Of a stretch of 51,579 nucleotides of DNA, positions 1 through 51,579 are shown piece by piece (position 1 is the stretch's first letter; each line of letters opens with the position of its first letter). The position numbers were made by a program, and so were the translations under genes. The notes under the pieces are model-generated. The model made no database searches. It saw only the letters and a list, made by a program, of their open reading frames with translations, and was not told where the DNA came from. This stretch comes from a bacterium (GTDB lineage: Bacteria; SZUA-79; Acidulodesulfobacterales; Acidulodesulfobacteraceae), in assembly GCA_021825865.1 (NCBI GenBank), contig JAKAFU010000011.1:1-51579 (forward strand), in the 5' to 3' direction.

Positions 1-8
1 GTATCCAT
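1..8 (-). CDS. 5' tip of a gene running off the left edge
   Basis: On the minus strand an AAGGAG (positions 25-20) lies 11 bases before an ATG at 8-6, followed by GAT. This looks like the ribosome binding site and first codons of a gene that lies outside the window. Only two full codons are visible, so the product cannot be named. Confidence 0.3.
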
Positions 9-401
9 CTTTTTTGCGTCTCCTTTTTAATTATTATTATTTTATTATTATGATTATTAATCATTTTGCTAAATTTTATTGCTTATTTTATTTTTGTTTT
101 TATTATCTGGAAATATGATGAGCGTATTGTTTTATATAGTCATTTATTTTGGCTATATAATATATATAATATAGCAGCCGTATATATATTTATACACCTA
201 AATTGAAAAATAGTCAAAAAACTATAAATCCTATAATTCTTATGATATTGCATATATTTCGTATTTTTATTTATATTTTTTTACAGTTTTGTTATAATTA
301 ATAAAGAAAATTCTAAAAAAATCTATGGATGTATATGTTCCTATTTAAAATTTATTATATAAAAACAAGATTTACCTTTAAAATTATTAAGGACATATAA
401 A
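9..401. other. AT-rich divergent intergenic region
   Basis: No gene is seen. The stretch lies between the possible minus-strand gene at the left edge and the methyltransferase gene, so it should hold divergent promoters. It is nearly all A and T with runs of TATATA, which makes any promoter call from sequence alone unreliable. A TAAGGA at 388-393 serves the TTG start at 402. Confidence 0.5.
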
Positions 402-1982
402 TTGCTTACCGATAATTTACTAACGATAAAAGAAGCAAGTGTATGGGCAAGCCAATTCTTAGATAAACAGGTATCTGTATCCAATATTTCATATCTTCTT
501 CAATATGGGAAAATATCGAGGATAAGGAAAGACAACGAACTTTTAATAAGCGCAGATGAACTTGCGAGATATTATGAAACTATAAACCTATACAAAGAAC
601 ACGATTGGAAAAATATATTAGGAAATGATTTAAACTGGGCATTGTCGTTCTCTCAATTTAAAGAATCAGAGACTACAAAGCATGTTCATAGACTTCACCC
701 TTATAAAGGAAAATTCATACCGCAGCTTGTCGAATATTTTTTAGATTCACATATTGACGATTTTAAAAAAGAAATATTTTTCAAAAAAGACGATATAATT
801 TTAGACCCGTTTTGCGGTTCCGGAACTACGCTTGTAGAATCAAATGAACTTGGTATGCATGCTATAGGTATTGATGTTTCTGCTTTTAACGCTCTTATTT
901 CCAACGCAAAAATTTATAGCTATGATACTGCCGATGTAAAAAAAGAAACAGACAGAATATCTAAAGCTCTTAGAAAGTTTTTAGAAGACAAAAAAAATAT
1001 CGAATTTGAAAACAAATTGTTGGAAGAGCTTAAAATATTTAACGATAAATATTTTCCATCTCCAGACTTTAGAAGAATGGTCTTGCAGAGGCAGATAGAT
1101 GAAAAAAAATATGGATTGCAAAAAGAAGCTGAGTTTTTGCCCATTTATGAAAAACTTATTAAACAATTTAATATAGATATAAAAACAGGCCGAGATAACT
1201 TTTTAGATAAATGGTTTTTAAAAGCGGTAAGAGATGAAATATATTTTGTGTTTGAACAAATAAAAGCGGTTCAAAATAAATACACAAAAATAATTTTAAG
1301 CATTATACTAAGTCGTACTGCCAGGTCTTGCAGAGCTACGACCCATTCAGACCTTGCTACGCTTATTAACCCTGTTATTTCGACGTACTATTGCAAAAAA
1401 CACGGTAAAATTTGCAAGCCGCTATTTTCTATAACCGGTTGGTGGGATAGATACGCAAAAGATACTTTAAAAAGAATTTCAGAATTTGATAAATTGCGGA
1501 CAAATACATATCAAAAATGTTTAGTCGGCGACAGCAGGAATATTGATATTCTTGCAGAACTTGAATTAAAACATGCCAAATTTGCAAATATAATAAAAGG
1601 GAAGAAAATTGCCGGTATTTTTTCATCCCCGCCCTATGTCGGCCTTATCAATTATCACGAGCAGCATGCGTATTCCTATGATCTTTTTGGATTTAAAAGG
1701 AACGATACTCTTGAGATAGGACCGTTAATTAAAGGTCAGGGCAAGGAAGCTAGAGAAAGTTATGTTCAAGGGATTGCCGCCGTATTAAATAATTGCAAGA
1801 GATTCTTAATTAACGATTTTAATATATTCCTTGTTGCAAACGACAAATACAATCTCTATCCTGAAATAGCTGATAAATCCGGCATGGCGATAGTCAATAG
1901 ATTTAAAAGACCCGTTCTTAATAGAACGGAAAAAGATAAAGCTCCGTATTCAGAAATTATATTCCATTTAAGGATGAAATAA
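402..1982 (+). CDS. DNA amino-methyltransferase (N4-cytosine/N6-adenine type) of a type II R-M system, with N-terminal HTH
   Basis: This enzyme transfers a methyl group from S-adenosylmethionine to an exocyclic amino group in DNA and so protects host DNA from its partner nuclease. The 526-residue protein starts with an excisionase/MerR-like helix-turn-helix (about residues 7-58). A HPYKGKF stretch typical of this methylase group follows. The SAM-binding motif DPFCGSGTT is at about residue 135 and the catalytic SPPY at about 408. SPPY usually marks N4-cytosine enzymes, but the target base cannot be read from sequence. The start is a TTG with TAAGGA eight bases upstream. The restriction gene follows 121 bases downstream on the same strand. 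The fused HTH could repress its own promoter; this is inference. Confidence 0.85.
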   Translation: MLTDNLLTIKEASVWASQFLDKQVSVSNISYLLQYGKISRIRKDNELLISADELARYYETINLYKEHDWKNILGNDLNWALSFSQFKESETTKHVHRLHPYKGKFIPQLVEYFLDSHIDDFKKEIFFKKDDIILDPFCGSGTTLVESNELGMHAIGIDVSAFNALISNAKIYSYDTADVKKETDRISKALRKFLEDKKNIEFENKLLEELKIFNDKYFPSPDFRRMVLQRQIDEKKYGLQKEAEFLPIYEKLIKQFNIDIKTGRDNFLDKWFLKAVRDEIYFVFEQIKAVQNKYTKIILSIILSRTARSCRATTHSDLATLINPVISTYYCKKHGKICKPLFSITGWWDRYAKDTLKRISEFDKLRTNTYQKCLVGDSRNIDILAELELKHAKFANIIKGKKIAGIFSSPPYVGLINYHEQHAYSYDLFGFKRNDTLEIGPLIKGQGKEARESYVQGIAAVLNNCKRFLINDFNIFLVANDKYNLYPEIADKSGMAIVNRFKRPVLNRTEKDKAPYSEIIFHLRMK

Positions 1983-2103
1983 TTATATTATATTAATGGA
2001 AAGATAATTATCGTTAATATAATAAATTTTATTATTTTTTAGGATTTTATATAATAACTTATAAATATTATTTTATATTTGATTAATAATTAACCAAGTA
2101 TAC

Positions 2104-3132
2104 ATGAAAAAAGCTAAACAACAATTAATAGCATACGAAGTAATTAGAGTTCTGAAAACAAAATTCGAAGATTTTCCTGACGATACTTCTCAAAATAGAA
2201 ATGCTCCTTTTCATGAGGCATTTTTAAAGGCATTTGAGCCTAAATTAGAACAAAGAAACATTGATGATGCTTATAGTTTAATTTCACTTTCAAGTTGGCT
2301 GCATGGTCTAAATACCACGCTTGGACAAACATTTTTCGAAAATGCAGCCCATATTTTAAGTGATGGAGAAAAAAGAACGTTTAAGGATAATAAGATATGC
2401 GAAGGTCAACAAAGAGTCATATCTGAAATAATTACAGATTTAAAAAACAAAAGCAAAACACCAGATTTAAATAGAGAAAATGAACTCATATTTTTACAAA
2501 ATATAAATTCGGCAGAAGTAAGCGCTCCAGATTTTACCGTTGATAATTTAGTCATAACAAATGATTATATAGAAGCAATAGAATTAAAGTCAGTGCATCC
2601 AAATGCAGGCGAAATGAGAGGAGAAAAACAAAAAATACTCAATGGGAAAGCTGTGTTGAAAAAGAAATTCGACAATAAAAAAATTAGATATTTTATAGGT
2701 TTTCCATTCGACCCCTTAAATAATAACGATACTGGACATAATAAAGAAAGATTTATGAAATCCGTTATTGAACTTGAAAAATTTTTTCATGAGGAAGAAA
2801 TTTTACTTGCAGATCAATTGTGGGATAAACTTAACGGAGAAAAACATACGATGAGAGAAATTTTAGACATTATAAATACTATTTCCACTTCTGAATTTAT
2901 CGATAAATTTAATTTTATAAACGATCCTGTAAATTTTGAAAACGATAACTCCAAGTATGTAAAAATTTTGGAAGAATGGTATATGTTTGATGAAATAAAA
3001 ATTTTCGATAAATACGATATATTAAAAAATAAATATCCTAAAATTTTTTATCAAACTCTATTTCAAGAAAATAATAGCGTGAATGGAAAATATAATAATA
3101 AAAGGAAAGATTTATTGAGCGTTATAATTTAG
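2104..3132 (+). CDS. Type II restriction endonuclease, TdeIII/MjaII-like
   Basis: The predicted product is a nuclease that cuts unmethylated DNA and pairs with the methyltransferase upstream. The 342-residue protein carries a PD-(D/E)xK-like core: PD at 142-143 and ELK with E160 and K162, followed by a conserved-looking MRGEKQKIL at 171-179. The overall pattern resembles the TdeIII family, whose known members recognise GGNCC. Both the family and that specificity are from memory and not tested here. No clear Shine-Dalgarno sequence precedes the ATG, and the 121-base gap to the methylase gene could hold its own promoter. The gene is intact. It sits on the 3' side of tRNA-Lys(CUU), a common place for acquired defence genes. 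Confidence 0.65.
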   Translation: MKKAKQQLIAYEVIRVLKTKFEDFPDDTSQNRNAPFHEAFLKAFEPKLEQRNIDDAYSLISLSSWLHGLNTTLGQTFFENAAHILSDGEKRTFKDNKICEGQQRVISEIITDLKNKSKTPDLNRENELIFLQNINSAEVSAPDFTVDNLVITNDYIEAIELKSVHPNAGEMRGEKQKILNGKAVLKKKFDNKKIRYFIGFPFDPLNNNDTGHNKERFMKSVIELEKFFHEEEILLADQLWDKLNGEKHTMREILDIINTISTSEFIDKFNFINDPVNFENDNSKYVKILEEWYMFDEIKIFDKYDILKNKYPKIFYQTLFQENNSVNGKYNNKRKDLLSVII

Positions 3133-3582
3133 CAGAGTAAACGTAATCTTTAATTTTACCGCAAATTTAAAAGACGTGATATAATATTTAGTAAAATAAT
3201 TTCTTAGTAAAATTTTTATAATAATCAATTTTAAACCATTTGATTTTCGGTTAAATAGATGATAGAGCCTGTTTTAAATTCACCGTGGTTTAAATCGCAA
3301 ATATGGCGGTTATTTTATTTTATAGGTTATGAAGCTTTTTCTTAAACTACTATAGCATTGATTTAAAAACCTTTGGATGCCAAGGCGCAAATCATCTTTT
3401 TGATGCGGAGTCAAATCTGACCGCTCTATGGTGATATACTGGCTTAAAAAATTTGCTGTCAAAGGAAACTTATAAAATCATATCTTTTTTAAAAAATACA
3501 GAGCAAAACTAAGATAAATAAAATTGTCGAGGCAATATTTTATCGAAATACTCTTTAAGCTTTGGTTTACTTATATTTGAGG
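3133..3582. other. Gap between the restriction gene and tRNA-Lys, with coding relics
   Basis: No intact gene is seen. The middle (about 3310-3560) is richer in G and C than the surroundings. Read on the minus strand it contains two broken open stretches in different frames, described separately as a probable relic. The rest is AT-rich with no recognisable site. Confidence 0.5.
3310..3462 (-). pseudogene. Possible decayed gene fragment of unknown family
   Basis: A minus-strand frame of about 50 codons from a TTG at 3462 has a protein-like composition (for example ERSDLTPHQKDDLRLGIQRF). Another open piece, KPKLKEYFDKILPRQFYLS, lies further upstream on the same strand towards the tRNA but in another frame and ends in a stop. 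Together they suggest a gene broken by frameshifts. I do not recognise the family. The fragment lies directly on the 3' side of tRNA-Lys(CUU), so it may belong to a lost integrated element. It may also be chance. Confidence 0.3.
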
Positions 3583-3658
3583 TGGTGGGCTGCGCCGGGA
3601 TCGAACCGGCGACCTACTGATTAAGAGTCAGTTGCTCTACCAATTGAGCTAGCAGCCC
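3583..3658 (-). tRNA. tRNA-Lys(CUU)
   Basis: This is a full cloverleaf on the minus strand: acceptor GGGCTGC pairs with GCAGCCC, and anticodon stem ACTGA/TCAGT flanks loop CTCTTAA with anticodon CTT. The T arm has GGTTCGATCC. The discriminator is A, and CCA is encoded (3585-3583). Length is 76 bases with CCA. The second lysine tRNA (UUU) is at 44617-44692. Confidence 0.97.
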
Positions 3659-4090
3659 ATATGCAATTATTCTTATGTGTAATAATGTAGAAAAAAATTG
3701 CTGCTTGTATTATATTATACTTATATAATAATCGTATATGCAATATAATTACGTTCTATATGTTATGTTCCCTATGTTTTATATATATGCTTGTCTTTAA
3801 ACATACGCATAGACAATTATATTATAATATGATAATTTTATAACAGTAATAATTTTTAGTCAAGTATTTATGTTCTAGCTGTGTTCGTATTGTTTTTTGC
3901 AAAATATTATAATAATTTGTAATATGCTTTGTAATATGCTTTTAAGATATGCTATATTCTATTCGGCTATTAAATTTTTAAATTGGTTTTTCACTTTTTA
4001 ATGATTATTATAATTAATGATTATTATAATTTTTAATAATTAGTTATTACACTTATTTAAATTAATATAAAATTTTAAAAAACGATTTTT
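3659..4090. other. AT-rich intergenic region upstream of the globin gene
   Basis: No gene is seen. The promoter of the minus-strand tRNA-Lys and that of the plus-strand globin gene must both lie here. Just upstream of the globin gene, a 16-bp unit (TAATGATTATTATAAT) is directly repeated at 3999-4014 and 4015-4030. Confidence 0.5.
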
Positions 4091-4987
4091 ATGGATACAT
4101 TACATAAAATAAAATTAATATATGCATTTAACGATAAAGATGTAGAAAATCTGAAATTCCTAAAAAGTATCATGGAGGCAAATACAAAGGAATTTATTGC
4201 GGGGGTTTATTCCTACATTTCAAATTTTGAAGATTTCAGTAAATTTTTACCGGATGATGAAATTAGAAATAGGCATCAGGAAAAACTTAAATTCTGGTTT
4301 CTAAATATGTTTTCAGGCGAATATAATAATGATTATTTACGAAGGCTCAAAAGAATAGGGGAAGTGCATCAGGATATCAAACTGCCGTCGCATTATGTCA
4401 GCGCAACGATGAATTATATAAGGAACTATATTCACTCAATAATATTAAAAAATTTTAAAGACAGCGATAAAAAAGATTCTTTGATAGAATCCGTAAATAA
4501 AATCCTTGATATAAATCTGGATATAATTATAAGTTCATATATAGACGAAGGGAAATTATATATTGCAGCTACAAAGTTTGAATCTAAAATAATAAAATTA
4601 AGCTCTAAGTTTTCTTATGTGCTTGATTTATTCTTAGTTCTAACATTAATGCTTTCAACGGCAATGGTTTTTATATTATTCTTCTTCGAAATATATAGAT
4701 TTGCGATGAGCGGATTACCTTTTGAAACGACGGTAGTTGATATATTGGGAGCAATGTTAATCATATGGGCGATCAGAGAACTTTTAGAAGAAGAGGTAAA
4801 AAAGCTTCAGGGTAAAAAATTTGCGCTTAGCGCTTTCATAGGTCTCGCTATGGCGGCACTGCTAAGAAAAATTTTAATATTTTCGCTTGCTCCGCATAAG
4901 TCGCATGAGGTGGCTATTCTCGGATTATTAATTTTAATTTTAGGAATAGTTTATTGGCTTATGAATAAAAAAGGAGCTGATTCATAA
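4091..4987 (+). CDS. Protoglobin domain fused to a PsiE-like membrane domain
   Basis: This is a predicted haem-binding membrane sensor or gas-handling protein. Residues 1 to about 155 look like a protoglobin or globin-coupled-sensor domain. The motif RIGEVHQDIKLPSHY places the proximal haem histidine at H93, in the family's usual setting. Residues about 175-292 form four membrane segments (about 178-200, 212-233, 243-264 and 273-291). The stretch IIWAIRELLEEEVKKLQGKK followed by ALLRKILIF is typical of the PsiE (phosphate-starvation-inducible E) family. The usual cytoplasmic outputs of globin sensors (methyl-accepting, GGDEF, kinase) are absent. The gene stands alone, with no clear ribosome binding site. 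That it senses oxygen, NO or redox state at the membrane is inference. Confidence 0.75.
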   Translation: MDTLHKIKLIYAFNDKDVENLKFLKSIMEANTKEFIAGVYSYISNFEDFSKFLPDDEIRNRHQEKLKFWFLNMFSGEYNNDYLRRLKRIGEVHQDIKLPSHYVSATMNYIRNYIHSIILKNFKDSDKKDSLIESVNKILDINLDIIISSYIDEGKLYIAATKFESKIIKLSSKFSYVLDLFLVLTLMLSTAMVFILFFFEIYRFAMSGLPFETTVVDILGAMLIIWAIRELLEEEVKKLQGKKFALSAFIGLAMAALLRKILIFSLAPHKSHEVAILGLLILILGIVYWLMNKKGADS

Positions 4988-5263
4988 TTATTGCGATAAT
5001 TTATTGCACATAATATATATTGTTATTATTGTATGGTTATATTTATTGCATACAGCTCATAATCCATATATACTATATATTAGTATATATTAGATTGATA
5101 ATCATTTTATATATTGACTTGGGTTAATATATTATTATATACTTTGTAATCATATAGAGCCGTGCGAAGAGATATATCGGGAATAGTATGGTTAGAATAT
5201 ATAGCACGGTTGTTGACGCTGTTAGCTCAGTTATCAGGAATAACCGCAGCAATATTATAATAT

Positions 5264-5339
5264 CGGGATGTGGCGCAGTTGGTAGCGCACCTGCTTTGGG
5301 AGCAGGGGGTCGCACGTTCAAATCGTGTCATCCCGACCA
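5264..5339 (+). tRNA. tRNA-Pro(UGG)
   Basis: Acceptor CGGGATG pairs with CATCCCG. Anticodon stem CCTGC/GCAGG flanks loop TTTGGGA with anticodon TGG. The T arm contains GTTCAAATC. The discriminator is A and CCA is encoded (5337-5339). The 3' end is directly followed by remains of an integrated element. Confidence 0.97.
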
Positions 5340-5431
5340 TTCAAAACCGCAGTAAATAAGCCTTTCCAGACATCATTAAGAAATTTTATATTTATTATAA
5401 TTTACATAAATTTTATAATTTTTATAGAATT

Positions 5432-5453
5432 TTTGTCCCAAATTTGTCCCAAA
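5432..5453 (+). repeat. 11-bp tandem repeat next to the integrase relic
   Basis: Two perfect head-to-tail copies of TTTGTCCCAAA lie between the 3' end of tRNA-Pro and the integrase start. Paired short direct repeats in this position are what arm-type integrase binding sites look like; this function is inferred. Confidence 0.6.
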
Positions 5454-5478
5454 AATTTAATATGTCAGGAGAGCAAAA

Positions 5479-5658
5479 ATGTCAGGGGATATAAGGCTTA
5501 GAGGCAAAATTTACCACTGCCATTTCATGATAGACGGCAAACGCTATAAAGGCCAACAAGAACAAAACTTTTTCCAGAGTTTTTTCTTTGCCTATGGTTT
5601 AATTTTTGTTTTATGTATATATTATGACACAAATGATAACAAAAAAAATGAAAGATGA
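5479..5658 (+). pseudogene. Truncated tyrosine integrase, N-terminal fragment
   Basis: A frame of 59 codons opens with MSGDIRLRGKIYHCHFMIDG and continues with KRYKG. This is the usual start of the N-terminal arm-DNA-binding domain of tyrosine recombinases from tRNA-integrating elements. After about residue 30 the sequence changes to an unrelated hydrophobic string and stops, so the rest of the enzyme, including the catalytic Arg/His/Tyr residues, is gone. It starts 140 bases after the 3' end of tRNA-Pro, the expected place for such a gene. I am fairly sure it is an integrase relic, less sure of the exact family. Confidence 0.6.
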
Positions 5659-6303
5659 TAAAGCGATTACAAGAAAACTTTTTATAAAAAATTAAATGCG
5701 GGAAAACAATATAGTATTTTAAAAACAATTCCGTCGGATTTAAAATTATAGTATATTTTTTATGTAACAGAGAGCAGAAAAATATTTGAAAGCATACTTA
5801 ATTTCTAAAGGTATAGAAATTAACGAAACTAATAATACCTTAACTCACCGTTAGAAATTTTTTATCAATTATACCTTTATATCTTTGATATATTTAAATC
5901 CTTTAATCAACGTCCCCGTTAATCGCCGGAGCGGTCTGCCCGCAAGCGCAATTGTGAGTAAGCGAATAAATCCGCCACTTTTTTATCCGCCCTTCTTTGA
6001 GCCTTAATTTTCAAGGACTTGGGGGGTGGGAGGGTGAATGGAATTTTATTGACAAAGAGGGAAGAATATTATACATTTATTGAGAAATATTTAATATATG
6101 CAATAAATGAATTAATAGAATGCTATATCGGTATATAGCTCTGTGCGGTAAGAATAAATGGAGAACGCCGCAATGGAAGAATCAGAAAAAACGAAAAGAA
6201 AAATATAAAGTTTGATAATTTTATGTGTTTTTAACGATTTATACTACAGAAAATTCATTTATAGCATATTTTTTAAAAAAAATTTCAGAGGAGATTCCGA
6301 TTA

Positions 6304-7620
6304 ATGAAAATATCCATAATAGGCACGGGTTACGTAGGCCTCGTTACCGGCGTCTGCCTTGCCGATTCGGGCAATACCGTTTACTGTGTTGATAACGACG
6401 AAAGCAAAATTAAATCTTTAAAATCAGGCGTTCTTCCTATATACGAACCCGGACTTAAAGAACTTACCGATAAAAACGTAAAGCTTGGGAGACTTTATTT
6501 TACGAAAGATTTACGCGAAGCCGTAAGCAAAACCGACGTCGTATTCATCGCCGTCGGCACTCCTCCTCAGGATAACGGAGAAGCTGACTTATCTAATGTA
6601 TTTAAGGTAGCCGAAAGCATCGCCGATACTATAGACTGTTTTAAGGCGGTAGTCGTAAAAAGCACCGTCCCCGTCGGAACATGCAGAAAAGTAGAAAGCA
6701 TAATAGCCAAAAAAACCAAAAACTTCTGCGTAGTATCGAATCCTGAATTTTTAAAAGAAGGCGCAGCCATAGAAGATTTCCAAAGACCCGACAGAATAGT
6801 AGTAGGGATTAATTTTAAAAAGGACAATAAGAAAGAGGCGCAGGCGGCGAAAGAACTCATAGACGAAATTTACGAACCTTTCGTAAGAACCGGAGCGCCC
6901 ATATATTTTATGGATACCAATTCTTCAGAACTTACCAAATACGCCGCAAACGCAATGCTCGCCGTCAGAATTACCTTTATGAATGAAATAGCGAACTTGT
7001 GCGAAAAAACCGGCGCAAACGTGGACAGCGTAAGAATAGGCATAGGTTCCGATAAAAGAATAGGCAAATTTTTCCTGTTTCCCGGAATAGGCTACGGCGG
7101 AAGCTGTTTTCCTAAGGACGTAAAAGCCCTGTATCAGACTGCTAAACAGCATAATTACGAGTTTAAACTTTTAAAAGCCGCCGACGAGGTGAATGCCTTT
7201 CAGAAAGAAATTATAGTTGATTTTATATTAAAGCATTTCAAGGGAGATATAGCGGGAAAGACTTTTGCCCTATGGGGACTTTCGTTTAAGCCTAAAACCG
7301 ACGACATAAGGGAAGCGCCTTCTTTAGTCATAATATCGAAACTTCTTTCCTATGGCGCAAAAGTTAAAGCTTACGACCCTATAGCAATGGATAATACAAA
7401 AAAGATTTTTTCCGAAATAGAATACGTCGATGATATGTACGATGCCGTTAAAGGTGCGGACGGGCTTATAGTCGCCACCGAATGGAACGATTTCAGGGCG
7501 CCGGATTTCGATAAAATTAAAGCGGCTATGATAACCCCTGCGGTATTCGACGGAAGGAATATTTACGATAAAATAGAAATGATAAAAAAAGGATATGAAT
7601 ATTATTCTATAGGCAGGTAA
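6304..7620 (+). CDS. ugd: UDP-glucose 6-dehydrogenase
   Basis: The enzyme oxidises UDP-glucose twice with NAD to give UDP-glucuronate, a precursor for surface polysaccharides. The 438-residue protein has the N-terminal NAD-binding GTGYVG (7-12), the middle helical domain, and the catalytic GYGGSCFPKD with nucleophile C268. The C-terminal UDP-binding domain contains GLSFKPKTDDIREAPS. The length is normal. The start has AGAGGAG about 11 bases upstream. Its base composition and codon use are closer to rmd, gmd and the housekeeping genes than to the very AT-rich glycosyltransferase genes that follow. It opens the glycan locus after a 680-base gap of relic DNA. The related GDP-mannose dehydrogenase is the main alternative. 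Confidence 0.92.
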   Translation: MKISIIGTGYVGLVTGVCLADSGNTVYCVDNDESKIKSLKSGVLPIYEPGLKELTDKNVKLGRLYFTKDLREAVSKTDVVFIAVGTPPQDNGEADLSNVFKVAESIADTIDCFKAVVVKSTVPVGTCRKVESIIAKKTKNFCVVSNPEFLKEGAAIEDFQRPDRIVVGINFKKDNKKEAQAAKELIDEIYEPFVRTGAPIYFMDTNSSELTKYAANAMLAVRITFMNEIANLCEKTGANVDSVRIGIGSDKRIGKFFLFPGIGYGGSCFPKDVKALYQTAKQHNYEFKLLKAADEVNAFQKEIIVDFILKHFKGDIAGKTFALWGLSFKPKTDDIREAPSLVIISKLLSYGAKVKAYDPIAMDNTKKIFSEIEYVDDMYDAVKGADGLIVATEWNDFRAPDFDKIKAAMITPAVFDGRNIYDKIEMIKKGYEYYSIGR

Positions 7621-7777
7621 AACTTATTTATTAAAATTATTCTGTTTATTTTGCTAAAGATAATTATATAATGAACTAATTATAACAAGATGTCTATGGG
7701 ACGGCTGAAAAACTTATCTAAATAATATAAACTTATAAAATTTCAGACAACAATTAATAAGTGTACATTTATTTAAC

Positions 7778-8518
7778 ATGAAACTATATAAAGGAAAAAT
7801 ATCTATATTGATGCCCGCCTACAACGAAGGCGAGAAAATATATGAAAATTTGATTTATGCTTATAAGATATTTAAAAAATTTAGGTTTCCGTTTGAAATA
7901 ATATTAATAGATGATGGCAGCATCGATAACACAAAAGATAGGGTTTTAAAAGCAGTGGCGGAGTGTAAAGAAATTAATTTGGTTTCAAACGTACGTAATG
8001 TTGGTAAAGGATATGCATTAAAAAACGGTTTTGAACATTCTACAGGCGATATAATAGTCTTTTTAGACAGTGACCTTGAAAATCATCCCTTGCAAGTCGG
8101 AAAATTGCTTAAAGCAATGAGGGATAATAACGCTGATATTGTTGTAGGCACCAGAAGAAGTAAAAAATTGAAAGCAAAATATACATTGCAAAGAAAAATA
8201 TTAAGTTTTGGCTATTATTTAATGATCAAATATTTGTTTAAACTAAATCTTACGGATACCCAGGCTGGTATTAAAGTTTTTAAGCGAAATGCTTTAGAAA
8301 TTATTTTTCCCAAAATTTTATGCAAAAAATTTGCTTTTGATATTGAGATTTTGGCTATAGCTATTCGAAAAAAATTTAAAGTAATTGAAATACCTACCGC
8401 ATATATTTTTTCACGTGAAAATAGTTTGGGAAGAATCAAAATTAAAGATGTTTTTGATATGGGATTAGATACTCTTGCTATTTTTTATCGCATGAAAATA
8501 TTACATTATTATGATTAA
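7778..8518 (+). CDS. GT2 glycosyltransferase, dolichol-phosphate-mannose-synthase-like
   Basis: This cytoplasmic GT-A enzyme is predicted to transfer a sugar from a nucleotide sugar to a lipid phosphate. The 246-residue protein has the family start MPAYNEGEKI (12-21), IDDGS at 44-48, and the metal-binding DSD at 97-99. The motif TQAGIKVFKR lies in the acceptor region, as in polyprenyl-phosphate sugar synthases. No membrane segments are visible, so it is the soluble short type. Such enzymes often charge undecaprenyl phosphate to supply sugars to GT-C enzymes outside the membrane, and a GT-C-like protein is encoded at 16884-19562. That pairing is inference. The sugar is unknown. Confidence 0.8.
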   Translation: MKLYKGKISILMPAYNEGEKIYENLIYAYKIFKKFRFPFEIILIDDGSIDNTKDRVLKAVAECKEINLVSNVRNVGKGYALKNGFEHSTGDIIVFLDSDLENHPLQVGKLLKAMRDNNADIVVGTRRSKKLKAKYTLQRKILSFGYYLMIKYLFKLNLTDTQAGIKVFKRNALEIIFPKILCKKFAFDIEILAIAIRKKFKVIEIPTAYIFSRENSLGRIKIKDVFDMGLDTLAIFYRMKILHYYD

Positions 8519-8554
8519 AAAAATGTATATTTTATCTATTTTCTTCGTCATCAT

Positions 8555-8584
8555 ATTGTTATTGTTATTGTTATTGTTATTGTT
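8555..8584 (+). repeat. Hexanucleotide microsatellite (ATTGTT)x5
   Basis: Five perfect head-to-tail ATTGTT units lie in the gap between the GT2 gene and the flippase gene. A tract like this can change length by slippage. It sits about 70 bases before the flippase start and could alter promoter spacing. Confidence 0.9.
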
Positions 8585-8653
8585 TTGTATTAATCTATTA
8601 TTTTTTCAATTTTGTGTACTCTATGATGTTATTATTGCAACAATAAGACATAA

Positions 8654-9976
8654 ATGAAAAATATATTAAACGACAGCTTATTCAAAAATGGAATTTATAT
8701 TTTCATCTTTTCCATGTCGGCTAATTTTTTCAATTATCTCTTCCAAATCGCAATGGGTCGTTTATTAACGGTATCTGAATACGGCATATTAAATTCATTA
8801 TTTTCCATTCTTTTGATAATTTCGGTTCCCGCAGGCACCATAACTATAATAGCCGCAAAAAATATATCTCATAACTTGGCAATTTCTAAATTCAATGAAG
8901 TTAAGAAATTTATTAAAAACATATTTCTCAAGGTTCTTCTTTTTGGAATGCTTGTTCTTATCGTTTATTTTATTTTTGTCCCATATTTAATGGATTTCAT
9001 GAAGATAAATGTTTTTTTATATTACGCTATATTAGGCGTTGTATTGTTAATAAGTTTTTTTTTCTCATTGCTAATGGGCATACTTCAGGGAGCAAAAATG
9101 TACGGCATCTACGGGGTGACGGGAGGCCTATCATCCGCCGCCAAATTTGTCATTGCCGTTATTTTAGTATTATTGGGTTTGAATATAGCGGGTGCCCTTC
9201 TTTCAACTTTTATAGCGCAGATTGCCGTTTCATCAATAGCCGTTATATTTATATATAGTTATTTTAAAAAAATCGGCTCAAAACAGGTTCTTGATGAAAA
9301 TAACGACGATGTTTCAAATAATGTTTTAACAATTAAATATTTCTTGCTTGTGCTTTTTTCCTTGTTTTTTTACACTTTTTTTACAAATATCGATTTAATT
9401 ATGGTAAAGCATTTTTTTCCATCAAAAGAAGCCGGCATTTACGCGGTAAGTGCATTACTCGGAAAAATTATATTATATCTGCCGGCTAGTTTTGCAGTTG
9501 TAATGTTTCCGGAAGTGTCGCACGCACATGCTTTAAACAATAAAACAAAAAAGATTTTACTTAAAACTATTTTAATCACAATTTTATTATGTTTTTTTGG
9601 TGAAATTTTTTATATACTATTTCCTAATTTTATAATATCCGTTCTTATGGGAAGTAAATATTTGAAAGCCACGTCGTTATTAAGTCTATATGGGTTAAGT
9701 ATGTTTTCTTTTGCTATTGTCAGTATAATGGTCAATTATTATATGGCGGTGCAAAAATATTTTTTTGTATTTTTAATGTTTCTTTTCGCAATATTAGAAG
9801 TTGTTTTAATAAGTTTGTTTCATCAGACACTGGCTTCTGTTGTGTATTGCGTAATGGTTACCGGTTATATTCTTGCTGTTGCATCTTTAATTAATATCTT
9901 TTATTATGATTTTATTTTATATTATAAAAAAATTATTTATTTTATGTATCATTTAGGAGTTAAAAAACAATGGTAA
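8654..9976 (+). CDS. Lipid-linked oligosaccharide flippase (Wzx-like, MOP superfamily)
   Basis: This inner-membrane protein of 440 residues is predicted to flip a lipid-linked glycan to the outer face. About 12 to 14 hydrophobic segments span its whole length. The N-terminus (SANFFNYLFQIAMGRLLTVS, then EYG) is the characteristic start of the polysaccharide-biosynthesis exporter family. The C-terminus is short and basic (YHLGVKKQW). It overlaps the next glycosyltransferase gene by 7 bases, so the two should be co-translated. A second, different flippase is encoded at 26209-27666, which suggests two separate glycans. Confidence 0.85.
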   Translation: MKNILNDSLFKNGIYIFIFSMSANFFNYLFQIAMGRLLTVSEYGILNSLFSILLIISVPAGTITIIAAKNISHNLAISKFNEVKKFIKNIFLKVLLFGMLVLIVYFIFVPYLMDFMKINVFLYYAILGVVLLISFFFSLLMGILQGAKMYGIYGVTGGLSSAAKFVIAVILVLLGLNIAGALLSTFIAQIAVSSIAVIFIYSYFKKIGSKQVLDENNDDVSNNVLTIKYFLLVLFSLFFYTFFTNIDLIMVKHFFPSKEAGIYAVSALLGKIILYLPASFAVVMFPEVSHAHALNNKTKKILLKTILITILLCFFGEIFYILFPNFIISVLMGSKYLKATSLLSLYGLSMFSFAIVSIMVNYYMAVQKYFFVFLMFLFAILEVVLISLFHQTLASVVYCVMVTGYILAVASLINIFYYDFILYYKKIIYFMYHLGVKKQW

Positions 9977-10998
9977 ATACTATTAAAAATAATTTAAACA
10001 CCAACACTAATAACAATATAACTGAGACATCCGACAATCATTTTGTTTCTATTATTATTCCTGTTGCTAAGATTAACAATTATATTATTGAAGCTATTCC
10101 ATACTATCTTAATATGAGTTATAAAAATTTTGAAATTATAATTTTACCGGATGAAGAAGAAGATTGTACTTTTAAAAAATCAGTAATTATCCCAACAGGT
10201 AAGGTAGGTCCTGCTATAAAAAGAGACATAGGCGCCAAAAATGCTAAAGGGGATATTCTTGCGTTTATTGATGATGATGCCTATCCTCAGAAAAACTGGC
10301 TACAAAACGCATTAAAAATACTCAAAAACGATTCAGTAGCAGCTGTCGGCGGACCAGCTATAACACCTGAAGAAGATAAATTTTTTCAAAAAGTTTCAGG
10401 CTCAGTATTCTTAACTAAAATAAGCGGCATAGACCCAAGGAAATATTATCCTATTGGAAAATCAGCCGATGTAAAAGAATGGCCGTCCGTTAACTTTATA
10501 ATAAAAAAAGAGATTTTTTTACTTATTAACGGTTTTAATTCGGATTTATGGCCTGGAGAAGATACCGAACTCTGTTTTAAAATTACAGAAATAGGAAAAA
10601 GAATTGTTTATGACCCAGATACTATTGTATATCATCATAGAAGAGGCAATTTTACATTGCATCTAAAACAAATAGGAAATTATGGAATTGTAAGAGGATG
10701 GTTAGCTAAAAAACATCCTTTGCACTCTTTTAAATTAAAATATTTCTTATCATCTTTTTTTGTGTTATACTTCGTACTGGCTTTTTTATTGCTGTTTTTA
10801 GATTTTAAACTTTTTATTTATATGTTTTTAGGTTTATTATTTTATATTATTATTTTACTGTATGCTTTTTTTGATATCAACAAAAAGACCAAAAATGTAA
10901 AAATTTCATTATTTGGAACTGTTTATGTATTTCTTACGCATATTTATTATGGCATTGCTTTTTCTTATGGATTTTTATTTGTAAAAAAAATATCTTGA
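9970..10998 (+). CDS. Membrane-associated GT2 glycosyltransferase
   Basis: This is a GT-A fold glycosyltransferase of 342 residues. The catalytic domain starts at about residue 25 (FVSIIIPVAK), with a metal-binding DDD at 101-103 and a GEDTELCF acceptor motif further on. Three hydrophobic segments follow at about 262-338, so the enzyme is held to the membrane by its C-terminus. The N-terminal 24 residues are an Asn/Thr-rich low-complexity tail. The start has AGGAG ten bases upstream and overlaps the flippase stop. Donor and acceptor are unknown. Confidence 0.8.
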   Translation: MVNTIKNNLNTNTNNNITETSDNHFVSIIIPVAKINNYIIEAIPYYLNMSYKNFEIIILPDEEEDCTFKKSVIIPTGKVGPAIKRDIGAKNAKGDILAFIDDDAYPQKNWLQNALKILKNDSVAAVGGPAITPEEDKFFQKVSGSVFLTKISGIDPRKYYPIGKSADVKEWPSVNFIIKKEIFLLINGFNSDLWPGEDTELCFKITEIGKRIVYDPDTIVYHHRRGNFTLHLKQIGNYGIVRGWLAKKHPLHSFKLKYFLSSFFVLYFVLAFLLLFLDFKLFIYMFLGLLFYIIILLYAFFDINKKTKNVKISLFGTVYVFLTHIYYGIAFSYGFLFVKKIS

Positions 10999-11010
10999 GG
11001 TTAAATAATT

Positions 11011-12525
11011 ATGAAAATTTCTATATCATATCCGCCGTTAGAATCTAAAAAGGGCACTCCATTGCTTTCTCAAAACAGGCAGTTTCAATGGTTTAAAGAC
11101 CCTACATATATATATCCTGTGGTGCCTGCTTATGCTGCGACGCTTCTTAAGGAAAACGGATTCGATGTTTTTTGGGATGACGCGATAGCTGAATCGTTAA
11201 CATATGATAAATGGCTCTTGAGACTTAAAAACGAAAAACCGGATATTATTGTGTTTGAAACTAAAACGCCTGTTGTAAAAAGGCACTGGCAAATAATCTC
11301 AGATATAAAAAAGATTTTTGGTCAACCAGTAAATGAAGATAAATTAAAGAATTATTATAATTTTCCTGTAGTTATTCTTATGGGAGATCATGTAACGGCA
11401 ATGCCTGAAGAGTCTTTGATAAACTCAAAAGTAGATTTTATTATTACCGGCGGTGATTATGATTTTTCACTTCTAGGATTATGTAATACATTAAAAAAAA
11501 TGTCCTCTCTTGATGATCTGAAAAATATACCGCCAGGTATATATTATAGAAAAGGCGGAGAGATTATGAATTCGGGGAAATTTGAATTAGATAATGATTT
11601 AAATAAACTTCCTTATATTGATAGAAATCTCACAAATTGGAAACTTTACGCTTACAAGAACGGAAATTTTAAACACACGCCGGGAACATATGTAATGGCT
11701 GGGAGAGACTGCTGGTATGGAAGGTGCAGTTTTTGTTCTTGGACAACTCTTTATCCAGGCAAAAATTTTAGAACGGTAGATGTTTCAAAATATCTTGATG
11801 AAATAGGAATTTTAATTGAAAAGTTTAAGGTTAAAGAGATATTTGATGATACAGGCTGCTTTCCTATAGGAAATTGGTTGAATGAATTCTGCAAAGGTAT
11901 GATAGAAAGAGGTTATAACAAAAAAGTAACAATGGGCTGCAATATGAGAGTTGGTGCGCTATCTCAGCAAGAATGGAGTTTATTGAAGCAGGCAAATTTC
12001 AGAATGATTCTCATAGGTTTAGAATCAATAGTTCCTTCTACACTTAAGAGATTAAATAAGGGAATTAATGTATCAGATATTGAACATACTCTAAAGATGG
12101 CAAAATTTGCCGGATTAGAGCCACAACTTACGACGATGATAGGCTATCCTTGGGAAACTATTGACGATGCTGCTATGACTATCAATTTTGCTAAAAAAAT
12201 GTTTAAAAAAGGACACATTGATACATTACAGGCAACTATTGTTGTCCCATATCCAGGGACGCCTTTATTTGATGAAGCAAGAAATAACGGTTGGCTTTTG
12301 ACGGAAGATTGGAACAGATATGACATGAAAGAATCTGTATGGAGAAGTCCTGTAACAAATGAAGATGTGTTAAAATTTGCCCAAGATTTGTATACATCAG
12401 CTTTGAATCCTTTTTTTATTTTTAAAAAGATAGTTTCTATAAGAAATATTGACGATATAAAATTTATTTTTAAGGCTGGGAAAAAAGTGGCATCGCATTT
12501 TATGGATTTTAAAAAAGAAAAATAA
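11011..12525 (+). CDS. Radical SAM protein with N-terminal B12-binding-like domain
   Basis: The protein is predicted to use a [4Fe-4S] cluster and SAM, probably with cobalamin, for a radical modification. It has 504 residues. Residues 1 to about 190 resemble a B12-binding domain (VVPAYAATLLKENGF; IITGGDY), but the classic DxHxxG cobalamin ligand motif is not visible. The radical SAM domain begins near residue 225. Its cysteines are C234, C239 and C242, a CX4CX2C spacing rather than the usual CX3CX2C. Later come IGLES and TMIGYPWET, typical of this class. It lies 12 bases from the genes on either side in a glycosyltransferase operon, so a sugar or lipid methylation or rearrangement is likely; the substrate is unknown. 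Confidence 0.8.
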   Translation: MKISISYPPLESKKGTPLLSQNRQFQWFKDPTYIYPVVPAYAATLLKENGFDVFWDDAIAESLTYDKWLLRLKNEKPDIIVFETKTPVVKRHWQIISDIKKIFGQPVNEDKLKNYYNFPVVILMGDHVTAMPEESLINSKVDFIITGGDYDFSLLGLCNTLKKMSSLDDLKNIPPGIYYRKGGEIMNSGKFELDNDLNKLPYIDRNLTNWKLYAYKNGNFKHTPGTYVMAGRDCWYGRCSFCSWTTLYPGKNFRTVDVSKYLDEIGILIEKFKVKEIFDDTGCFPIGNWLNEFCKGMIERGYNKKVTMGCNMRVGALSQQEWSLLKQANFRMILIGLESIVPSTLKRLNKGINVSDIEHTLKMAKFAGLEPQLTTMIGYPWETIDDAAMTINFAKKMFKKGHIDTLQATIVVPYPGTPLFDEARNNGWLLTEDWNRYDMKESVWRSPVTNEDVLKFAQDLYTSALNPFFIFKKIVSIRNIDDIKFIFKAGKKVASHFMDFKKEK

Positions 12526-12536
12526 AGGATGTTAAT

Positions 12537-13493
12537 ATGATTTCGGTGCTAGTTTCGGTTATAGTAACAACAAAAAATGAAGAAAGTAATATCGAAAATT
12601 GTCTAAAGTCGCTAATATATCAATCATATAAACATATTGAAATTATAGTTGTGGATAATAATTCAACAGATAGAACTAAGACAATAGCAAAGAAATATAC
12701 TGATTTAGTTTATGATAGAGGACCGGAGAGATCGGCGCAGAGAAATTTTGGAGTTAGTGTTAGCAATGGAGAATATATTTTATATTTAGATGCAGACATG
12801 ATATTGGCTCCGTTTGTTATAGAATCATGCGTCGCCGAATTTAAAAACAGCCCTTTAGTAGTCGGATTATATATACCTGAAATAATACTGGGCAGCGGGT
12901 TATTTTGCAAAACAAGAAGATTTGAAAGATCTTTTTATAACGCTACTCCTATAGATGCGATAAGATTTGTGAAAAAGGATATTTTCATTAAAGTAAACGG
13001 TTTTGATGAAAGTTTTTCAGGACCGGAAGATTGGGATTTTAACAGAAAAATTTCAAGTTTTGGTGAGCTTAAGCTTATAAGCGGTTACAAAATTTTATCT
13101 GAAGAAAAAGAGGTAAATGAATTGAAGAAAAATGGTTTTTTAAAAGAAATTGCAAATTTTTTAATTTCAAACGGAATTAGATCCAACGATTTAAATTATA
13201 AATATAATAATGTAATATTTCATAATGAAATAAAAATAAATTTAGCAAAATATTTTAGTAAAAAATCTTATTACATGAAAGGTTTTGACATTTATATAAA
13301 TAAATGGGGCAAAAATGATATTATAGTTAAGAAACAATTTGGCTTATATTACAGGTATATGGTGGTTTTTACAGAAAATGGCAAGTGGAGAAAATTAGTT
13401 AGGCATCCGCTGTTAACGGTTAGCATGTATTTTCTAAAAGGTGCTGTAGGAGTTGTATATGTTTGGCATAACTTATATAAATTCATTAAATAA
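12537..13493 (+). CDS. GT2 glycosyltransferase
   Basis: This is a GT-A enzyme of 318 residues. VSVIVTTKNEESNIE at 6-20 and VVDNNSTDRT at 38-47 form the nucleotide-sugar site, the DAD metal motif is at 85-87, and GPEDWDF further on matches the ED motif of inverting family 2 enzymes. The C-terminal third is poorly conserved and has one hydrophobic stretch near the end. The start is an ATG 12 bases after the radical SAM stop, with AAAGGATG as a probable ribosome site. A donor cannot be assigned. Confidence 0.8.
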   Translation: MISVLVSVIVTTKNEESNIENCLKSLIYQSYKHIEIIVVDNNSTDRTKTIAKKYTDLVYDRGPERSAQRNFGVSVSNGEYILYLDADMILAPFVIESCVAEFKNSPLVVGLYIPEIILGSGLFCKTRRFERSFYNATPIDAIRFVKKDIFIKVNGFDESFSGPEDWDFNRKISSFGELKLISGYKILSEEKEVNELKKNGFLKEIANFLISNGIRSNDLNYKYNNVIFHNEIKINLAKYFSKKSYYMKGFDIYINKWGKNDIIVKKQFGLYYRYMVVFTENGKWRKLVRHPLLTVSMYFLKGAVGVVYVWHNLYKFIK

Positions 13494-13692
13494 TTTCTAT
13501 GTGAATACGATATTAATATATTATTTTATTAAAAATATTAAAATAAAGAAATTATACCTGTTTGTAATATTGTTGTTATTTTTTTATTTATATTGGTTGA
13601 TATGATATATTTTTCGACAAAAATTTATAAAGTTAATGCAAATTCATAGTTCAAATTCAATTAAATTAAAAAAATATTTTGAAGGTATTATC

Positions 13693-14382
13693 ATGAATAT
13701 TGAGGAATTATATGATAGGAAGTATTATTTAGATAGAGATTATTTGCCTATACATCTTCAAAATGCTATTGAAAATATTTTTATACAAAACAATTTTCAT
13801 AACATTTTAGAAGTAGGCGTCGGAACAGGAAGGCTTATGAATTCCCTTAGAGATAAGGGTTATAATGTCAAGGGAATTGATTCTTCACCTATTGCCGCAG
13901 AGATGACTGGCGCTGCAATTGGAGATGCTACTTCAATACCTTTTGAAAACGAATCGTTTGATTGTGTTTTGGGCATCAGTATTATTGAGCATTTAAATGA
14001 AAAAGATGGTTTAGTATTTATTAAGGAAATTTATAGAGTATTAAAAAAGGGTGGTGGCGTATTTTTAGTCACCCCAAATTATTCTTCTCCTTTAAGAATT
14101 ATACAAGGGAATAATTGGTATGCTTATACCGATAAAACACATTTATTTTATTATACCCCAAAAAGTTTAAGTAATTTACTAAAAATAAATGGCTTTAATA
14201 AAATAAAATTTACATTTAAATTAAAAGCTCTTCCAAATTTCTGGCCTGCTGAATGGCCAATGGGATTAATTTTTAAAAAATTACCAAAGTTTTTTAAGCA
14301 TATTCCATATCGCATTCTCATATCATCTCCATTAGGACTTTATAGGGATACTTTTTGGATTTTTGGGAGGAAGGTATTGTGA
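13693..14382 (+). CDS. Class I SAM-dependent methyltransferase
   Basis: This is a soluble methyltransferase of 229 residues from the chosen start. The SAM-binding motif ILEVGVGTGR spans about 38-47, followed by GIDSSP and the post-motif SIIEHLNEKDG, as in the Methyltransf_11 group that acts on small molecules, quinones and sugars. An ATG at 13636 is also in frame, but it lacks a ribosome site, while GAAGG lies 8 bases before 13693. The stop overlaps the GTG start of the next glycosyltransferase by 4 bases, so the two are translationally coupled. Its place among glycosyltransferases points to sugar O-methylation or C-methylation; this is inference. Confidence 0.8.
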   Translation: MNIEELYDRKYYLDRDYLPIHLQNAIENIFIQNNFHNILEVGVGTGRLMNSLRDKGYNVKGIDSSPIAAEMTGAAIGDATSIPFENESFDCVLGISIIEHLNEKDGLVFIKEIYRVLKKGGGVFLVTPNYSSPLRIIQGNNWYAYTDKTHLFYYTPKSLSNLLKINGFNKIKFTFKLKALPNFWPAEWPMGLIFKKLPKFFKHIPYRILISSPLGLYRDTFWIFGRKVL

Positions 14383-15551
14383 AAATAGGTGTTTTAATTG
14401 ATAGATTAAACATTGGCGGCGTTGAAAAAATAGCAATAGAAGAAGTGAAAAGTCTGATTGATATTGGTGAAGACGCCTATTTATTAGTGCTTTCAAGAAA
14501 AGCTGTTGTTAAAGACGCTTTTGCAGATTTACTGAAAAATATTCCGGTAGTATATTTAGATGATAGATTACCTAAAATATTTAAATTTTCCTTTAAGATA
14601 CCAGGTTTTTATTTTTTTTCTTTTTTTCATTTGACTTACCCTTTTTTATTACCATTTGTTATCAAAAAAAAAGAATATGACATTATAATAAGTCATAATA
14701 TATACACAACATTTTCCGCACTTTCATTATCAAAATTAAATGCTATTCCATATGCGGTTTATATCTGGGACCCGCTTTCTTATAATCTAAAGAAAACATA
14801 CAATAAAGGATTTATCTATAATATAATGTTTTTTGTTCTTTTTTTAGGAAAAAGAATTGATAAAATTTTAGTTAATAACTCAATGTTGGTTTTTGTCTCC
14901 GGCTATATTCATTATTCACAGCTTAAAAGTATCATTAAAGATGACAAAAAAATAAAATTAATACCGCTAGGACATGCTTATTTAAGAGAAATAAAAAATT
15001 TTCGCGGTGATTATATTTTTATTGCAACTGCTTGGAAGGAAGGAAAAGGGCTTGAAAATTTATTAAATATTATTCAACAAATTCCGAATTGCGAACTTAA
15101 GGTAGGGGGTAAATGGATACATAGGGAATATAGAAATAAAATAGAATCAATTATAAAAAATTTAAAAATTTCAAATAAAGTTAAATTATTAGGAGAAATT
15201 AGCGAACAAGAATTAAATGATTCATATATAAATGCCAGGGTTACTGTTATTATGAACGACGAACCAGGTTTTGGCATGCCTGTTTTAGAAGCTGCTTCTA
15301 ACGGATGTACTTTTATTGTAACCGAAACAAGCGGAGTAGCATATTTTTTTGAAAAAAATAAAGATGGATTTTTTTATAAATATGAGGATTATATAACTTT
15401 GAAATCATATTTAATTAAATTATTAAATAATGAACGACTTGCATATGACATGGGAAAAAATGCATGGAAAAAGGTAAAAGAAAATTATACTTGGCAAAAA
15501 CACGCCGAAATTTTAATAAATGAAATAAAAAGCTTGATGATTAGAAAATAG
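14379..15551 (+). CDS. GT4 glycosyltransferase (GT-B fold)
   Basis: This is a retaining GT-B glycosyltransferase of about 390 residues. The N-terminal domain opens KIGVLIDRLNIGGVEKIA, the usual family-4 start. The C-terminal donor domain has FIATAWKEGKGLENLL, then LLGEISEQEL, and NDEPGFGMPVLEAASNG with the conserved E-x7-E-like pattern. The chosen GTG start at 14379 has GGGAGGAAGG directly upstream and forms a GTGA overlap with the previous stop. An upstream TTG at 14355 is in frame but badly placed. The sugar is unknown. Confidence 0.82.
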   Translation: MKIGVLIDRLNIGGVEKIAIEEVKSLIDIGEDAYLLVLSRKAVVKDAFADLLKNIPVVYLDDRLPKIFKFSFKIPGFYFFSFFHLTYPFLLPFVIKKKEYDIIISHNIYTTFSALSLSKLNAIPYAVYIWDPLSYNLKKTYNKGFIYNIMFFVLFLGKRIDKILVNNSMLVFVSGYIHYSQLKSIIKDDKKIKLIPLGHAYLREIKNFRGDYIFIATAWKEGKGLENLLNIIQQIPNCELKVGGKWIHREYRNKIESIIKNLKISNKVKLLGEISEQELNDSYINARVTVIMNDEPGFGMPVLEAASNGCTFIVTETSGVAYFFEKNKDGFFYKYEDYITLKSYLIKLLNNERLAYDMGKNAWKKVKENYTWQKHAEILINEIKSLMIRK

Positions 15552-15679
15552 GATTATGTCATGTGTAATGACATTAATATGTGAGAGTGATTCTTAAGAA
15601 TAAGGGCTCTAATAATACAACAGAACAATATTATTAAAATTTAATTATTTTTTATATATAATTGATATATTGGAGAGAA

Positions 15680-16906
15680 ATGAATCGGGTAATAATTATA
15701 GCAAATAATACTTATGGAAAAATGATGAGTGGCGGGGATAGAATATGGATTGAACTAACAAAAAATTTAGCGGAAAAATTGAACATTGTTTTATTTACAT
15801 CTGAAGAGGGTTTATTATTGCTTAATAAAAGTCAAGAAACGAAAGTTAATATTAGTATTATCAAAACAGACACGGAGTTTAAAGATAATAATTTATATTC
15901 TATTTTAGGATTAATTAAGATGCAAATCAGAAGAACTTATAAAGGTATAAAATATATTTCAGCAAATATGGGTATAATTAAAAATTCTGATTTTATATAT
16001 TCATCATCAGACTTTTATCCTGATTTTTTATCAGCTATTTTTGCAAAAATAATTAATAAAAAAATAAAATGGATAGCTGGATTTTATCTTTTTGCAACTT
16101 TTCCGTTATCCAAAAATACACCATATAAAGGAATTAATAGAGTAAAAGGAATACTTTACTGGTTTATGCAACTGCCTTCATATTTTATTATTAAACGGTT
16201 CGCAGATTATGTGTTTGTAACTAGCGAACCTGACATTAAACGATTTTACTCTAAGAAAAATAATATACTTAAAATTTTAGCAATAAAAGGTGGTATAGAT
16301 ATATCAGAATCCGAAAAATATTTAAAATCTAATGACAGTGTCATTCCATTAGATAGAAGAGAATATGACGCCTGTTTCGTTGGAAGATTCCATGTTCAAA
16401 AAGGATGCCTCGAACTCATAGATATATGGAGTAATGTAAATAAAAAAAAAAAATTAAAACTTGTATTGATAGGCGACGGAGAATTGAAACATGAGATAGA
16501 AAATAAAGTAGCCAAACTTTCTATGCAGAGCCAGATTGAGATATTAGGCTTTTTAGACGGAAAAGATAAATACGAAATATTTAAACAGTCAAAGTTAATG
16601 GTTCATCCTGCAATTTACGATAGCGGAGGTATGGCTATGGCTGAAGGTATGGCCTTTGGGTTACCAGGAATAAGCTTTGATTTAGAAGCTTTAAAATCAT
16701 ATTATCCAAAAGGTGTCATTAAAATACCGTGTTTTGATATTGAAGCTTTTGCAAATGCGATTATTAGTTTATTAGAAAATGAAAAATTTTACAAAGAACT
16801 TTCAAAAGAAGCTTATGAATATGCTAAAACCTGGGACTGGAGTGAAAGAGCAAATTATATCTATAAACAAGTTTTCGAAAAATATGATTTTCAAGAAACT
16901 TATTAA
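15680..16906 (+). CDS. GT4 glycosyltransferase (GT-B fold)
   Basis: This is a second family-4 type enzyme, 408 residues long. It has the GGDRIW-type N-terminal loop and a C-terminal domain with CFVGRFHVQKGCLELIDIW, then LGFLDGKDKYEIF, and a donor site with AIYDSGGMAMAEGMAFGLPG. The ATG at 15680 follows GGAGAG at the right distance, so it is preferred over the in-frame TTG at 15662. A 128-base gap separates it from the preceding gene and may hold a promoter. Its 3' end overlaps the start of the GT-C-like gene by 23 bases. Confidence 0.8.
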   Translation: MNRVIIIANNTYGKMMSGGDRIWIELTKNLAEKLNIVLFTSEEGLLLLNKSQETKVNISIIKTDTEFKDNNLYSILGLIKMQIRRTYKGIKYISANMGIIKNSDFIYSSSDFYPDFLSAIFAKIINKKIKWIAGFYLFATFPLSKNTPYKGINRVKGILYWFMQLPSYFIIKRFADYVFVTSEPDIKRFYSKKNNILKILAIKGGIDISESEKYLKSNDSVIPLDRREYDACFVGRFHVQKGCLELIDIWSNVNKKKKLKLVLIGDGELKHEIENKVAKLSMQSQIEILGFLDGKDKYEIFKQSKLMVHPAIYDSGGMAMAEGMAFGLPGISFDLEALKSYYPKGVIKIPCFDIEAFANAIISLLENEKFYKELSKEAYEYAKTWDWSERANYIYKQVFEKYDFQETY

Positions 16907-19562
16907 TAAAATAAATTTTCACAAGTATCCTGTAATTGTTTTTATAACGCTTTCCCTTATTCCTTTTTTATGGTTTCATGGTGAGCCAATATCTTTTGGA
17001 GATCCAGGATTTTTTTTTATATTTTATCATCCTAATTATATTATTAAAAAAGCCTTTTATCTAATTCTTCCTACAAATTTAGGTACCTTTCCTTATTTAT
17101 TATATTTTTATCCAATGATTCTAATCTTTTCCGCTATTTTTTTTATCAGCGGACATAATTATTTAATTTCACAAGAAATTATATTTGCTTTAATAGTGTT
17201 TTTTTCAATGTTATTTTTTTATTTATTTTGTATGGAACTAAATATTTTTGAAAGAAACAAAAAATTTATTTCTACTATATCTTCTATTTTTTATATATTT
17301 AATTTATTTGTTCTTATTTATTATATTACAATATTTCAATTCAGCTTTTATTTATTGCCATTTACTTCATTATTTCTTTACATTTTTATAAGATGGCTAA
17401 ATACAAAAAAATTTATTTATATTGTAATTTTGTCATTAATTATTTCATTATTCTCAATAGGCGAATTTGAATTTCCAACTTATACTGTGATAGTTTTATT
17501 ATTTTTGTTTGTCTTTATATATAAAACTTTTGAAACTACTAATTTGGCAAATATAAAAGAAACTATTAAATATTCAGGGTTAATTTTACTAATAATATTT
17601 TTAAATAATATGTGGTTCATTTTACCATTTTTATACAATAGTTTTTTAGAATATCAACATACAGCTAAGTTTTTTCATAACTTTAAAGAAGTTTATTCTG
17701 GAAATTCATATTTTACGAATATTTTAGAATATTTTTCTAATTGCTCAACTTTTGTCAATAGTGGATTCCTTTCTTTAATGCATTTTCAGTGGGTTAATGT
17801 TTATCATGATAAGATTTTTATTGTTCTAGGTTTTTTGATAACCTTTATAATTCTAATTCCTGTTATAACAAACTTTAAAAAATCTGCTATGATAATACTG
17901 TTATTTTTATTAGGTATTTACTTTAGTATTGGCGCAAAGCCACCATTTAGTGGTATTAAGATATGGCTATTTCAACATTTACCTTTTACTATGTTATTTA
18001 ATGAAAATTATGCATTTAATTCTTTTTTTATTGTTTCTGCATCAATATTATTTGGTTATGGTATTGGAATAATTTATAACAATATTATAAAAAAAATGAA
18101 ATATTTATATGCTAATATTATAATATCTATTGTACTATTAATTTTTCTTGGTTTATATATCTTTCCTTTATGGTCAAATAATATTTTTAAAGGTTATTTT
18201 TTATATTATGGTAAAAGAGTATCTTTTAGTATCAAAGTTCCTTATTATTATAATGAAATTAGAAATTATTTTAGGCATAACAAAAATGATTATGATATTT
18301 TTACTTTGCCGTTAAATAGCAGTAAAAATATTTACAACTGGCACTCTGGTTTTATAGGAAATGGTCCTACATTTTTATTATATGAACACTCAGATATATC
18401 AAATCTAATGCACGATACCTTTCCTCAAGATATTTTAATCAATAAATTTCAAAATAATAGATATAAAAAAATTATTAATGTAGTAAGTCTATTTTCAATA
18501 AAGTACATCGTCTTGCAAAATGATATATTAGAATATCATACCTATTACACATTATTAAAAAATCATTTTTATCTAAAACATATATCTAAGGTAGAGTTGC
18601 GTGTAATTTTAAACACATCAAAAGGTTTAAGATTAGTAAGAAATTTCGGTAATCTTCACATATATAAAGTTTCTAATAAATATTTCCTGTTCAAAGTATG
18701 GACGCCTAAGAGAGTGATATTTGTGAATCATGAGTTAAAATTGCATGATTTAGACAACTATATGGTGCCGATTGTAATGCAAAATAACTTCAAAGTTAGA
18801 ACGGCGGTATTTGCAAAGTTATTTTCTCAAAATAAGCACTCGGAAAGAATAAAAAACTATGAATTAAATAATATTGCCGACAAATATTCAAAACAATATT
18901 CATTAACCAATAAAATATTGGATATTCCAGTTTCTAATAAAATATTAAAAATAGCTGAAACAGTTAAAAAAATTAACACGCCTACTGTTGAATTTAAAGA
19001 AATTAATCCTTCAAAATACGCAGTCATAGTGCATAATGCGAAGGCAAGCTTTCCTCTTATCTTTAATCTAATGTATTTAGCAGGTTGGAATGTTTACCCT
19101 CAGATTTATTCTAAAAGAACAGAGGTTAATCATTCGGAAAATAATTATAATCATAATAATAATGCAGGCTATATATCAAAGCGGACCAATACCGATACTT
19201 ATAAAAACATAACGTTTGCAGGCAATAAATTTATTTCCAAAGACATAAACGGAACCGTGCAGAACAATAATATTCCTGACGGACATATTCTTCAGACTTT
19301 GTTTGAAAAACCCCTGCCAGCTAAATATCATTTTGTGGCTGACGGTTATTCAAATTCATGGTGGATTAATCTTAACTATATTAAAAAATTAGGACCGCAA
19401 TATTATAAGATAAATAAAAACGGATCAATTAATTTTGAATTAATAATTGATTATTGGCCGCAAAGATTGCTTTATATCGGTATTATTATATCTGGTTTAA
19501 CCGTTATCCTTTTTGTTTTATATCTGATTTACGATGCGTTAAAAAAAAGAAAAACAAAATAA
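16884..19562 (+). CDS. Large GT-C-like polytopic membrane protein (AftD/YfhO-like)
   Basis: This is a membrane protein of 892 residues from the chosen ATG (MIFKKLINK). It has about a dozen hydrophobic segments in the first 430 residues, a long periplasmic C-terminal part, and a last membrane helix near the end followed by KKRKTK. The early GEPISFGDPGF loop, NNMWFILPF, FSIGAKPPFSG and LFNENYAF resemble the lipid-sugar-dependent GT-C transferases of the AftD/YfhO group. Those enzymes add sugars outside the membrane from polyprenyl-phosphate donors. The C-terminal WWINLNYIKK region suggests a carbohydrate-binding-like sandwich. The in-frame ATG at 16779 lies deep inside the previous gene and is less likely. 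The function is inferred from architecture. Confidence 0.6.
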   Translation: MIFKKLINKINFHKYPVIVFITLSLIPFLWFHGEPISFGDPGFFFIFYHPNYIIKKAFYLILPTNLGTFPYLLYFYPMILIFSAIFFISGHNYLISQEIIFALIVFFSMLFFYLFCMELNIFERNKKFISTISSIFYIFNLFVLIYYITIFQFSFYLLPFTSLFLYIFIRWLNTKKFIYIVILSLIISLFSIGEFEFPTYTVIVLLFLFVFIYKTFETTNLANIKETIKYSGLILLIIFLNNMWFILPFLYNSFLEYQHTAKFFHNFKEVYSGNSYFTNILEYFSNCSTFVNSGFLSLMHFQWVNVYHDKIFIVLGFLITFIILIPVITNFKKSAMIILLFLLGIYFSIGAKPPFSGIKIWLFQHLPFTMLFNENYAFNSFFIVSASILFGYGIGIIYNNIIKKMKYLYANIIISIVLLIFLGLYIFPLWSNNIFKGYFLYYGKRVSFSIKVPYYYNEIRNYFRHNKNDYDIFTLPLNSSKNIYNWHSGFIGNGPTFLLYEHSDISNLMHDTFPQDILINKFQNNRYKKIINVVSLFSIKYIVLQNDILEYHTYYTLLKNHFYLKHISKVELRVILNTSKGLRLVRNFGNLHIYKVSNKYFLFKVWTPKRVIFVNHELKLHDLDNYMVPIVMQNNFKVRTAVFAKLFSQNKHSERIKNYELNNIADKYSKQYSLTNKILDIPVSNKILKIAETVKKINTPTVEFKEINPSKYAVIVHNAKASFPLIFNLMYLAGWNVYPQIYSKRTEVNHSENNYNHNNNAGYISKRTNTDTYKNITFAGNKFISKDINGTVQNNNIPDGHILQTLFEKPLPAKYHFVADGYSNSWWINLNYIKKLGPQYYKINKNGSINFELIIDYWPQRLLYIGIIISGLTVILFVLYLIYDALKKRKTK

Positions 19563-19566
19563 TATT

Positions 19567-22092
19567 ATGGAAATAGATAAAAGTATATATAGAGATATTA
19601 AAAACTTATTTTTAAAAATAAGAATTCTTATATTATCCTGTTGGAATTATAAATTTAAAATTCTAAAATGGGGTTTGATAATACTCACCCTGTTTATTTT
19701 ATATAGAGTTTATAAAATAATAACGTACCATAAGGTCGTTAGGAGCTATCCTGTTGCCAACAAAACTATATCAATAAAAAAAACAGGATATTATAGGCTT
19801 GGGGTTTATTTAAACATTAATCAAAAGTATTTTTTTAAAAGAAATGTGATAGCTGATATATTATTTAACAATAAAAACGGGAAAATTAAACATAATAAAA
19901 ATATATTGCTAAAATCGTTAGAAAGCGAATTTTATTATTATTGCGGCAAGATAAATATAAACAGCCTCAAAAACCGTAATTATGATAACCGCCCATACAG
20001 GCATTTAAGGTTTACTTCGGTTATATCAAATTTTAAAAACGGGGATAATCCTTTTTTCTTTTTTTATGTTAATTTTGCCTCTAAAAATAAACTTGAAAGA
20101 ATACTTTATACCCCGATAAACATTCCTATTAATAATATACTTGCTGACCATGTTGTTATCGCAAAAGTAAGAAGCAACGGTTATCTGAGGCTTCTTAATT
20201 TACCAGGCAATAAAAAACCTGAAATTAGAATAAATAAATTGATTTATTTTTATCCGCATTACACAACTGATGGAAACGTAAATAATATTGAAGCAGTATT
20301 TGAATATAAGTATAAAAATGAAAAACTTAATAAAACTATCGGTATATATAGCGGAGAATTAATAAATATTTATAAATTATTAAAAAATAAAAAAAATAAA
20401 GGTAAAGATATTAAATTAATTAAAGTTATTTTTAAATACAAAACTTTTAAAAATAAAAAAGGAAGTATAAAATTTACCGGTTCGAAATTAATTGAACCTA
20501 ATATTTCATCCCTTGAAAAAATTTTCAAGAATTTTATTTTTAAAAAATATTTTATAAATTTTATGAGGCATAGTCAGGTGTTTAAAAGAGAATTAAAAAA
20601 ACAGATAATTAAAGGCAAAAAAAAGCTTATTCCGTATAGTAAGGTTAAAAAGAACTTTATTGATAATACCGTAAAGAAGATTTTTCTTATTGATTACAAT
20701 ACAAAAATAACGCATATATCTAATATACATAATAAAATTGTGAGAGCTTTTTACCGCTTTATATATAAGAACTATACGTATAGCTATAGTTTTACGAATG
20801 ACATTGCAAATATATTTTCTCATAAAAGGATATGGTATAAAAATATTCTGATACCTATTAAAATGAATTCAATTAAATTTAAAGTAGTTCATCAAAACAA
20901 TACTGATAGAAATAAAAAAATAGTTTATATCTCAATAAATTTCAAAAAATTAAAATTATATAAATATTTTACAAATGATAAAGAAATGCTAAATGAAATA
21001 ATAAATAAAAAAAAGTCAGTAAAAATTAACAATAAACTTGTTTTAAGGGGTAGTAACGACGATTATTGGTATGGAAAAAGGTATTATAGAAATTATCCTT
21101 TGTTGCGTAAGATAAAATTATTTATATTCAACAAAAAACCAGGGAACATTAACTCATATTTTTATTATAATAGTTTACCGAAGGCCTATCCAAAAGTTTT
21201 GCTTATGAATACGAAAAATTTTTATCTTCCCAATATGGAAATCTTAAATTTTAAGCGTAAAACTGTTCAATATAAATATAATAATATTTTAAATGTGATA
21301 AGAAAATATAATAAAGTAGGACCGTATAATTTTTTTAATAACTTAAACATTTTTGACGAAAAATATAAAATTTTTAATATAAAGGAAAAGGAAAAGGAAA
21401 AGGAAAAGGATTATATCTTATTGAATAAAGCATATTATTCAAAAATAAATTCTTTCAACAGCTTGAAAAAAATAATAATCCTTAAATTCAATAATATAAA
21501 TATAAAAAATTTTCAAAATATTTTAATAAAAATTTATTCAGATAAGGAATTAAAATATTTTAATAATTTTGGAAAATTATATGCTATAGTTTTAAATACG
21601 CATAATATTAATAAGCTAATTTTATTACCGGTAAATATCGAAAATATTAATAATAGTAAATATGCAGATATTCATTTAATTAGAAACAGAAATATTTTTA
21701 AAAATAAGTTATTTATTATAAATGAAATTAAATTAGAATTTATGCCTAAAAAAATAAGCGAATCTAACTTATATCAATACAGGCAGATAAATTTTAATGT
21801 AATAGGAAATAATATAGTTTTTTTAAAATTTAAAAAAACTAATAAAACCTTATTAAAATATATTAACGAATCTCCTTTCATTGACTTAAAATATGATGAT
21901 AACAAAGAAAAACTTATTTCTTTCAAAAAGTTTATTAATAGAAGACGAGAATTCAATAAGATATTTGAAAAGGGTAGCGGATGGATTTATAAAAAATTAT
22001 ATCTAAAAAAAGGCGTATACTGCTTTAATTTAATTAATAATACTTTTTTTAAAACATATATGATTACGTTAGAGAGGTTGAATGAAAAATAA
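19567..22092 (+). CDS. Unrecognised membrane-anchored extracytoplasmic protein, 841 aa
   Basis: I do not recognise this family. One membrane helix lies at about residues 34-52 (WGLIILTLFILYRVYKI), with short basic cytoplasmic residues before it. About 790 residues then follow outside, with no further clear membrane segment. The composition is extreme in Lys, Asn, Ile, Tyr and Phe. The pattern of short alternating strands ending in GSGWIYKKLYLKKGVYCFNL suggests beta-sandwich domains. A (KE)n tract near residue 610 is coded by a GGAAAA repeat. It starts 4 bases after the GT-C-like gene and overlaps the next gene by 11 bases, so it is likely a partner of that enzyme. Function unknown. Confidence 0.7.
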   Translation: MEIDKSIYRDIKNLFLKIRILILSCWNYKFKILKWGLIILTLFILYRVYKIITYHKVVRSYPVANKTISIKKTGYYRLGVYLNINQKYFFKRNVIADILFNNKNGKIKHNKNILLKSLESEFYYYCGKININSLKNRNYDNRPYRHLRFTSVISNFKNGDNPFFFFYVNFASKNKLERILYTPINIPINNILADHVVIAKVRSNGYLRLLNLPGNKKPEIRINKLIYFYPHYTTDGNVNNIEAVFEYKYKNEKLNKTIGIYSGELINIYKLLKNKKNKGKDIKLIKVIFKYKTFKNKKGSIKFTGSKLIEPNISSLEKIFKNFIFKKYFINFMRHSQVFKRELKKQIIKGKKKLIPYSKVKKNFIDNTVKKIFLIDYNTKITHISNIHNKIVRAFYRFIYKNYTYSYSFTNDIANIFSHKRIWYKNILIPIKMNSIKFKVVHQNNTDRNKKIVYISINFKKLKLYKYFTNDKEMLNEIINKKKSVKINNKLVLRGSNDDYWYGKRYYRNYPLLRKIKLFIFNKKPGNINSYFYYNSLPKAYPKVLLMNTKNFYLPNMEILNFKRKTVQYKYNNILNVIRKYNKVGPYNFFNNLNIFDEKYKIFNIKEKEKEKEKDYILLNKAYYSKINSFNSLKKIIILKFNNINIKNFQNILIKIYSDKELKYFNNFGKLYAIVLNTHNINKLILLPVNIENINNSKYADIHLIRNRNIFKNKLFIINEIKLEFMPKKISESNLYQYRQINFNVIGNNIVFLKFKKTNKTLLKYINESPFIDLKYDDNKEKLISFKKFINRRREFNKIFEKGSGWIYKKLYLKKGVYCFNLINNTFFKTYMITLERLNEK
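21384..21410 (+). repeat. In-frame GGAAAA hexanucleotide repeat
   Basis: Four perfect GGAAAA units plus a partial one encode alternating Lys and Glu inside the 841-residue protein. Gain or loss of units would keep the frame and only change the length of the charged linker. Confidence 0.85.
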
Positions 22093-22474
22093 TATCATTT
22101 TTTTAATCGTAAATTTAATAGGATTTGGATTTGCCGTAGACCTAATAGTTAGAATATTTAATGGACATGTTGGATTCGGTTTTCAATGGCTTGGAATAAT
22201 AATAGTTATATTATATTCTTTATGGATGAGGTATTATTTCAGAGAGAACTTATTAAATAAAATAGATTTCTTTAAAGATGGCGGGATATCGAGGCCTTAT
22301 TCATTAGCTGCCGTCTTTTTTTTAATTATTGCTATGTTGTTTGATTTAGCGGGCAATGAAAGAACTGCTAACGGCTTTGCAATTGTTGCATATTATTTCT
22401 TAGTTGAAGTAGTGGTTGTAGAAATAATAGGCCTTAGAAAAAAAAGAAGTATAGAAAAAAAGGAGAACGCATAA
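22082..22474 (+). CDS. Small four-helix membrane protein, unknown function
   Basis: This is a 130-residue protein with four hydrophobic segments at about 4-24, 33-50, 71-90 and 96-116, and a charged C-terminus (LRKKRSIEKKENA). The loop after the second helix is basic (RYYFRENLLNK). I do not recognise a family. Its start overlaps the end of the 841-residue gene by 11 bases, and the DUF2079 gene begins 3 bases after its stop. It therefore belongs to a tightly packed four-gene membrane set. Confidence 0.65.
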   Translation: MKNNIIFLIVNLIGFGFAVDLIVRIFNGHVGFGFQWLGIIIVILYSLWMRYYFRENLLNKIDFFKDGGISRPYSLAAVFFLIIAMLFDLAGNERTANGFAIVAYYFLVEVVVVEIIGLRKKRSIEKKENA

Positions 22475-22477
22475 ATT

Positions 22478-24016
22478 TTGCAAACAGCTAAAATAAAAAG
22501 TAATGATTATATTGTCTGGCGAAAACTAAAAGAAATATTAAAAAAAAATCTCACCCCTTTAATATTCTGCATATTATATACTGCAGTATTTTCTATAACA
22601 ACTATTTTACGGTATCAAACGTTCCATGCTGCTATACTGGATATGGGCGCGGAAATGCACGAGCTGTTTCTTATTTCTAAGGGCTATTTCTATTTTTTTA
22701 ATACTCACGGAAGTTTAAGTAAAACAAGCGTAATTGCTTCGTATTTTGAAATTCTTTACTTTCCTTTAGGGTTTATTTATAAAATAATTCCGTATGTTTC
22801 CTTTTTTTTGATTCTGCAATCTTTTTTAATCGGCATAAGCGCTTTTCCTTTTTATTATATAAGCAAGGATTTAATTGGGGAAAAATGGGGATTTATAGGT
22901 CCGCTTCTTATACTTCTCAATCCGCAAATACACACAGGAAATTTGTTTGACTTTCATGTTTCTGTTTTTTATGTGACATTCATAAGTTATGCATTATATT
23001 TTGCATTAAAAAAAAATTTATTTTATCTATATTTATTTTCTTTTTTAACTTTGATTGTTAAAGTAGATTCGTTTTTATATGTAACTTCTATTGCAATTTT
23101 TATTTTTCTGCTTAATTATAAAAAAAAACATGTAATAGCTTTGTTGGGTTTATCTTGGTTATACGGTATGTTTACTTTATTTTATATAATTCCGCATTTA
23201 AGGAATATGAGCGGTTTAATATCATTGGGAAATGAAAAATATACATTTATGCCTATTTTAACGGCAGGTATTAATGATATTAAAAATCTAAACATTTTAG
23301 GTTTTATAAATATTATTGCATCAACCATTTTTAATAATATTAGATATAATTTTAAATTTTTATTTTATTTATTGGCTTCTTTAGCTTTTTTACCATTATT
23401 TTCAAAAAAGTACATAGCAATTACAATAATACCAATTATGGTTTGCTGGTTAGTAGCGTTTTATCCTAATCATTTTTATTATGAACCCTTTTTTATGCTG
23501 CAATATTCATATTACACGGTTCCATTTTTTGTTCTTGCGTCTATTTATGGATTCCAAAATATATTAAGATATGCCAATAAAATTAATTTAAAAGTTAAAA
23601 GTAAATATTTAGCGTTAATTTTTGTTGTATGCATATTACTTACAACCTTAGTGATTCAAAATTATGGAGCCATTATAGATTGGAGTTCATTTAATGTTTT
23701 TAGTTTACAAAATTATACATATAAAAAAAATATGTATCAAAATACTTTAATGACAGCGCTAAAAAAAATTAAGCCTCAAGATTATATTTCTTCGTCTCAG
23801 TTTATCGGTTCGCATCTTTATAACCATTATTATTTAGCAATATTTCCGCAGGGAATCAATATATCTAGATATATTGTTTTTTCTACTTGTTATTTCAATC
23901 AATATCGCAAAAAAAAGGATAAAAAATTATTAAATATATTTAATAAACTTAAAAGTTCAGGCAGATATATGATTTTTTACGAAAAGGGTTGTAACACAAT
24001 TCTTAAGTTGCGATAA
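22478..24016 (+). CDS. DUF2079 family membrane protein (GT-C-like)
   Basis: This is a polytopic membrane protein of 512 residues with about ten hydrophobic segments. The region LDMGAEMHELFLISKG, the HGS loop, LLNPQIHTGNLFDFHVS and LYFALKKN match the pattern of DUF2079 proteins. These are predicted integral membrane glycosyltransferases related to the GT-C fold. The start is a TTG at 22478 behind AAGGAGAACGC, 3 bases after the previous stop. No ATG lies near the N-terminus. Together with the GT-C-like protein upstream it suggests sugar transfer on the outer side of the inner membrane; this is inferred. Confidence 0.75.
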   Translation: MQTAKIKSNDYIVWRKLKEILKKNLTPLIFCILYTAVFSITTILRYQTFHAAILDMGAEMHELFLISKGYFYFFNTHGSLSKTSVIASYFEILYFPLGFIYKIIPYVSFFLILQSFLIGISAFPFYYISKDLIGEKWGFIGPLLILLNPQIHTGNLFDFHVSVFYVTFISYALYFALKKNLFYLYLFSFLTLIVKVDSFLYVTSIAIFIFLLNYKKKHVIALLGLSWLYGMFTLFYIIPHLRNMSGLISLGNEKYTFMPILTAGINDIKNLNILGFINIIASTIFNNIRYNFKFLFYLLASLAFLPLFSKKYIAITIIPIMVCWLVAFYPNHFYYEPFFMLQYSYYTVPFFVLASIYGFQNILRYANKINLKVKSKYLALIFVVCILLTTLVIQNYGAIIDWSSFNVFSLQNYTYKKNMYQNTLMTALKKIKPQDYISSSQFIGSHLYNHYYLAIFPQGINISRYIVFSTCYFNQYRKKKDKKLLNIFNKLKSSGRYMIFYEKGCNTILKLR

Positions 24017-24039
24017 AAATAAATATTTTTATATTGAAT

Positions 24040-24123
24040 TTATTTTTTTAAATATAAATTTTTGATTTCCATTATATCCTTTTTACCGATAATTTGTAAA
24101 ATTATTGAGAGAATTATATAAAG
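24040..24123 (-). pseudogene. C-terminal ghost of a flippase gene
   Basis: Read on the minus strand, 27 codons and a TAA stop encode LYIILSIILQIIGKKDIMEI followed by KNLYLKK. This closely matches the C-terminus of the intact flippase at 26209-27666, which ends with SIILKTIGKKDIMEIKELL and then TLKKVR. About 20 of 27 residues agree by eye, and the DNA is also clearly alike. A stop codon precedes the fragment in frame, and nothing else of the gene remains. It lies in the gap between the DUF2079 gene and rmd, in the same orientation as the intact copy. Confidence 0.75.
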
Positions 24124-24155
24124 TTAAAAATCCATTATTATAAATATTTTTTATT

Positions 24156-25166
24156 ATGAACATTTTAATTACCGGCGCTTCCGGTTTTGTAGGCTATTAC
24201 GTAATACAGACGCTCGGAGATTCTAAAACCTATCCGCAAAATGCAGAATCTTTAGAGTTTCTTAAATCTAGGCAATCTATTATACCCGCACCTCTGCCTC
24301 ATGTATGCATTCCTTTAGCTGATGAAAACGGAACAATCGACTTAAGAGATATTGAAAGATTAAAATCGTTTTTATCGGCTCCGGGCATTCCGGCAATTGA
24401 CGCGGTTATCCATTTAGCCGCGCAGAGTTTTGTCCCCGAGTCCTTTAAAAATCCTATTGAAACTTTCGATATAAATTTTACCGGCACTTTCAATCTTCTA
24501 AATGCTTTAAAAGAAACGGGTTTTAAAGGCAAAATGCTTTATGTTAGTTCAGGAGATATTTACGGTCTTGTGGATGAAAGCTCTCTTCCCATAAAAGAGG
24601 AATATCCCCTTAAACCCAGAAATCCTTATGCCGTGAGTAAAGTTGCCGTAGAAGCTCTTTGCAATCAGTGGTCGGTTACGGAACCGGACATGCGGTTTAT
24701 AATAGTGAGACCTTTTAACCACATAGGTCCTAACCAGAGCGAAAGGTTTGCGGTATCTTCTTTTGCAAAGCAGGTAATAGAAATAGAGCTTGGATTAAGA
24801 AAGCCGGTAATTATTACCGGCAATATCGACGTAACTAGGGATTTTTTAGACGTAAGGGATGTAGCGGACGCTTATAAATTATTATTGGAAAACGAAAATG
24901 TTTATGATATAAATAATAAGTTTGATATATTTAACGTCTGTTCAGGGGTTGAAGTTTCTATGCGTTCTATTTTAAATATAATGTTAGAAACAACCGGCAT
25001 AGAAGCCGAAATAAAAATCGACGAGGCTAAATTAAGACCTAACGAGCAGAAAAGAATTTACGGAAGCAGCGATAAACTTAAAAAATATACCGGATGGCAG
25101 CCTAAAATACCTCTTAAAAAGAGTGTAGAAGATATTTTAAATTACTGGAGAGAAAAGTTAAGATAA
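24156..25166 (+). CDS. rmd: GDP-4-dehydro-6-deoxy-D-mannose reductase
   Basis: This is an extended short-chain dehydrogenase of 336 residues. It is predicted to reduce the keto sugar made by Gmd to GDP-D-rhamnose or a C4 epimer. The NAD(P)-binding GASGFVG is at 7-13, HLAAQSFVPESF follows, SSGDIYG supplies the catalytic Ser, and YAVSK gives the Tyr and Lys. FNHIGPNQSERF is characteristic of the Rmd group. The Gmd gene follows 45 bases later. The Gmd-Rmd pair makes the reductase call much firmer. Codon use is less AT-biased than in the glycosyltransferases before it. A GDP-6-deoxy-talose synthase would look similar. Confidence 0.85.
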   Translation: MNILITGASGFVGYYVIQTLGDSKTYPQNAESLEFLKSRQSIIPAPLPHVCIPLADENGTIDLRDIERLKSFLSAPGIPAIDAVIHLAAQSFVPESFKNPIETFDINFTGTFNLLNALKETGFKGKMLYVSSGDIYGLVDESSLPIKEEYPLKPRNPYAVSKVAVEALCNQWSVTEPDMRFIIVRPFNHIGPNQSERFAVSSFAKQVIEIELGLRKPVIITGNIDVTRDFLDVRDVADAYKLLLENENVYDINNKFDIFNVCSGVEVSMRSILNIMLETTGIEAEIKIDEAKLRPNEQKRIYGSSDKLKKYTGWQPKIPLKKSVEDILNYWREKLR

Positions 25167-25190
25167 ATTAATTGAAGAATACAATCATAA

Positions 25191-26186
<996 letters not shown>

Positions 26187-26208
26187 AATTATAATTAAGA
26201 TTAAGGAA

Positions 26209-27666
26209 TTACCGGACTTTTTTAAGAGTCAATAATTCTTTAATTTCCATAATGTCTTTTTTACCGATAGTTTTTAAAATTATTGAGAGCATAGCATAAA
26301 CCAGCATACCTATTACTATGCTTAAAATTAATTTTTGGCGGAGTTCTATTACGATAAATCCCATTATTAAGGATGACAGTAAAACTTTTATGAAATTTAT
26401 CGCATTAAACTTAATTTTAACAATTTTATACGTAAAATATAATAAACTGCCTGCCATCAACAGTTCTATGAAAATTAATGAATATGAGGCTCCTTTCAAT
26501 CCGTAATATTTAATAAAAAAAAATGCAAAAATAAATCCTCCTAAAGAAGCAAAGGATGCAGACTTTATGAGGTATTTTCTTGCGTTTTTTACCATAAGAT
26601 ACGATATAAGCGCAGAACTTATTCCGACAGGCAATATAGACCATACCATTATTCTTAAAAGACTGGCTGCAGGCATTAATTTTATTCCGAATAATTCTAT
26701 AATTAAAGTGCTGCTTATTGCGTATCCCCCAAAAATTGCCGGCAAAGAAAAAGTATAAATAAATCTTATAAGCTCGCTTAATAGTTTCGATTCCTTTATT
26801 CCGTCGTTTTCTTTTACCGCATCCGATATAACGGGAATAAAAGCGTTGCCGGTTAAATTTAGCATCATAAATATAAATCCGATTATTTTATAGGTTATAT
26901 AATAATAACCTATGTTTTTGTTATTATTAAAAATCTTGAGGAAAATTATAGGATAGCTGATATATAAAATGCTGACCCATGAAAATATTCCAAAAGGCAG
27001 GGAATCTTTAACGGTTTTTTTTACCGCATTAAACGCAAAATTAATTTTTATTTTTTTTACGGTTTTTTCGATATAATTGGTTTGAATCAGCACGGCGGTT
27101 AAATTTCCCGCTAAATATAACAATACCGCCGTCAAATACCAGTTTATATTTCTTACTATCAATAAAATTCCCAGTAAAAATAATAGACTGTTTATAAAAT
27201 TAGTGAATAAAATGACATGATTTTTTTCCATGCCCCGCAATGCCCATGAGAAGTTAAAAGAGTATATTAAAGGCAATAAAGAAAAAGCTATGATTATATT
27301 TTTTTGGCGTGTAGCGTTTTTAAAAAATATTAACCCTATTGATATAATAATTATAAACGATATAAATGAAAGCAAAAGCCTTGCGGATGAAATATCGTTT
27401 ATAGTATCTGCAATATTACTTTTATTTTTATGTTTTGCTACCGCCGTTTCACCGAAAGGCGATAGTCCGGTATCGGCAATAGAAACAAAATATCCGACTA
27501 ACGTCACGCCGAAAGCAAATTCGCCGAATACCGAAGCTCCTAATCTTTCTATGAGGTAAATATTAGCCGCAAGGGTCAATATTGCGCTCAAAATGCGGGA
27601 ACTAAATAAAAACGTCAAGTTTTTTATAAATCTTTGTTTGTTTGATAACGGCGGCGTATGCGGCAT
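26209..27666 (-). CDS. Second lipid-linked glycan flippase (Wzx-like, MOP superfamily)
   Basis: This is an inner-membrane protein of 485 residues with about 12 to 14 membrane segments. Its N-terminus, FLFSSRILSAILTLAANIYL, then IERLGASVFGEFAFG, is the usual start of polysaccharide exporters of the RfbX/Wzx kind. It is clearly different from the flippase at 8654-9976 and less AT-biased in codon use. It probably exports the glycan built with the GDP-6-deoxyhexose made by the adjacent rmd-gmd pair, but that link is only positional. A partial copy of its C-terminus remains at 24040-24123. Confidence 0.85.
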   Translation of the reverse strand: MPHTPPLSNKQRFIKNLTFLFSSRILSAILTLAANIYLIERLGASVFGEFAFGVTLVGYFVSIADTGLSPFGETAVAKHKNKSNIADTINDISSARLLLSFISFIIIISIGLIFFKNATRQKNIIIAFSLLPLIYSFNFSWALRGMEKNHVILFTNFINSLLFLLGILLIVRNINWYLTAVLLYLAGNLTAVLIQTNYIEKTVKKIKINFAFNAVKKTVKDSLPFGIFSWVSILYISYPIIFLKIFNNNKNIGYYYITYKIIGFIFMMLNLTGNAFIPVISDAVKENDGIKESKLLSELIRFIYTFSLPAIFGGYAISSTLIIELFGIKLMPAASLLRIMVWSILPVGISSALISYLMVKNARKYLIKSASFASLGGFIFAFFFIKYYGLKGASYSLIFIELLMAGSLLYFTYKIVKIKFNAINFIKVLLSSLIMGFIVIELRQKLILSIVIGMLVYAMLSIILKTIGKKDIMEIKELLTLKKVR

Positions 27667-27772
27667 TACTATTGTTTTTATGTTTATGTTTATTTTTTAC
27701 GGGAGCTATTTGAATTTATTTAATTTATTGCATTTATTTAATTAAAAGGAAATATATTAACGTTTATCAGGC

Positions 27773-28870
27773 TTATCTCTTATCTTTAGCCGATTGAATA
27801 TTAGTCATATGTTCATAATGTTCATTTTCAAGCTTTTGTTTCCATTTTTGCATAAACTTTTCTTTATTGTTTTGACCGTTTGTATTGGCGGGCTTATATT
27901 TTTGATAAGTGATATTTTCGTAATGAATAACGACCGAGGAGGGTTGATAAACTATTTTATAGCCTTTTTTGCTTACTTCAAACGCAAGGTCCGCATCTTC
28001 GTAATATGCGGGAGCATACCTTTCGTCAAATCCTCCTATTTCGTAAAATAACTCTTTTTTGCTCATTATACAGGCGCCCGAAATAAAGTCCGTTTCTCTC
28101 GCGTAATTATATTCAGGTCTGTCAGGGTCGTCGAACATCCCGAATTGCCATGATTCCCCGTCTTTCCACATTATGCAGCCGGCTTCTAGAAGTACTCCGT
28201 CAGGGTATATAAATTTAGGTCCTGCTATTCCTATTGTATCGTCGCTTTCCATTAATTGCAAAAGGTTTTTTAACCATTCTTTTTGGACTTCGGTATCGTT
28301 ATTTAAAAACAGAACGTATTTGCCGGAGGCTTGTTTGGCTGCGTTATTGCAATTTCTTAGAAAGCCGAGATTATTTTTATTTCTTATTAATTTAACATTT
28401 TTAACATATTTTTCTATATTGACGGTTTCGTCGGAAGAATTATCGTCGGCTATTATGACTTCATAAGAAATTCCTTCGGTGTTCTCCAATATAGATTTTA
28501 GACACATATAGGTATAATCCCACTGATTATAAACTGGGATAATTATTGAAACTAAAATATTTTCCGGTAAATTTGCGGCGTTAGAGTTAGAAGCAGAATT
28601 AGTATTTGAGTTAGAATTTGAGTTCAAATGAGAAATAGAAATAGCATTAGAATGTGAATTAGACATGGGCATAGACCCATTCATAGATATAGATTCAGAA
28701 TTAAATAGAGGAAAAATTAAAGGTTTTTTTTCTATTTTTTTTACGCGTATTTTGTATTTATCGTTTAGGCGGTTTGAAAGAGTTAATCTGAATACATTTA
28801 AAAATACGTTAATCCTGCCTTTTTTTAAATAGTACCATATTTTTTTAAGCCTGTTTGCGGAAATTATCAT
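27773..28870 (-). CDS. GT2 glycosyltransferase with Ser/Asn-rich linker
   Basis: This is a GT-A enzyme of 365 residues. Residues about 60-100 are a low-complexity Ser/Asn stretch coded by hexamer-like repeats (plus strand about 28575-28690). The catalytic domain follows: VSIIIPVYNQWDYTYMCLKS, ADDNSSDETVN, the metal site LNNDTE, and the acceptor motif GGFDERYAPAYYEDADLAFE. This arrangement is common in rhamnosyl and similar transferases, often acting on O-antigen. The first 50 residues are basic and do not match the catalytic domain. The flippase gene lies 106 bases downstream on the same strand. Confidence 0.8.
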   Translation of the reverse strand: MIISANRLKKIWYYLKKGRINVFLNVFRLTLSNRLNDKYKIRVKKIEKKPLIFPLFNSESISMNGSMPMSNSHSNAISISHLNSNSNSNTNSASNSNAANLPENILVSIIIPVYNQWDYTYMCLKSILENTEGISYEVIIADDNSSDETVNIEKYVKNVKLIRNKNNLGFLRNCNNAAKQASGKYVLFLNNDTEVQKEWLKNLLQLMESDDTIGIAGPKFIYPDGVLLEAGCIMWKDGESWQFGMFDDPDRPEYNYARETDFISGACIMSKKELFYEIGGFDERYAPAYYEDADLAFEVSKKGYKIVYQPSSVVIHYENITYQKYKPANTNGQNNKEKFMQKWKQKLENEHYEHMTNIQSAKDKR

Positions 28871-29283
28871 TTTTTTTATGTTTTTACGTTTAAAAGTTTC
28901 AATGTTTCAAAGTTTAAGATTGTAAGGATGTATAAGCAAATATGGATATTGAAATATATTTCAAATTTTATTTTTCAAATTTATAATTTATTATTACCAA
29001 TAATTTTACTATAATCTCGGCAAGATTTCATTAAGGATTTTATTATCCTATTTATTGTGAAAATCCGGATACTTATTTTAAGAAATTAGAAGAAACGATA
29101 AATGCGGTAATAGGAACAGATTTGCCTTTTGTATTCGGGATAGACGTAAAAAATACGACTATTTTGTATGCGTAAAATAAAATCAGACGCCTTTTTCTTA
29201 AGGTAGAGGAGTTAAGGGCAGATATTCTCTAAAAGCTTGAAGAGGGCATACATATTTTATATTGATAATTATCATTATCATCA
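28871..29283. other. Gap between two GT2 genes, holding a gene ghost
   Basis: No intact gene is seen. An ATPase-like fragment occupies 29035-29175 on the plus strand. Just after it, another frame reads KIRRLFLKVEELRADIL, a stop, then KLEEGIHILY, which looks like more decayed coding sequence. The rest is AT-rich and would have to carry the promoter of the minus-strand GT2 gene starting at 28870. Confidence 0.5.
29035..29175 (+). pseudogene. Fragment of an AAA_14/DUF4143-type ATPase
   Basis: A plus-strand frame of 46 codons, bounded by stops, contains YYPIYCENPDTYFKKLEETI followed by NAVIGTDLPFVFGID. This matches, from memory, a segment of the AAA family ATPases with C-terminal DUF4143-like domains, where a YYPFY stretch leads into KLE-INxVLExDLP. 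The Walker motifs and the rest of the protein are missing. Such genes are common mobile cargo. The assignment is by pattern only. Confidence 0.45.
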
Positions 29284-30225
29284 TTATCTTCTATGTATAA
29301 TTTTTTTAATTCCGTTATATATTTCGTTTATTATCTTGTAAACGGTAATTTTAAAAAATCTCGTTATTGCGTTAGGCTTTCTTTTATAATTTATAAAATC
29401 TTTTACTTCCCAGTCCTGCCCGTCTGCAAGATATCTTATGGGTTCTGGATGAAACTGCAGATTTTTCCTATCGATGAATTCGAGGAAATTTAAATCGCTA
29501 AAAATATATTTGTCAATTTTAGGGCTGAAATTAAAAGTCCATATTTTTAATTTCCCGATTAGGTTAGATTCATTGATATTTAAAGTATTATGCTCTTTTT
29601 TATAATTATATTCAGGTTTTAAAGCTTTTCCGTAGTGATATATTTTCACGTTTTCCGGCATTTTAACAGCGTTGCCGTTTTCTATAGAAACGGCTTTCCC
29701 GCTTATTTCCGCAAAACCGGTTGCGTCTCCTGATGAAAGCACCATTTTATCATTTCTGATAATCCTTGTTTCTTTATCGTAGTAAAATATTTTTTCCATA
29801 TATTTTTTTTTAGGATAGCTGAAAAAACCGCCGAAGAAATGCATATAGTTAAAAACAAAACCTTTCACTGACTCGTTATTTTTATTTTCTTCAAGGACTT
29901 TTAATATATCGTCGTAATCTTTTTCGTGAATCAGTTCGTCTCCCTGAAGATAAAATCCAAAATCCCCGGTGATGTATTTAAGACTTTCATTAGTTTTTTG
30001 AGAATGTATTTCTCCTCTTAATTTTGCGGTTTGATTCCAATCGGAGTCGTATATTTTTATTTTGGAGTCGTTAATATTTTCAACAAGTTCCTTAGTGTTA
30101 TCCGTAGAATCGCATACTAAAACTATAAATTCATCCACTATTGGAAGAAGCGATTTAATAGATTCGATGAACGGGTAGTGCAATGTCGAACCGTTTCTTA
30201 TATATGTAAATCCGGATAATTTCAT
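29284..30225 (-). CDS. GT2-like glycosyltransferase
   Basis: This is a 313-residue protein related to family 2 transferases. The N-terminus is SGFTYIRNGSTLHYPFIES, followed by VDEFIVLVCDSTDNTKELV and the predicted metal and acceptor region LQGDELIHEKD. That last motif is typical of the WaaE/KdtX-like branch that adds sugars to lipopolysaccharide core. The C-terminus is basic with short helices. No membrane segment is evident. It is read on the minus strand as a single gene with gaps of over 400 bases on both sides. Donor and acceptor are unknown. Confidence 0.7.
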   Translation of the reverse strand: MKLSGFTYIRNGSTLHYPFIESIKSLLPIVDEFIVLVCDSTDNTKELVENINDSKIKIYDSDWNQTAKLRGEIHSQKTNESLKYITGDFGFYLQGDELIHEKDYDDILKVLEENKNNESVKGFVFNYMHFFGGFFSYPKKKYMEKIFYYDKETRIIRNDKMVLSSGDATGFAEISGKAVSIENGNAVKMPENVKIYHYGKALKPEYNYKKEHNTLNINESNLIGKLKIWTFNFSPKIDKYIFSDLNFLEFIDRKNLQFHPEPIRYLADGQDWEVKDFINYKRKPNAITRFFKITVYKIINEIYNGIKKIIHRR

Positions 30226-30791
30226 CAGATTATAAAATCGTCTAACTATAAAAAGTTTTCAGATTGTTTCTATTATGCGTTGAATACACTATGGTACAAC
30301 TAGAGTTCTGTCGTACTTGAATTTGAAATTCGGCATTAGGTGCTTATATTATTTTATTTAATATACTAAGTTGCTCAAACTTTTGTTTATTATAGCATAA
30401 AATTTCGAAGTTTTAATATATTAAGTATTGGGTTGGGTTTAGTTTAAAGAATAAAGTGGAAATAAAAAAGATGACAGATTTGTTAATTTGCATACCGCCT
30501 CACGCAAATTGCGATAATGTTAGGATTTAATTTTATCACTGAATGAAAAATTTCATATATTTTTAAAACATTTAAACGGCAAATTAAAGTAATTTTCTAT
30601 TTGAAAAAAACGGTTCTAAATGTTAAAATCTATTAATAGAAACATACTATAAATCTATTAATAGAAACATACTATAAATCTATTAATAGAAACATACTAT
30701 AAATCTATTAATAGAAACATATTATATAATTTTTATACTAATAATAATTTATAAATAAACCGAAAGGTAAAGATATAATTCATAAATCAAT
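30226..30791. other. Divergent intergenic region with hairpin and iterons
   Basis: No gene is seen. A small inverted repeat (AATTTGC/GCAAATT) spans 30485-30510 with a 12-base G+C-richer loop. A 25-bp unit repeated four times fills 30626-30725. The region must hold promoters for the minus-strand transferase at 30225 and the plus-strand coiled-coil gene at 30792. Confidence 0.55.
30626..30725 (+). repeat. Four 25-bp iterons, each with a 12-bp palindrome
   Basis: Four head-to-tail copies of a 25-bp unit start at 30626, 30651, 30676 and 30701. Each contains the perfect palindrome TCTATTAATAGA, followed by AACATACTAT (the last copy ends ATTAT). They end 66 bases before the start of the coiled-coil gene. 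Evenly spaced palindromes of this kind suggest cooperative binding of a dimeric regulator. There are no spacers, so it is not a CRISPR array. Confidence 0.95.
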
Positions 30792-31517
30792 ATGGCTAAT
30801 ACATTTAAAATTTACGAAGACCTTCAGGATTCGTTCAGCGAACAGCAGGCGAGAGCCCTCACTAAGATTATATCTCAGGTTATAATCGACGAGTCGAACA
30901 TAGTAACTAAAGTTGAGTTTAACAGGCTTGAGCATATAGTCGGAGAACTTGCTGAAGCGCAAAAAAGAACCGAGGCGAGAGTCGGAGAACTTGCTGAAGC
31001 GCAAAAAAGAACCGAGGCGAAAGTCGGAGAACTTGCTGAAGCACAGAAGAAGACGGAAGAAACCGTAAGGAAGCTCGTTATAGATATGGCAGACGTTAAA
31101 AAACAGTTAGGCGGTCTTTCAATGGCTGTAGGTTATGGCATAGAAGACAAATATATGCCTTTTATGAAAAAGTTTGCCTTAAATCAGTATAATGCCGTTA
31201 TTAATAAAGTGGAAAGAAAAAACGTTAAGTATGCAAACGGGGCTTATGACGAGATTAACCTTCATCTTGAAGGAGAAAGAAACGGCAAAAAGATTTATAT
31301 CATAGGCGAATCTAAAGCTCAGCCAGGCAAAAAAGACGTCGATAAATTCGACCTTATGCTTAAAAGATTGGAAAAGCATTTTAACGCCGAAGTCAAGGGT
31401 TTTATGCTCGGATATATTTACGCTCCGGAAGTAGAAGACTATTTAATAGAGAAATATCCTCATATAGATTTCTTTAAGACCTATCAGATAGAAGAGATTG
31501 CCGGTACAAATAAATAA
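30792..31517 (+). CDS. Coiled-coil protein with predicted nuclease-like C-terminal domain (DUF3782-like)
   Basis: This is a 241-residue soluble protein. Residues about 45-105 form a coiled coil that includes three near-identical 14-residue repeats ([13 protein letters not shown]). The C-terminal half (about 115-241) contains [10 protein letters not shown] and, after a short strand, [17 protein letters not shown]. This arrangement resembles the PD-(D/E)xK nuclease fold seen in the DUF3782 group, which have a similar coiled coil in front. Whether it cuts DNA is unknown. No good ribosome site is near the ATG; AAAGG lies about 25 bases upstream. Palindromic iterons lie just upstream. It is oddly placed in a glycan locus and may be an insertion. 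Confidence 0.6.
30939..31064 (+). repeat. In-frame 42-bp tandem repeat, three copies
   Basis: Units beginning GTCGGAGAACTTGCTGAAGC start at 30939, 30981 and 31023. The first two are almost identical and the third has diverged. Each encodes 14 residues, exactly two heptads, so copies can be added without breaking the coiled coil. Confidence 0.9.
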
Positions 31518-31603
31518 AATAAATAATCTGTTCCCAACCCCAATATACCCATTATTCTCCTTAAAAAGGATGAAATTTTAATTGTGCAACGTATGCCTCA
31601 ATT

Positions 31604-33067
31604 TTAAAAAAATAATTCGTCTATTTTATTTAAAACCGAAGCAGCGGGTATTTCGGATATATCGAACCTGTCGTCGTAGCCGCGTCCAAATTTTGCCGTG
31701 ATATCTTTATATTCTTCCGGATTTTGTTCTATGTGCGGGTGAAAGACTATTACATAATCGGAATTGCCGGTTATTTCTTCAGGGTAAGGGCTGAAATGTT
31801 CATAAAAATCTTCTCCAATTGAGATTACGACTACGGCTGGTTTTAAAGTTAAACCTGGAGACTGAGAGTCGGAATTAATATCTGCGTGAGTCAAAGCCAT
31901 TGCGATATGAGGTGCCATTGTTTCGTTGGATATAACCAGCGAGGCGTCTTTGACGATATATAGCAATTCTATGAGCGATATTTTTCCTATGGTGTCGGTG
32001 AACGAGTTTTTGTCTGCAAGAATATTGGCGGGAAAATGTTTTTTAAATTCGGCGGTGTCGTTTATTTCATTTTTTCCTCCGCATAAAACTATATGCAAAC
32101 CGTATTTGTTATGGAGATAGAGGGCGGTTTCCGCAAAGTATTCGGGCGGCCATTTCCGGTGTTTTACGCTTGCGCCTATGAAAAAAGTAGCGTAAGGAGA
32201 GGGAATTCCGAGTTTTGATTTTATATCTGATTCTTCTAAAAGGGCTGATGCGGCGTCATAGGCAGTGTCAGAGGCAGGTTTAGAGGCAAGTACAGATTCG
32301 GTGTTTGAGACATATTTAGCGGCCGAGACAGGGATTGAACGCGGCGGCAGATTTATAAAAGGCTTGTTTAAGTTTATTTTTTCAGACAGCAGTTTTTCAA
32401 AAAAAATTTTATTTTTATAAAATTCAAATCTGATATTTTCTTCGTCTATAATTAATTCGTTGTAAATTATTCCGAGGATTTTACTTTTATAAGGCTTTGT
32501 ATAGCGGGGGATTCTTATACTGCCTATTTTTTTGTCTGCTTTTATAAGACATGCCAAGTCATTATCGGCGTTAAAAAATTCCCTGCTGAAAGGATGAATT
32601 AGAATATCGTATTTAACTGAGGTTATTTCTTTAAATTCTTTATATCTGTAAAAGAAATATGCCGTAAACTTTTTTTTGTCGAGCCAGATAAATTCGTCTA
32701 TGTTATCTTTATCCAAAAATTCTGCAAGGTCTTTCCATGCGGCATTGCCGAGCAATGTTATTTTATAGCCTGCAAATCTATCGCTTTTTTTCAATACTTC
32801 GAGAAAGTTTCTAAACATTATGTAATCGCCTATGCCGTCGTGCCGGAATATCAAGAGCCGTTTTTCTGGAGTTTCCGCAGGTGCGGAATGCTTTAAAAAT
32901 GTGAATTTGGAATGGAAAACGCCGCATAACAGATTGTTTAAATAAATCAGTATATCTACAGGCAGATATATAAATAGCTTGTTGTATAATTTATACGAGC
33001 GTCTTTTTGCAGTCGGTATAATTCTTTTTAACTTCATTTTAAAGGAGAGAGATTTACTTGTTTTCAT
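31604..33067 (-). CDS. GT9 glycosyltransferase (heptosyltransferase family)
   Basis: This is a GT-B enzyme of about 487 residues. RLLIFRHDGIGDYIMFRNFL near residue 70 is the family-9 N-terminal motif, and FFIGASVKHRKWPPEYFAET and HIAMALTH come later. The family transfers heptoses, or related sugars, to lipopolysaccharide core. The middle carries a Ser/Ala-rich insertion (about plus 32230-32335). The ATG at 33067 is preferred because AGGACGGCGGT lies just upstream and gives a 14-base overlap with the preceding gene. The ATG at 33112 would overlap by 59 bases. A second GT9 gene lies directly upstream. The family call is firm; the sugar is not known. Confidence 0.75.
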   Translation of the reverse strand: MKTSKSLSFKMKLKRIIPTAKRRSYKLYNKLFIYLPVDILIYLNNLLCGVFHSKFTFLKHSAPAETPEKRLLIFRHDGIGDYIMFRNFLEVLKKSDRFAGYKITLLGNAAWKDLAEFLDKDNIDEFIWLDKKKFTAYFFYRYKEFKEITSVKYDILIHPFSREFFNADNDLACLIKADKKIGSIRIPRYTKPYKSKILGIIYNELIIDEENIRFEFYKNKIFFEKLLSEKINLNKPFINLPPRSIPVSAAKYVSNTESVLASKPASDTAYDAASALLEESDIKSKLGIPSPYATFFIGASVKHRKWPPEYFAETALYLHNKYGLHIVLCGGKNEINDTAEFKKHFPANILADKNSFTDTIGKISLIELLYIVKDASLVISNETMAPHIAMALTHADINSDSQSPGLTLKPAVVVISIGEDFYEHFSPYPEEITGNSDYVIVFHPHIEQNPEEYKDITAKFGRGYDDRFDISEIPAASVLNKIDELFF

Positions 33068-34736
33068 ACCGCCGTCCTGCCGTAAGATGCTGCTTAATAT
33101 TTTGCATTTCATTAAATTTTACATTAAATTTTGCATTTAGTTTTATTTTTATTTTATTTATTATATCTATAGGTTCGATTGAATTCATACACTCAGTGGC
33201 GTCAAGCCCTCTCGGGCATTTTTCCATCCAGTCGTCTGTGCTCCACCAGCAGTTTCCGCACAAGTTTGGGGTTACGGCGATATAATTTGAAAGATGCGAA
33301 TACGAACAATATTCGGCGTTAGTCGGACCGAAAAGGACGGCGCAGGGAGTTCCAAGCGAAACGGCAATATGCACGAGTCCTGAGTCCGTATCTATATGCA
33401 GGGAAGACGCGGCAAGAATAGAGGCGGCTTCTTTAAGGGTCGTTTTGCCTCTTAAATTTAAGCCGATGCCATTTATGTCCGAGCCGTTGCCGAGACCTCC
33501 TAGCTGGACGGCGGTATAATCGGGGAATTCTTGTTGCAGCAAGATTGCCAATTCAGACCATTTTTGGGGCGGGTACGACTTTGTTGATGAGCCGTTTTTT
33601 GTTCTAGTATTTTCGTCCCATCCGTCGTGGATAGTGATAAACTTTTTTCCTTGCAAATTAAATTTTGAAACTGCCGAAGAGTCTATATCTAAGTCAAGAA
33701 GAATGCCGGTATTTACTTGATTATAATTTATTTCTTGAACTTTATTTATCGCATCTTTATTTGCAGTTACAATCTCTATATTTCTTGAGTTATAGATATT
33801 ATCGCTAATTCCGGCTATGCGGTTTAAATAAAACGCACGCGAAAGTCCCATAGCCGTTACTGCGTCTGACAATATGCCTTCACTGAAAGGGCGGGTTTTA
33901 AGGTATTTTTCAAGAGAAGACCGGTTAGTTTTTATGTTTTCGATAATTTTTAAAACGGATGGAAATTTTTTGGATATTTTGTCGCGGCTTGATTCTTTAA
34001 TTTCTTCTTTGATAAAAAAAGTGTTTAGTTTTAAATCTATATCATAAAATTTGCGCAAAAGGGTATAGTCGGGAAGGTTTAAAACCCTCCTTACGTCAGG
34101 CAGAGCCGCTGTAATAAACTTAATAGAATCGGGAGACCGGTAGAAAACGTCGAATGTTATAGAAGCGGAGACGTTTCTGCCGCTGCCGTTCGGGCTGTTT
34201 AAGCTTAAATTGGTTGTTAACTTGCTTAGACTCTTTGAGCCGTTTAAGTTTACATTGGTTGTTAACTTGCTTAAACTCTTTGAGCCGTTTTTTTCGTCTT
34301 TTTGTTCTTTATAATCGTAATTTACATAATTTCTAAAATCCCTTAAAAATCTTATCGCTACTATAGCGTCGCCTATGCCTGCGTTGCCGATGTTGACGGC
34401 TATGTAACAGGTTTCGGCAGTACTTGCATCGATTTTACAGGCGGCTTTTTTGCCGTCAATTTTGCCGTCGAGCCTTCTTCCGGCGGCTTCGTTCATTGAT
34501 TTTTCGAGTGTTTCGTTTCCGAAGTATTCCTTTCTAACAGTTCTGTTTTTCAAGCTTATCTTTATTTTTGCGATTGGAATTATAAATAAGTAAGAAAAAC
34601 TATATGTTATAAATTTGCCTAAAGGCATGCCGTATTTTAAAAGATAGACGATTTTCTTCAGTTTTCTTTTAACAGGCGAGATGGCAAGCTTTTCAATTTC
34701 TGATTTTCTTAAGGATTTTATTTTTTCTAATTGCAT
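33054..34736 (-). CDS. GT9 glycosyltransferase (heptosyltransferase family)
   Basis: This is a 560-residue protein with the family-9 pattern: a GIGDAIVAIRFLRDF motif in the N-terminal half and, in the donor domain, ASSLHIDTDSGLVHIAVSLG followed by TPCAVLFGPTNAEYC. A Cys-rich stretch after it (CGNCWWSTDDWMEKCP) is often seen in this branch. A duplicated 15-residue segment (NGSKSLSKLTTN...) lies in a loop between the two N-terminal strands. It is longer than a standard heptosyltransferase (about 350), mainly through N-terminal and loop additions. It is probably cotranscribed with the GT9 gene after it and the two GT4 genes before it. Confidence 0.75.
   Translation of the reverse strand: MQLEKIKSLRKSEIEKLAISPVKRKLKKIVYLLKYGMPLGKFITYSFSYLFIIPIAKIKISLKNRTVRKEYFGNETLEKSMNEAAGRRLDGKIDGKKAACKIDASTAETCYIAVNIGNAGIGDAIVAIRFLRDFRNYVNYDYKEQKDEKNGSKSLSKLTTNVNLNGSKSLSKLTTNLSLNSPNGSGRNVSASITFDVFYRSPDSIKFITAALPDVRRVLNLPDYTLLRKFYDIDLKLNTFFIKEEIKESSRDKISKKFPSVLKIIENIKTNRSSLEKYLKTRPFSEGILSDAVTAMGLSRAFYLNRIAGISDNIYNSRNIEIVTANKDAINKVQEINYNQVNTGILLDLDIDSSAVSKFNLQGKKFITIHDGWDENTRTKNGSSTKSYPPQKWSELAILLQQEFPDYTAVQLGGLGNGSDINGIGLNLRGKTTLKEAASILAASSLHIDTDSGLVHIAVSLGTPCAVLFGPTNAEYCSYSHLSNYIAVTPNLCGNCWWSTDDWMEKCPRGLDATECMNSIEPIDIINKIKIKLNAKFNVKFNEMQNIKQHLTAGRRYENK
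34200..34289 (-). repeat. In-frame 45-bp tandem duplication in the GT9 gene
   Basis: Two near-identical 45-bp units lie head to tail and encode the repeated NGSKSLSKLTTN segment. The sequence differences are few, so the duplication is fairly recent. It adds 15 residues to a surface loop. Confidence 0.85.
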
Positions 34737-34825
34737 ATTTTATTGGATACTATATTAAATAAATCTTATAACCAATCGTTTATTATTTTGCATTTGCATT
34801 GGCCTATTTCTTTATTTTCACCAAT

Positions 34826-36022
34826 TTAATTTTCTAATATTAGACCGTTTAAAACTTCTAAAATATTTTTTGCCCACAAATCGTTTGAATAGCTGTTTAA
34901 AATTTCCTTTCTCGCGGATTTGTATTTTTCATCTTTATCCAATCCTTCTTTGATATCGTTATTCACAAGCGTTTTTTTAATAACTTCGGCGATATTATCA
35001 ACATCATACGGATTAACGTAAACAGCCGCATTTTTGAATATTTCGGGCAGGGCGCTGTTATCTGCAAGGATTAATCTTGCGCCGGATGCCAAAGCCTCAA
35101 GTGGCGCAAATCCGAACCCTTCGCTGAGCGATATAAAAACGAAAGCGCTAGAAGCCGAATAATAAAGATTTAAATCGTCGTCGCTGGCATATTCTATCGA
35201 TATTACGTCTTTAACGCAGTTTTTATTTATGAAATCGTCTATAAAATCCGGCTTATTAGGTTTTTCAAATCTTTTACCTATTAAAACAAGTTTTAAATCT
35301 GCAAATTCTTTTTTTACTTCTTGAAATGCTTTAATAAGATTTATAATGTTTTTATGTCTTTTACGGTTGCCGCAATAAAGAAGGAACATGCCTAGATTAT
35401 TTTTTATTTTAAATTCCTTAATTGCGTCTTCGGAAGCAGGCTGGAATTTCGGTGAATATCCCGAATATATAACGGTAATTTTATCCCGCAATGTATTTTT
35501 GTCAAGTTTTAAATGTTTAGGTTTGTCGGATTCGCAGCCGAACATATTGACAATATCGTTTTTTACAAAATTTGAAACAGTAATAATTTTTTTTGCCTTA
35601 ATCAGTACTTTTTTAATGACTAATTTAGCAAGCATTGTTTTTATGCGTCCAAAATATCGGGGAAAGTGAAAAAATGTTAAGTCATGGACTATTACTGCCG
35701 AATTTTTGGGAATATATAAAAATGGTATGTTAAAATGAGGAAAAAGGAAAATATCGACCTTTTTTTCTACTTCTATATTGCGTATTATGTTAATAAGTTT
35801 AAACTGCTCGCTAAAAGTATATTTCTTGATTTTTAAATCTATAATTACGAAGTTTTTAGGATTAAGGCAGAAATCGTTTATATAAGACGTTATCTTGCTT
35901 TTTTCTCCTATGACATAAAACGTTATATCCGGATTTAATTTTAAAAGCTCGGCTATAAGCTCCCTTTCGTATCTTCCGAGTCCGGCATAGTTTATAAGTC
36001 TTGCGTCAAAAAATATTTTCAT
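34826..36022 (-). CDS. GT4 glycosyltransferase (GT-B fold)
   Basis: This is a family-4 enzyme of 398 residues. The N-terminus KIFFDARLINYAGLGRYERE has the glycine-rich nucleotide loop, VHDLTFFHFPRYFG is the usual acceptor-domain segment, and the donor domain has FLLYCGNRKRHKNIINLIKA and SLSEGFGFAPLEALASG. The pattern is that of mannosyl or rhamnosyl transferases of O-antigen loci. It begins 24 bases after the stop of the GT4 gene upstream and lies 89 bases ahead of the GT9 pair. No clear ribosome site is visible. The sugar cannot be read from sequence. Confidence 0.82.
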   Translation of the reverse strand: MKIFFDARLINYAGLGRYERELIAELLKLNPDITFYVIGEKSKITSYINDFCLNPKNFVIIDLKIKKYTFSEQFKLINIIRNIEVEKKVDIFLFPHFNIPFLYIPKNSAVIVHDLTFFHFPRYFGRIKTMLAKLVIKKVLIKAKKIITVSNFVKNDIVNMFGCESDKPKHLKLDKNTLRDKITVIYSGYSPKFQPASEDAIKEFKIKNNLGMFLLYCGNRKRHKNIINLIKAFQEVKKEFADLKLVLIGKRFEKPNKPDFIDDFINKNCVKDVISIEYASDDDLNLYYSASSAFVFISLSEGFGFAPLEALASGARLILADNSALPEIFKNAAVYVNPYDVDNIAEVIKKTLVNNDIKEGLDKDEKYKSARKEILNSYSNDLWAKNILEVLNGLILEN

Positions 36023-36046
36023 TATTTTATTATATATTTTGAAATG

Positions 36047-37231
36047 TCAATTTTTATCCAAAAGCCTGGCGTAAACATCCATTACGTTTTTAAAACAGAT
36101 ATCGGAAGCAAAAAGTTTTTTTGCTCTCTCGAAACCTTTTGCGGCCTGTTCGTTTTTGAAATTTTCGTTTTCAATATAAAGTTTAGCCGCTTCTTTTAAT
36201 TGAACGGGGTCTTCAGGAGAGATAACGATGTTGGTATCGCCGAAAACTTCGGGAATTCCTCCGGTATTAGTGCCGATGCACGGTTTTTTCATGAACATAT
36301 ATTCGAGATTATTAATGCCGAATGGTTCGTTTAACGAACAGGAAACGCACACGTCGAAAGTATTTACGAATTTTCTGACGTCTTTTTGGTAACCCCAAAA
36401 TCTAAAATTTTCGCTGATTCCTTTATCGGCAGTCATCCGTTTTAATTTGTTTTCCATCTTACCGCTTCCGACTATGTGAAACATAAACGGTTTAATTTTT
36501 GGTTTGACGCTGGAATTTATACCTGAAAGTGTTTCGTATTCTTTGATTAAAAGTTCCGCTGCTTCTATAAAATAAATCTGGCCCTTCTGTTCGTCTATCC
36601 TTCCGGTTAAGCCTATATTAAAATAATTATCGAATTCATTTAATCTGCCTTCGTAATTTATGAAATCAGATTCGTTTATTCTTTCGTATATTATATGGGA
36701 TTTATTTTTTAATTCATCTATATTTTTAACCGTTTTATAAGAAAACTTAAATAATTTGTTGACGGCCGCTTCCATGAAAGCCGGCTTATATTCAAGATAT
36801 TTCGCCGAAGAGAAATAGGTTGTATGATAGTCTTTTACGGCATTGCTGTCGAAGCACAATGCGTCTGCATGGGCGTAATAAGGATAACCGCTGAATATGT
36901 TTATAGCGGCGGCTACGGGAATTTTAAGAAAGTTTCCGGCGATAACTCCAAGATAACTTCCCGTTCCGAGGTGGGTATGTATAATATCTATATTCTTTTT
37001 GCGGCATATTTTTATAATTTTATTTAGCGCGTATATATTTTTTCTTTCCGGATTAAATGCGGAATAAAAAGGAACGTTGTTAGTCTTTAGGATATTTATC
37101 AGCTTATCGTTAAGGGAATGGATGAATAAAAAGGCGGAATTTCCCTTTTCTATCTGTTTTTTGGCAAGATAGGCGGCAGAATTTTCCGCTCCCCCCCATC
37201 CTCTCGATGATATTATATGAAGAATGTTCAT
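36047..37231 (-). CDS. GT4 glycosyltransferase (GT-B fold)
   Basis: This is a family-4 enzyme of 394 residues. NILHIISSRGWGGAENSAAYL at the N-terminus is the hallmark start, DIIHTHLGTGSYLGVIAG is in the acceptor domain, and GLTGRIDEQKGQIYFIEA and SLNEPFGINNLEYMFMKKP are in the donor domain. It is the first gene of the five-glycosyltransferase minus-strand run and is probably close to its promoter, in the 264-base gap upstream. Its role is probably core or O-antigen assembly in the cytoplasm; the sugar is unknown. Confidence 0.82.
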   Translation of the reverse strand: MNILHIISSRGWGGAENSAAYLAKKQIEKGNSAFLFIHSLNDKLINILKTNNVPFYSAFNPERKNIYALNKIIKICRKKNIDIIHTHLGTGSYLGVIAGNFLKIPVAAAINIFSGYPYYAHADALCFDSNAVKDYHTTYFSSAKYLEYKPAFMEAAVNKLFKFSYKTVKNIDELKNKSHIIYERINESDFINYEGRLNEFDNYFNIGLTGRIDEQKGQIYFIEAAELLIKEYETLSGINSSVKPKIKPFMFHIVGSGKMENKLKRMTADKGISENFRFWGYQKDVRKFVNTFDVCVSCSLNEPFGINNLEYMFMKKPCIGTNTGGIPEVFGDTNIVISPEDPVQLKEAAKLYIENENFKNEQAAKGFERAKKLFASDICFKNVMDVYARLLDKN

Positions 37232-37495
37232 TATGCTCTATGCGTTATGCACTTTGTATTTCTGATGTCCGTTATAGTCATATTTATGAATGAATCTTGA
37301 TGACATTTCACTGATATGATACATTTTAAATATAGAAAATTTTTATAGTACAGCCGGTCTTCATTTGTACTAAAAAAAGTCTGTTACATTTAAGTTTAAA
37401 AATTCTTCTTTAGTATGATGGAATAAATGATAGTAATTAAATAATTAAATAAAAAATTACATATTATAGATTGTATATTGTAAATTATTAAATTA

Positions 37496-37960
37496 CTATC
37501 TGATAAATATTATATAAAATAAAGGCAGGCATAACAATTCATTTACAACAAACAATTTTACGGACCATTTATGGAGGGCATTAAATTCTTTTCTTCTCGG
37601 GTCGTCTTTTGCCGTAACGGTAATTGAAATCATCTGTTTTTTCAGATTGTTCATCTTTTTGGAAATAAAATTTTCAGAAAATATAGTCAAAATGAGAATA
37701 ACAAACGGTTCAAGCATAATAAAGATATTACTGTAGCCGTTTATATACAAGAAATATCCCGATATTATCATTACCGGCAAAATAATAAATCCTAATACTG
37801 AAAATTTATGCAAGAGCGAACCTACTATATTTCCTGCTTCGTCCCTTGATTTTATTGTCTTAAAGATGAAAGGAGCAGTGAAATATCCGATAAAAATACT
37901 AGAACCGAAAAAAGCAGACAAACATATAAGGTAAACATATAGCAATATTGTTATTAGCAT
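37496..37960 (-). CDS. DUF4149 (TMEM205-like) membrane protein
   Basis: This is a 154-residue protein with four hydrophobic segments (about 4-27, 51-72, 80-96 and 132-152). The N-terminal FFGSSIFIGYFTAPFIFKTI and a later RRKEFNALHKWSVKL match the pattern of DUF4149 proteins, whose function is not known. The start has GAGGG nine bases upstream. It stands alone, with AT-rich gaps on both sides, and shows no sign of being part of the glycan operons. Confidence 0.7.
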   Translation of the reverse strand: MLITILLYVYLICLSAFFGSSIFIGYFTAPFIFKTIKSRDEAGNIVGSLLHKFSVLGFIILPVMIISGYFLYINGYSNIFIMLEPFVILILTIFSENFISKKMNNLKKQMISITVTAKDDPRRKEFNALHKWSVKLFVVNELLCLPLFYIIFIR

Positions 37961-38065
37961 GACAGTAATCCCTCAATAATTTAATTACAGTACAGAAACA
38001 GTGCTAAATATGACAGCGTCATATTATATATAATCGATATAAAAAATATATAAAGTGCTATAACG

Positions 38066-38181
38066 AGCAGTATTGTAAGTATATAAGTACCAATATAGCA
38101 ATATTATAATTATATAACTATCAGTATAGCAGCATTGTAATGATATAAATACCAGTATAGCAATATTATAAGTATCAGTAT
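38066..38181 (+). repeat. 31-bp tandem repeat, nearly four copies
   Basis: Units of the form AGCAATATTATAA...CAGTAT start at 38066, 38097, 38128 and 38159, the last one shortened to 23 bases. Copies differ by several bases each. They fill the gap between the DUF4149 start and the end of the DUF815 gene. No function is evident. Confidence 0.85.
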
Positions 38182-38215
38182 TATAAGTATTATGTATGAT
38201 GTTATAAAATTTTTG

Positions 38216-39355
38216 TTAATTATCTTTTAATAAACTTATTGCAAATTGCTTTGCCGTTCTTCCGGAGCGCGAACCCTTTATCGCTGCAAAATTTACGGCT
38301 TCTTTTCTTATTTGATTTAGATTAAGAGTAGAAATACCAAGCTCATACTGTTTTAAATACATTTCTACTATACGCAGATAAGTTTCCTGGTCAAAACTGT
38401 AAAGACCGAAGCTCAGACCGAATCTGTCGCTCAAAGACAGACCTTCTTCATATTCTTGTTCCGGATGTATAAAGTTTTCAGTATTATTTGGCGATGCAAA
38501 TTTTTCCGTAGTCAGATGCCTTTTGTTGGAAGTTGCATAAATAATAATATTTTCCGGAAGTTCATCTAAACCGCCGTCAAGAATTGATTTTAGTTTTTTA
38601 TAAAATAAGGAATCAGCGTCAAAGGCAATATCGTCAAAAAATAAAATAAATCTGTACGGCTCGTTTTTTACCATGCTTATAAGCTCATAGATTAATTCCG
38701 CAGTGTCTTCTACAATTTCTATAAACTTTATTTTATTAACATACGGCTCGTCATTGAATGATTTTGTTATAGCTCTTATAAGCGAAGATTTTCCGGTGCC
38801 TCTGTCGCCCCAAAGAAGAACATTATTGGCAGGCTTTCCGGAGGCAAACTTAAAGGTATTTTTAAATACTTCTTTTATAATATCGTCAATGCCTATGAAA
38901 TCGGATATTGCCAGTGAATTAATGTTTTTAATCGGTTTTAAAATATATTTCGAATCAGTTTTTAAGAATTTGAATGAGCCGCTATTCTTAAGGTCATTTT
39001 TATCAAAAAGAATGGAGTTTAAAATTTCCAAATTCCGATTGTTTAGATTGTGTATATTGTTTATATTTAGTCCATCGCCGTTTTCTGCCGCGGAAGATAA
39101 TTGAGAAGTTATTTGGTTAGATGTCTGCAATAATTCAATGAGCAAATTAAATTTTTCGTTAAACTGCAAAAAAGAATTATGAATATTATATATTAGTTTA
39201 TTTGTGATTTTAAATTCTTCCTGAAAAGCTCGTAAAATATTATTTAGCGTATTATTATTTTGATTTTTATCACCTGTACCTGTTTTCTCAGCAGGAAAAT
39301 CAACAGAATTAGCAGAATCGGTTTGCCGGCTGTTTAAATTATCAGATTGTTTCAT
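38216..39355 (-). CDS. DUF815 family P-loop ATPase
   Basis: This is a 379-residue protein. The first 150 residues are low in conservation and Asn-rich. The ATPase domain then begins with ISDFIGIDDIIKEVFKNT, has Walker A GDRGTGKS at 183-190 and Walker B FILFFDDIAF, followed by a sensor-like IIIYATSNKRHL. The arginine-bearing SLSDRFGLSFGL and the C-terminal KGSRSGRTAKQFA complete the DUF815 pattern. The family is widespread, and its cellular role is not established. It lies 159 bases downstream of the thiC end on the same strand, across a low-complexity tract, so a shared transcript is possible but not shown. Confidence 0.85.
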   Translation of the reverse strand: MKQSDNLNSRQTDSANSVDFPAEKTGTGDKNQNNNTLNNILRAFQEEFKITNKLIYNIHNSFLQFNEKFNLLIELLQTSNQITSQLSSAAENGDGLNINNIHNLNNRNLEILNSILFDKNDLKNSGSFKFLKTDSKYILKPIKNINSLAISDFIGIDDIIKEVFKNTFKFASGKPANNVLLWGDRGTGKSSLIRAITKSFNDEPYVNKIKFIEIVEDTAELIYELISMVKNEPYRFILFFDDIAFDADSLFYKKLKSILDGGLDELPENIIIYATSNKRHLTTEKFASPNNTENFIHPEQEYEEGLSLSDRFGLSFGLYSFDQETYLRIVEMYLKQYELGISTLNLNQIRKEAVNFAAIKGSRSGRTAKQFAISLLKDN

Positions 39356-39359
39356 TATT

Positions 39360-39510
39360 TTCCCATTTTATATTTGTGTTTATATTTGTGTTTATATCTA
39401 TGTTTTATATTTTATATTTTTATTTTCTCATTTTATATTTTATATTTATATTTATTTTTCTATTTTATTTTTATTTTTTTATATTTATATTTATATTCTG
39501 TATTTTATAA
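39360..39510. repeat. Low-complexity T/A tract upstream of the DUF815 gene
   Basis: About 150 bases consist almost only of short units such as TTTATATTTG, TTTTATAT and TTATATTT on the plus strand, with very few G or C. The strand bias (T on plus, A on minus) is strong. It separates thiC from the DUF815 gene and must contain or replace the latter's promoter. Confidence 0.75.
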
Positions 39511-39514
39511 TGCG

Positions 39515-40789
39515 TTATTTAAATGATGCGTTAAGTTTTATAGAGCAGTACGAAGAGCACATAGAACACACTTTATCGTCTTTTAACGCTATAGCCGAAC
39601 GCATTTCTCTGGCTTTTTCGGGATCCAAGGCACTGTTGTACTGTCCTTCCCAGTTCATAGTTTTTCGGAAATTGCTCATTGCAATATCTTTCTGAATCGC
39701 ATTTTTAACCCCTTTAGCGATATCTCCCGCGTGAGCAGCTATTTTTGCGGCTATTACCCCATTTTTAACATCCTCGGCAGAAGGAAGCCTCAAATGTTCT
39801 GCCGGCGTGACATAGCATAAAAAGTCGGCGCCTGCGCCTGCCGCGATAGCCCCTCCTATAGCGCTTGTAATATGGTCATACCCAGGAGCAATATCTGTAA
39901 CGAGCGGACCTAAAACATAAAACGGAGCGCCGCCGCATAAACTTTTTTGAAGCTTTATATTTGTCTCAACCTGATTTAACGGGACATGACCGGGACCTTC
40001 AATCATAACTTGAACATCTTCTTCCAGCGCTTTTTTTGCAAGTTCTCCAAGCGTTATAAGTTCTGTTATCTGAGCCCTGTCTGTAGCATCTGCTATACTT
40101 CCTGGTCTTAACCCGTCCCCAAGGCTTAATACTACGTCATTTTTCTTTGCTATTTTAACAAGACGGTCATATTGCTCATATAAAGGATTTTCCCTGTTAT
40201 TTTTTATCATCCATGTGGCTATTAACGAACCGCCTCTTGAAACTATTCCTAGAATTCTTGACTGTTCATTCATTCTTTTTATTGATTCCAATGTTAATCC
40301 GCAATGTACCGTGATAAAATCAACGCCTTCTTCACATTGTCTTTCAATAACTTCAAATAATATTTCAGGGTCAAATTTTTCAATAGGTTCGTTTTTGTCC
40401 ATGAGATACTGAAATGCCTCATAAAGCGGTACTGTTCCAAGCGGAATAGTAGAGTTTTTAAGTATTTTTTCTCTGAATTCCGTTATATTTCCTCCGGTTG
40501 ATAAATCCATTACGGCATCTGCCCCATTATTTATAGAAACAAACAGTTTTTCTAATTCTTCATCAATGCTGCAAATATCGCCGGAGGAACCGATGTTGGA
40601 ATTTACCTTGGTGGACAAGTCTTTTCCGATAGCCAGAGGCTTTATATCATGTACTTTATTTTTTAGAATAACCGTGTGCCCGTTTGCAATATCGCACATG
40701 ATTTTTTCAGGCTGAACATCTTCTTTATTTGCGACAAATATCATTTCGTCCGTGATTATATTATGTTTGGCTGATTCAATCTGATTCAT
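39515..40789 (-). CDS. thiC: Phosphomethylpyrimidine synthase, short form
   Basis: This radical SAM enzyme turns aminoimidazole ribotide into the pyrimidine (HMP phosphate) half of thiamine. The protein has 424 residues, the short form common in anaerobes and archaea. It has GADAVMDLSTGGNI, IPLGTVPLYEAF, the DFITVHCG strand, RGGSL, EGPGHVPLNQ and YVTPAEHLRLP, all strong ThiC signatures. The C-terminal cluster ligands are C408, C411 and C415, a CX2CX3C spacing instead of the CX2CX4C of the long enzymes. AAGGAG sits seven bases before the ATG. A BzaF-type benzimidazole synthase is a close relative, but thiE next door favours thiamine. No TPP riboswitch is visible upstream. Confidence 0.9.
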   Translation of the reverse strand: MNQIESAKHNIITDEMIFVANKEDVQPEKIMCDIANGHTVILKNKVHDIKPLAIGKDLSTKVNSNIGSSGDICSIDEELEKLFVSINNGADAVMDLSTGGNITEFREKILKNSTIPLGTVPLYEAFQYLMDKNEPIEKFDPEILFEVIERQCEEGVDFITVHCGLTLESIKRMNEQSRILGIVSRGGSLIATWMIKNNRENPLYEQYDRLVKIAKKNDVVLSLGDGLRPGSIADATDRAQITELITLGELAKKALEEDVQVMIEGPGHVPLNQVETNIKLQKSLCGGAPFYVLGPLVTDIAPGYDHITSAIGGAIAAGAGADFLCYVTPAEHLRLPSAEDVKNGVIAAKIAAHAGDIAKGVKNAIQKDIAMSNFRKTMNWEGQYNSALDPEKAREMRSAIALKDDKVCSMCSSYCSIKLNASFK

Positions 40790-41038
40790 AATCTTCTCCT
40801 TATTTTATATTATGTCATGATGCTATGCTTATGCTATGGAGTTATCTTGTTAATTTTATTAAGCTGTATTATATTTGTTATCATTATATATTGACTGTAA
40901 ATATCCATCATTATAACATAATTTTATATTTTTTGTTATTAGTTTATTTGGCGAATTATCGGTTGTATGTTTTGTTTTTAACAATTTTGATACTTATCGG
41001 TCTAAAATAGCGGGGGTGAATATAAAGCGAAATATCTA

Positions 41039-41072
41039 AATCTAAATCTAAATTTCAATTTAGATTTAGATT
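41039..41072 (-). terminator. Long AT-only inverted repeat at the end of thiE
   Basis: Two 16-base arms, AATCTAAATCTAAATT and AATTTAGATTTAGATT, pair perfectly around a 2-base loop and overlap the thiE stop codon. The structure could end or protect the thiE transcript, but it has no G+C-rich stem, so terminator strength is doubtful. Confidence 0.5.
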
Positions 41073-41704
41073 CTTGCTTGACCGGAATTTAGTGTGCAGT
41101 TTATTATTTTTATAATTTCTTTGTTGTCTTTTTCCTTAAGTATTGCCGACTGGATTGCAGCGTAAGAAGTTCCCGCATTTCTAATCGCCTGAATATTATG
41201 CTCGTTAATACCGCCAAGCGCAAAAACCGGTATAGTCAGGTTTTTTACGACAGCTGCCAGGGCGTCTGACCCTTGTTCGAAATCTTGATTTTTAGTTTTA
41301 AAAATAGGGCTGAATGTTACGGCATCCGCTCCGTCTTTTTGAGCATTCAGCGCTTCTTCGTATGAATGCGATGAATAAAATATCAGCATTTCCTTATATT
41401 GCTCTCTTACAACTTTTATCGGAATACTGTTTTTGTTTAAATGAACTCCGTCAGCTCCGAGCGCCAAGGAGATATCAATTCTGTCGTTTATAAAAAAATA
41501 AATATCGTCATATTGTTCGATAATTTTTTTTATTTTTTCCCCTAGGTGAATGATTTGACGAACCGTCAAATCTTTTTGCCTTAGCTGAAATGCTTTTATA
41601 CCGTTATCAAAACACATTTTAAGTTTGTCGAGATATTCCTGTTCTGAAGAAAAAAAGTTTCTTTCACCGATTAAATATATATTAAATTTGATAGCAGAAT
41701 TCAT
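41066..41704 (-). CDS. thiE: Thiamine-phosphate synthase
   Basis: The enzyme joins the pyrimidine and thiazole halves to give thiamine phosphate. It is a 212-residue TIM barrel: FQLRQKDLTVRQ binds the pyrimidine pyrophosphate, FINDRIDISLALGADGVHL is the family signature, FSPIFKTK follows, and VFALGGINEHN closes the phosphate site. The usual G-x-STH is replaced by YSSHS, so a TenI-like relative is possible. Closeness to thiC supports ThiE. It is encoded on the same strand as thiC, 276 bases upstream of it. No thiamine riboswitch is seen before it. Confidence 0.8.
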   Translation of the reverse strand: MNSAIKFNIYLIGERNFFSSEQEYLDKLKMCFDNGIKAFQLRQKDLTVRQIIHLGEKIKKIIEQYDDIYFFINDRIDISLALGADGVHLNKNSIPIKVVREQYKEMLIFYSSHSYEEALNAQKDGADAVTFSPIFKTKNQDFEQGSDALAAVVKNLTIPVFALGGINEHNIQAIRNAGTSYAAIQSAILKEKDNKEIIKIINCTLNSGQARI

Positions 41705-42132
41705 TGTATTATTTCAATTTTGCTTATATTAATTAATTATATTATATTAACTTTGCTTATATTAATTAATTGTATTATATTAATTTTGCCTGAATATATT
41801 AGACTGATGATATTGCTGTTCTGTAATGTTTACACACTATATTTTATTGTCATTTATTATATTTACAAAAATAACACTTGTCAATTAAAACTGCTTATGA
41901 TATTATCTTAATTATTAATGATAAACAATATTAATTAATAATTATTATTGTATTTATATTTGAATTTATTTATTTTTGTGATATGTTATTAATATACGGC
42001 GGATGTTGAATATTAAAGATTAAATATAATGTCTGCCTCAAAAGTTTATTTTTAGCTGCTTAATAAAAACAACAAAATCAACAAAAAATAAACTAAAACT
42101 AAATTAAAATTAAATTACGGAGGTATTGTATT
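41705..42132. other. Divergent gap between thiE and the rubredoxin gene
   Basis: No gene is seen. A 33-bp unit is repeated in tandem just before thiE (separate entry). The right end carries GGAGGT at about 42119-42124, the ribosome site of the rubredoxin-like gene. The rest is AT-rich. Confidence 0.5.
41719..41784 (+). repeat. 33-bp tandem repeat upstream of thiE
   Basis: Two near-perfect copies of a 33-bp unit beginning TTTGCTTATATTAATTAATT lie at 41719-41751 and 41752-41784; the start of a third (TTTGCC) follows. They begin 15 bases from the thiE start codon on the opposite strand, so they overlap its likely leader or promoter. Confidence 0.85.
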
Positions 42133-42465
42133 ATGAAGTGGAAATGCACAGTATGCGGTTATATTCACGACGGTGATTCAGCTCCTGATATTTGTCCTAA
42201 ATGCGGAGCGCCGAAAGAAAAATTTGAAAAAATTGCTCCGGATGTTGAACAGATTATCGAGCGTTCAAGAAAGACTAATCAATTACATATGGATTTAGCT
42301 CATATGCTAACAAAAATTATTGCAATTTCAGAAGACGGAATAGCTGATAATCTTGACCCGAATTGCGTAAGTATATTCCAAAAAGCTAAGAAATCGGCAT
42401 ATGAATTAAGACAAATGTCAAAAGCAGAAATAGTTGCTCATATTAACAAACAAAAGTGGGGTTGA
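42133..42465 (+). CDS. Rubredoxin-like domain protein with helical C-terminus
   Basis: This is a 110-residue protein. Residues 1-28 are a rubredoxin-like iron site with C5, C8, C21 and C24 (CTVCGY and CPKCGAP), as at the end of rubrerythrins. Residues 35-110 are predicted alpha-helical and contain no further cysteines apart from C67 (DPNCVS). It probably passes electrons in oxidative-stress or other redox reactions in the cytoplasm; no partner gene is adjacent. GGAGGT precedes the ATG. The family occurs widely in anaerobes. Confidence 0.85.
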   Translation: MKWKCTVCGYIHDGDSAPDICPKCGAPKEKFEKIAPDVEQIIERSRKTNQLHMDLAHMLTKIIAISEDGIADNLDPNCVSIFQKAKKSAYELRQMSKAEIVAHINKQKWG

Positions 42466-42689
42466 TTTAAATATTCCAAGTGCTAATGTTTAATATTTTG
42501 TTTAATGTTTAATGGTTAATTTTATTATATTAAGATACTTAACATAATTATACTTATATATTGTATATATGGTATGTTAAATTAGATTGATTTAATTAGA
42601 TTGATTTATCAGGAATTAAGCTAAACAGCTTATGCCTTTTAGAGTTGGAATGGTTCATGGCTGATTAGCAGCTGATAGTTAAATGTTTG

Positions 42690-42715
42690 TTTAAAGATTT
42701 AATGAAATCTTTAAA
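42690..42715 (+). repeat. Inverted repeat, 11-bp arms
   Basis: TTTAAAGATTT and AAATCTTTAAA pair perfectly around an AATG loop. It lies 16 bases before the terminator-like hairpin and could be part of the same folded RNA. Confidence 0.7.
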
Positions 42716-42731
42716 TATTGCGAGTATTATG

Positions 42732-42779
42732 AAACCGTAAGTTTCTTTGACCGCCTGGTCCGGAAATTTACGGTTTTTT
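42732..42779 (+). terminator. Strong hairpin with nested stem and T run
   Basis: AAACCGTAAGTTTC (42732-42745) pairs with GAAATTTACGGTTT (42763-42776), 14 pairs with one G-T. The loop carries a second stem, GACC/GGTC, around GCCT (42749-42760). Six T's run through 42774-42779. It has the form of a rho-independent terminator for the rubredoxin transcript or for a small RNA. Confidence 0.7.
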
Positions 42780-42966
42780 AGTTTTTATTATATTTTATCT
42801 TGACTTATTTGTTGATTGAAAATAAAATAATGGCATATCGAAAATAATTAAAATTATATATGTATAATAAAACAATATATGTATAATATATGTATAATTA
42901 ATAGGCATATCTATGTCTATAATTATAATTTTATACTGTTTTGTTTGTATGTAAATGAGGTCGAAT

Positions 42967-44223
42967 ATGCAATTAAATGATTCTGTCCGTTTAATGTTTG
43001 TTTCAAATATGGTGTCGAAATTTTCAAGATGCCCTAATGAAACCGATGCAATTTGCTCTGAAGTGTGCCCTTTGAGTTCTTTCAAAGAGAAAACTGCAGT
43101 CAATTTTAATGTAAATTATGACTATAAGGGCAATTTAGACTATGCGCTGTCAATTGTCAACTCGGACTATAACAGCAATTTTGATTCTATTGGCGGTTCA
43201 GATGCAAAATCTGCCAAGGTTATGCACGGGTTATGCGAGACATTATTTAAATCGGGATATTTTAATGAATTAAAATATAAAGAATCAAAACATAAAGTAG
43301 CTGTTGTAGGTTCAGGTCCGGCAGGGTTATCTGCAGCAATATTGCTCGGCAAATGGGGAATTGGCGTAGATGTTTATGAATCTAAAAAATTGCTTGGAGG
43401 TCTTTCCAGAAATTCGCTGCCTATATCCAACATACATGAAAAGATTATAGATAAAGAAATTAGATTGAAATCACCTTCTAATATCAATTATTTGACTGAG
43501 CAGAGGGTTCTGGATATACAGGCGCTCAAAGAAAAGTATTCCGCCGTGATTATTGCCGTCGGCGTATATACCGATAACGATTTAATGGTATATTCTGAAA
43601 ATGGAACTTTCAATGAAATGAAAGATGATATTGCAAACCCGTTTGTAAACGATAAAAATTTGCAATCAATGAAAGATAAAACGGTAGCTATTATAGGATA
43701 CGGCAATTTAGGCATCAGTCTTGCAATAAAATTAAAAAAATTAGGCGCTAAGGATGTTTATTTGGTATTTCCTAAAGATTTCAAAAATGTTCCTACATGG
43801 GATAAGCAGATTATTAAAGATTTTAATATAGGAATTAAATTTTTTATGTTTGAGTCTGATAATTATATTATGGATTCTTTAGATATTAAATTAAACAAAA
43901 TTATCAAACTTCATCTAAACAGAATAGGCAGCACATCTTATTATGGCTTTAATCCGGATTATAATGATGTGTATGAACTCGATGCCGATGAAATATTATT
44001 TGTAAATCCGCCAAAAATTTATAGTGAATTTTGTAAAGAAAATACAAGTATTTGCGGTGAGACAAAAGGTTTAATCGGCATAAACAGTGATAATTATATG
44101 ACCCGTATTAACGGGGTATTTGCGGCAGGAGACGCAGTTTTAGGCGGTTCATCGGTTCCGCGTTCCGCTTTGAGCGGAAAGACCGCTGCAATTAATGTTT
44201 ATAAATATCTTGAAAAATTATAA
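42967..44223 (+). CDS. GltD-like NAD(P)/FAD oxidoreductase
   Basis: This is a flavoprotein of 418 residues from the chosen start, related to the small subunit of glutamate synthase. A short N-terminal region has C22, C30 and C34, fewer than the usual iron-sulfur ligands of this family. The FAD site GSGPAGL is at 116-122, followed by GGLSRNSLP, and an NAD(P) site AIIGYGNLGISLA. AAGDAVLGGSSVPRSALSGK is the second FAD motif. It probably moves electrons between NAD(P)H and an unknown partner. GAGGT lies six bases before the ATG at 42967, so this start is preferred over 42955. No glutamate synthase large subunit is nearby. Confidence 0.8.
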   Translation: MQLNDSVRLMFVSNMVSKFSRCPNETDAICSEVCPLSSFKEKTAVNFNVNYDYKGNLDYALSIVNSDYNSNFDSIGGSDAKSAKVMHGLCETLFKSGYFNELKYKESKHKVAVVGSGPAGLSAAILLGKWGIGVDVYESKKLLGGLSRNSLPISNIHEKIIDKEIRLKSPSNINYLTEQRVLDIQALKEKYSAVIIAVGVYTDNDLMVYSENGTFNEMKDDIANPFVNDKNLQSMKDKTVAIIGYGNLGISLAIKLKKLGAKDVYLVFPKDFKNVPTWDKQIIKDFNIGIKFFMFESDNYIMDSLDIKLNKIIKLHLNRIGSTSYYGFNPDYNDVYELDADEILFVNPPKIYSEFCKENTSICGETKGLIGINSDNYMTRINGVFAAGDAVLGGSSVPRSALSGKTAAINVYKYLEKL

Positions 44224-44298
44224 AATTTATTGCATAATTAAACGTCGTTTGTTGATAGCATATTTAACTTATATTATATTAGAAAGGGGGAATTTATT

Positions 44299-44412
44299 AT
44301 GGACGAAAAACAAGCAGCAAAAATCACTTGGGCAGTCGTTATAGTTAGCGTTATTGCAATAGTTGCTTTAGGTATCTTCGCAGCATCAGGGTTAAATTAT
44401 AAAATATTTTAA
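44299..44412 (+). CDS. Single-helix membrane peptide, 37 aa
   Basis: A short frame of 37 codons starts with MDEKQAAKITWAVVIVSVIA and has one hydrophobic helix (about residues 9-30). A strong ribosome site (AGAAAGGGGG) precedes the ATG. It lies 75 bases after the flavoprotein gene on the same strand, so it may share its transcript. I do not recognise the family, but the ribosome site and clean helix make it a likely real gene. Confidence 0.6.
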   Translation: MDEKQAAKITWAVVIVSVIAIVALGIFAASGLNYKIF

Positions 44413-44497
44413 TTAATTTTTTTGTTTGAATGCCGAGGTAAAACTTTATTCCAGCATTCACCGATTGAATTAATTATAAAATATTTTAATTAATTTT
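44395..44497 (+). repeat. Direct repeat of the small gene's 3' end
   Basis: A 26-base segment AATTATAAAATATTTTAATT... occurs at 44395-44420, spanning the end of the 37-codon gene, and again at 44472-44497. The spacing is 77 bases. It looks like a partial duplication of the gene's end. Confidence 0.7.
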
Positions 44498-44616
44498 TCT
44501 GTTAATCGAATAAAATAGATTAAAATTTAAAGCTAACTATACAGCATCAGAAAGATGATATAAAACATCTTGACTTTATAATTTATTTATATTACTATAT
44601 TAAATCTTGCTATTGA

Positions 44617-44692
44617 GAGCCGCTAGCTCAGCTGGTAGAGCACCTGACTTTTAATCAGGTGGTCGTGGGTTCGACCCCCGCGCGGCTCACCA
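44617..44692 (+). tRNA. tRNA-Lys(UUU)
   Basis: Acceptor GAGCCGC pairs with GCGGCTC. Anticodon stem CCTGA/TCAGG flanks loop CTTTTAA with anticodon TTT. The T arm is GTGGGTTCGACCCCCGC. The discriminator is A and CCA is encoded (44690-44692). A toxin-antitoxin pair lies on its 3' side. Confidence 0.97.
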
Positions 44693-44740
44693 CTATTTTA
44701 AAGGGTTTCACCGTTTTTATAATTTATAATTTACTGTAGA

Positions 44741-44761
44741 GGTAGTAAATCGGTAGTAAAT
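44741..44761 (+). repeat. GGTAGTAAAT direct repeat near the tRNA 3' end
   Basis: Two copies of GGTAGTAAAT are separated by one base (44741-44750 and 44752-44761), about 50 bases after tRNA-Lys. The pattern resembles the paired repeat beside the integrase relic at 5432-5453. Confidence 0.6.
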
Positions 44762-44910
44762 TTTTTACTATCTAATACTTTTACCCTTTCTATTAAATGC
44801 GAATTGCTAAGATGCGAGTACCTAAACGTCATTTTATGTTTATTGCATAATATGACTATCCGTAAACTGTATTTTGCAATCAAAAAATCCCCAATTTTGC
44901 AAAATAAATT

Positions 44911-44936
44911 TCCCCAATATGCGTGGGGATTTTTTA
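44911..44936 (+). terminator. Rho-independent terminator-like hairpin
   Basis: TCCCC and GGGGA pair around a nine-base loop, followed by a run of T's. On the plus strand it could end a transcript from the tRNA-Lys side; the toxin-antitoxin operon converges on it from the other side. Confidence 0.5.
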
Positions 44937-45017
44937 TTGGTTTTTAATGCTGTTTTTACTCTGTCAAGGCAATTTAGAAATGTCCGCTTCTTATGGCAAT
45001 TTTGGGTTTATGAACAA

Positions 45018-45287
45018 TTACCCGAACAATTGGGAATGAGTTCCGATATCTATAAGTCTTATTTCGCCATCTAAAATCTGATATATCAATAGAAGGTCGT
45101 TTTTTATATGACATTCACGGCAATAGCTGAAATCGCCGGTTAATTTATGGTCTTTAAATTTGGGTTCTAAGGGTTTTTGATTTAATAGACTGCGGATAAT
45201 GGAAATAAAAATTTCGTCATCGGCTTGAACCACCCTTTTAGGATAGTGTTTTTTAAATCTGTTTGATTTGGAAAGCTTTAGTTTCAA
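45018..45287 (-). CDS. yafQ: YafQ-family toxin (ribosome-dependent mRNA interferase)
   Basis: This is an 89-residue RelE-superfamily toxin that is expected to cut mRNA in the ribosome A site and stop growth. The residues needed for catalysis in E. coli YafQ (H50, H63, D67, H87) align with H47 in FKDHKLTG, H60 and D64 in CHIKNDLLLIY, and H84 in GTHSQLFG, all with the same offset of three. The toxin therefore looks active. Its start overlaps the antitoxin stop by 4 bases, giving translational coupling and the usual antitoxin-first order. Confidence 0.85.
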   Translation of the reverse strand: MKLKLSKSNRFKKHYPKRVVQADDEIFISIIRSLLNQKPLEPKFKDHKLTGDFSYCRECHIKNDLLLIYQILDGEIRLIDIGTHSQLFG

Positions 45288-45565
45288 CCCCTAAGTTCCC
45301 TCATAAGCTCTTCTACGCTGTTATTATAAGTTACTTCCCCTTTTTCCGCTTCCTTAATAGCCTTCATCGTTTCTTTATTGGGTATTTCAAGCTCGAAAGG
45401 AAGTTTTTTATCCATAGTTACCTTGGCAAGAAACATATTAATGCCGTCGCTTAGAGTAAGATTATATTGTTTAAAGAAATTTTTTGCAAAATCCCTGTTT
45501 TTTTTATTTAGTTTTATGCTCGTGGCTATTCTTTTTTCATTTGATTTTACGGTTAACGTCTTCAT
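45284..45565 (-). CDS. dinJ: DinJ/RelB-family antitoxin
   Basis: This is a 93-residue antitoxin. The N-terminal half (IATSIKLNKKNRDFAKNFFK, then a turn and DGINMFLAKV) has the ribbon-helix-helix pattern used for DNA binding. The C-terminal half, with SVEELMRELRG, should wrap the toxin and block it. The gene precedes the YafQ gene with a 4-base overlap. A palindrome at 45616-45631, which contains the probable -10 element, is the likely operator for self-repression. Confidence 0.82.
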   Translation of the reverse strand: MKTLTVKSNEKRIATSIKLNKKNRDFAKNFFKQYNLTLSDGINMFLAKVTMDKKLPFELEIPNKETMKAIKEAEKGEVTYNNSVEELMRELRG

Positions 45566-46344
45566 AATTTTATGCCTTTTTATTTTAATATATATCTTAA
45601 ATAGTTAAATTATATTGTTATAATTATAACACGCAGGTATTACTAAATCAAATATTCTTTAAAGATTATCGACACAAAATAGATTCGGATACGTTTTATT
45701 CCTAATGTTATGCTTTATGTTTTTTGCGTGCAGTATCGTTGAAATATTAATATTGCATTATTATTCTACGGTTTGTATAATATTTAACCGTTATGAATAA
45801 TTTAATACACGATATCGTTTAATTTTGATTTAATTTTAATACTCTGCGGTTTTCACGCCGGCTGACTCTAAAAAATCCAAGTTTTGAAAGTTTATTTATA
45901 ATATTTTCGCAATCAAGTTCGCAATCAAATTATTAGTTATTGATAGGCGGTTTGCGTTTCTATAAAAAATCCTTTATTATTTTAAAGAATGGTTGTATAA
46001 TCTGATAAATAATTGATTTAAATGCGCCGGTAACGCCGATAAGGTGAAAAACTATGACATCGGCTGTTTTCTTACGGCGTCATCTGTTCTCTTATTGCAT
46101 CGGCTGTTGTTTTGCCGAAAGCTTTAGTGAAAAAACAAATAGGTTTTTATATTATTGTGAGAATGTAAAAATATAATAATATTATAATAGATATTTAATA
46201 GATATTTTTATATTAAAGTGAGGTTGTAAAAGTATAATCATATCATATAGATATTTTTATATTACCGTGAGAGTATAAAATATAATCATAAAACAGTTTT
46301 TTTATATCTTTTGCAGTAAAAAATTTTATTTTTGGAGGATTTTT
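45566..46344. other. Long divergent gap between the TA operon and yebC
   Basis: No gene is seen in 779 bases. The left end carries the toxin-antitoxin promoter. Around 46045-46130 a segment CATCGGCTGTT occurs twice among G+C-richer sequence. About three imperfect copies of a unit with TGAG...GTAAAA and TATAAT (about 46144-46290) precede the yebC ribosome site GGAGG at about 46335. Confidence 0.5.
45616..45651 (-). promoter_or_regulatory. Promoter and palindromic operator of dinJ-yafQ
   Basis: On the minus strand TTGATT (45651-45646) and TATAAT (45628-45623) are spaced by 17 bases, a good sigma-70-type promoter. The -10 sits inside the perfect palindrome TGTTATAATTATAACA (45616-45631), so a ribbon-helix-helix repressor bound there would block polymerase. 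The antitoxin ATG follows about 50 bases downstream. Confidence 0.65.
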
Positions 46345-47079
46345 ATGTCAGGTCATAGCAAGTGGAGTACTATTAAAAGAAAAAAAGGTGCGATAGATGC
46401 AAAAAGAGGGAAAATATTCACTAATATTATAAGGGAAATGATTACGGCAACACGAATAGGAGGAAAAGACCCTTCTTCAAACCCGCGTCTCAGACTTGCT
46501 ATTGACGAAGCTAAGGCAAATAATATGCCTAAGGAAAATATAGAAAGAGCCATAAAAAAAGGAGCAGGCGAGCTTGAAGGGGATTCGTACGAAGAGCTGA
46601 TTTATGAAGGCTACGGTCCTGCCGGCGTTGCCATTCTGATTGAAGTCCTGACCGACAATAAAAACAGGACGGTTTCCGAGTTAAGATATGCTCTTTCAAG
46701 ACACGGCGGGAGTCTCGGAGAATCCGGCTGCGTGGCATGGATGTTTAATAAAAAAGGAACGCTTGGATTTGACGCCGCAGAGTACACGGAAGACGAGATA
46801 ATGGAGACGGCGCTGGAACTGGGGGCTGAAGACGTTAAAACGGAAGAAGATGAAATAATTGTAACTACCGACCCTAAGGATTTTGAAGATATTAAAAAAG
46901 CGTTTGAAGATAAGAAAATGACGGTAAAGTTTGCAGAGGTTGTCTATATTCCGCAAACTTATATTGAACTTCAAGGAAAAGAATCGGAGCAGATGATTAA
47001 ACTTTTAGATGCGCTTGAAGAAATAGAAGGTATTCAGAATGTTAATGCAAATTTTGATATAATAGATGATAAAGAATAA
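46345..47079 (+). CDS. yebC: YebC/PmpR (TACO1) family protein
   Basis: This is a 244-residue cytoplasmic protein. The start MSGHSKWSTIKRKKGAIDAK, then RGKIFT, is the invariant head of the family. GGKDPSSNPRLRLAIDEAKANNMPKENIERAIKKG and YEGYGPAGVAILIEVLTDNKNRT follow in the standard order. Members act as transcription regulators or as translation factors that relieve ribosome stalling. Here it leads the ruvCAB block, a frequent arrangement. GGAGG lies nine bases before the ATG. The stop overlaps the ruvC start by 14 bases. Confidence 0.95.
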   Translation: MSGHSKWSTIKRKKGAIDAKRGKIFTNIIREMITATRIGGKDPSSNPRLRLAIDEAKANNMPKENIERAIKKGAGELEGDSYEELIYEGYGPAGVAILIEVLTDNKNRTVSELRYALSRHGGSLGESGCVAWMFNKKGTLGFDAAEYTEDEIMETALELGAEDVKTEEDEIIVTTDPKDFEDIKKAFEDKKMTVKFAEVVYIPQTYIELQGKESEQMIKLLDALEEIEGIQNVNANFDIIDDKE

Positions 47080-47680
47080 TAACGGCGGTTCTTGCAGCAT
47101 TAAGAGCAATAATAATGCCGGCGGTTCAATAAGAATTATAGGGATTGACCCGGGTTCGATATATACCGGATGGGGCATTTTAGATTCTGTTCAATTCGGC
47201 AGAAAAATAAAGTTAGTTTCCATAGGGCTTATTGACGCAAAAAAATATACATATCCGAATAATTTAGCTTTGATTTTTACTGAACTGAAACAGATAATTG
47301 AGGAGTACCGTCCTGCAATTATGGTTATAGAATCAGTTTTTTTAGGTTTAAACCCTTCTTCGCTGATTAAACTTTCCCAAGCCCGCGGTGCTATATGCCT
47401 GCTGTCCTCATTATACGGAATCAGTCTGAAAGAATATGCGCCGAGGTATATAAAAAAAAATGTTGCAGGCTACGGCGGAGCGGATAAAGAAGCCGTCCGC
47501 AGAATGGTCTATAATTTTATAAAAGAATTAAACGACGTTGATGTCTCTGCAAGTGATACCGAAAGCGATACAGAAAACAGAAAAAATTGCGGCAGAGACG
47601 CTAAACCCCTTAATAATAATGTTTCAGACGCCCTGAGCGCTGCCATATGCTGCGCTACCGATATGTCAAATTATGTTTAG
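47066..47680 (+). CDS. ruvC: Holliday junction endonuclease RuvC, with low-complexity extensions
   Basis: RuvC cuts Holliday junctions symmetrically in concert with RuvAB. The 204-residue protein keeps GIDPGSIYTGWGIL with D28, VIESVF with E89 and NNNVSDALSAAIC with D188. Three differences from the norm (about 170 residues) are seen. A 22-residue Asn/Gly-rich tail precedes the first strand. An insertion of about 25 polar residues (about 157-182) lies before the last motif. N185 sits where E. coli has the fourth acidic ligand D138. In Thermus that position is His, so the enzyme may still work. Its start overlaps yebC; a later start is hard to find. Confidence 0.88.
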   Translation: MIKNNNGGSCSIKSNNNAGGSIRIIGIDPGSIYTGWGILDSVQFGRKIKLVSIGLIDAKKYTYPNNLALIFTELKQIIEEYRPAIMVIESVFLGLNPSSLIKLSQARGAICLLSSLYGISLKEYAPRYIKKNVAGYGGADKEAVRRMVYNFIKELNDVDVSASDTESDTENRKNCGRDAKPLNNNVSDALSAAICCATDMSNYV

Positions 47681-47964
47681 CTATGAACTAAGAAGCTTCG
47701 CCAATGAGGACGGGGCAGTTTATCTCAACTCAATAACTCAATAACTAAATAACTAAATGATTAAATAATTCAATCGCTAAACAATTATTAAATAACTGAC
47801 TTATTAACTAAACAATTAAACAATTAATTAACTAATTAACTAAGCAATTAAATAATTAAATAATTAACTAAATAACTAAATAATTAATTAAACACTTAAA
47901 TAATTAAATAACTAACTAATTCAACAACTAAATAACTAAATCGATTATCAAGATTACCAATTAG
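47681..47964 (+). repeat. Degenerate AACTAAAT satellite between ruvC and ruvA
   Basis: From about 47725 to 47945 the sequence is built from 7- to 9-base units such as AACTAAAT, AATTAAAC and AACTCAAT, repeated about 25 times with changes. G is almost absent on the plus strand. No gene or obvious promoter is seen. It splits an otherwise compact ruv operon. Confidence 0.85.
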
Positions 47965-49035
47965 ATGATAGCTTTTTTGCGCGGCAATATAATTTATTCC
48001 GATATAGAAAAATCACTTGTTATTTTAGATGTGCAAGGGGTCGGATATGAAATTTTTCTTCCGGTTAATCAGATGTATTTTTCACAGTTTTTCGTTCAGC
48101 AGAATCATAACGGCAGCCTTAATAACAACAGCGATTACAGCAATAATTCAGGTTTTAATCAATATGCCTCCTTTTTTATATATACTTATGTTCGGGAAGA
48201 CAGAATAGTTCTTTACGGATTTCCTAATTTCACCCAGAGAGAACTTTTCAGCATATTATTAGATACAAAAGACATAGGTCCGAAACTTGCCGTAACAATT
48301 CTTTCAAACATAAACGCAGACGACTTCATTAATCTTGTATTAACTAAAAATATTGCAGGTTTGTCATCAATTAAAGGAATAGGAACTCTAACGGCGGAAA
48401 GAATAGTATCCGGACTGAAAAATAAAATAGTCAAAAGATTTAATTCGTTAAAAGACGTTGAAGCGGCAAGTATCGGGGAGTATAATTATAATACCGGCGG
48501 CGGCAAAAACTGCAATACATGCGTTAGTGCCGGCATTGCTAATGTTAATGACTACAAAAAAAACGGCAAAAATGACAATAATACTAGCGGCAATAACAGT
48601 CATAATAATAGTAATAATAATGACGGCGGCGATACAAACAATACAAAAAATAGCAATTTTTATGCTGCTGATGCTGCTAATTTTAATAATGGTGTCATTT
48701 CAGATAACGGCAGTAATACCAAAAGTATTGACAAGAACGGCGTTCACGATAATAATGACAATAAGAAGACAAATATTGGTATTAGCAGCAGCAACAGTAA
48801 AAATAACGGAAATAGCATAGGCAAAAATATTATTTATGAAACAGCTCTTGCGTTAAACGCCTTAGGATATTCTATGGCGGATTCTATTGAACTGGCAAGC
48901 CGTACCGGCATGAAGATGCAGGAAAAAAGCCAGATTTCCGGTACCGTAGCTGAAGAAGCATATATTTTCGAAATTAATACGGAAAATCTAATTAGAGAGT
49001 GCCTCAAGCATATATACAAAAATAAAATATCATAA
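47965..49035 (+). CDS. ruvA: Holliday junction DNA-binding protein RuvA with giant Asn-rich linker
   Basis: RuvA tetramers hold the Holliday junction and load RuvB. The 356-residue protein is far longer than the usual 190-210. Domain I starts MIAFLRGNIIYSD and is interrupted by an Asn-rich loop (about 45-67). Domain II has the two helix-hairpin-helix motifs, DTKDIGPKLAVTIL and SSIKGIGTLTAERIV. Residues about 172-288 are a low-complexity Asn/Ser/Gly linker. Domain III (about 289-356, ALALNALGYSMADS) binds RuvB. The linker sits exactly at the natural flexible joint between domains II and III, so function could be kept. The frame is unbroken throughout. Confidence 0.9.
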   Translation: MIAFLRGNIIYSDIEKSLVILDVQGVGYEIFLPVNQMYFSQFFVQQNHNGSLNNNSDYSNNSGFNQYASFFIYTYVREDRIVLYGFPNFTQRELFSILLDTKDIGPKLAVTILSNINADDFINLVLTKNIAGLSSIKGIGTLTAERIVSGLKNKIVKRFNSLKDVEAASIGEYNYNTGGGKNCNTCVSAGIANVNDYKKNGKNDNNTSGNNSHNNSNNNDGGDTNNTKNSNFYAADAANFNNGVISDNGSNTKSIDKNGVHDNNDNKKTNIGISSSNSKNNGNSIGKNIIYETALALNALGYSMADSIELASRTGMKMQEKSQISGTVAEEAYIFEINTENLIRECLKHIYKNKIS

Positions 49036-49195
49036 GTTTATACAACATAATATAAACAAAATAAAATACGGAAAATCTAATTAGAGAGTGCCTCAAGCAT
49101 ATATACAAAAATAAAATATCATAATAAGTTTATACAACATAATATAAACAAAATAAAATATTGTGAGTTTATGCAACATATATACCAAATAAAAT
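48979..49195 (+). repeat. 89-bp tandem duplication of the ruvA 3' end
   Basis: The last 57 bases of ruvA plus about 32 bases downstream are repeated head to tail. Copies begin with ACGGAAAATCTAATTAGAGA at 48979 and 49068 (period 89), and a third partial, diverged copy runs to about 49195. The second copy has a 3-base insertion. The result is a non-coding echo of the RuvA C-terminus between ruvA and ruvB. Confidence 0.92.
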
Positions 49196-49198
49196 ATC

Positions 49199-50296
49199 AT
49201 GAGTTCATATAAAAAAGATTTCGGCAGCAGCAACAGCAATGCTCTAAAAAAAGAAGCAAAAGCCGATGACAATTATAGCGATAATTATAATGAAGATGAC
49301 GGCAATGACATAGATCCGGCTCTTAACGATAATCCTGTAAGACCTTTAAGTTTCAAAGAATATATAGGTCAGACGAAACTGAAAGAAAATCTTCTCATTT
49401 TTATAAACGGCGCAAAAAAAAGAAAAGCTAAAACAGGAAAATACGATTTAGACCACCTTCTGTTTTTCGGTCCGCCCGGATTGGGAAAAACCACTCTGGC
49501 AACAATAATAGCAAAAGAGCTTGGGGTTAATATAAAAACAACCTCGGGACCTTCAATAGAAAAAACCGGTGATGTAGCCTCTATTCTATCTTCAATAGGC
49601 GAGGGAGATATTGTTTTTATTGACGAAATTCACAGACTTCCAAAACCTGTTGCAGAAATGCTTTATCCTGCAATGGAAGATTTCAGATTAGATATTGTCA
49701 TAGGCGAGGGACCGTCGGCAAAATCAATAAGGCTTTCACTGCCCCGTTTTACGCTAATCGGCGCCACGACGAGAGCAGGGCTTATTCCGTCGCCGCTGAG
49801 AGACCGTTTCGGTTTTACCGCAAGGCTTGAATATTACGACATTGATGAATTAACCGAAATTATAATCAGGTCGGCTTCGATATATAAAATTCCGGTTGAA
49901 AAAAAAGCTGCCGAAGAAATCGCACGCCGCAGCAGGGGTACGCCTCGGATAGCAAATAAAATGATAAGAAGATTAAGGGATTATATGCTGCATCTTAAGC
50001 AAAATTCTATAACACTGGCAGTAGCAAGGTACGGTATAGACAAGCTGGGCATCGACGAACTGGGTTTAGACGATAACGACAAATTTTTTCTGCATACTCT
50101 TATAAACAAATTTGCAGGCGGTCCAGTCGGCGTTGACACGCTGGCTCAGGCGATGAACGATGAGAAGGGAACCTTGGAAGAAGTAATAGAACCATATTTA
50201 GTCTCCTGCGGACTTATAGCAAGAACTAAAAAGGGCAGAATAGCCACCGAAAGCGCATATAAACATTTCAATATAATAAGAGAAGATTTATTATAG
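49199..50296 (+). CDS. ruvB: Holliday junction branch-migration ATPase RuvB
   Basis: RuvB is the hexameric AAA+ motor that drives branch migration on RuvA-bound junctions. The 365-residue protein has a polar Asn/Asp-rich N-terminal tail (1 to about 44). The core then begins at RPLSFKEYIGQTKLKENL. Walker A GPPGLGKT is at 91-98, Walker B has D142 and E143 (FIDEIHRLP), followed by sensor 1 IGATTRAG, the arginine finger SPLRDRFG and the C-terminal winged helix (GGPVGVDTLAQAM). All catalytic parts are intact. It starts directly after the duplicated ruvA tail. Confidence 0.95.
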   Translation: MSSYKKDFGSSNSNALKKEAKADDNYSDNYNEDDGNDIDPALNDNPVRPLSFKEYIGQTKLKENLLIFINGAKKRKAKTGKYDLDHLLFFGPPGLGKTTLATIIAKELGVNIKTTSGPSIEKTGDVASILSSIGEGDIVFIDEIHRLPKPVAEMLYPAMEDFRLDIVIGEGPSAKSIRLSLPRFTLIGATTRAGLIPSPLRDRFGFTARLEYYDIDELTEIIIRSASIYKIPVEKKAAEEIARRSRGTPRIANKMIRRLRDYMLHLKQNSITLAVARYGIDKLGIDELGLDDNDKFFLHTLINKFAGGPVGVDTLAQAMNDEKGTLEEVIEPYLVSCGLIARTKKGRIATESAYKHFNIIREDLL

Positions 50297-50598
50297 TAAA
50301 TTATATAAAACTGTTAAATAGAATCGATATAACTGCAGAATAAAAATATAAAATATTTAAAATAAATATATTGAATAAAATATACAAAATAAATAGAAAT
50401 ATAGAAAGATAGAGTAAAAAGATAAAATAAACAGACATATAAAATAAATAAAGAGATAGAATAAAACTATAAAATATTTAGAATAAATATATTGAATAAA
50501 ATATATTGAATAAATAGAAATAGAGAAACATAGAGTAAATAAAGAGATAAACTAAATATAAATATAGAGTAAATGGAAGAAAAAAAAATAGATAAGCT
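50297..50598 (+). repeat. Purine-rich gap with a 78-bp direct repeat
   Basis: No gene is seen between ruvB and queH. A segment TATAAAATATTTA(A/G)AATAA... of about 78 bases is at 50347-50424 and again at 50468-50545 (offset 121), with scattered differences. The plus strand is nearly without C. The end (AATGGAAGAAAA) may serve as a weak ribosome site for queH. Confidence 0.8.
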
Positions 50599-51153
50599 AT
50601 GAACGGAAAACTGCTTCTGCACATCTGCTGTGCGCCGTGCCTGATGTATCCTTATAAATCGCTTAAAGACGAATTTGACGTCATAATAGGTTATTTCTAT
50701 AACCCAAATATTCATCCGTATACGGAATATTTGAAACGGCAGAATACTCTGACGGATTTTTCCGACAACTCCGGTCTTAAAGTAATTTTAGAAAAAGAAT
50801 ACAAAATGGAAGAGTTTTTGCGTTCCGTCGTGTTCAGGGAAGAAAACCGCTGTTACTACTGTTTAAGTTCAAGGCTTGAAAAAACAGCCGCATTAGCAAA
50901 AGCGTCAAAATTTGATTACTTCAGCACAACGCTTCTTTACAGCAAACATCAAAAACATGATTTTATAAAAGAAACAGGTTTTAATTTAGAAAAAAAATAC
51001 GGCGTAAAATTTTATTACAGAGATTTCAGAGAGGGCTATAAAGAAGGCATCGAACTATCGCATGCTTATAATCTTTACAGGCAGAATTACTGCGGATGCA
51101 TTTACAGCGAAAAAGAAAGATTTTATAAAAAAGAGCATAAAGCATGCCTTTGA
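50599..51153 (+). CDS. queH: Epoxyqueuosine reductase QueH
   Basis: QueH carries out the last step of queuosine synthesis, reducing epoxyqueuosine in the wobble position of GUN tRNAs. The 184-residue protein has the expected cysteines: C10, C11 and C14 in LHICCAPC, C85 and C88 in NRCYYC, and C165 and C167 in NYCGC. GYFYNPNIHPYTEY and FSTTLLYSKHQKHD are conserved family segments. It is a different family from the cobalamin-dependent QueG. It follows ruvB on the same strand after 302 repetitive bases. Confidence 0.92.
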   Translation: MNGKLLLHICCAPCLMYPYKSLKDEFDVIIGYFYNPNIHPYTEYLKRQNTLTDFSDNSGLKVILEKEYKMEEFLRSVVFREENRCYYCLSSRLEKTAALAKASKFDYFSTTLLYSKHQKHDFIKETGFNLEKKYGVKFYYRDFREGYKEGIELSHAYNLYRQNYCGCIYSEKERFYKKEHKACL

Positions 51154-51256
51154 GCTTTATAAACTTTATAAAATATCCTGCATCTTATCTCTATAAGGTT
51201 ACGCACAAGTTATAAGATATATAAGATATATAATATATATATAAATAAGATAGACA

Positions 51257-51278
51257 TGTGAGAAAATTATTTCTCACA
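51257..51278 (+). repeat. Perfect inverted repeat after queH
   Basis: TGTGAGAAA and TTTCTCACA pair exactly around ATTA. A second, AT-only inverted repeat (AAATAATTT/AAATTATTT) follows about 30 bases later. Either could end the queH transcript or be a protein-binding site. Confidence 0.7.
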
Positions 51279-51499
51279 TAAATATTAAACGGCAATATAA
51301 AATGTGCAAATAATTTCTCATAAATAAAATTATTTATGTATTTTCTTCAATATTTATTTAGTGCTTTTTTAATAATTCTTTGATACTGACATTGCCTCCT
51401 GCTTATTATTTTTTAATATTATAATATAATCAAACGGTTAGAAAACGGTTAGATTAGAATATAAAATTTTGTCAATTTTTAGTAACGTTTACGTAAATA

Positions 51500-51515
51500 T
51501 GGCACGATAATTGCA
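51500..51515 (+). promoter_or_regulatory. Sigma-54 promoter (-24/-12)
   Basis: TGGCACGATAATTGCA matches the RpoN consensus TGGCACG-N4-TTGCA exactly, with the GG and GC doublets ten bases apart. Transcription should begin near 51526 and run off the right edge. A TTTACGTAAA palindrome and repeated AACGGTTAGA motifs upstream could be sites for an activator. Confidence 0.8.
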
Positions 51516-51579
51516 CTCTATAAAAATGTAGAATTTGAATCACTATTTAAATCATTCAAATAATAAATAATCAAATAAT

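Follow-up and report, generated by a model that had tools for sequence, protein, structure and literature searches.

An exceptionally long asparagine-rich hinge in RuvA of a Candidatus Acididesulfobacter bacterium

Introduction

RuvA joins a junction-binding core, domains I and II, to a RuvB-binding domain III through a flexible hinge. In the known RuvAB complex, domain III recruits RuvB through this flexible connection and stays on the RuvB presensor-1 hairpin throughout the motor cycle (PMC9477746). In canonical RuvA proteins, represented by structures from Escherichia coli (1cuk) and Mycobacterium tuberculosis (2h5x) and by RuvAB-junction complexes (7pbu, 7x7q), the hinge measures 13-27 aa and the domain I loop 11 aa. 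The protein described here has a hinge of 134 aa, a domain I loop of 32 aa, and an enlarged loop in domain III. Closer to it are the RuvAs of sister genera in the order Ca. Acidulodesulfobacterales, which are encoded in the same operon and have a hinge that is already longer than usual (52-96 aa), though shorter than the one described here and not Asn-rich.

Outside RuvA, the nearest parallel for the growth of such inserts is Plasmodium falciparum, an AT-rich genome in which AAT/AAC-coded inserts rich in Asn are found in every protein family, unrelated housekeeping proteins included, and are absent from relatives, some of them similarly AT-rich (PMC3749963). Deletion of the Asn-rich insert from one of these proteins, Rpn6, gave no detected effect (PMC3749963).

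The gene encoding this RuvA lies in a 51,579-nucleotide stretch of DNA (the window) from a genome that shares its genus with Ca. Acididesulfobacter diazotrophicus AP1, a genus of acid-mine-drainage bacteria. Our literature searches turned up no account of an enlarged hinge in RuvA, and the paper describing the order mentions neither mismatch repair nor repeats nor asparagine.

The ruvC-ruvA-ruvB locus

The ruvA open reading frame (47965..49035, plus strand) encodes 356 aa with an overgrown hinge and stands between ruvC and ruvB in the expected operon context. Its product passes the RuvA equivalog cut-off (125.7 bits with TIGR00084, cut-off 85) and scores 49.7 with PF01330 against a cut-off of 23.6. 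An AlphaFold model, computed from a 27-sequence alignment, is mostly confident at residues 1-44 and 64-173. These comprise domain I, an OB fold at residues 1-87 (47965..48225; PF01330 at 1-85), and domain II, a helix-hairpin-helix domain at residues 88-160 (48226..48444; PF14520), which together match E. coli RuvA (1d8l_A) with a Z of 18.6 and an rmsd of 1.7 Å over 139 residues. The acidic pin (R77 E78 D79, RED) is kept in the alignment, as are both helix-hairpin-helix motifs with their glycines G105, G138, and G140.

The model becomes confident again from about residue 285, where the C-terminal three-helix domain begins. Domain III (residues 289-356, 48829..49032) keeps the conserved LxALGY motif, and residues 286-351 superpose on two domain III structures solved with RuvB, 1ixs_A (1.9 Å over 50 residues) and 7pbl_G (1.5 Å over 48 residues). 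By this modeled structure, domain III retains the RuvB-binding fold.

Between these folded parts lies an Asn-rich, disordered linker at residues 172-288 (48478..48828). An earlier note on this DNA, made from its letters alone, had placed the enlarged joint at these residues, and the span is accurate because pLDDT falls below 50 at 174-284, between regions folded at 1-173 and 285-355. An additional Asn-rich loop that the note reported in domain I is likewise real; it occupies residues 36-67 (48070..48165), has 32 aa where E. coli has 11, and is partly modeled with low confidence (pLDDT below 50 at 45-53 and 56-63). The loop between helices 2 and 3 of domain III is also enlarged. Within the genus, four members, this species among them, have the larger domain I loop, and six of six have the larger domain III loop.

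Additions are also found on the neighboring Ruv proteins. The ruvC gene (47066..47680, plus strand; 204 aa; 105.3 bits with TIGR00228, cut-off 100.65) begins with a genus-specific N-terminal tail (47066..47131) that is Asn-rich, as had been noted, and also carries an internal insert that had been missed, at residues 156-185 (47531..47620), preceding the last conserved helix (SDALSAAI). The length of this insert is variable and is far greater in G004 than in the other genomes. The product of ruvB (49199..50296, plus strand; 365 aa; assigned by family model) has a variable, Asp/Asn/Ser-rich N-terminal tail of about 46 aa (49199..49336). The earlier description of an Asn-rich RuvB tail suits some congeners, in which the tail is long, better than this species, in which it is short and mildly Asn-rich; its length differs strongly among genus members. 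The catalytic regions of both RuvC and RuvB align without a break. The ruvC-ruvA spacer contains an AT-rich degenerate tandem array (47727..47941); it measures 284 bp in this species, ranges over 115-491 bp across the genus, and is often below 40 bp in sister genera.

Hinge length among relatives

Measured by common alignment boundaries, the hinge of this RuvA is 134 aa. In the five further members of the genus that have a RuvA, which are different species with independent assemblies, the hinge is in frame and 107-139 aa long. It is 52-96 aa long in the sister genera of the same family and 13-27 aa in 16 unrelated bacteria (E. coli and 15 others), so that the figure of under 20 residues given earlier for a normal joint is about right. 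Among some 310 RuvAs from diverse bacteria outside the family, in tables read by eye, the span matched by the ruvA model never exceeded 708 nt (236 aa). A RuvA with an exceptionally long hinge is a confirmed and well-conserved oddity.

The comparison with related genomes, which the earlier note had proposed as a check, also bears on the concern raised there that relatives might have a normal RuvA and the linker be a sequencing or assembly artefact. The source is a draft genome in 74 contigs. The same in-frame architecture nevertheless recurs in five independent congeneric assemblies, among them that of Ca. A. diazotrophicus AP1 and one in 5 contigs, and an artefact, whether of sequencing, assembly, or a frameshift, is rejected on this ground as scarcely credible.

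Composition, codons, and constraint

Asn accounts for 36 of the 117 linker residues, Gln for none, and charged residues for 18%. Given an Asn frequency of 7.4% in this genome, the binomial probability of 36 Asn in 117 is about 8e-14, and the best 50-residue window of the linker, with 20 Asn, ranks top among 272 sampled proteins. Linker Asn content is 24-36% in the genus and 5-15% in the RuvAs of sister genera. The linker has no long pure Asn runs such as AAT repeats would encode, its longest run being 3, and no tandem array was called within it. Adjacent identical codons exceed those of shuffled linkers in this species only (P 0.025). A recent pure trinucleotide expansion is rejected, since the linker has neither a tandem array nor a general excess of identical neighboring codons, and any expansion must therefore be old and degenerate.

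In the linkers, 72 of 81 serines are encoded by AGY, a share that drops to 36 of 116 elsewhere in RuvA, and RRY triplets account for about half of the linker codons or more. Because the codons of Asn (AAY), Ser (AGY), Asp (GAY), and Gly (GGY) lie one transition apart, this bias fits AAY-rich DNA that grew and was then mutated.

Selection differs between the two parts of the protein. The RuvA core has dN/dS of 0.11-0.18 among genus members and is therefore under purifying selection. In the linker, dN/dS is 0.21-0.38 where computable, with a weak synonymous excess, and more distant pairs within the genus share only 32-52% identity. When transitions were allowed for, the test found a synonymous excess, and so some purifying constraint, in the linker of the close pair G002/G006 (P 0.004-0.04); a second close pair showed little or none (P 0.04-0.28). 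The linker is probably constrained only weakly, in composition and frame rather than in sequence.

A probable genome-wide process

Asn-rich tracts are present in 8-25% of sampled proteins in the genus and in 0-2% in sister genera. They flank or separate conserved domains in many unrelated proteins (NuoE/F-like, NuoG-like, Mfd, ScpB, adenylosuccinate lyase, and MurT-type proteins); in the Mfd-, NuoE/F-, and NuoG-like proteins they lie specifically between such domains. The earlier note was right that low-complexity sequence has grown within a core repair complex, but the growth is genus-wide and proteome-wide, and specific neither to RuvA nor to the Ruv complex. Few sister-genus orthologues of the other tract-bearing proteins were found in the sampled DNA. 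The Mfd of G010 has an unaligned stretch at the place of the genus tract, and not every tract position is therefore new to the genus. As in P. falciparum, inserts coded by AAY occupy unrelated housekeeping proteins of an AT-rich genome and are missing from relatives, some with similarly AT-rich genomes. The differences are that the tracts here are degenerate mixtures of N, S, D, G, and K, with linker Asn runs of at most 3, where P. falciparum has long pure Asn runs, and that the host is a bacterium from a lineage without a MutS or MutL match.

One of the tract-bearing reading frames, L143:125-1828 on the minus strand, has a PurS domain after its adenylosuccinate lyase domains and may be a PurB-PurS fusion; an Asn-rich tract at its residues 466-549 overlaps the end of the PurS match.

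Tandem arrays are also denser in the genus (0.33-0.93 per kb) than in sister genera (0.02-0.25 per kb). RuvA linker length follows array density with a rho of 0.90 across 15 genomes and of 0.78 across the nine sister-genus genomes alone, kinship being ignored in both cases and some genomes being represented by only 20-60 kb. Within the sister genera, linker length shows no relation to GC content (rho -0.18, P 0.64), and GC content alone is rejected as the cause by the comparison of G018 (34.6% GC, 2.1% Asn-rich proteins) with G003 (34.2% GC, 13.2%). Taken together, the Asn-rich windows, the trend of linker length with array density, and the AGY/RRY codons indicate a genome-wide process.

Without mismatch repair, errors in repeat length would persist. 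Model searches found no MutS1 match in 25 family genomes and no MutS_V match in 28, several of these genomes being 97-100% complete, and MutL gave no match above its cut-off in 25 family genomes, only sub-threshold fragments. In the same searches, nearly all outgroup genomes have both MutS and MutL. NucS was considered as a replacement and rejected, with no match in the genus. Loss of mismatch repair is not a sufficient cause, because the sister genera also lack these matches although their linkers are shorter and their tracts few, and a RuvA of normal length is present in the outgroup G041, which is likewise without MutS1 and MutL matches.

Origin and consequences of the long hinge

We consider it likely that the linker arose by tolerated, slippage-type growth of AAY-rich DNA within a pre-existing hinge, in a RuvA that is otherwise ordinary and probably functional. 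A-rich, AAY-like DNA would grow by slippage across the whole genome, and growth would be tolerated wherever the protein is already flexible; in RuvA this would have lengthened the hinge between the junction-binding core and domain III about fivefold. The missing detectable MutS and MutL would act as a permissive cause, letting repeat-length errors persist; in Ca. Acididesulfobacter, AT content and repeat density have risen further. Slippage is here the presumed process, its direct signature being weak. Because the RuvA core and domain III are intact, domain III would most likely capture RuvB as usual, on a longer and floppier tether, and RuvA function is probably retained.

The earlier note had suggested that the linker may alter how RuvA holds RuvB. 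With an adaptive tether, domain III could reach RuvB at a greater distance from the junction or recruit more of it, or the Ruv proteins could be concentrated through low-complexity contacts. Long linkers with the frame always kept in every family member examined (52-139 aa), the weak purifying constraint in one close pair, and the disordered additions on RuvC and RuvB as well all speak for such a role, while the rapid drift of linker sequence and length in the more distant congener pairs and the similar tracts in unrelated proteins (Nuo-like subunits, Mfd, a Mur ligase) speak against it. So does composition, for a segment free of Gln and 18% charged is not typical of strong prion-like segments. 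We regard an adaptive tether as unlikely. Slightly less likely still is the stronger form of this idea, in which selection on the hinge has changed RuvAB mechanics, by long-range RuvB capture or local Ruv concentration, to give a functionally distinct tethered complex in a lineage without MutS and MutL. That the long tether has a function is conceivable, but the data do not support it. That RuvA is instead decaying, its inserts reflecting relaxed selection on a repair complex no longer important, could account for enlargement at four separate places (domain I loop, hinge, domain III loop, and RuvC insert); it is disfavored already by the low dN/dS of the core, and the unbroken catalytic regions of RuvC and RuvB and the preserved RED pin and helix-hairpin-helix glycines make it very improbable.

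The locus offers an experiment of nature on the length to which the RuvA hinge can grow with domain III still serving RuvB. It also draws attention to a bacterial genus in which Asn-rich inserts are accumulating throughout the proteome, in the manner of P. falciparum, and whose family yielded no MutS or MutL. Genome comparison can test directly how linker growth is linked to tandem-repeat density and to missing mismatch repair.

Other features of the window

Two further features of the window were seen in passing. A 42-bp tandem repeat at 30938-31042 encodes 14-residue repeats within a 241-aa reading frame. At 45018-45565 on the minus strand, two adjoining small reading frames have, by eye, the look of a RelE/YafQ-type toxin and a RelB/DinJ-type antitoxin.
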